Shown in pieces: positions 1-25,397 of a stretch of DNA of 25,397 nt; position 1 is the first letter of the stretch; each line of letters begins with the position of its first letter. The notes under the pieces were generated by a model. The model was not told the origin of the DNA and did no database searches. It worked only from the letters and a program-made list of their open reading frames with translations. The translations under genes and the position numbers were made by a program. Source of the DNA: a virus; IMG/VR virus record IMGVR_UViG_3300025671_000471, positions 1 through 25,397 of that record; one strand, 5' to 3'.

Positions 1-136
1 GCCAACAGCCGATTCTTCATACACAGGCATGTTTGCGCTGGGACAAAATCCGACAGCGACTGATTTCGTGTCGGATGCAAGTGATGGTGGGACAGCGAAC
101 ATATACTTTTCGTTCTATCTAGAACTTGAACCGTAA
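1..136 (+). CDS. 3' end of a fibre-like virion protein (partial)
   Basis: An open frame runs from the window edge to a TAA at 134-136 and gives 44 residues ending in FSFYLELEP. The visible part is rich in Ser, Thr, Ala, Gly and Asp, with alternating polar and aromatic residues as in beta-rich fibre tips. It lies directly upstream of a tail assembly chaperone gene, a frequent partner of tail fibre genes, so the end of a tail fibre or other receptor-contacting protein is the best reading. No domain can be recognised from so short a tail. Its GC content (about 53% in a sampled line) matches the next two genes rather than the rest of the window. Confidence 0.5.
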   Translation, partial: PTADSSYTGMFALGQNPTATDFVSDASDGGTANIYFSFYLELEP

Positions 137-146
137 GGAGAGACTA

Positions 147-635
147 ATGAGCATACCTTATGTAAAAGTCGTCAACAACCAAGCGACGGCATACCCCTAC
201 ACCTTCGGTCAACTCCGTAAGGACAACCCGAATGTCTCGTTCCCCAAGAGCATGCCCTTGGGACGCTTGGCAGAGTGGGGTTTGTTTCCAACCGTTGAAG
301 TAGACGCACCTACGTTCGACGAACAAACGGAGTTTCGTGAGAAGGACGCACTACCGACATTAGTAAATGGTGTCTGGGAGCGCCGCTGGACAGTTCGTGC
401 TGCGACCGTAGAGGAGCAAGCAGAAGCCACTGAGCGGAAGGCGGCAGAGGTTCGTGCAGAACGGGACCGTCGGTTAGTTGAGGAAGTTGATAAACTCTCC
501 AACAACCCAATGCGTTGGGCGGATTGGCTCCCTACTCAACATACCAAGATTTCTGAACATCGTCAAGCACTTCTCGACGTTCCTCAACAAGCAGGCTTCC
601 CCTACGAAGTTGTGTGGCCTGTTCTGGTGGTCTGA
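147..635 (+). CDS. Tail (fibre) assembly chaperone, Phage_tail_APC-like
   Basis: The product has 162 residues. ATG 147 is chosen because a strong AAGGAG ribosome binding site lies at 135-140; an in-frame TTG at 126 is possible but sits before that site. The C-terminal third carries a His-Arg-Gln-Ala-Leu helix followed by a GFP..VVWP ending, the signature layout of phage tail assembly chaperones (PF16778-type), which end in YRQALRD..GFP..VVWP. The middle (about residues 88-130) is a charged helix rich in Glu, Arg and Ala, probably coiled coil. In known phages such proteins sit just downstream of fibre genes and help fibres fold or attach, consistent with the truncated gene before it. The stop codon overlaps the next start (TGATG), so translation is probably coupled. 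Confidence 0.7.
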   Translation: MSIPYVKVVNNQATAYPYTFGQLRKDNPNVSFPKSMPLGRLAEWGLFPTVEVDAPTFDEQTEFREKDALPTLVNGVWERRWTVRAATVEEQAEATERKAAEVRAERDRRLVEEVDKLSNNPMRWADWLPTQHTKISEHRQALLDVPQQAGFPYEVVWPVLVV

Positions 636-1201
636 TGCTTTACTTCCCCGATGCCAACTTGGCTTTTGTTGCAGTTCCTAAAACAGGTAGTACTGCGGTA
701 GAGACTGCGTTTGAGCATTTGTCTGAGGTTAAGCACACCTTCGGTGATGTGCGGAGTATGCATCGGCCAGCATCTTGGATTAGGAAAACGTATGGCCCCA
801 CCGTTGAGATTGTTGGGGTCGTCCGTGAACCAACGAGTTGGGTGATTAGCAAGTACAGATACCTGTGTAGCGACCTTTTTGAGACTAAGGCAAGTCAAAG
901 GTTGGTTGGTTTTGATAGGTTCATCAAAAAGGTTTTGCGTGGGGAGAAGCCTTGGCCTGAACCCCTCAAGAACCAGACTGAGTATCTGGACGGCGCTGAC
1001 ACGGTTTTTAGATATGAAGACCTAGACGCTCTAGTGGACTACATGGGAGATAGGGTTGGACAGACTGTGGCGTTGCAAAAGGTTAACGTCTCACCCGCCA
1101 TTGATGTGTCGTTATCGACAGATCAGGTGTCTGCGCTTCGGTATCACTTCTCTGCGGACTTAAACCTTTACACAGGAACAACCCATTTTAAACCGGAGTA
1201 A
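635..1201 (+). CDS. Sulfotransferase family protein (PAPS-dependent type)
   Basis: The product has 188 residues. ATG 635 overlaps the previous stop by one base (TGATG); an in-frame GTG at 614 is less likely. Residues 11-20 (FVAVPKTGST) form the 5'-phosphosulfate binding loop of sulfotransferases, and residues 60-76 (VGVVREPTSWVISKYRY) match the 3'-phosphate binding segment with its Arg and Ser. A YEDL segment follows near residue 131, and the C-terminus FSADLNLY matches the usual F..D..LY ending. Known relatives transfer a sulfuryl group from PAPS to carbohydrates, lipids or proteins; the substrate here is unknown. Its place beside fibre and fibre-chaperone genes suggests modification of a host surface glycan or a virion component, which is inference. 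It is shorter than many family members (200-300 residues) but both cofactor motifs are intact. Confidence 0.78.
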   Translation: MLYFPDANLAFVAVPKTGSTAVETAFEHLSEVKHTFGDVRSMHRPASWIRKTYGPTVEIVGVVREPTSWVISKYRYLCSDLFETKASQRLVGFDRFIKKVLRGEKPWPEPLKNQTEYLDGADTVFRYEDLDALVDYMGDRVGQTVALQKVNVSPAIDVSLSTDQVSALRYHFSADLNLYTGTTHFKPE

Positions 1202-1216
1202 ATAACTAAAAGGCTA

Positions 1217-1252
1217 GGGCTGTAGAGTAATCTATGGCCCCGCCCCCTCTTT
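1217..1252 (+). terminator. Hairpin with GUAA loop, probable weak terminator
   Basis: GGGCTGTAGA (1217-1226) pairs with TCTATGGCCC (1231-1240), ten pairs including two G-U, closed by a GTAA tetraloop of GNRA type. A C-rich stretch and then CTCTTT follow, not a clean T run. It separates the GC-rich fibre/sulfotransferase cassette from phoH. It could be an inefficient terminator or an RNA-stabilising hairpin. Confidence 0.5.
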
Positions 1253-1292
1253 AAACTCTAAAATATAACCCTAACCGAAAGGTATCCTCTTA

Positions 1293-2025
1293 ATGGCAAA
1301 ACGCAAAACTTCGTCAAACTTGTCGTGAAACAGCTTATGCCCGCGAAGAACGCCACGAGCGTCAATTCCGCGAGACTTTTGAGAACCGTTCTCATTTCAA
1401 CATCCTTCCAAAGAACGAGAAGCAGGATATCCTTATCCGCTCTATTAAGTGTGCACCTATCACCGTGACCATTGGCTGCGCTGGTACAGGTAAGACTTAT
1501 TGTTCAGCAGGAACTGTTGCACAGTTGTTTCTAAAAGGCGGTTATAAGAAGATTGTTTTGACAAGGGCTAACGTACCAACAGGTAAATCTCTCGGTCACT
1601 TCCCCGGTAACATTAAAGAAAAGATGACCCCTTGGTTGCTTCCTATGATGGAAGTACTACGTAAAGCCCTTGGTTCAGGGAAGATGGAGTATATGCTCGC
1701 TAAAGAGCAGATTGAGATTCAACCTATTGAGACCATTCGGGGGCGTTCCTATGAGAACGCTCTCGTACTTGTAGACGAATCACAAAACCTCAATATGGAT
1801 GAACTTAAGGCTATTACCACACGTATCGGCGAAAATACTAAGTTGGTTCTTATGGGCGACCCCACTCAGTCCGATGTTAAATATGGTAAAGACTTGATGA
1901 CTTTCTGCTGGCTCTGCCGTAAGCATGGGCTTGACGTCCCTGTAATTGAGTTCGGTGTACAAGATATTGTCCGTAGCGACATTGTGGCCGACCTCGTGAA
2001 GATGTTTATCGAAGAGAAGGTCTAA
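1293..2025 (+). CDS. phoH: PhoH-like ATPase, apparent +1 frameshift near the start
   Basis: This is a PhoH-family P-loop ATPase, common in marine phages, with a proposed but unproven role in RNA or phosphate-stress metabolism. Walker A GCAGTGKT is at 1474-1497, Walker B ALVLVDESQNL near 1759-1791, and a sensor-like LVLMGDPTQSD follows. The reading frame is open from 1294 to the stop at 2025, but the first in-frame start is GTG 1465, only three codons before Walker A, and would remove about 60 conserved residues. The plausible start, ATG 1293 with an AAAGG site upstream, is one frame off and hits TGA at 1326. Removing one A from either AAAA run (1298-1309) gives MAKRKLRQTCRETAYARE continuing into the ATPase, 243 residues, a normal length for phage PhoH. 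This is either a sequence error, a real mutation or recoding. Identity is certain; the state of the 5' end is not. Confidence 0.85.
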
Positions 2026-2033
2026 AAACTGGC

Positions 2034-2099
2034 ACGAGGAGTAGCCTAGTAGGTTCTGCATGGCAACCCCATCGTAGACTCTACCTCGCTACTCCTCGT
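2034..2099. other. Long inverted repeat in the phoH/tail-tip gap
   Basis: ACGAGGAGTAGC (2034-2045) is perfectly complementary to GCTACTCCTCGT (2088-2099), a 12-bp stem. The 42-base interior holds a smaller ATGG-CAAC-CCAT hairpin (2060-2071) and a GTAG/CTAC pair (2074-2084). No T run follows, so a simple intrinsic terminator is unlikely. The gap ends with a strong GGAGGGG ribosome binding site for the next gene. A cis-acting RNA structure or processing site is possible; it is not tRNA-like. Confidence 0.45.
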
Positions 2100-2126
2100 T
2101 GCTCTCTGTAGCACTCTGGAGGGGTT

Positions 2127-2567
2127 ATGTACTACACTGTAGAAGAGATGTTAACCGCCCTAGATGCGGCGAATAAGACTATTAATCACCGCACTTTTAG
2201 TGGCGAATCCTATACTCGTGGTTGGAATGACTGTATGGCTTTCCTTATCGAATACGATAAAGAGCTACGAGGAACCACTAGAGCCTATGATATTGTAGAC
2301 TTTGAGTGGAAGAACACAAAAGATTTCATGCTCAAGTTAGCCCGTAAAGGGGTTTCCTTGAGTCAGTTTGCAGAATATTGCGGATATGAGGTTATCACCA
2401 GTAAACGTCCCAAAGCAGGCGATATAGCCTTTGATAATGGGGCTATGATTAGTGATGGACGAGTCTGGATATCAACAAAAGAAAACAACACTGGTGTAGA
2501 CTGCTCTAAGCAGATGATGTTTCTCGAACGTAACTTTAAACTTATAGCAAGACCACTAAGGGGATGA
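2127..2567 (+). CDS. Putative tail-tip protein, NlpC/P60-like fold (DUF6950-like)
   Basis: The product has 146 residues, starting at ATG 2127 after GGAGGGG. The N-terminal part contains RGWNDCMAFLIEYDKELRG (residues 31-49), resembling the W..C segment that begins DUF6950-type phage proteins, distant relatives of NlpC/P60 peptidases. A later RPKAGDIAFDNGAMISDGRVWI segment fits the usual second core, where active peptidases have a GH motif. Here the His is missing (SDG), so peptidase activity is doubtful. In many siphoviruses a protein of this type lies between the tape measure and the J-like protein, next to a DUF2163-type gene, as it does here, which supports a role in tail-tip assembly. The call rests on context and weak motif resemblance. 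Confidence 0.5.
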   Translation: MYYTVEEMLTALDAANKTINHRTFSGESYTRGWNDCMAFLIEYDKELRGTTRAYDIVDFEWKNTKDFMLKLARKGVSLSQFAEYCGYEVITSKRPKAGDIAFDNGAMISDGRVWISTKENNTGVDCSKQMMFLERNFKLIARPLRG

Positions 2568-2569
2568 CT

Positions 2570-3178
2570 ATGGCATATTATTATAATGGCGCAAGGATTG
2601 TTGTACCGTTCACAATTACCTCTAACGAACCAACTTACCACACAGATACTATCTCTTTGAAGACTCAAAGATCCTCTTATGGGCATCAGCGTTGGGAGCT
2701 AAGTTTCACAACAGTTCTCACTGAAGCTGAACAGGTAGACGGTCTTGTAGCATCAATTCTTGAAGCAAAGACTACGGGTACTATGGTGATGCCTCAACTT
2801 GCCAACGTAGTTGCTAATAAAACAATAAGCTCTGATTCTGTTAATGTTGTAACTAATGCTTCTATTGGGGCTTCCTCTGTCATCCTTTCAGGTACTAGTG
2901 TGGTTGGTAAGCTCCCAAAAGGATCCTTCATTAAGTTCAGCAACCATGATAAGGTTTACATGGTAACATCAGACTGCGAGTTTAACAATGTATCAAACCA
3001 AGAGTTAAACATCTATCCAAACCTACGTTCAGATCTGACAGCCTCTGCTCACTCTATAAAAGCAGGTGATTTATGTACATTCATCTATTACCGAGATATT
3101 AATGACATTCAAGGTATTACTTTCATAGATGGTGTCTTGTCTAATACTGGTACAGTAAACCTAATTGAGGCAGTATAA
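2570..3178 (+). CDS. Tail protein, probable distal tail/tip component
   Basis: The product has 202 residues. ATG 2570 is preferred over ATG 2564 because AAGGGG (2558-2563) is then six bases away instead of adjacent. It has a beta-rich pattern with an early QRWELSFTTVLTEAE segment (about residues 40-55) and a later LPKGSFIKFSNHDKVYMVTSD segment (about 119-139). The latter resembles the GDFIKFANHDKVYMVT block common in siphovirus tail proteins encoded between tape measure and J-like genes, and the C-terminus ends IEAV as many of those do. It overlaps the following gene by one base at the TAATG junction. A distal tail or baseplate role is inferred from position and resemblance; no enzymatic motif is visible. 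Confidence 0.55.
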   Translation: MAYYYNGARIVVPFTITSNEPTYHTDTISLKTQRSSYGHQRWELSFTTVLTEAEQVDGLVASILEAKTTGTMVMPQLANVVANKTISSDSVNVVTNASIGASSVILSGTSVVGKLPKGSFIKFSNHDKVYMVTSDCEFNNVSNQELNIYPNLRSDLTASAHSIKAGDLCTFIYYRDINDIQGITFIDGVLSNTGTVNLIEAV

Positions 3179-3738
3179 TGAGAACCTTTAGCACTAACGT
3201 ACAAAACGTTTTAGACGGGGAGACCATTCAGTTTTTCTACCTAATCAAGCTTGAGTTTAGTTCTGATTATTTCTTTACAAGTTACAATAGTGACATTCCC
3301 TATGATGGTGATACCTATTTATCCGATGGTGGGCTTGTAGAGTTTGACTCTCCTTCCCTCAACAGTGTCGTAGATAGGGAAGCCTACAAGATTGTCATTG
3401 CAGATCAAGTAAATGAAATGCTCTCAGAGTTTCGTCTAGGTGTTGTTGGTAAAGTAATCGAGGTCCGTGTTGGGTTTCTTGATTCAAATGGTGTCCCTAT
3501 GACAGACCCCGAAGATGTTATCCTTATCTATCGTGGCTTCGTAGACTCCCCTTCTGTGTCAAATGACTTTGAGCAGAAGCTTGCAATTATTGAAGGTACT
3601 TCTCCAATGTCCGACCTAGATGCTATCAATGATTTCATTTCTTCTAAAGATGGTATGGACCAAGTATCCGCTACGGATACCTCTTTCGATTCTATCTTTA
3701 AGGATAACGAAGTTTTAATCAAGTGGGGTAAAGTATAA
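3178..3738 (+). CDS. Tail-tip assembly protein, DUF2163-like
   Basis: The product has 186 residues; its start overlaps the previous stop and its own stop overlaps the next start (TAATG), indicating tight coupling. The N-terminus has the layout of DUF2163/tail hub proteins: a short helix, then FFYLIKLEFSSDYFFTSYN, then IPYDGDTYLSDGG (about residues 41-53) and a SPSLNSVVDREAYKIVIAD strand pair (about 59-77). The C-terminus (DGMDQVSATDTSFDSIF..) resembles the end of tip proteins that plug into the J-like hub. Such proteins link the end of the tail tube to the receptor-binding tip. Being wedged directly before a 1214-residue J-like gene supports this. Confidence 0.65.
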   Translation: MRTFSTNVQNVLDGETIQFFYLIKLEFSSDYFFTSYNSDIPYDGDTYLSDGGLVEFDSPSLNSVVDREAYKIVIADQVNEMLSEFRLGVVGKVIEVRVGFLDSNGVPMTDPEDVILIYRGFVDSPSVSNDFEQKLAIIEGTSPMSDLDAINDFISSKDGMDQVSATDTSFDSIFKDNEVLIKWGKV

Positions 3739-6700
3739 TGGGCATTGAAACAGCTGTACTTCAGGCTTTGTACTTCTTAGCGTCTGTAGCTTATCAACAA
3801 GTGCAGACTGCCAAGCTTAAAAAGAAACAGGACAAAATGAAGGGCCTGCAGTTTACCCGAATTGGGGAAGCTGCATCAATCCCTCTTGTCTATGGCAGAC
3901 AACGGCTAGGGGGTATCCAAGTTACTGAGAAGGTAACAAGTAGTTATACCTCTGCATCAGAAACAGGTTCCAATGTCTTTGATTATGACTTTGGGACAGC
4001 CTCACAAACAGGCTCAAAGAACGAGTTTCTGACTACTCAGTATGTAATTGCCCGTGAAGGTATCAACCAAGTCAAGTATCTTAAGGTTAATGGTCAAGAC
4101 TACGACAATGCTAAATCAAAGTTCAATCACCGTATCCGTTGCTTTACTTCTGGTGGCACAGCGGACCCCGTAGCTACGGCCAATGGTCTACCTTCAACGA
4201 ACCTCTTCACTAACTGTTCTTTTGCAACAAGCCACTTTAAACTAAACAGGGATGAACAAAACTATTCAGGTATTCCTGAAATGGGCTTTCTTGTGGAAGG
4301 TAATAAGATCCGCAGTGTAATCCGTAGCGGTACAGCACCTAACTACACTTACGCTATGGATACCTCCTACACCTATAGTAACAACCCTGCTTATTGCCTA
4401 CTGGACTATCTCCTGAATGCAGAGTATGGCAGAGGATTAACAGTAGACTACGTGGACCTTGAGTCCTTCTACAATGCTGCCCAGCTATGTGATACTGTTG
4501 TGATGTCCGATGCAGCGGTAGGGGGTAAAATGTTCGGTCAACCTCGTGTTAACACCGTAGCAACTTATTCAGAGTTACCTTCAACCCTTGAAGAGCAAGC
4601 CTACCCTAATGATCTTTGGTTGGCAGAAGATACAGGTCTCTACTGGGAGTGGACCGAGAGTGGTGGAACTTGGCAATGGGCTGGAGCCAGCTTTGGTGCT
4701 GTACGGGATATCCCACTGTATGAGTGTAACATCGCTATTGACACCTCAAGGTCAATCCGAGAGAACATCATAGACATCCTTGGGACAATGGGTCAGGCTG
4801 AACTAACCTACACCACAGAGGGAAAATACAAACTCTGCCTAGCATATCCCACAAATGATACTGAGATGGATGCGTTAATCCCTTCCTCTCTATACTTCAA
4901 TAAAGATAACATCATCAACGATAGCTTCAATATCTCCTTTCCTAATGCTCAAGAAAGACTTAATCAGTGTACTGTGCGATTTCTTAATGAGCACAATGAC
5001 TTCAAGGAAGATACAGCAACATGGCCAACAGTAGGTTCTACTCCCTATACTACCTATCTCAGCGAAGATAACGGTGTTAAGCACCATGCTGACATTCCGG
5101 GTGTAGGTATTACAGACCCCTATCATGCCCTCGCAAAAGCAGAGCAGGAAGTTCGTAAATCACGTTCAATCTTTACAGTCTCTTTCACAACCAATAAAGA
5201 AGGTCTTGTTCTCGAACCCGGTGATTTTATCAAAGTCACGCTTGATGAGTCTGACCTTAATGAAGACATCTTCCGTGTTGAATCTATCAAGGTGAATGAA
5301 GATTTCTCTGTATCCATCAGTGCATACTTCTATGATTATAACACTTTAACTTGGAATATTGCAGATGACGTAGACTACATCATCCCCCCTGACTATGATT
5401 ATGTAGTTAGTCAACCTACAAATGTATCCTTCACCCCTTCAGACTCAAACATTTCAGGGTTCACAACAGGTTATGTAAGTTGGACAGCGGCGGATGATAT
5501 TGCAGTAAGAGACTACGTTGTATACATCTCAACCGATAATACTAACTTCTTCGAGCTTGGCACTACGAGGAATACATACTTTGATATCGGCAATGTAATT
5601 TCAGGAACCTACTACTTTGGGGTTAGATCTCGTACAGCTCTTGGTAAGCTGTCTAGTCTAGTAGTATCGGCCTCTAGTTCTGTTCCTGCTACAAATCTCG
5701 CGTTTGTTAATCTGCTGATCTTCAAGAGAGCTACCTCTACACCATCAACTCCTACGGGTGGTGTCTATAACTGGGAAACGGGGACTATCACAACAGTACC
5801 AACTGGTTGGTCTACTACAGTTACTGCAGGTTCAGATCCGCTGTATGTCTCTACCGTATCTATCAGCACTAACAACCCTGCTGACACAAGCCACGCCATA
5901 TCTGGTTGGGCTTCTCCAGCGATTTTGGCTCAAAATGGTGTTGACGGCGTAGATGGCACCGATGGTGCGGATGGTGTTACAGGTAAATCTGTTTATACAG
6001 GTGTAATTTATATCAGATCATCTTCAACCCCTGCAGCGCCTACAGGTGGTTCTTTCAACTTCGGTACGAATACTCTAACACCGCCTTCTGGGTGGAGCTT
6101 AAGTGTACCTTCTGGTAGTAATCCTGTTTACGCAACACGTTATGTATTCTCCATCATAGGTGATACAGGTAGCGTTACAGCGGGTACTTGGGTAACACCA
6201 TTTAAAGTGGCTGAAAATGGTCAAGACGGTTTGGATGGTTCAGATGGTTTGTCAACGTACAATGCTATTATTTATCGTCGATCATCAACAACACCTTCAA
6301 CACCTACAGGTGGTAGTTATGACTTCGGAACTAACAACCTAACCCCGCCTACTGGGTGGAGTAGGACTATTCCTTCTGGTACAGACCCTGTATACACTAC
6401 ATCTGCTCTAGCAAGTGTAGTTGGTACCACGGGTACAGACATAACACTCACTTGGTTTACTCCATACGAGCTCGTAAGGAATGGCGTCAATGGTGTAGAT
6501 GGCCTGAGAGGTGCTGGTTGGTGGCGTTACGAGGATACTACTAATGCTTCTAGCTACTATGCAACCTCTACACAGAGTCGCGTTAATAGTGCATTCTCAA
6601 CAGCAACTGGAACGTCACCTGTTGAAGATGATCGTTTTATCATTAGCTGTACTGATACCGCTATTGCTTACATCTACTCAAGTGCTAATTGGGTCACTCA

Positions 6701-7382
6701 AGCGGCGTTCATTGATGGTAATCTGCTTGTAAATGGAACAATCACTTCAGATAAAGTTGAAACAGACTTCATCGATGCTTTCAGTATTAATGCGGATAAC
6801 ATCACTACAGGTACACTTGTTGCTAACCGGCTTGCTATCAATGGTTCAGTTCTAACTGTGTCAGGGGGTAATCTTACGATCAACTCCAATGGTATCGAGC
6901 GTTCCTTTATCCAAGATAATGCGGTCTCTAACGGTGGTTATGTTTCTTCTACTGCAAATACCTATGCTAATGACGCTACCACTTCTTCATTCACAGCAGG
7001 ACTTGCTCTTACCCTAGACCAGTTTTGGAACTTTGGGGTAAGGGTCGTATATCGGGCTGCTTCCAGAACGTCTACCTACCTCCCAAAACCTGACTACTAT
7101 AATAATGTAACTTACTACACTAGACCTGTTCTAGACTTGAGACAAAAGGTTTCAGGTAGTTGGGGTAGCTGGTCTGAGGCGTATGTCTTCCCAGCGGCTA
7201 CCGGGGAGTCCTATGTAGAAAAGTTCTACAGTTTTGCTTACATCAATGATATTGATGATGTCGAACTTAGACTACGGTTCGAAGTCTACCTTGGTAATAC
7301 CTCTCAGGGAGCTCAAGTTAGTGAGTTCTCTACTCTAAACGTAGATTCAACAACCATTGTAGGGAGGGCCGTTGTGCGATGA
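3738..7382 (+). CDS. J-like tail tip / receptor-binding protein
   Basis: The product has 1214 residues. The N-terminal 500 residues have the features of lambda J-type tip attachment proteins, including IGEAASIPLVYGRQRLGG near residue 42. A Trp-rich stretch at about 290-315 looks like a small inserted module. A fibronectin type III-like domain spans about 560-645. Three copies of an 80-90 residue module follow (starting near 662, 757 and 844), each with STPxxPTGGxxxxGTxxxxPxGW and separated by collagen-like (N/D)GxDG linkers. The C-terminal part (NGTITSDKVETDFIDAFSINA..) matches the DUF1983-type coiled stem of J proteins and ends in a beta-rich tip, the likely receptor-contacting region. It follows the tip assembly genes, as in lambda (I-J). 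Confidence 0.85.
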   Translation: MGIETAVLQALYFLASVAYQQVQTAKLKKKQDKMKGLQFTRIGEAASIPLVYGRQRLGGIQVTEKVTSSYTSASETGSNVFDYDFGTASQTGSKNEFLTTQYVIAREGINQVKYLKVNGQDYDNAKSKFNHRIRCFTSGGTADPVATANGLPSTNLFTNCSFATSHFKLNRDEQNYSGIPEMGFLVEGNKIRSVIRSGTAPNYTYAMDTSYTYSNNPAYCLLDYLLNAEYGRGLTVDYVDLESFYNAAQLCDTVVMSDAAVGGKMFGQPRVNTVATYSELPSTLEEQAYPNDLWLAEDTGLYWEWTESGGTWQWAGASFGAVRDIPLYECNIAIDTSRSIRENIIDILGTMGQAELTYTTEGKYKLCLAYPTNDTEMDALIPSSLYFNKDNIINDSFNISFPNAQERLNQCTVRFLNEHNDFKEDTATWPTVGSTPYTTYLSEDNGVKHHADIPGVGITDPYHALAKAEQEVRKSRSIFTVSFTTNKEGLVLEPGDFIKVTLDESDLNEDIFRVESIKVNEDFSVSISAYFYDYNTLTWNIADDVDYIIPPDYDYVVSQPTNVSFTPSDSNISGFTTGYVSWTAADDIAVRDYVVYISTDNTNFFELGTTRNTYFDIGNVISGTYYFGVRSRTALGKLSSLVVSASSSVPATNLAFVNLLIFKRATSTPSTPTGGVYNWETGTITTVPTGWSTTVTAGSDPLYVSTVSISTNNPADTSHAISGWASPAILAQNGVDGVDGTDGADGVTGKSVYTGVIYIRSSSTPAAPTGGSFNFGTNTLTPPSGWSLSVPSGSNPVYATRYVFSIIGDTGSVTAGTWVTPFKVAENGQDGLDGSDGLSTYNAIIYRRSSTTPSTPTGGSYDFGTNNLTPPTGWSRTIPSGTDPVYTTSALASVVGTTGTDITLTWFTPYELVRNGVNGVDGLRGAGWWRYEDTTNASSYYATSTQSRVNSAFSTATGTSPVEDDRFIISCTDTAIAYIYSSANWVTQAAFIDGNLLVNGTITSDKVETDFIDAFSINADNITTGTLVANRLAINGSVLTVSGGNLTINSNGIERSFIQDNAVSNGGYVSSTANTYANDATTSSFTAGLALTLDQFWNFGVRVVYRAASRTSTYLPKPDYYNNVTYYTRPVLDLRQKVSGSWGSWSEAYVFPAATGESYVEKFYSFAYINDIDDVELRLRFEVYLGNTSQGAQVSEFSTLNVDSTTIVGRAVVR
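5721..6505 (+). repeat. Three tandem protein modules inside the J-like gene
   Basis: Three diverged copies begin near 5721, 6006 and 6267. Shared signposts are TPxxPTGG, an NFGTNxLTPPxGW block (NWETGTITTVPTGW in copy 1), a S(G)S/TDPVY strand and a closing W..P stretch. Each ends in a Gly-Asp rich linker: GVDGVDGTDGADG, NGQDGLDGSDG and NGVNGVDG. Copies 2 and 3 are closer to each other than to copy 1. They probably form stacked domains along the tip shaft. Confidence 0.8.
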
Positions 7383-7768
7383 TAAGCTATGTAATCTTAG
7401 ATGAAAACAATTCTGTGGTGTCAGTAGGTAGAGCTAGTCAACCCCCAGAAGGGGCAGTTATCGTAGACTTACAGCCAGAGTACGTTCCTAGTCTACTTGG
7501 GGGGCGTATCGTAAATGATACGCTCCTACTGCCCGTTGATTGTGCTACTATCAGCATAGACGGTAGCAATGTAACAATCACGAAAGCCTCAGAACTTTCT
7601 AGTTGTGATGTTTTAGTCCTTGATGTCTTCTATGACGAGGATATCCTTCGAACTAACCTCACAGACGATTCCTTGAGTTTGAATTTCGAAGACTCTGGCC
7701 AGTATCAAGTCCTATGTACTAGTTCTGAAGTGGGATTCAAAAATGTCTATAGGGAGCTACGACTATGA
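7379..7768 (+). CDS. Hypothetical tail-associated protein
   Basis: The product has 129 residues; the start overlaps the J-like stop by four bases (ATGA) and its end overlaps the next gene in the same way. The sequence looks all-beta, with an opening MISYVILDENNSVVSVG strand pair and two later Ile/Val-rich strands. There is no signal peptide or membrane segment. I do not recognise the family. Its strict coupling to the tip protein gene suggests an accessory of the tip or fibre, such as a small fibre protein or cap, but that is inference from position only. Confidence 0.5.
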   Translation: MISYVILDENNSVVSVGRASQPPEGAVIVDLQPEYVPSLLGGRIVNDTLLLPVDCATISIDGSNVTITKASELSSCDVLVLDVFYDEDILRTNLTDDSLSLNFEDSGQYQVLCTSSEVGFKNVYRELRL

Positions 7769-8181
7769 CAATCACAATCACACGTAGTGAGCATAGTAAA
7801 CAGGCAGAACTTGAAAGTATTAAAGTAAAAACCATTGCGGAGTTCGAAGATAAAATTGGTTCATTAAGAAATAAAATCATGACACCTATCCTCGGACAAG
7901 ATTATGTGTACCAATCAAAATATGCAGAGGCAATGGAGTTCATCAATACGGGTAGCTCCTCGGGTCCATTCTTGACACGAGAAGCCGAGGCTAGAAATGT
8001 CGATGTGAACACCATTGTAACAATCGTTTTAAGTAGTAAACAAGTAATGGACTCTAACCTCGCTGATTTAGAAGTCTTGAGATTCAACTTCAAAGAAGCT
8101 ATCAGCAATGTTACTTCCAAACAGGAACTCTCCAATACCCTCTTGGTTTTTGAAGAGATGCTTCAAACCTATGAAGATTAA
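7765..8181 (+). CDS. Small helical protein, possible tail fibre assembly chaperone
   Basis: The product has 138 residues, predicted almost fully helical: a charged first half with long heptad-like stretches, then QDYVYQSKYAEAMEFI (about residues 45-60), then PFLTREAEARNVDVNTIVTIVLSSKQ (about 69-94). This layout resembles small proteins encoded after fibre or tip genes in many phages, often grouped with DUF4376-like assembly chaperones. It is coupled upstream by an ATGA overlap. The GNAT gene starts 11 bases before its stop. A chaperone role is inference. Confidence 0.5.
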   Translation: MTITITRSEHSKQAELESIKVKTIAEFEDKIGSLRNKIMTPILGQDYVYQSKYAEAMEFINTGSSSGPFLTREAEARNVDVNTIVTIVLSSKQVMDSNLADLEVLRFNFKEAISNVTSKQELSNTLLVFEEMLQTYED

Positions 8182-8698
8182 GTATTGCGTTGATCAACTC
8201 TCCCAGATACGTCGTCATTGGTACGACATCATCAAGCTTGTTACAATCCGAGGTTTTAACGATAACTTAAATAGGTTGAAGTTCCTTAGTAAACAAGAGG
8301 CTGTCTGTGTTTATGCTTATGATGAAGAGTCTAAAAAAGTATTAGGGGTTGTCATCTTTACTTGTATTCTTGACAACTCCGAATACACCCGGAATAAACT
8401 GCAAGAACTTAATATTCATCACAAGGAAACTATGCAGAATGGGTTGATCTTCGTTGATCAAAACTACACCGGATTGGGTATCGCTACAAACCTTTTCGAT
8501 ATTCGAAATAGGGTCGGTTATGATATGGGCTTTCGTTATGTCATAACCACCCACTTCGAAGGTGCTGCCGGTAGAGATTGGCAGGCTAAGAAACTTAAAA
8601 CACACTATCTTGACGAGAATATCATTATAGTAAAATTACAAGAAGGATCTATAAAGAATGGCACCATTACTAACAATCCTAGCACCTATTCTCGGTGA
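8171..8698 (+). CDS. GNAT-family acetyltransferase-like protein
   Basis: The product has 175 residues from ATG 8171, which lies inside the end of the previous gene (11-base overlap); a start at 8108 would overlap by over 70 bases and adds unrelated residues. The core shows a GNAT-like order: a beta strand VLGVVIFTCILD (57-68), then FVDQNYTGLGIATNLF (94-109), which matches the acetyl-CoA pyrophosphate loop (Q/RxxGxG/A) and its following helix, then FRYVITTHF (121-129). Known GNATs acetylate amines of small molecules, peptides or proteins; nothing shows the substrate. No good ribosome binding site is seen, so translation may depend on coupling. It could modify a host or virion target, as its place between tail and lysis genes does not fix a role. 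Confidence 0.6.
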   Translation: MKIKYCVDQLSQIRRHWYDIIKLVTIRGFNDNLNRLKFLSKQEAVCVYAYDEESKKVLGVVIFTCILDNSEYTRNKLQELNIHHKETMQNGLIFVDQNYTGLGIATNLFDIRNRVGYDMGFRYVITTHFEGAAGRDWQAKKLKTHYLDENIIIVKLQEGSIKNGTITNNPSTYSR

Positions 8699-9080
8699 TG
8701 TGATCAAGAGAATCATCCCAGACATGGACAAGCGGGCAGATATCGAAAGGGAAGTTAAACTAGCCCTTCTCGAACACACTGAAAGCCTAGAAAGTGTTCG
8801 AGGACAAATCATCCTTGCTGAAGCTAAGTCAGAGAGCTGGATGACATCAACTTGGCGTCCACTACTAATGCTGATTGTTGTTTGCATCATCGCTTGCAAC
8901 TATCTTATTTTTCCAATCCTAGGTGTGTTCCTAGAAGGTTTACCTATTCTTGAACTCCCAGCCGAGCTTTGGAATCTGCTAACTCTAGGCGTAGGTGGTT
9001 ACATCGTCGGTAGGTCCGGCGAGAAGATGATCGATAAATGGACTGCTCAGTCAGGTAACACAGGAAGGGATGACCGATGA
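8658..9080 (+). CDS. Holin, three-helix GTA-type
   Basis: The product has 140 residues with a hydrophobic N-terminus (2-20), a charged helix (22-60), and the family hallmark ILAEAKSESWMTSTWRPLLM (52-71) leading into a long membrane segment (68-92) and another hydrophobic stretch (103-118). The EA..S.....WRP block is typical of holins of the PF11351 type. These open the inner membrane so that the endolysin can reach the peptidoglycan. The start overlaps the end of the GNAT gene by 41 bases, in another frame, with an AAGGA site about ten bases upstream. It overlaps the endolysin gene by ATGA, giving a tight lysis pair. Confidence 0.85.
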   Translation: MAPLLTILAPILGDVIKRIIPDMDKRADIEREVKLALLEHTESLESVRGQIILAEAKSESWMTSTWRPLLMLIVVCIIACNYLIFPILGVFLEGLPILELPAELWNLLTLGVGGYIVGRSGEKMIDKWTAQSGNTGRDDR

Positions 9081-9565
9081 TTAAACTAGGAAAATTGAAA
9101 TTAACAAGTTTGTTTAAGCAAGTTACCTCAGAATCTAAGCAAGTTAAGGCTTACCATATTGCTCGTGAGCACTTTGGGTTAAGAGAGATCCGTGGTAATG
9201 GTCATGAGCCGAAGATTCTGGAGTTCTTTAATGCTGTAGGACACTCTTGGGTAAAAGACGACGAGACTGCTTGGTGCGCAGCTTTTGTCGGAGCTTGTCT
9301 TGAAGCAGCAGGTATTGTTAGTTCCCGCCGGTTGAACGCTCGTTCCTACCTAGAGTGGGGTGACCCTGTGTCCTCACCTAAAGAAGGTGATATTGTAGTA
9401 TTCTGGCGAGGCTCCCCAAAAGCTGCCACAGGACATGTCGCATTTTTCGTCAAGCATAATGACAATGGTGATTTTATTGTTCTAGGCGGAAATCAGTCCG
9501 ATATGGTAAACGAGCAGGTCTACGCTAAAGAACGTGTTCTTAGCATTCGTCGTTATCCAGAATAA
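9077..9565 (+). CDS. Endolysin, cysteine peptidase/amidase (TIGR02594-like)
   Basis: The product has 162 residues with a TIGR02594/CHAP-like layout: AWCAAFVGACLEAAG with catalytic Cys67, ARSYLEWG (88-95), PKEGDIVVFWRG (101-112), GHVAFFV with His120, and VLGGNQSD, whose Asn139 is the likely third residue. Family members cut peptide bonds in peptidoglycan. There is no obvious signal peptide, in line with release through the holin encoded just before it. The start is the ATGA overlap with the holin. The stop codon at 9563-9565 touches the first T7-like promoter element, so this gene closes the preceding transcription unit. Confidence 0.85.
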   Translation: MIKLGKLKLTSLFKQVTSESKQVKAYHIAREHFGLREIRGNGHEPKILEFFNAVGHSWVKDDETAWCAAFVGACLEAAGIVSSRRLNARSYLEWGDPVSSPKEGDIVVFWRGSPKAATGHVAFFVKHNDNGDFIVLGGNQSDMVNEQVYAKERVLSIRRYPE

Positions 9566-9582
9566 ATACGACGTACTAATGA
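9564..9582 (+). promoter_or_regulatory. T7-like phage promoter P1 (copy 1 of 19-base repeat)
   Basis: AAATACGACGTACTAATGA overlaps the endolysin stop. Aligned without gaps to the T7 promoter TAATACGACTCACTATAG, it matches at -16 to -9, -6 to -3 and the G at +1; it differs at -17, -8, -7, -2 and -1. The predicted start is G9581. An identical copy lies 120 bp downstream, and a T7-type polymerase gene is present in the same window. Use by that polymerase is inferred. Confidence 0.8.
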
Positions 9583-9676
9583 TAAAGAGGACAGATGTCT
9601 GGAAGTTGTAAGCCAGTAATATCTGACTGTCCTCCCAGAGGGGTTAGTTTTCCTTAAGCTAACCCCTTATTCTTAT
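9581..9676 (+). ncRNA. Candidate ~96-nt structured phage RNA between P1 and terminator
   Basis: A transcript from G9581 would be closed by the terminator ending near 9676. GAGGACAG (9587-9594) pairs perfectly with CTGTCCTC (9627-9634), with an inner CTGG/CCAG stem (9599-9602 with 9613-9616) or an alternative AGAT/ATCT pair. No start codon with a ribosome binding site and useful frame lies in it. It may be a stable small RNA or an attenuated leader. This is prediction from structure only. Confidence 0.45.
9639..9676 (+). terminator. Intrinsic terminator after the lysis genes
   Basis: AGGGGTTAG (9639-9647) pairs with CTAACCCCT (9659-9667), nine pairs plus a flanking G-U, with an 11-base loop and then TATTCTTAT. 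It follows the endolysin and P1 and precedes P2, so it would end both read-through from the tail/lysis operon and the short P1 transcript. Confidence 0.7.
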
Positions 9677-9683
9677 AGATAAA

Positions 9684-9702
9684 AAATACGACGTACTAAT
9701 GA
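9684..9702 (+). promoter_or_regulatory. T7-like phage promoter P2 (copy 2 of 19-base repeat)
   Basis: This is identical over 19 bases to P1 and exactly 120 bp downstream. The predicted start is G9701 followed by AGGGG, a purine-rich start like those favoured by T7-type polymerases. It lies just after the terminator and is the nearest promoter-like element to the portal, MuF-polymerase and capsid genes, so it may drive the head operon and the polymerase itself. Confidence 0.8.
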
Positions 9703-9790
9703 GGGGTATCCCAAGATAATTCTATAAGGTTAATATTAAGGATACCTTAAAGGGTATCTTTAATACTACCCTTGTGTAGTATGTTTTATT
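9703..9790 (+). promoter_or_regulatory. Leader of the head operon with competing hairpins
   Basis: Segments can pair in two exclusive ways. GGTATCC (9705-9711) pairs with GGATACC (9740-9746). That second segment, extended as 9738-9746, also pairs with 9753-9761. AAGGGTA (9750-9756) pairs with TACCCTT (9767-9773). Finally ATACTAC (9763-9769) pairs with GTAGTAT (9776-9782), followed by GTTTTATT, a terminator-like end. The portal ribosome binding site (GAAAGG) follows at about 9804-9809. An attenuator or RNA switch is possible; energies were not computed. Confidence 0.4.
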
Positions 9791-9815
9791 AATAATAGAT
9801 ATAGAAAGGTATGTT

Positions 9816-11387
9816 ATGGCTAAACTACGTAAGCCTTCTAAAGCTGTAAAAAGGTCCGTTTCAGATCCTTCTGATTCTTATCACAGCCTGAAACCCCTGT
9901 GGAAAAAATCCCGATCAGTGCTCAACGGGGACGCACATACTAAAGCTCACGATGAATTTCTCGATGTTTATAATTACAGTAACCTGCTAATTCCTTTTTC
10001 TCCTTCTATGACTCAGCAACAGTATGAGTTCTATAAGTCAGAATCAGAACTACCGGGCCTAACAGCTCAGTACTGCAAGGTGTTGATTAGCGCACTTCTA
10101 CGTAAGAAGTCATTACTTACACTTCCTGATGGTCTTCCAGAAGATGCCCTCGATTGGATCGAGAAAGATTTTACAAGTGATGGTCAGTCATTGTTTAACT
10201 TCCTCGACAGTGCTATCTGGGAAGAACTTCAAACTTCCCGTGCTTGGGTTTATGTAGATTATCCCACGTTCTCCGATGAAGAGTTAGAAGGGATGTCTAC
10301 AGAGGAGCGTATGTCTATCTCCCCTTATCCTGTATTACTAAAAGCAGAGAACGTCATTAATACACAGATTAAAGTACATCCAGTGACTAAACAGCGTACT
10401 CTGACCCGTTTCGTTACGAGGTATATTGCTGAAAACTACTCTAAGGAAAACCCTTGGCATCCTGATTATGTAGATACTGTTGCTGACCACTACTTAGATG
10501 AGGCTGGGCGTTTAGTTATTGACTACTACCAGAAGAAAGATCTCACTGGTGAAGTAGAAGTAGTTAATGGTGATGTAACCCAAGACTACAAAGACATGCA
10601 GGTAACCGAAGCTGGCTTCGAGAAGTTTAATACGGTATATCCAACCATGTTTGGTGAACGTGTATGGCGTATCCCTGCGTGGCCCCTAAATGGTCAACTA
10701 GAACCTGTAGAGCCTGTACTAATGCCTCTTATTGATAGAGAAGTGGCGCTATATAACAAGGTATCACGTCGTAACCATCTCCTTTATGGTGCTGCGACTT
10801 ATACTCCAGTGGTACAGTCTGATATGTCAGATGAAGAATTTGAGGAGCTAGTTAATGCTGGTCTCGGCACTTGGCTACGTGTTCGTAAAGACGAATCAAT
10901 TTCTGTTCTTGAAACGCCAACAAGTGCTCTAGCTGACATGGATCGAGCAATCCAAACTACTGTTGAAGAGATGGCTAGAATGGGGATCCGTATGCTTTCA
11001 CCCGAACAAGCAGCCTCTGGTGTCGCTCTAGAGATTCGTAATGCTTCCCAGACAGCACAGCTAGGTGCTCTTAATGCTAAGATCTCTTCTACTATGGAAG
11101 AAGTTATTGCTTTTATGCTTAACTGGAAGTATGATTCTGACTTTGGCGGTAATGATGTTAAGTTCCAACTAAGCTCTGACTTCTCTGCTCTTGTTGGTGG
11201 TGAAGGGGCAATGCGTCTCGTCTCAGAATGGTACCAAAGTGGTATTATTTCTCGTGAGACCTTTATTTCTATTGCGAAATATAACGACTTCTTGCCAATG
11301 AACTATGATGATGAGGCGGCGATTCAAGCTATCCAAACTGATCCTATCATCAATCAGACTCCTGACGACAACGTTCAAGTGGAGTAA
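9816..11387 (+). CDS. Portal protein (DUF4055-like)
   Basis: The product has 523 residues. ATG 9816 follows GAAAGG at a good distance. The sequence has the shape of DUF4055 portal proteins: an N-terminal segment leading to ELPGLTAQYCKVLISALLRKK (about 78-98), an aspartate-rich wing, the ELQTSRAWVYVDYP segment (about 137-150), a central PLIDREVALYNKVSRRNHLLYGAATYTPV block (about 305-333) and a C-terminal EQAASGVALEIRNASQTAQLG helix (about 397-417). The portal is the dodecameric ring through which DNA is packaged and ejected and on which MuF-type proteins dock. It is the first gene after P2 and is followed after 62 bases by the MuF-polymerase gene. No terminase gene is seen in the window. Confidence 0.85.
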   Translation: MAKLRKPSKAVKRSVSDPSDSYHSLKPLWKKSRSVLNGDAHTKAHDEFLDVYNYSNLLIPFSPSMTQQQYEFYKSESELPGLTAQYCKVLISALLRKKSLLTLPDGLPEDALDWIEKDFTSDGQSLFNFLDSAIWEELQTSRAWVYVDYPTFSDEELEGMSTEERMSISPYPVLLKAENVINTQIKVHPVTKQRTLTRFVTRYIAENYSKENPWHPDYVDTVADHYLDEAGRLVIDYYQKKDLTGEVEVVNGDVTQDYKDMQVTEAGFEKFNTVYPTMFGERVWRIPAWPLNGQLEPVEPVLMPLIDREVALYNKVSRRNHLLYGAATYTPVVQSDMSDEEFEELVNAGLGTWLRVRKDESISVLETPTSALADMDRAIQTTVEEMARMGIRMLSPEQAASGVALEIRNASQTAQLGALNAKISSTMEEVIAFMLNWKYDSDFGGNDVKFQLSSDFSALVGGEGAMRLVSEWYQSGIISRETFISIAKYNDFLPMNYDDEAAIQAIQTDPIINQTPDDNVQVE

Positions 11388-11431
11388 TATTATGCCCTGA
11401 GTACGGCAAAAAAACTGCTCACCACACTAAC

Positions 11432-11445
11432 TACTCATGGGAGTA
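11432..11445 (+). promoter_or_regulatory. Small hairpin around the ribosome binding site of the MuF-polymerase gene
   Basis: TACTC (11432-11436) pairs with GAGTA (11441-11445) around an ATGG loop, and the GGGAG ribosome binding site (11439-11443) lies in the loop and stem, six bases before ATG 11450. It could lower translation of this very large protein relative to portal. The stem is only five pairs, so the effect is uncertain. Confidence 0.3.
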
Positions 11446-11449
11446 CTAG

Positions 11450-14400
11450 ATGGCTAACGTTAACGATAAAATCTTTGACCGTATTGTAGAGCATATGTCA
11501 GATGTAAGACTCTATGAAGAAGGCCAACAAATCCTACAGCGACGTATTATTAGACGCCACCGTGAGAATTTGACAAAACTTCTGAAGAAGGATATAAGGT
11601 CTGATGTTACACGGGAAGTAAATCGCTTCGCTAAAGAATTAAATAGCTCCACTACTAATAGTATTAAGGAGTTCTCAACTTCCCAGATTGATTTCCATAC
11701 GGACAATCTATACCGTGAAGTTAAAGATTTCTATAAAATGAGGAAGCCTACTACAAAAGAGCTTCTATCAGAGATTACTGGTACCGGAATGAGGGGTGAG
11801 AAATCCCTTTCAGGTAATGTCAGGAATATTGCTTCTGGGGAACTTATACGAATCCAGTCAAGGGTAAGGTCTGGTTTGGCTTATAATAAGTCACCAAAAG
11901 AGATTATTGCTGATGTCATGAAAACGACTAAGCTGACAGAACATCAGGCGTCTACACTGACAAGAACAGCTATTACGTCTACTCAAACAGCAGCACTTAA
12001 TAAGGTTGTTCAAGAGAACAAAGACGTAATCAAGGGTTATATGTTTACGGCAATCTTGGACTCCCGTACAAGCCCTATCTGCTCACACCACAATGGTAAA
12101 ATCTATGATGTAGATGACAATCGCTTTATGCCACCTCTGCATTGGAACTGTCGTTCAAGTTTAGTACCTGTTCTAAAGAGCAAGGAAGAGCTGGCGAATA
12201 CAGGAAATGATAACATTTCTGTATTTGGTGAACAGCATACACTGAAGAACGTTGGTCTTGTAGAACGCAGAGTTGAAAAGTTTAATCCCTCTGTGGTATA
12301 CCATGAATTCTATGAAGATCCTGAGACTATCGCTTGGGCTAAGAAAAACAACTTTATTCTGAGGAAGGGCGACCTTAGCTATGCTGAGAAGGATGCTCTT
12401 GTTAAGAAGTATGGCGGTGCTACGGAACAATTTCACCGTGACCGTGAAGCTTTCATGTATAACCAGATGAAGAATGCTGACAAAAATGTTCGTACTGCTT
12501 TTATAATGGGTAACGACCATGCTTTCGATTCAGGTTCTGTTATCTTTAAAGATAAGTCCTTCCGTAAGGTAGATTATCGTGGTAAGGTGTTTGAAGCATC
12601 TACTCGTATTCAGAAGTCTAAACTGGAGAAGATAGCAGACACTTACTTTAATGGGCTATCTGCTAAGATTCAGACTTTCACTGAGTGGCTTCGTAAACAA
12701 GACTTCGACACTATGGTGAAGATGCTAGGTAGTGAAGAACGTGCTAAACTATTTAAAGGTGGTGCACTTGAAGCTCGTGAGTTTATAACACCAAAAGGGA
12801 CTGTCCTATCTATCCAAGCCCTTCGTGCTCGGGCGAGTAAGATAACTTCTGTGTTTCGACCCCGTCAGGTTGTTAAGGATACTAACCTCCGTGTTGAAGC
12901 CCGTAATCCAAACTCTCTGCTCAACAACCCTAAACATCAATCTGATCTAGAACAACTCTTTATTTCAGATGCAGATGACTACAACTCAGCCTTTGCTCTT
13001 ACAGATTTCAAAGGTACTAGTCTTGTAGGTAAACAAGCATCCCGTAGACGAATGAGTAATCAGTTCGATGAACGCAACTTCATTACTGATACCTTTACTG
13101 GTGAGGTTCGGAGCAATCTAACTTACGAGCCGGACTTCAACCTGTTTCAAGAACGACTAGACTTTATGAAGTCTGCTAAAGACTTGACAAGTGAGCAGAA
13201 GGATTTTATTGAGGGTCTAGCTATTAAGCTGACTGACAAAGTGTCAGTAAATCAGCAAATTGTAGCTGTTGAGAATCTTCGTGTCACTTTCCAGCGATAT
13301 AATAGCAGTAAGGAGCCTTGGTCTGATCTTGCCTCCGTAATCCGAGCGGAAAATAGGTTCTCTGTTCAGAACGTATCACGTCTGCTAGATGTTCGTGCAA
13401 GGAAACGTGCAGAGTTGTTCGGTGGGTTTGTGTCTACAGGTGATAAACCTAAGATGCAGATTATGGGTAAGTACTATAATGTAGAAGACCTAGTCAACGA
13501 TCAGCTATCAAACCAGCGTTTTATCGACAACTGGCGAGCTACAGAAGGTACTAAGCTAGCTAAGAAGGTTTACTACAGAGGTCGTGCCCCCATCAATGCG
13601 TATACTCAGGCTATCATTCGTAGGTATCCGGATAAGGAAAAGCTCATTGATAAGATGCTAGATAACGTCATACCGTTCCGTAAACAGTATAAGGCATACC
13701 TTAAGTGGAAAAATAAACCGCCTTCTGATGACTGGATTACTAGGCAAATTGCCAAGTTCCGTGAAGGTGTTCGTCAGATCTATGACTTAGAGTGGCTCTA
13801 TGCTAAACAGCGTCCGACTTCTAAGCTTATGGACGACAAGGTTCTTCATACCACTACAAAGGCTCTTAAGCTTGTAGCCTCTGGTCGTGCTACAGATTAT
13901 GACTCCCTAGCTATCAATATTGGTAAGATGTATCATCAGGATCTGGGGGATTTAAATCCACTTGCTACGTATACCTTAAAGGATTACCACAAAGAAGGAT
14001 CTAAGATTCTAGAGTTTATGCGTGAGCAAAACCTAATCAGGGTTAGTTTCCGTGGTAAGACTCGTAGAGGTGTGTGGGATGTTGATACAGGTCGAGCGTC
14101 AGGTGGTTGGGCTGATACGATTACTCGGGAAGTTCAGGTAATTGATAAAACTCTTCTCAAGCTGCAAGAAGCAGAATTGAAGGCTACTTATGCTCGCCGT
14201 TTTGGTGTCGTATATGACAGAGATCGGCTTTATGTAAAAGCAGGTAATAAAGAGTTCTTTGACGCTAGAGGTAACAAAACAGGTATTCCTATTATCTCTG
14301 CGGATAAGTACCCTGACTATGATCCTAACCAGATCGATGCTGAAATGGCAAAGATGATGAATCATGTTACTAGCGTGAACTACCGCGTTGATGACGAGTT

Positions 14401-16225
14401 CTTCGATTTTATGGATGACGTTGTACGATTCCGTGACCCCCGTGGTAACACGAAGTACTATGATGAGCTTAATGAGTTCCGTCATGAAATTATCAATCGC
14501 GGTGAAGCTGGTTACGGTTTAATGGCTACTGCTAAGTATCATCGCCAAAGAGGTAAATCCTTCAAGACTGATGTGTTTATTGACTCCCGTGGTCGTGTGT
14601 ACCATCGTGGTTATCTTACACCTACAGGTGGCGAAATGGTTCGTCCATTCCTGAACTCTGATAAAGCTGTAGCTATACAGATGGCTGATGTTAATGAACT
14701 CCGTATCCAGCTTGGGGCGATGATTGGTCCCGGTACTGAGGCACTAACTCAAAGTGGTCGTCTTGATATCTTTAAGCGCAACGAGTCTAAGATTCTTGAG
14801 CTTGCTGGTTTGCTACAAGCTAAGACACAACGTGATCGCCGTATCCGTGAGTTTCTTGAGCACCCTTTGATTAAGGGTCTTGAAGGTAAAGAAGTTCCAA
14901 AGATGGCTCGTTTTGCTTTAGAGTATAAGCGTATTCATGACCATGTAGGTGGTAACTTCTCTAATACTGCACTATTGAAAACTTATAAAACCCGTTTGAT
15001 GATCGAGAATGACGCCTCTTCTAGTGGTGCTCAAATTATCGGTCTATCCACGGGCGATAGGGCCATTGCAGAGGCTTCAAACGTCGTTGCTACAACCCGT
15101 AAGAATCGTCTTTATGACCTTGTTGCTCAGGACACAGTTAATGACCCAGAGTTCCTAAAGATTCCTGCTCTACGTAATGCAGGCTTGACTTGGGAAGACT
15201 TAGCTAAAGGTGCGAAAGCGCAGAACATGGTGACATTCTACGGTGCTGGGGAAGCCACAAAGACCGCAAACATCGCTAATAAACTCTCAGGTATTCTTGA
15301 GAAGAAGGGCTATGCTACAATTACTAAAGATAACGTCAATGAAATACTTCGTATCGTTGACGGTAAAATCAAGACAGCCGATAAACTCGGTGCTAACGCT
15401 ACAGTCGATTCACTAAAGAGCTTCCGAAGTGAACTGATTGAAATGGTAAATGGAAATACCCCGGTTGGACGTAACTTACTAACTATGGCGAGAGACCTTC
15501 ACCCGGATGTAGAAGACTTCGTTCTGAAGGTTTCAAACTCTCGTGTTGGGCTTGTAGGGCCGAAAGACTTCGAAGAAATTTCAAGGATTATGTCTAAGCA
15601 CCTCTCTCAACGTGCTCCTGTTACTGACGAATTCATTAACTTCTGGAAATCAGCAGCTAAAGTATACGTTAAGGAGACCGAGAAGGTGGATATCCCTTGG
15701 GTGACGTTTGATGGTAAAGTCATGATGCAAAGATATCGTGGCAAGAGTCAAACTCGCATTGACTTTACAGACCCAGTTACTGGGCGTAAAATTGCAAACA
15801 TCTATGAAGGTACTGTTGAGGATGGTTTACTGCGCGGTAAACACGCTTTCCAAGATGCTTCTATCGGCCTAGGTGTTAACGGAAACCACAGCAATGACGC
15901 TGTGATCGTGCGCAGGTTCCATCTTTGGGGGAGAGATAACGGAGTGGATACTGGAACCATCCATGACGCTTTTTTCACCAATCTAGCTGACGCACAAAAA
16001 GCTAAAGACGCCTTGAGAACCATCTATGCAGATGCTCTTGAAGGTGACACAATCAGGAAGACTCTCTACGCATGGCGTAAAGAAGGCCTAACTAAATCAG
16101 CGTATGACGCTCTCATTGCTGATGCAAAGAAACGTGGTCTTATTGACCCACCAAACAAACTAACCCGTGCTGATATCCTTGCCCCTATTAAGGAAGGATA
16201 CGATTGGTATGGGATTGGTCCTTGA
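11450..16225 (+). CDS. MuF-type minor head protein fused to a T7-type RNA polymerase
   Basis: The product has 1591 residues in one uninterrupted frame. The N-terminal part is a MuF/SPP1 gp7-like head protein: helices RVRSGLAYNKSPKEIIADV and LTRTAITSTQTAALNKVV, then ILDSRTSPICSHHNGKIY (Cys211, His213) and PPLHWNCRSSL (His231, Cys234). A second minor-head segment, FTEWLRKQ..MLGSEERAKLFKGG, lies near 408-435. The C-terminal 700 residues follow T7 RNA polymerase: DSRGRVYHRGY (Asp1045; Arg1049), ENDASSSGAQ (catalytic Asp1188, motif A), AKAQNMVTFYG (Lys1256 and Tyr1264 with T7 spacing, motif B), PWVTFDGKVMMQRY and SQTRIDF (specificity-loop region), NHSND (His1480) and TIHDAF (His1505-Asp1506, motif C). 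The middle, about 460-860, is unassigned. A polymerase on a capsid protein next to the portal suggests packaging and delivery with the DNA. Start ATG 11450 follows GGGAG. Confidence 0.9.
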   Translation: MANVNDKIFDRIVEHMSDVRLYEEGQQILQRRIIRRHRENLTKLLKKDIRSDVTREVNRFAKELNSSTTNSIKEFSTSQIDFHTDNLYREVKDFYKMRKPTTKELLSEITGTGMRGEKSLSGNVRNIASGELIRIQSRVRSGLAYNKSPKEIIADVMKTTKLTEHQASTLTRTAITSTQTAALNKVVQENKDVIKGYMFTAILDSRTSPICSHHNGKIYDVDDNRFMPPLHWNCRSSLVPVLKSKEELANTGNDNISVFGEQHTLKNVGLVERRVEKFNPSVVYHEFYEDPETIAWAKKNNFILRKGDLSYAEKDALVKKYGGATEQFHRDREAFMYNQMKNADKNVRTAFIMGNDHAFDSGSVIFKDKSFRKVDYRGKVFEASTRIQKSKLEKIADTYFNGLSAKIQTFTEWLRKQDFDTMVKMLGSEERAKLFKGGALEAREFITPKGTVLSIQALRARASKITSVFRPRQVVKDTNLRVEARNPNSLLNNPKHQSDLEQLFISDADDYNSAFALTDFKGTSLVGKQASRRRMSNQFDERNFITDTFTGEVRSNLTYEPDFNLFQERLDFMKSAKDLTSEQKDFIEGLAIKLTDKVSVNQQIVAVENLRVTFQRYNSSKEPWSDLASVIRAENRFSVQNVSRLLDVRARKRAELFGGFVSTGDKPKMQIMGKYYNVEDLVNDQLSNQRFIDNWRATEGTKLAKKVYYRGRAPINAYTQAIIRRYPDKEKLIDKMLDNVIPFRKQYKAYLKWKNKPPSDDWITRQIAKFREGVRQIYDLEWLYAKQRPTSKLMDDKVLHTTTKALKLVASGRATDYDSLAINIGKMYHQDLGDLNPLATYTLKDYHKEGSKILEFMREQNLIRVSFRGKTRRGVWDVDTGRASGGWADTITREVQVIDKTLLKLQEAELKATYARRFGVVYDRDRLYVKAGNKEFFDARGNKTGIPIISADKYPDYDPNQIDAEMAKMMNHVTSVNYRVDDEFFDFMDDVVRFRDPRGNTKYYDELNEFRHEIINRGEAGYGLMATAKYHRQRGKSFKTDVFIDSRGRVYHRGYLTPTGGEMVRPFLNSDKAVAIQMADVNELRIQLGAMIGPGTEALTQSGRLDIFKRNESKILELAGLLQAKTQRDRRIREFLEHPLIKGLEGKEVPKMARFALEYKRIHDHVGGNFSNTALLKTYKTRLMIENDASSSGAQIIGLSTGDRAIAEASNVVATTRKNRLYDLVAQDTVNDPEFLKIPALRNAGLTWEDLAKGAKAQNMVTFYGAGEATKTANIANKLSGILEKKGYATITKDNVNEILRIVDGKIKTADKLGANATVDSLKSFRSELIEMVNGNTPVGRNLLTMARDLHPDVEDFVLKVSNSRVGLVGPKDFEEISRIMSKHLSQRAPVTDEFINFWKSAAKVYVKETEKVDIPWVTFDGKVMMQRYRGKSQTRIDFTDPVTGRKIANIYEGTVEDGLLRGKHAFQDASIGLGVNGNHSNDAVIVRRFHLWGRDNGVDTGTIHDAFFTNLADAQKAKDALRTIYADALEGDTIRKTLYAWRKEGLTKSAYDALIADAKKRGLIDPPNKLTRADILAPIKEGYDWYGIGP

Positions 16226-16262
16226 ACTATTTGTAATAGCCTATGGACTATCAAACTTAACC

Positions 16263-16303
16263 GAGTCTGTGACTCTTATATACATAACTTCAGTCTGTGA
16301 CTG
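16263..16303 (+). repeat. Twin hairpins with a compensatory base-pair swap
   Basis: GAGTC-TGT-GACTC (16263-16275) and CAGTC-TGT-GACTG (16291-16303) share an 11-base AGTCTGTGACT core, and their outermost pair is G-C in one and C-G in the other. They lie 28 bases apart in the 93-base gap before the scaffold gene, the second just before its AAGGA ribosome binding site. This supports an RNA structure, perhaps a processing or protein-binding site. Confidence 0.5.
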
Positions 16304-16318
16304 GAAAGGAAAAAATCA

Positions 16319-16996
16319 ATGAGTGAGAATCTAGAAAATCAAGTCGAAGAAACCACTGAAGCCACTGAAGCTGAAGCACCCGAAGCTGAACAAACAGAAG
16401 AAACAGCTAAGGCAAAGCCAGCAGATGACATTGAAGCTATCGTTGAAGAACGTCTAGCTAAGATGAAGGCTAACATGGACCGCATGGTAAAGGAGCGTGA
16501 TGAGGCTTTAAAGGCTAAAGCAGAGATCGAAAAGGCTAAGAAAGACGCTGAGATTGCCCGTATGAAAGAAGAAGGCAAGCTGCAAGAAGCCCTTGAGATG
16601 GAACTAGCAGAAGCTAAGGCTAAACTCGAACTATACCAGAAGGACATCACTTCTCTGCGCCGCGATGGTGCTGTGAATGATGCTCTTGCAGGACTTGAAT
16701 TCCGCAATGAGAAATCCCGTGAGATGGCTCGTCGTGAGATCACTGATGACCTAATTCAAGATGAGCAAGGTATGTGGGTACACAAATCAGGCGCATCAAT
16801 TAAAGACTTCATTGTTTCTTACTCAAAGAATGAAGACAATTCATTCCTGTTCAAAGTTAAATCTAACTCTGGTGCAGGTACTGGCACCCCTGCAGGTGCA
16901 CCCACAACCGATGTAAAGAAATCCATCGGTGAAATGTCAACTCAGGAAATTCTAGCACTTGCCGCTAAGGGTAAGCTAGGTAATTTTGGTTACTAA
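16319..16996 (+). CDS. Capsid scaffolding protein
   Basis: The product has 225 residues, very rich in Glu, Ala and Lys. It has an acidic N-terminal tail (about 1-40), a long coiled-coil region (about 42-115) with repeated KAKAEIEKAKKDAEIARMKE-type heptads, a conserved-looking segment RRDGAVNDALAGLEFRN..REMARREI (about 118-143), and a Gly/Ala/Pro-rich linker before a short helical C-terminus. This is the usual form of phage head scaffolding proteins (DUF4355/gp6-like), which guide capsid assembly and leave or are cleaved. Its position directly before the major capsid gene supports this. AAGGA precedes ATG by eight bases. No protease motif is visible. Confidence 0.82.
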   Translation: MSENLENQVEETTEATEAEAPEAEQTEETAKAKPADDIEAIVEERLAKMKANMDRMVKERDEALKAKAEIEKAKKDAEIARMKEEGKLQEALEMELAEAKAKLELYQKDITSLRRDGAVNDALAGLEFRNEKSREMARREITDDLIQDEQGMWVHKSGASIKDFIVSYSKNEDNSFLFKVKSNSGAGTGTPAGAPTTDVKKSIGEMSTQEILALAAKGKLGNFGY

Positions 16997-17023
16997 TATA
17001 ATCCTACATAAAGGAATTAACAA

Positions 17024-18142
17024 ATGGCTATTACAAATACTGACTTTCAGAATATCTCTCTAGCTATCTCTGCTTATGCAGATGAGGCTTACACCAATGC
17101 AAAGAAGCTAAATGGTACAGGTATCGTTGCTGCTGACCAGAAAATTGATGTTTCTGGCGAAAACTTCTACGGCCAGTTCCGCTGGTACAAGCCACTATCA
17201 GCAACCGTTAACGTTGCCTCACTATCAAGTGCCACTGACGGCACCTACACCTCAATCACCACCGACTACGCGAACTTCATCAAGACCGTTCGTACCTTCG
17301 GTGCCGAGCAGGTAAACATGCAGGAAGTCGTATCAAAGCAGGACGGTCTCGCAAAGATCGCTCGTGACTTTGCTGAAGTCCGTGCACAGGACGAGCATGA
17401 TGCGCTTCTCTCCGTTCTAAAAGGTGTTTCACACTACGAAGTCGCTCTAGGCGATGCCGGTGGTGTTGGTAATGGTGGTGTTATTGACTTCGATACTGAT
17501 ACAGACGCTTCTGCGACTGGTTTCTTCGTTGATGTGAACGCACTTGGTCTACACGGTGCAGCTGCTACCGGTTCTGGCGACGAGCGTAAGCTTTTCGACT
17601 CAAGCGCAATCGGTGCTGCTCGTGGTGAGCGCCTATTCCGTTCAATCGGTGCTGCCTTCAAGGACTACGAGCCTGACTACATGTACCTCGTAACCTCACC
17701 TGAAGTTATGGCAGAAATGCGGGCTGCTAACCTTGTTGACCAGTCAAAGGTCACCGATGGCAACCTAGAATTCTCAACCATTTTCGATGGTAAGTTCCGT
17801 CTAGTGATGACCCGTGCAAACCAGATGATTGCTGGTGCCGCTTCTGGCGACCTAAACGCTCGCTCTACAAAGTGTACCTTCGTTATCAAGCCCGGTTCAG
17901 TCGCAAACGCGATGATCGGCCTTCCAACCCCCGTTGAAGTAGATCGTAGTGCTGCTTCTTACACTGGTGGTGGTTCAACCAACGTATGGTATCGCTGGGG
18001 CTACGCAATGCACCCAATGGGCTATGACTGGGCTGGTTCACAGACAGCCTTCGCAACCAACACCACTCTAGGTACTGGTGCTTCATGGGCTCGTAAGATG
18101 GACAGCCTTAACTTTGGTATCCTACCAATCTTCCACGCCTAA
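17024..18142 (+). CDS. Major capsid protein
   Basis: The product has 372 residues, between scaffold and head-tail connector genes. It shows an N-terminal helix (ISLAISAYADEAYTNAKKLNG), an extended loop with FYGQFRWYKPL, then FIKTVRTFGAEQVNMQEVVSKQDGLAKIARDFAEVRAQDEHDALLSVLKG (about 85-134), the spine-helix-like part, and a beta-rich C-terminal half with YMYLVTSPEVMAEMR and FRLVMTRANQM. The layout fits HK97-fold capsid proteins of siphoviruses. Third positions favour C (TTC, TAC, GAC, AAC) far more than in neighbouring genes, and a sampled line has 52% GC, as expected for the most heavily translated gene. AAGGA lies eight bases before ATG. Confidence 0.85.
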   Translation: MAITNTDFQNISLAISAYADEAYTNAKKLNGTGIVAADQKIDVSGENFYGQFRWYKPLSATVNVASLSSATDGTYTSITTDYANFIKTVRTFGAEQVNMQEVVSKQDGLAKIARDFAEVRAQDEHDALLSVLKGVSHYEVALGDAGGVGNGGVIDFDTDTDASATGFFVDVNALGLHGAAATGSGDERKLFDSSAIGAARGERLFRSIGAAFKDYEPDYMYLVTSPEVMAEMRAANLVDQSKVTDGNLEFSTIFDGKFRLVMTRANQMIAGAASGDLNARSTKCTFVIKPGSVANAMIGLPTPVEVDRSAASYTGGGSTNVWYRWGYAMHPMGYDWAGSQTAFATNTTLGTGASWARKMDSLNFGILPIFHA

Positions 18143-18159
18143 CTTAATAGGAGGAACTA

Positions 18160-18666
18160 ATGGCACTAGTTCTTAATACGAACAGCTATGTGACTGTCGC
18201 AGAAGCTGATACTTACTTTGAGACTCGTATTGACAGTGCTAATTGGACTGACGCTACTGATGAAATCAAAGAACAGGCGCTTGTCACAGCTACACAACTA
18301 GTTGATGATAACGCTTGGATTGGTTCTGCTGTTAGTTCCTCCCAAGCTCTTGCATGGCCTCGCACTTCCGCAATCTACTACGATGACCGACTCGGTCAAC
18401 AGATTACTATTGCGGAAGACGAGGTTCCATCTCGTGTTACAGTGGCTGTATATGAGCAGGCTCTTCACTTGATTAACAATGAAGACCTTCTCTCAGGAAC
18501 AACTCAAACTTTTGAGAGCATCTCTGTAGGTTCAATCAGCCTATCAGACTCAAATGGTGACGTTACAAAGACCTCTATTAGACCTTCAGTTGTCATGAAA
18601 CCTATCCGCCCTTTAATCCGGCGCGGGTCTGGTGGAATGGGTACAGGGTGGTGGAGGGCTAACTAA
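18160..18666 (+). CDS. Head-tail connector / neck protein (DnaT_2-like)
   Basis: The product has 168 residues, preceded by a strong AGGAGG site. The sequence SYVTVAEADTYFETRIDSANWTDA.DEIKEQALVTATQLVDDNAW followed by QALAWPRT matches a widespread phage neck family often labelled DnaT-like, which forms the adaptor ring under the portal. Residues from about 88 form an EVPSRVTVAVYEQALHLI helix, and a Gly-rich C-terminus contains RRGSGGMGTGWW. Adjacent to the capsid gene and overlapping the next small neck gene by one base, it is placed as expected for the first head completion protein. Confidence 0.75.
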   Translation: MALVLNTNSYVTVAEADTYFETRIDSANWTDATDEIKEQALVTATQLVDDNAWIGSAVSSSQALAWPRTSAIYYDDRLGQQITIAEDEVPSRVTVAVYEQALHLINNEDLLSGTTQTFESISVGSISLSDSNGDVTKTSIRPSVVMKPIRPLIRRGSGGMGTGWWRAN

Positions 18667-19001
18667 TGTCGCTCACATCTAAAATCAGAGCAGCTGTAAA
18701 TAAAGCATTCGCAGCTGTCGATGACTTGGTAGTAATTGCTTCTCTTTCAACAGAGAAAGTATCCTCTTATGACTTCTCATCTCGTGGTGTTGTTTCTACA
18801 ACAGGACGTCAGACTGTAGAAGTTATTATTGAATCCACTCAGAAGCCCTCCGGTGATGGTTTTACTACGACCGCTCTTATGAAGTCAGGTATAGACCTGA
18901 GTGTCTATGATACCTTAACTGTTGGAAGTATCCGCTACAATATCGTTGACTATACTGATAACGGTTTTATTCTAACTGCTATCCTAGTAAGGGAGAAGTA
19001 G
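18666..19001 (+). CDS. Head closure / head-tail joining protein
   Basis: The product has 111 residues and starts inside the previous stop (TAATG). The sequence is a short helix followed by beta strands (LVVIASLSTEKVSSYDF, TVEVIIESTQKPSG) and ends YDTLTVGSIRYNIVDYTDNGFILTAILVREK, similar to head closure (stopper) proteins whose C-terminal half reads D.l..dG..y.I........g....l.l. Order connector, stopper, terminator, tube is standard in siphoviruses and fits here. The call leans on gene order and size. Confidence 0.6.
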   Translation: MSLTSKIRAAVNKAFAAVDDLVVIASLSTEKVSSYDFSSRGVVSTTGRQTVEVIIESTQKPSGDGFTTTALMKSGIDLSVYDTLTVGSIRYNIVDYTDNGFILTAILVREK

Positions 19002-19002
19002 A

Positions 19003-19404
19003 ATGTATGACTTAGTACTAGAAGATATCGAAGGAGTATTTGCTAGCGCACCTTGGACTACTAACGGTATCCTAACTGTACCTAGTAATTATCAAGGTAC
19101 TAAGAATAATGCTAGAGAATATTGCTTGATGACTGTACTACCTTCTTCAGGAAGTGACTACGATTACAGCAGAAACAAATTACTATCTGGAACAGTTGCT
19201 ATAAAGATTTTCGTACCAGCAGGGAGTGGTCAAGGCCGACTAATGGCTATCGCTGACCTGCTAAATTCTGTTCTTGAGAATACTACACTAACAAATAACA
19301 CAAGGCTTGGGAAATCCTATCTACAAGTAGAAGGATTGGACGCTGCTAATAAGTCACTTTACAGCGCATCTTATTTTATCCCATTCACACTATACGGAGA
19401 ATAA
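19003..19404 (+). CDS. Tail terminator protein (DUF4128-like)
   Basis: The product has 133 residues, beginning one base after the previous stop. It contains NAREYCLMTVLPSSGS, then the strand GTVAIKIFVPAGSGQGRLMAIADLLNSVLENT (about 66-97), the FVPAGTG..R...IAD.L pattern of DUF4128 proteins related to lambda gpU, and a C-terminal YSASYFIPFTLYGE strand. These proteins cap the tail tube at the head-proximal end and stop its growth. Placement directly before the tail tube gene is as expected. Confidence 0.72.
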   Translation: MYDLVLEDIEGVFASAPWTTNGILTVPSNYQGTKNNAREYCLMTVLPSSGSDYDYSRNKLLSGTVAIKIFVPAGSGQGRLMAIADLLNSVLENTTLTNNTRLGKSYLQVEGLDAANKSLYSASYFIPFTLYGE

Positions 19405-19407
19405 ACA

Positions 19408-19944
19408 ATGGCTCACATTTCCGCACTAGGTTCAGGTGTATATTCCTACCTAGATATGTACACTGGCACACTCGGCACCTACACTACTGCCGCTGGCTGT
19501 GCTGCTGAATTCGTAGGTTCAACACCCGGTACTGCTGATGCAGATCATGTTCGTATGCCTTCAGTTCGCGAATTTCCATCAGTCGGTACACCTGCAAATA
19601 TCGTAAACGTTCCAGTTTATGGTCAACCTACCTCTGCGCAGGTTCAAGGTCAGGCTGACGCACCATCACTGGAACTCACTGTCAACTATGTTGCAGATGA
19701 CATGACCGCTATCCACGCCCTAGTTGGCCAGCAGGTCCTCTTTCGTTTCATGATGGCAGCTTCAGCGGTTACTCAGGATGCAGGTGCTGGCTCAACCCTC
19801 GCTGTTGATAATACTGAGTTCTACTTTGTTGGTAAGATCGAGGCTATCCTTGTCAACCCTTCACTAAGCGATTCTATTACTGCTAACGTTACTCTTTCTA
19901 CACAGTCAGAGTTCTACGGTCCAGCAACAATCGCTGCGTCATAA
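19408..19944 (+). CDS. Major tail tube protein
   Basis: The product has 178 residues, beginning after a GGAG site three bases from the previous stop. It is beta-rich with many Ala, Thr and Val and short hydrophobic strands, including PSVREFPSVGTPANIVNVPVYGQ (about 50-72), a LELTVNYVADDM strand and a C-terminal SDSITANVTLSTQSEFYGP stretch typical of tail tube subunits. It lies between the terminator and tail chaperone genes. Codon use has many C-ending codons as in the capsid gene, in line with high expression. A stable hairpin follows its stop. Confidence 0.8.
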   Translation: MAHISALGSGVYSYLDMYTGTLGTYTTAAGCAAEFVGSTPGTADADHVRMPSVREFPSVGTPANIVNVPVYGQPTSAQVQGQADAPSLELTVNYVADDMTAIHALVGQQVLFRFMMAASAVTQDAGAGSTLAVDNTEFYFVGKIEAILVNPSLSDSITANVTLSTQSEFYGPATIAAS

Positions 19945-19957
19945 CAGCTATATCTAC

Positions 19958-19981
19958 AGGGGGATCTATTCAGGTCCCCCT
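19958..19981 (+). terminator. Hairpin after the tail tube gene (attenuator or stabiliser)
   Basis: AGGGGGA (19958-19964) pairs perfectly with TCCCCCT (19975-19981) around a ten-base loop. No T run follows, so it is not a classical terminator. It may protect the 3' end of the abundant tube message or partly reduce transcription of the less needed downstream genes. Confidence 0.5.
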
Positions 19982-20000
19982 ACCTATCAGAGAGAATCAT

Positions 20001-20240
20001 ATGGATACTAATCCACCATTCAGTAAAACTTATGTGATGCGAACCACCTTTCGGCATATGCGTCGTAGTGTAGATATTAGCATCCGAAAAACATTCGAGC
20101 GATTTAAGGACTTCGATCAAGACTCCGCTACAGGGAAAGAGATTATTGAAACCCTATCCACCCTGCATACGGTGCGGAAAATGCTTGATGACTTCCAAGC
20201 TCATAACCCAAATTTATTTACAGAAAAAGATAAAGAGTAA
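20001..20240 (+). CDS. Small protein of unknown function in the tail module
   Basis: The product has 79 residues, starting at ATG 20001 after GAGAG. It is charged and helical, with RTTFRHMRRSVDISIRKTFERFKDF followed by an acidic EIIETLSTLHTVRKMLDDF helix and a Lys/Glu C-terminus; no membrane segment. Codon structure and spacing (12 bases to the next gene) support a real gene. I do not recognise the family. Its place between tail tube and tail assembly chaperone genes suggests a tail assembly accessory. Confidence 0.55.
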   Translation: MDTNPPFSKTYVMRTTFRHMRRSVDISIRKTFERFKDFDQDSATGKEIIETLSTLHTVRKMLDDFQAHNPNLFTEKDKE

Positions 20241-20252
20241 TCGGAGAATACT

Positions 20253-20549
20253 ATGAAACATCTAGTTGGAAAAGTACAAACCAAGAAGGTCCCATTCATG
20301 GGCGATGAAGTGGAGATTCGGAAACTTCCTGTTCACGACATCATGGAGCTTCAGGAAGAAATCAAGAAGTCACAGAAGAAGAATGATCACATGGGTCTCC
20401 TGTTCCATGTTCTAAAAGTATCAGTAATTGGTGCAGATGAACTAACTAAAGAGGAATTTGAGACCTTTCCACCCTCAGATCTAAATGAGCTAGCAGAAGC
20501 TGTTCTAGAATACTGCGGTCTGTCAGATAAGAGTGCAGCGGGAAACTAA
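20253..20549 (+). CDS. Tail assembly chaperone, unshifted form (gpG-like)
   Basis: The product has 98 residues, starting at ATG 20253 after a GGAG site. It has the form of short tail assembly chaperones: a beta N-terminus (VGKVQTKKVPFMGDEVEIRKLPVHDIMEL) and a helical remainder with LTKEEFETFPPSDLNELAEAVLEY. It precedes the tape measure gene by two genes, as lambda G does. The last codons GCG GGA AAC TAA include a canonical slippery site, so a share of ribosomes should move to the -1 frame and make the longer form. It probably binds the tape measure protein while the tube assembles. Confidence 0.78.
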   Translation: MKHLVGKVQTKKVPFMGDEVEIRKLPVHDIMELQEEIKKSQKKNDHMGLLFHVLKVSVIGADELTKEEFETFPPSDLNELAEAVLEYCGLSDKSAAGN

Positions 20550-20890
20550 CTGAGCAGGATGAAACGATCTATGAGATCGCTTATCATCTTGGTATGCCTG
20601 TTTACAAGATAATGACGGAAATGCCATATGACGAGTTAAAGAATTGGTCGGAGTTTTTTAGAAGGAGACCACCCGGTTTCCGAGAGGACTACCGGACTCT
20701 CCTTATTATGAAAACCTTCGGGTTTAAAGGAAAAGGAAGAGATGTCTTTCCGTCTATTAAGGTTGTTGAAGATCAAGAATCCGCTAAACAACAAGCGGGG
20801 GTTGTTCTACCCAAGGGTAAATTCCTCGAACATATGATCAATGCAGTAGGCGGTGATGATTCGGGTTGGAAACCAAACTGGAGAAAATGA
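20253..20890 (+). CDS. Tail assembly chaperone, -1 frameshift fusion (gpGT-like)
   Basis: Slipping at 20540-20546 joins the 98-residue G-like part to 114 residues read from 20546 in the -1 frame, giving about 212 residues. The -1 frame is open from 20531, well before its first ATG at 20594, and that ATG has no ribosome binding site, so an independent gene is unlikely. The extension begins LTEQDETIYEIAYHLGMPVYKIMTEMPYDELKNW, resembling the helical segments found in T-domains of siphovirus chaperones (..A..lgw...el..mp..El..W). In lambda the T part recruits tail tube subunits while G binds the tape measure protein. The stop lies within the next start region. Confidence 0.8.
20540..20546 (+). 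promoter_or_regulatory. Programmed -1 ribosomal frameshift site GGGAAAC
   Basis: G GGA AAC is read in the zero frame as the last two codons before TAA 20547-20549, a perfect X XXY YYZ heptamer, close to the GGGAAAG of lambda G/GT. In the -1 frame the reading continues CTA ACT GAG to the stop at 20888. A CGATC/GATCG hairpin lies about 18 bases downstream. Confidence 0.85.
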
Positions 20891-21204
20891 TGGCAGAACT
20901 AGTATCTTTAGATGTAGTCAACTTCAAACAAGAACTAGCCCGTATTGAAAAGGAAGCTATTGAGCTTGCCAACAGTGATATTGAGTTACAAGCTGAGTAC
21001 GCCACTAATCAACTCCGAGTAGTAACACCTGTAGACACTGGTGAAGCTCGAAGTGGGTGGGAGCTTGAGAAGTATGGCAACAACTTAACTATCGTCAACG
21101 ATGTAGAGCACGTCGTATATCTTAATAATGGTCACAGTAAGCAGGCACCTAAGTACTTTATTGAACAAGTCCTGCAGACAATTGGTCTTATTACCCCTAA
21201 ATAA
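20890..21204 (+). CDS. Tail completion / neck protein, HK97 gp10-like
   Basis: The product has 104 residues from ATG 20890, which is six bases after GGAG; ATG 20887, overlapping the previous stop, is the alternative. It has an N-terminal helix rich in Glu and Lys, then RVVTPVDTGEARSGWELEKYGNNLTIVNDVEHVVYLNNGHSKQAP, the PVDTG..R.SW / I.N...Y...L..G.S.QAP layout of HK97 gp10-like proteins, and a C-terminal YFIEQVLQTIG helix. Such proteins act at the head-tail joint or in tail completion. Here the gene lies after the tail chaperones rather than among the neck genes, a somewhat unusual place. Confidence 0.7.
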   Translation: MAELVSLDVVNFKQELARIEKEAIELANSDIELQAEYATNQLRVVTPVDTGEARSGWELEKYGNNLTIVNDVEHVVYLNNGHSKQAPKYFIEQVLQTIGLITPK

Positions 21205-21210
21205 TAAAGC

Positions 21211-21263
21211 AAGCCCCCTGATGGCCCTCATTATCCGAGGTTTAGCTATTAGGGGGCTTTTTT
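21211..21263 (+). terminator. Strong intrinsic terminator-like hairpin before the tape measure gene
   Basis: AAGCCCCCT (21211-21219) pairs perfectly with AGGGGGCTT (21251-21259) and a TTTTTT run ends at 21263. The 31-base interior holds a small CCTC/GAGG stem. It fills most of the gap between the tail completion gene and the tape measure gene, whose ribosome binding site GGAGG follows. It should reduce, not abolish, downstream transcription. Confidence 0.75.
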
Positions 21264-21278
21264 AATTTTGGAGGTAAC

Positions 21279-24200
21279 ATGCAAAAAGGTGTTGAAATCC
21301 GGGTACGTGCAGACACGTCCCAAGCAAAGAAACAAATCAAGAGCCTAGAACAATCTGTTGCTGGGCTTGAATCGACTGCCAGTAAGGTTGCAGGGGCTTT
21401 TAAGGCACTAGCTGTTACTATCACAGGTTTGCAAATTGGTAAGAAACTATCAGGAGCATCTGACACCTTACTAGAGATGGAGAACCGTCTAGCCCTTGTT
21501 GTTGGTCGGGGTAAGGAACTCTCTTCTACTCTTGAGCGGATGTACAGGGTGGCAGAGAGGACGCGACAGCCTGTAAAAGTTGTAACTGATACTTTTAACA
21601 GGTTAGGTCTTGCACTAGATGGTACGGGCAGAAGCACAAAGCAACTACTAATTGCAACAGAAGCTATCCAACAAGCGGCTCAAATCTCTGGTGCATCCGC
21701 AACTACTGCTGAACAAGCTATCATCCAGCTTGGTCAGGGCCTAGCTTCAGGCCAACTACGTGGCGAAGAACTCAACTCGGTACTTGAAGGTATGCCACGA
21801 CTTGCGCGAGCTATCGCCGAAGGTATGGGCGTTCCCTTTGGGAAACTAAGGGAGCTTGCAAAGGACGGAAAGCTAGAGGCTGAAACTATCTTCGAGGCTA
21901 TCCTCTCTCAGTCTGAAAAACTTGCATTTGAGTTCTCTACTCTTGAAGCCACTACACGTAGTTTAGCAATTGTATTTGGTGGGGAGTTCACCAGAGCACT
22001 AAGTATTCTAGACAAAGAGCTAGGCTTTGGTAAGAATATGAGGGAACAACTCTTTATAGGTATTGAGGCCCTAAAGGTATTTAACGCTAACTTCTCTATT
22101 TGGGTTTCACTACTCAAGGCGAATATTACATTAGCTCTAAATGATCTTACCTTCTTTAAACTCCGTATGCGTGAGATTTTAGCTAGTATCTTTACTAAAG
22201 AAGGTATTAATACAGAAGCATTTGTAGACGAGCTTTTTGTTAACCCGTTTAATTCCGTAAAGGCTAAAATCGAAGAAGTATGGTCTGGTATTAACCTACC
22301 ATCACTAGATCTTGCTTCAAAGATCCCCACATTTGAGTCTATTAGCTCAAATCTGATTAGTCTTAAAGACGGTGTTATCGGTGTATTCAAGGAGATCTGG
22401 GACAGGATTACAGGGCAATCTCTTTGGACTGGTATCTTTGATCCTGCTCACATGGAACCCGGCCAAACCCTCGCTGTCGGCTCCTCTCTAACTAAATACT
22501 TCGAAACACCTCTTAGAAATCTAGAGACTTTCAAGAATAGCATCATCGCTAAATTTAAAGAGATCAATAAAGACGCAACCGTGGCTTGGGAGAAGATTTG
22601 GACCGGGCTAACAACAAAAACTATCTCGACAGAGACAGGCCCAGAGGCCGTTGATACTGCCTTCGGACGTAGCATTGATTTAGCTAGTGATCAGCTAGAA
22701 CGCGCCAAGAACGAACTTAAGAAAGTCTATGAGGATATTCTTACCGACACCATCGAGACACCCCGTGGTCCAAGGGTCGTTGATTCAGCTCTAGTAAAAA
22801 CGCTAAAGGACATTCGTGACTACAGTGGGCAAATATCCGAAACGACACTATCAGGTCTTGCCGCTGCAATTAATGCCTTAGCTAATGCACCTGCTATCAA
22901 ACTAGGTACTATCCTACTATCATCAGCCTTCACTAAAACTAAAGAAAGTATTCTAAGTTTCGGCGCAGATATAGAAGAGTTCAAAACTAGTATCTCTAAT
23001 TGGTTTAAGGAAAACGAAGCTGCGATCAGTGCATCTATCTCAATCGCCTTAGCTGCTGCTATTAAGTTTGGTGCTAAGAAGACCCTAATTGTCGGGGCGA
23101 TCCTCGGGCTATTTAGCTTTAACGCGGATGAGGTTTTAAATGATGAAGAGCTACAAGCTTCCTTAGAAAACCTAGGCGCTGGTTATGTGCAACTACTTAA
23201 AAGCGTATTCACTACTGACCCCGGAAGTACTCTCATGGAAGGTCTTAAAGATACCCTAGCAGCTTTTGGCAGAGGTATTAATAAAGAGATCTTTGGCGAA
23301 AACTTCACAACAGACACTCAAGATGCACTCGCTGGGGCGATCGGAGCAATTACGGTTGCTGCTGTCCTGACTACTGGTGCGCGGGAAGCTCTAAAAGCTC
23401 TAGGTGTAGCGATTGCAGCGGCAATTATGGGTACAACCATAGCTACAGAGCTTGCAGCTGGCTTGGCAATCGGTTTGAATTCTATGAAGATGTCTCCGAA
23501 TTCTGTACTAGCGATAGCGGCAGGAAATGTTGGTATCGCCCTTGGTAAGTTAATAGGGCAGTCGGTAGGGGCAGCAGCAACAGGTTTAGCTGTAGGGGTT
23601 GCTGTCGATATTATTGTACCTGATGAAGCATTCAATGGCCTCGGTGGAGCACTTGATAACGTAATCGGGGGCGCGGCCTTTGGTGCCCAACTAGGTTCCG
23701 CATTTGGACCTTATGGGGTAGCTGGAGGGGCGATCGCAGGTGGGCTAGCTGGTGCTATTTATGCGGCTGTAACAGACCCTAAAGTTGCTTCTGGTTTTAA
23801 GGAGATCTTCAGGGGACTAAGAGAATCCCTATACACGTTGCTTAACACAGTAGGCGTTGTATCCGATAAGACTCTTATAGAGACTCGTATCTCTGATAAA
23901 GCGGCAGATATCACAGTCCTAGAGTCGCAAATCACTCAAGCTCAACAGGAAGGTTCTGGTGCTGGACCTGTAGAAATCGCTAAGCTGAAGAATGCTAGGT
24001 TTGATCTAGAGAAGGAATTATTCCTGCTTAGTGAGAACCTAAAAGAGATTAATAATGCTGAGTCTTTCGCACTCGCTGAAAAGGCCGCTGAAAAACAAAA
24101 AGCAGCTGATGATTTTATTGATCGTTTTATAGCGGGGTCTAAGAAACTTGTTGAAGGGATAGAAACACAGGACGAAGCACTCCTTGCAATTTTTGAAATC

Positions 24201-25397
24201 CAAAACGATATTAACAGTATTCTCCGACAGGTGGAAAGTGGCACAAGGACACTAGATGCACAACAAATAGACTTTATTAGATCTCTAAAAGAGTTAACTG
24301 ATGGAGTTAAAAGCCAAACTGACAAATTGGCTGTACTAGGCCAACTCACAAGCAGACTTAATGATGGTGTTAATCCTACTGAAAAATTCACTGCGAGCGT
24401 TACTGCCAGAGCCTCCGGTGGCTATATATCAGGACCCGGTGGCCCCACTGACGACCTGATCCCAGCGATGCTTTCCAATGGTGAGTATGTTATTAAGGCT
24501 TCTTCTGTCAAAAAGTTCGGGTCAGGTTTCCTTGACAAGATCAACAGTGGGATAATGCCACAATTCTTTTCCCCAGGTGGTCTAGTATCCCCCTATGATG
24601 AGAGTATTAAGCAACTGAAGCGTGACTTGAGGGGGTTGGAGGATCTAGGGGCTACCGAAAGAGTTGCCGCTACAATCGCTCAGATTTCTGCACTAGAATC
24701 TGCCCGTGCAAACTGGTTAGCGCAACAAGATACTGATGTGGAGCTTGAAGACCCTTCTGCTGGGACAGTCAGTGATGGAAAATCTAAAAAATCTGGAAAG
24801 ACTGCCGCAGAGAGCTTCTATGAAAACTTCAAGAGCGGGTTTAGTAGTAGCCTATCACAGTTCCTAAAGGATGGTGATCTGAAGGGATTTATCACTGGAA
24901 TTCTAGACAGCTTCACCAGTAACATCATAGACTCCTTCGTTGATGGATTCACCAAGAGCCTCTTTGGGGAGGGTAAACTCCTAAAAGATCTTTTCTCCAA
25001 GACAGCTTCTTTTGGTGAGAGCATAGCAAAGACAGCAACAAGCGGGAGTTCACAAGGTGTGCAGGGGGGTATGCAAGGTTTCTTATCCTTTCTCCTAGGT
25101 TCCGGTGGACAAGGTGGGCTATTCAGTTCAATCTTTGGCATGTCCTTCGGGTCTTGGCTTGGCTTCTCCTCTGGTGGTATCGTGCCAATGACACCTTATG
25201 CACAAGCTGGTAAGGACTCAGTTCCCGCTATGCTAACACCGGGCGAGATGGTTGTACCTGCAAATCAGATTAACAAGTTTATGAATGGATCTACTGCCAC
25301 ACAGCAGCAGGTTTATAACCTCAACATCACAGGCGATATCTCCCGGCAGACCCGTGCCGAGATTGTTAAGATGATCCCTCAAATCACTACAGGTGTT
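21279..25397 (+). CDS. Tape measure protein (partial, runs off the window)
   Basis: ATG 21279 follows GGAGG; the frame is open for 1373 codons to the window edge, so the C-terminus is missing. Residues 1-230 match the tape measure N-terminal domain (TIGR02675-like): a coiled start, LEMENRLALVVGRGKEL, RTRQPVKVVTDTFNRLGLAL, QAIIQLGQGLASGQLRGEELNSVLEGMPRLARAIA. Gly/Ala-rich hydrophobic stretches near 585-610 and 685-830 could cross the host membrane during DNA entry. A coiled coil covers about 870-1000. Two copies of a SGG..(P)...D..PAMLSNGEYVI/LTPGEMVVP motif lie near 1045-1085 and 1297-1335, common in tape measure C-termini. The protein sets tail length and is ejected ahead of the genome. At the usual 0.15 nm per residue the tail would exceed 200 nm. 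Confidence 0.93.
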   Translation, partial: MQKGVEIRVRADTSQAKKQIKSLEQSVAGLESTASKVAGAFKALAVTITGLQIGKKLSGASDTLLEMENRLALVVGRGKELSSTLERMYRVAERTRQPVKVVTDTFNRLGLALDGTGRSTKQLLIATEAIQQAAQISGASATTAEQAIIQLGQGLASGQLRGEELNSVLEGMPRLARAIAEGMGVPFGKLRELAKDGKLEAETIFEAILSQSEKLAFEFSTLEATTRSLAIVFGGEFTRALSILDKELGFGKNMREQLFIGIEALKVFNANFSIWVSLLKANITLALNDLTFFKLRMREILASIFTKEGINTEAFVDELFVNPFNSVKAKIEEVWSGINLPSLDLASKIPTFESISSNLISLKDGVIGVFKEIWDRITGQSLWTGIFDPAHMEPGQTLAVGSSLTKYFETPLRNLETFKNSIIAKFKEINKDATVAWEKIWTGLTTKTISTETGPEAVDTAFGRSIDLASDQLERAKNELKKVYEDILTDTIETPRGPRVVDSALVKTLKDIRDYSGQISETTLSGLAAAINALANAPAIKLGTILLSSAFTKTKESILSFGADIEEFKTSISNWFKENEAAISASISIALAAAIKFGAKKTLIVGAILGLFSFNADEVLNDEELQASLENLGAGYVQLLKSVFTTDPGSTLMEGLKDTLAAFGRGINKEIFGENFTTDTQDALAGAIGAITVAAVLTTGAREALKALGVAIAAAIMGTTIATELAAGLAIGLNSMKMSPNSVLAIAAGNVGIALGKLIGQSVGAAATGLAVGVAVDIIVPDEAFNGLGGALDNVIGGAAFGAQLGSAFGPYGVAGGAIAGGLAGAIYAAVTDPKVASGFKEIFRGLRESLYTLLNTVGVVSDKTLIETRISDKAADITVLESQITQAQQEGSGAGPVEIAKLKNARFDLEKELFLLSENLKEINNAESFALAEKAAEKQKAADDFIDRFIAGSKKLVEGIETQDEALLAIFEIQNDINSILRQVESGTRTLDAQQIDFIRSLKELTDGVKSQTDKLAVLGQLTSRLNDGVNPTEKFTASVTARASGGYISGPGGPTDDLIPAMLSNGEYVIKASSVKKFGSGFLDKINSGIMPQFFSPGGLVSPYDESIKQLKRDLRGLEDLGATERVAATIAQISALESARANWLAQQDTDVELEDPSAGTVSDGKSKKSGKTAAESFYENFKSGFSSSLSQFLKDGDLKGFITGILDSFTSNIIDSFVDGFTKSLFGEGKLLKDLFSKTASFGESIAKTATSGSSQGVQGGMQGFLSFLLGSGGQGGLFSSIFGMSFGSWLGFSSGGIVPMTPYAQAGKDSVPAMLTPGEMVVPANQINKFMNGSTATQQQVYNLNITGDISRQTRAEIVKMIPQITTGV

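Follow-up and report, generated by a model that had tools for sequence, protein, structure and literature searches.

What might a phage gain by joining a head protein to an RNA polymerase in a single polypeptide? The question is raised by one open reading frame in the stretch of viral DNA analyzed here (IMG/VR record IMGVR_UViG_3300025671_000471, positions 1 to 25,397; the whole 25,397-nucleotide stretch is called the window), and it depends on whether both parts of the chain are what they seem, in which phages the chain occurs, and which promoters it could read. A sequence-only reading of this DNA had placed a MuF domain at the N-terminus of the predicted protein, here called MuF-RNAP, and a single-subunit RNA polymerase at its C-terminus. 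Family searches bear out the first assignment, as residues 135-238 match Phage_Mu_F in Pfam (PF04233, E 9.3e-16) with 59 bits against a curated cut-off of 29.6, and the protein matches phrog_241 (head morphogenesis, E 1.2e-47) in PHROGs. The second is upheld by a match of residues 1177-1548 to RNA_pol (PF00940, E 9.4e-8; 31.7 bits against a curated cut-off of 22) together with the T7-like predicted fold described below; phrog_414 (RNA polymerase, E 6.8e-26) was also matched, as was T7 RNA polymerase (RNAP) over residues 1391-1557 in a phmmer search of the PDB.

Within the MuF domain, Cys211, Gly216, Tyr219, Pro228, Pro229, His231, Cys234, Arg235 and Ser236 are invariant in 71 of 71 relatives. 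The predicted structure of this part gave helical-bundle matches only when compared with the PDB; none of the solved structures matched was a portal-bound protein, and nothing was convincing. The insertion of about 130 residues that follows the domain (Table 1) is common to the window protein and one relative (L071) and is missing from the other relatives aligned. Neither this insertion nor the helical middle region has a Pfam match. In fold, the insertion weakly resembles structures of the ChaN and methyltransferase kinds (Z 7-8), which is not enough to name it.

Table 1. Positions of the fusion gene, its parts and neighboring features in the window
Feature	Position	Strand	Basis or remark
Candidate late promoter, copy 1, AAATACGACGTACTAATGA	9564..9582	+	Upstream of portal/MuF-RNAP operon
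Candidate late promoter, copy 2, AAATACGACGTACTAATGA	9684..9702	+	Upstream of portal/MuF-RNAP operon
Portal protein gene, directly upstream of MuF-RNAP	9816..11387	+	phrog_145, E 6.4e-46
MuF-RNAP fusion gene	11450..16225	+	ATG to stop, 1591 aa
MuF (SPP1 gp7-like) domain, residues 135-238; CSHHNGKIY...HWNC motif	11852..12163	+	PF04233, phrog_241
Insertion of ~130 residues, residues ~258-390	12221..12619	+	Alignments
Conserved helical middle region, residues 392-675	12623..13474	+	No family match; purifying selection
Single-subunit RNAP domain, residues ~676-1591 (~916 residues)	13475..16222	+	AlphaFold2 model compared with T7 RNAP; PF00940
DSRGRVY, residues 1045-1051 (T7 D421-x3-R425)	14582..14602	+	Alignment
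Motif A, Asp1188 (T7 D537)	15011..15013	+	Alignment, conservation
Motif B, Lys1256-x7-Tyr1264	15215..15241	+	Spacing, conservation; group I introns frequent here in relatives
His1480 (T7 H784)	15887..15889	+	Alignment, conservation
Motif C, His1505-Asp1506 (T7 H811-D812)	15962..15967	+	Alignment, conservation
Head scaffolding protein	16319..16996	+	phrog_206, E 8.9e-13
Major head protein	17024..18142	+	phrog_247, E 8e-26
Tail length tape measure protein, cut by the window edge	21279..25397	+	Siphovirus

Residues 392-1591 were modeled with AlphaFold2 from 55 relatives (mean pLDDT 79, pTM 0.70). The best Foldseek match of the model is T7 RNAP (E 3e-18), and model residues 284-1198 align with T7 RNAP 33-883 at Z 28-31, a structural alignment from which the limits of the polymerase domain in Table 1 were taken. 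With VIA-align, Z was 31.0 for T7 RNAP entry 8dh5_M (rmsd 4.6, 555 residues aligned) and 28.6 for 1s77_D (rmsd 3.4, 531 aligned), and several further T7 RNAP entries lie at an rmsd of 3.2-3.8. Mitochondrial RNAPs scored Z 27 and lower, the N4 mini-vRNAP 17.4 and N4 RNAPII 15.0; in the comparison with T7 and N4 polymerases proposed in the sequence-only reading, the fit to N4 is thus poorer than that to T7. All of the catalytic residues listed there (D1188, K1256, Y1264, H1480, H1505 and D1506) are found at the positions given. In a profile/MAFFT alignment D1045, R1049, D1188, H1480, H1505 and D1506 fall on T7 D421, R425, D537, H784, H811 and D812, respectively. Motif B reads K-x3-M-x3-Y-G and is spaced as T7 K631-Y639, as had been claimed; an indel precedes this motif, the automatic alignment does not place K1256 and Y1264 on the T7 residues, and their assignment is by motif spacing only. 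Loss of the catalytic residues across homologues had been named as a sign against a polymerase. Among 72-87 relatives, D1188, K1256, H1480, H1505 and D1506 proved invariant and Y1264 was kept in 84 of 87, the exceptions probably being frames broken at an intron. Judged by sequence and model, the C-terminal part is a complete T7-type RNAP, and RNA synthesis is predicted for it. It has in common with T7 RNAP the fold, the DxxxR element, motifs A, B and C and the Tyr for rNTP choice. T7 RNAP is a stand-alone enzyme made after entry by the host RNAP and is not a virion protein, unlike what we propose for MuF-RNAP.

Relatives of the fusion gene and a second polymerase

Among 50,697 phage records, the full architecture occurs only in DSS3_VP1/DSS3_PM1 and EBPR siphovirus 1. 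Relatives are far more numerous in IMG/VR, where one probe found 357 loci and a second one at least 538; the two sets may overlap. No relatives were found when bacterial and archaeal genome contigs were searched with the polymerase alignment, and the window itself had no megablast match among phage records. The long-tailed phages that carry MuF-RNAP form a large group, most members of which are uncultured. DSS3_VP1, reportedly described by Rihtman et al. in 2021, and DSS3_PM1 (both Naomviridae) encode a full-length homologue (QGH74596) that is 59% identical to the window protein and also placed after the portal gene, but is without the insertion of about 130 residues; its record names it "minor head protein-like protein" and leaves the polymerase part unnamed. 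DSS3_VP1 is a roseophage with dU-substituted DNA (PMC12697855). In EBPR siphovirus 1 the gene, about 29% identical at the protein level, corresponds to gp47 plus gp49, which were annotated apart ("head protein" and "hypothetical") because it is interrupted in motif B by an element that resembles a group I intron and carries an HNH endonuclease gene; the match of this site to the group I intron family (Rfam RF00028) is sub-threshold.

MuF and RNAP form one chain in every full-length frame of the relatives that we read. In nearly all of 15 pairs dN/dS is 0.03-0.13 for the MuF, middle and RNAP parts (one value is 0.22), with dS near saturation in many of the pairs. Group I introns (RF00028) interrupt the gene in several relatives, most of them in motif B, others in motif A (L178, following DASS) and in motif C (L081, following IHD). 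Mobile introns favor the most conserved sites of essential genes, and introns in the polymerase motifs therefore lend support to an active enzyme. Introns within the gene were located at 7635-7858 in L081, 3376-4775 in L178, 3157-3476 and 5039-5259 in L010, and 820-1380 in L155; some of the genes contain two or three, and some are accompanied by HNH genes. Three relatives (L148, L150 and L151) have a protein of 1778 aa with an insertion of about 218 residues between motif B and the equivalent of His784.

The window is a siphovirus late module. Its gene order is portal, MuF-RNAP, scaffold, capsid, head-tail adaptor, tail terminator, major tail and tape measure; genes for the tail tip and for lysis come before these, and the context agrees with the siphovirus named in the sequence-only reading. 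The fusion gene thus sits between the portal and the scaffold/capsid genes, as a MuF gene does, and the head operon is homologous to and syntenic with that of the Naomviridae, the order of portal, MuF-RNAP, scaffold, capsid and tail genes being common to both. A PhoH-like gene and a weak sulfotransferase-like match (1465-2025 and 614-1201) lie near tail fibre genes in the window. A MuF gene was found in 28 of 32 contigs, each time in the fusion or its intron-split form and never more than once per contig; in three of the other four the RNAP part is cut at the contig end, and one, a 54-kb fragment, is entirely without MuF-RNAP.

A separate, stand-alone T7-like RNAP, termed RNAP2, is present in DSS3_VP1, in all 10 EBPR-type contigs of at least 61 kb and in 21 of 21 long contigs selected by promoter motif alone. 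It has about 730-790 aa, apart from a few cases in which it is longer or split. Within the 25-kb window a second RNAP is absent; the early region and RNAP2 of this phage lie outside the window. We saw no sign that RNAP2 had recently been copied into the MuF gene, as the MuF-RNAP family profile scores T7 RNAP at 31.6 bits and RNAP2 at 10.5 at most; the N4 mini-vRNAP was not reported by this profile. In three contigs (G017, G018 and G048; loci L137, L147 and L253) the RNAP2 frames are 926-1022 aa long, with inserts between conserved blocks that are possibly inteins.

A promoter-like motif before the early region

Just after the tape-measure gene of DSS3_VP1, a 29-bp sequence is exactly repeated at 35793 and 36240. 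The Naomviridae-type motif is GAGAAA-N6-GCATCTATAATGA, and the EBPR type, GCGGAA-N6-GTATCTTATATGA, has the same spacing. The core GAGAAA-N6-GCATCTATAATGAT, scanned across 2.9 million viral contigs, returned 49 stretches. Naomviridae-type proteins are encoded on 48 of them, and the remaining stretch comes from a further part of a MuF-RNAP contig. The sites lie upstream of RNAP2 in 42 of 42 cases (stretches with RNAP2) and after the tape measure in 66 of 66 (stretches with that gene), always on the same strand. For the EBPR type, 20 of 21 long contigs selected by the motif alone encode MuF-RNAP and 21 of 21 a PF00940 RNAP, and in 9 of 10 long contigs selected by MuF-RNAP it precedes RNAP2 and is on the RNAP2 strand. 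A close relative of the window (L010) carries the early motif, differing at 1-2 positions, downstream of the tape-measure gene. Additional copies occur elsewhere in three contigs (G014, G015 and G022), and one 72-kb contig with both RNAPs (G016) has no copy within 2 mismatches. The reversed pattern gave no matches. The early motif is found essentially only in MuF-RNAP phages.

An A-tract upstream of the Naomviridae-type motif is conserved beyond the probe. A stem of at least 6 bp follows 53 of 59 distinct Naomviridae-type sites, compared to about 3% of shuffles, but just 29 of 100 EBPR-type sites; an N4-type promoter hairpin was therefore rejected as a general feature, being missing from most sites of the EBPR type. 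The Naomviridae type contains a perfect TATAAT, whereas the EBPR type lacks it yet keeps the flanks. The motif has no -35 element, its spacer is fully conserved, and a sigma-70 scan of DSS3_VP1 did not call the early motif sites. By elimination, MuF-RNAP, and not RNAP2 or the host enzyme, would be the polymerase that reads this motif.

Proposed role and alternatives to it

It is probable, in our judgment, that MuF-RNAP is a virion-packaged phage polymerase that is injected and reads early promoters leading to RNAP2, which then makes the late operon. We infer packaging and injection from several independent lines: the gene is part of the late operon for portal, MuF, scaffold and capsid, each contig examined has at most one MuF gene and this is always the fusion, a further, stand-alone RNAP is encoded in every long contig, and a dedicated promoter-like motif family precedes the early region. 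A polymerase made together with head proteins would have to be packaged to be of use when infection begins. Late in infection, RNAP2 would transcribe the portal/MuF-RNAP/capsid operon, and the MuF domain may bind the portal and bring a few copies of the chain into the procapsid. Upon infection the chain would leave the head with the DNA, and its polymerase domain would read the early promoters of either type, so that the transcripts cover early genes including RNAP2. RNAP2 would in turn read other promoters and express the late genes, among them the virion polymerase for the next infection. That a large siphovirus group runs such a closed relay without host RNAP at the start, from portal-anchored, injected MuF-RNAP to RNAP2 and on to the next MuF-RNAP, seems to us about evenly balanced between true and false. 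If true, the relay would also mean that members with dU-DNA need not rely on the host to recognize promoters that lack thymine.

An active polymerase might instead remain undelivered, working late in the producing cell or at the portal during packaging, with the host sigma-70 RNAP transcribing the early genes. The location of the gene in the late operon fits this, and the TATAAT of the Naomviridae-type motif, which the host RNAP could read, argues against a virion polymerase. However, a separate RNAP2 is already at hand for the late genes, it is not evident what an enzyme confined to the cell that makes it would need a MuF anchor for, and neither the missing -35 element and fully conserved spacer nor the EBPR-type motif, with its flanks retained in the absence of TATAAT, is what this alternative leads one to expect; we regard it as unlikely. 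Injection could also serve mainly to pull DNA into the cell by transcribing its entering end, early expression being secondary. Such a motor is compatible with a portal-anchored polymerase, and the N4 virion RNAP (vRNAP) takes part in injecting the genome (PMC4496689). In the linear DSS3_VP1 record, however, the early motif lies in the middle and not at an end, although which end enters is uncertain if the genomes are permuted, and a motor as the main function appears very unlikely. Cleavage of the chain during head assembly would be in keeping with the frequent processing of phage head proteins by proteases; the MuF half alone would then enter the virion, and the purpose of the fusion would be co-expression or targeting to where heads assemble. 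It is nevertheless highly improbable, as no full-length relative has given up the fusion, for which two separate genes could substitute, and the middle region shows conservation and purifying selection. Fusion by chance is excluded, and a degenerate fusion without polymerase function, to which the weak PF00940 sequence match might point, is hardly credible in view of the invariant catalytic residues, T7 fold, purifying selection and introns in active-site motifs.

The best reading is that MuF-RNAP works like the N4 virion RNAP, with a different architecture. The N4 enzyme (gp50, Schitoviridae) is likewise a T7-superfamily RNAP within a larger chain; N4 packages this chain of about 3500 residues via its C-terminal part (PMC5512222, PMC12633501), and the ejected vRNAP transcribes early genes from which the polymerase that acts next is made (PMC4496689, PMC12633501). 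Here the chain is less than half as long, the polymerase itself is C-terminal and an N-terminal MuF domain precedes it, so the contrast with the N4 route drawn in the sequence-only reading holds. N4 encodes further RNAPs in its early region, and the relatives likewise have an additional phage RNAP. N4 is a podovirus with hairpin promoters, whereas the MuF-RNAP phages are siphoviruses in which any hairpin follows the motif. The long-tailed phage P23-45 has a virion RNAP fused to its tape measure and a second, non-virion RNAP (PMC10770324). Its gp96 is likewise a fusion of an RNAP to a virion structural protein, but that RNAP is a two-barrel enzyme homologous to cellular RNAPs and is carried by a tail protein, compared to a single-subunit RNAP on a head protein here. 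As for the MuF part, the portal brings SPP1 gp7 into the procapsid, and delivery has been proposed for MuF proteins with C-terminal toxins (PMC6316719). These MuF-effector fusions (MuF toxins and polyvalent proteins) also pair an N-terminal MuF domain with a C-terminal enzyme for which packaging or delivery is proposed (PMC5512222, PMC6316719), but their cargo is an RNase, RelA/SpoT, 2H phosphoesterase or similar and not an RNAP. A survey of polyvalent proteins found virion N4-like RNAP modules only in N4-like phages (PMC5512222).

The sequence-only reading knew of no such fusion as a characterized system, and we likewise found no description of one in the open-access literature searched. The large family, the two named phage carriers, the second RNAP and the two classes of promoter-like motif go beyond that reading. 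If our proposal is correct, MuF-RNAP would be a further architecture for a virion RNAP, after the N4-type, phiKZ/crAss-type and tape-measure-fused enzymes, and the first to use a MuF protein as far as the open-access literature shows; it would also extend MuF fusions from proposed effectors to the transcription of the phage itself. The fusion most likely allows the phage to bring its own polymerase into the cell and to begin expressing its genes independently of the host enzyme. This phage group is abundant in metagenomes, and a specific promoter-like motif together with cultured DSS3_VP1 and its roseobacter host offers a testbed for the packaging and delivery of virion polymerases.

Candidate late promoters

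In DSS3_VP1, the motif TAGGGTACGTTAAAGAGGGG, more generally TAGGGT(A/G)CGTTAAAGAGGGG, occurs in about 14 copies between 2243 and 73994 (L002/L003), all on the + strand, and three of the TAGGGTACGTTAAAGAGGGG copies lie just upstream of the portal/MuF-RNAP operon. It is likely a phage-specific promoter class that is unannotated in the record. This motif was mostly absent from the other members in which it was sought, and late promoters therefore differ between phages. In the window, AAATACGACGTACTAATGA has two perfect copies, with 0.02 expected, and these repeats are candidate RNAP2 promoters. The window repeat (AAATACGAC...) starts like the T7 promoter (TAATACGAC...), and a possible hairpin follows each copy.
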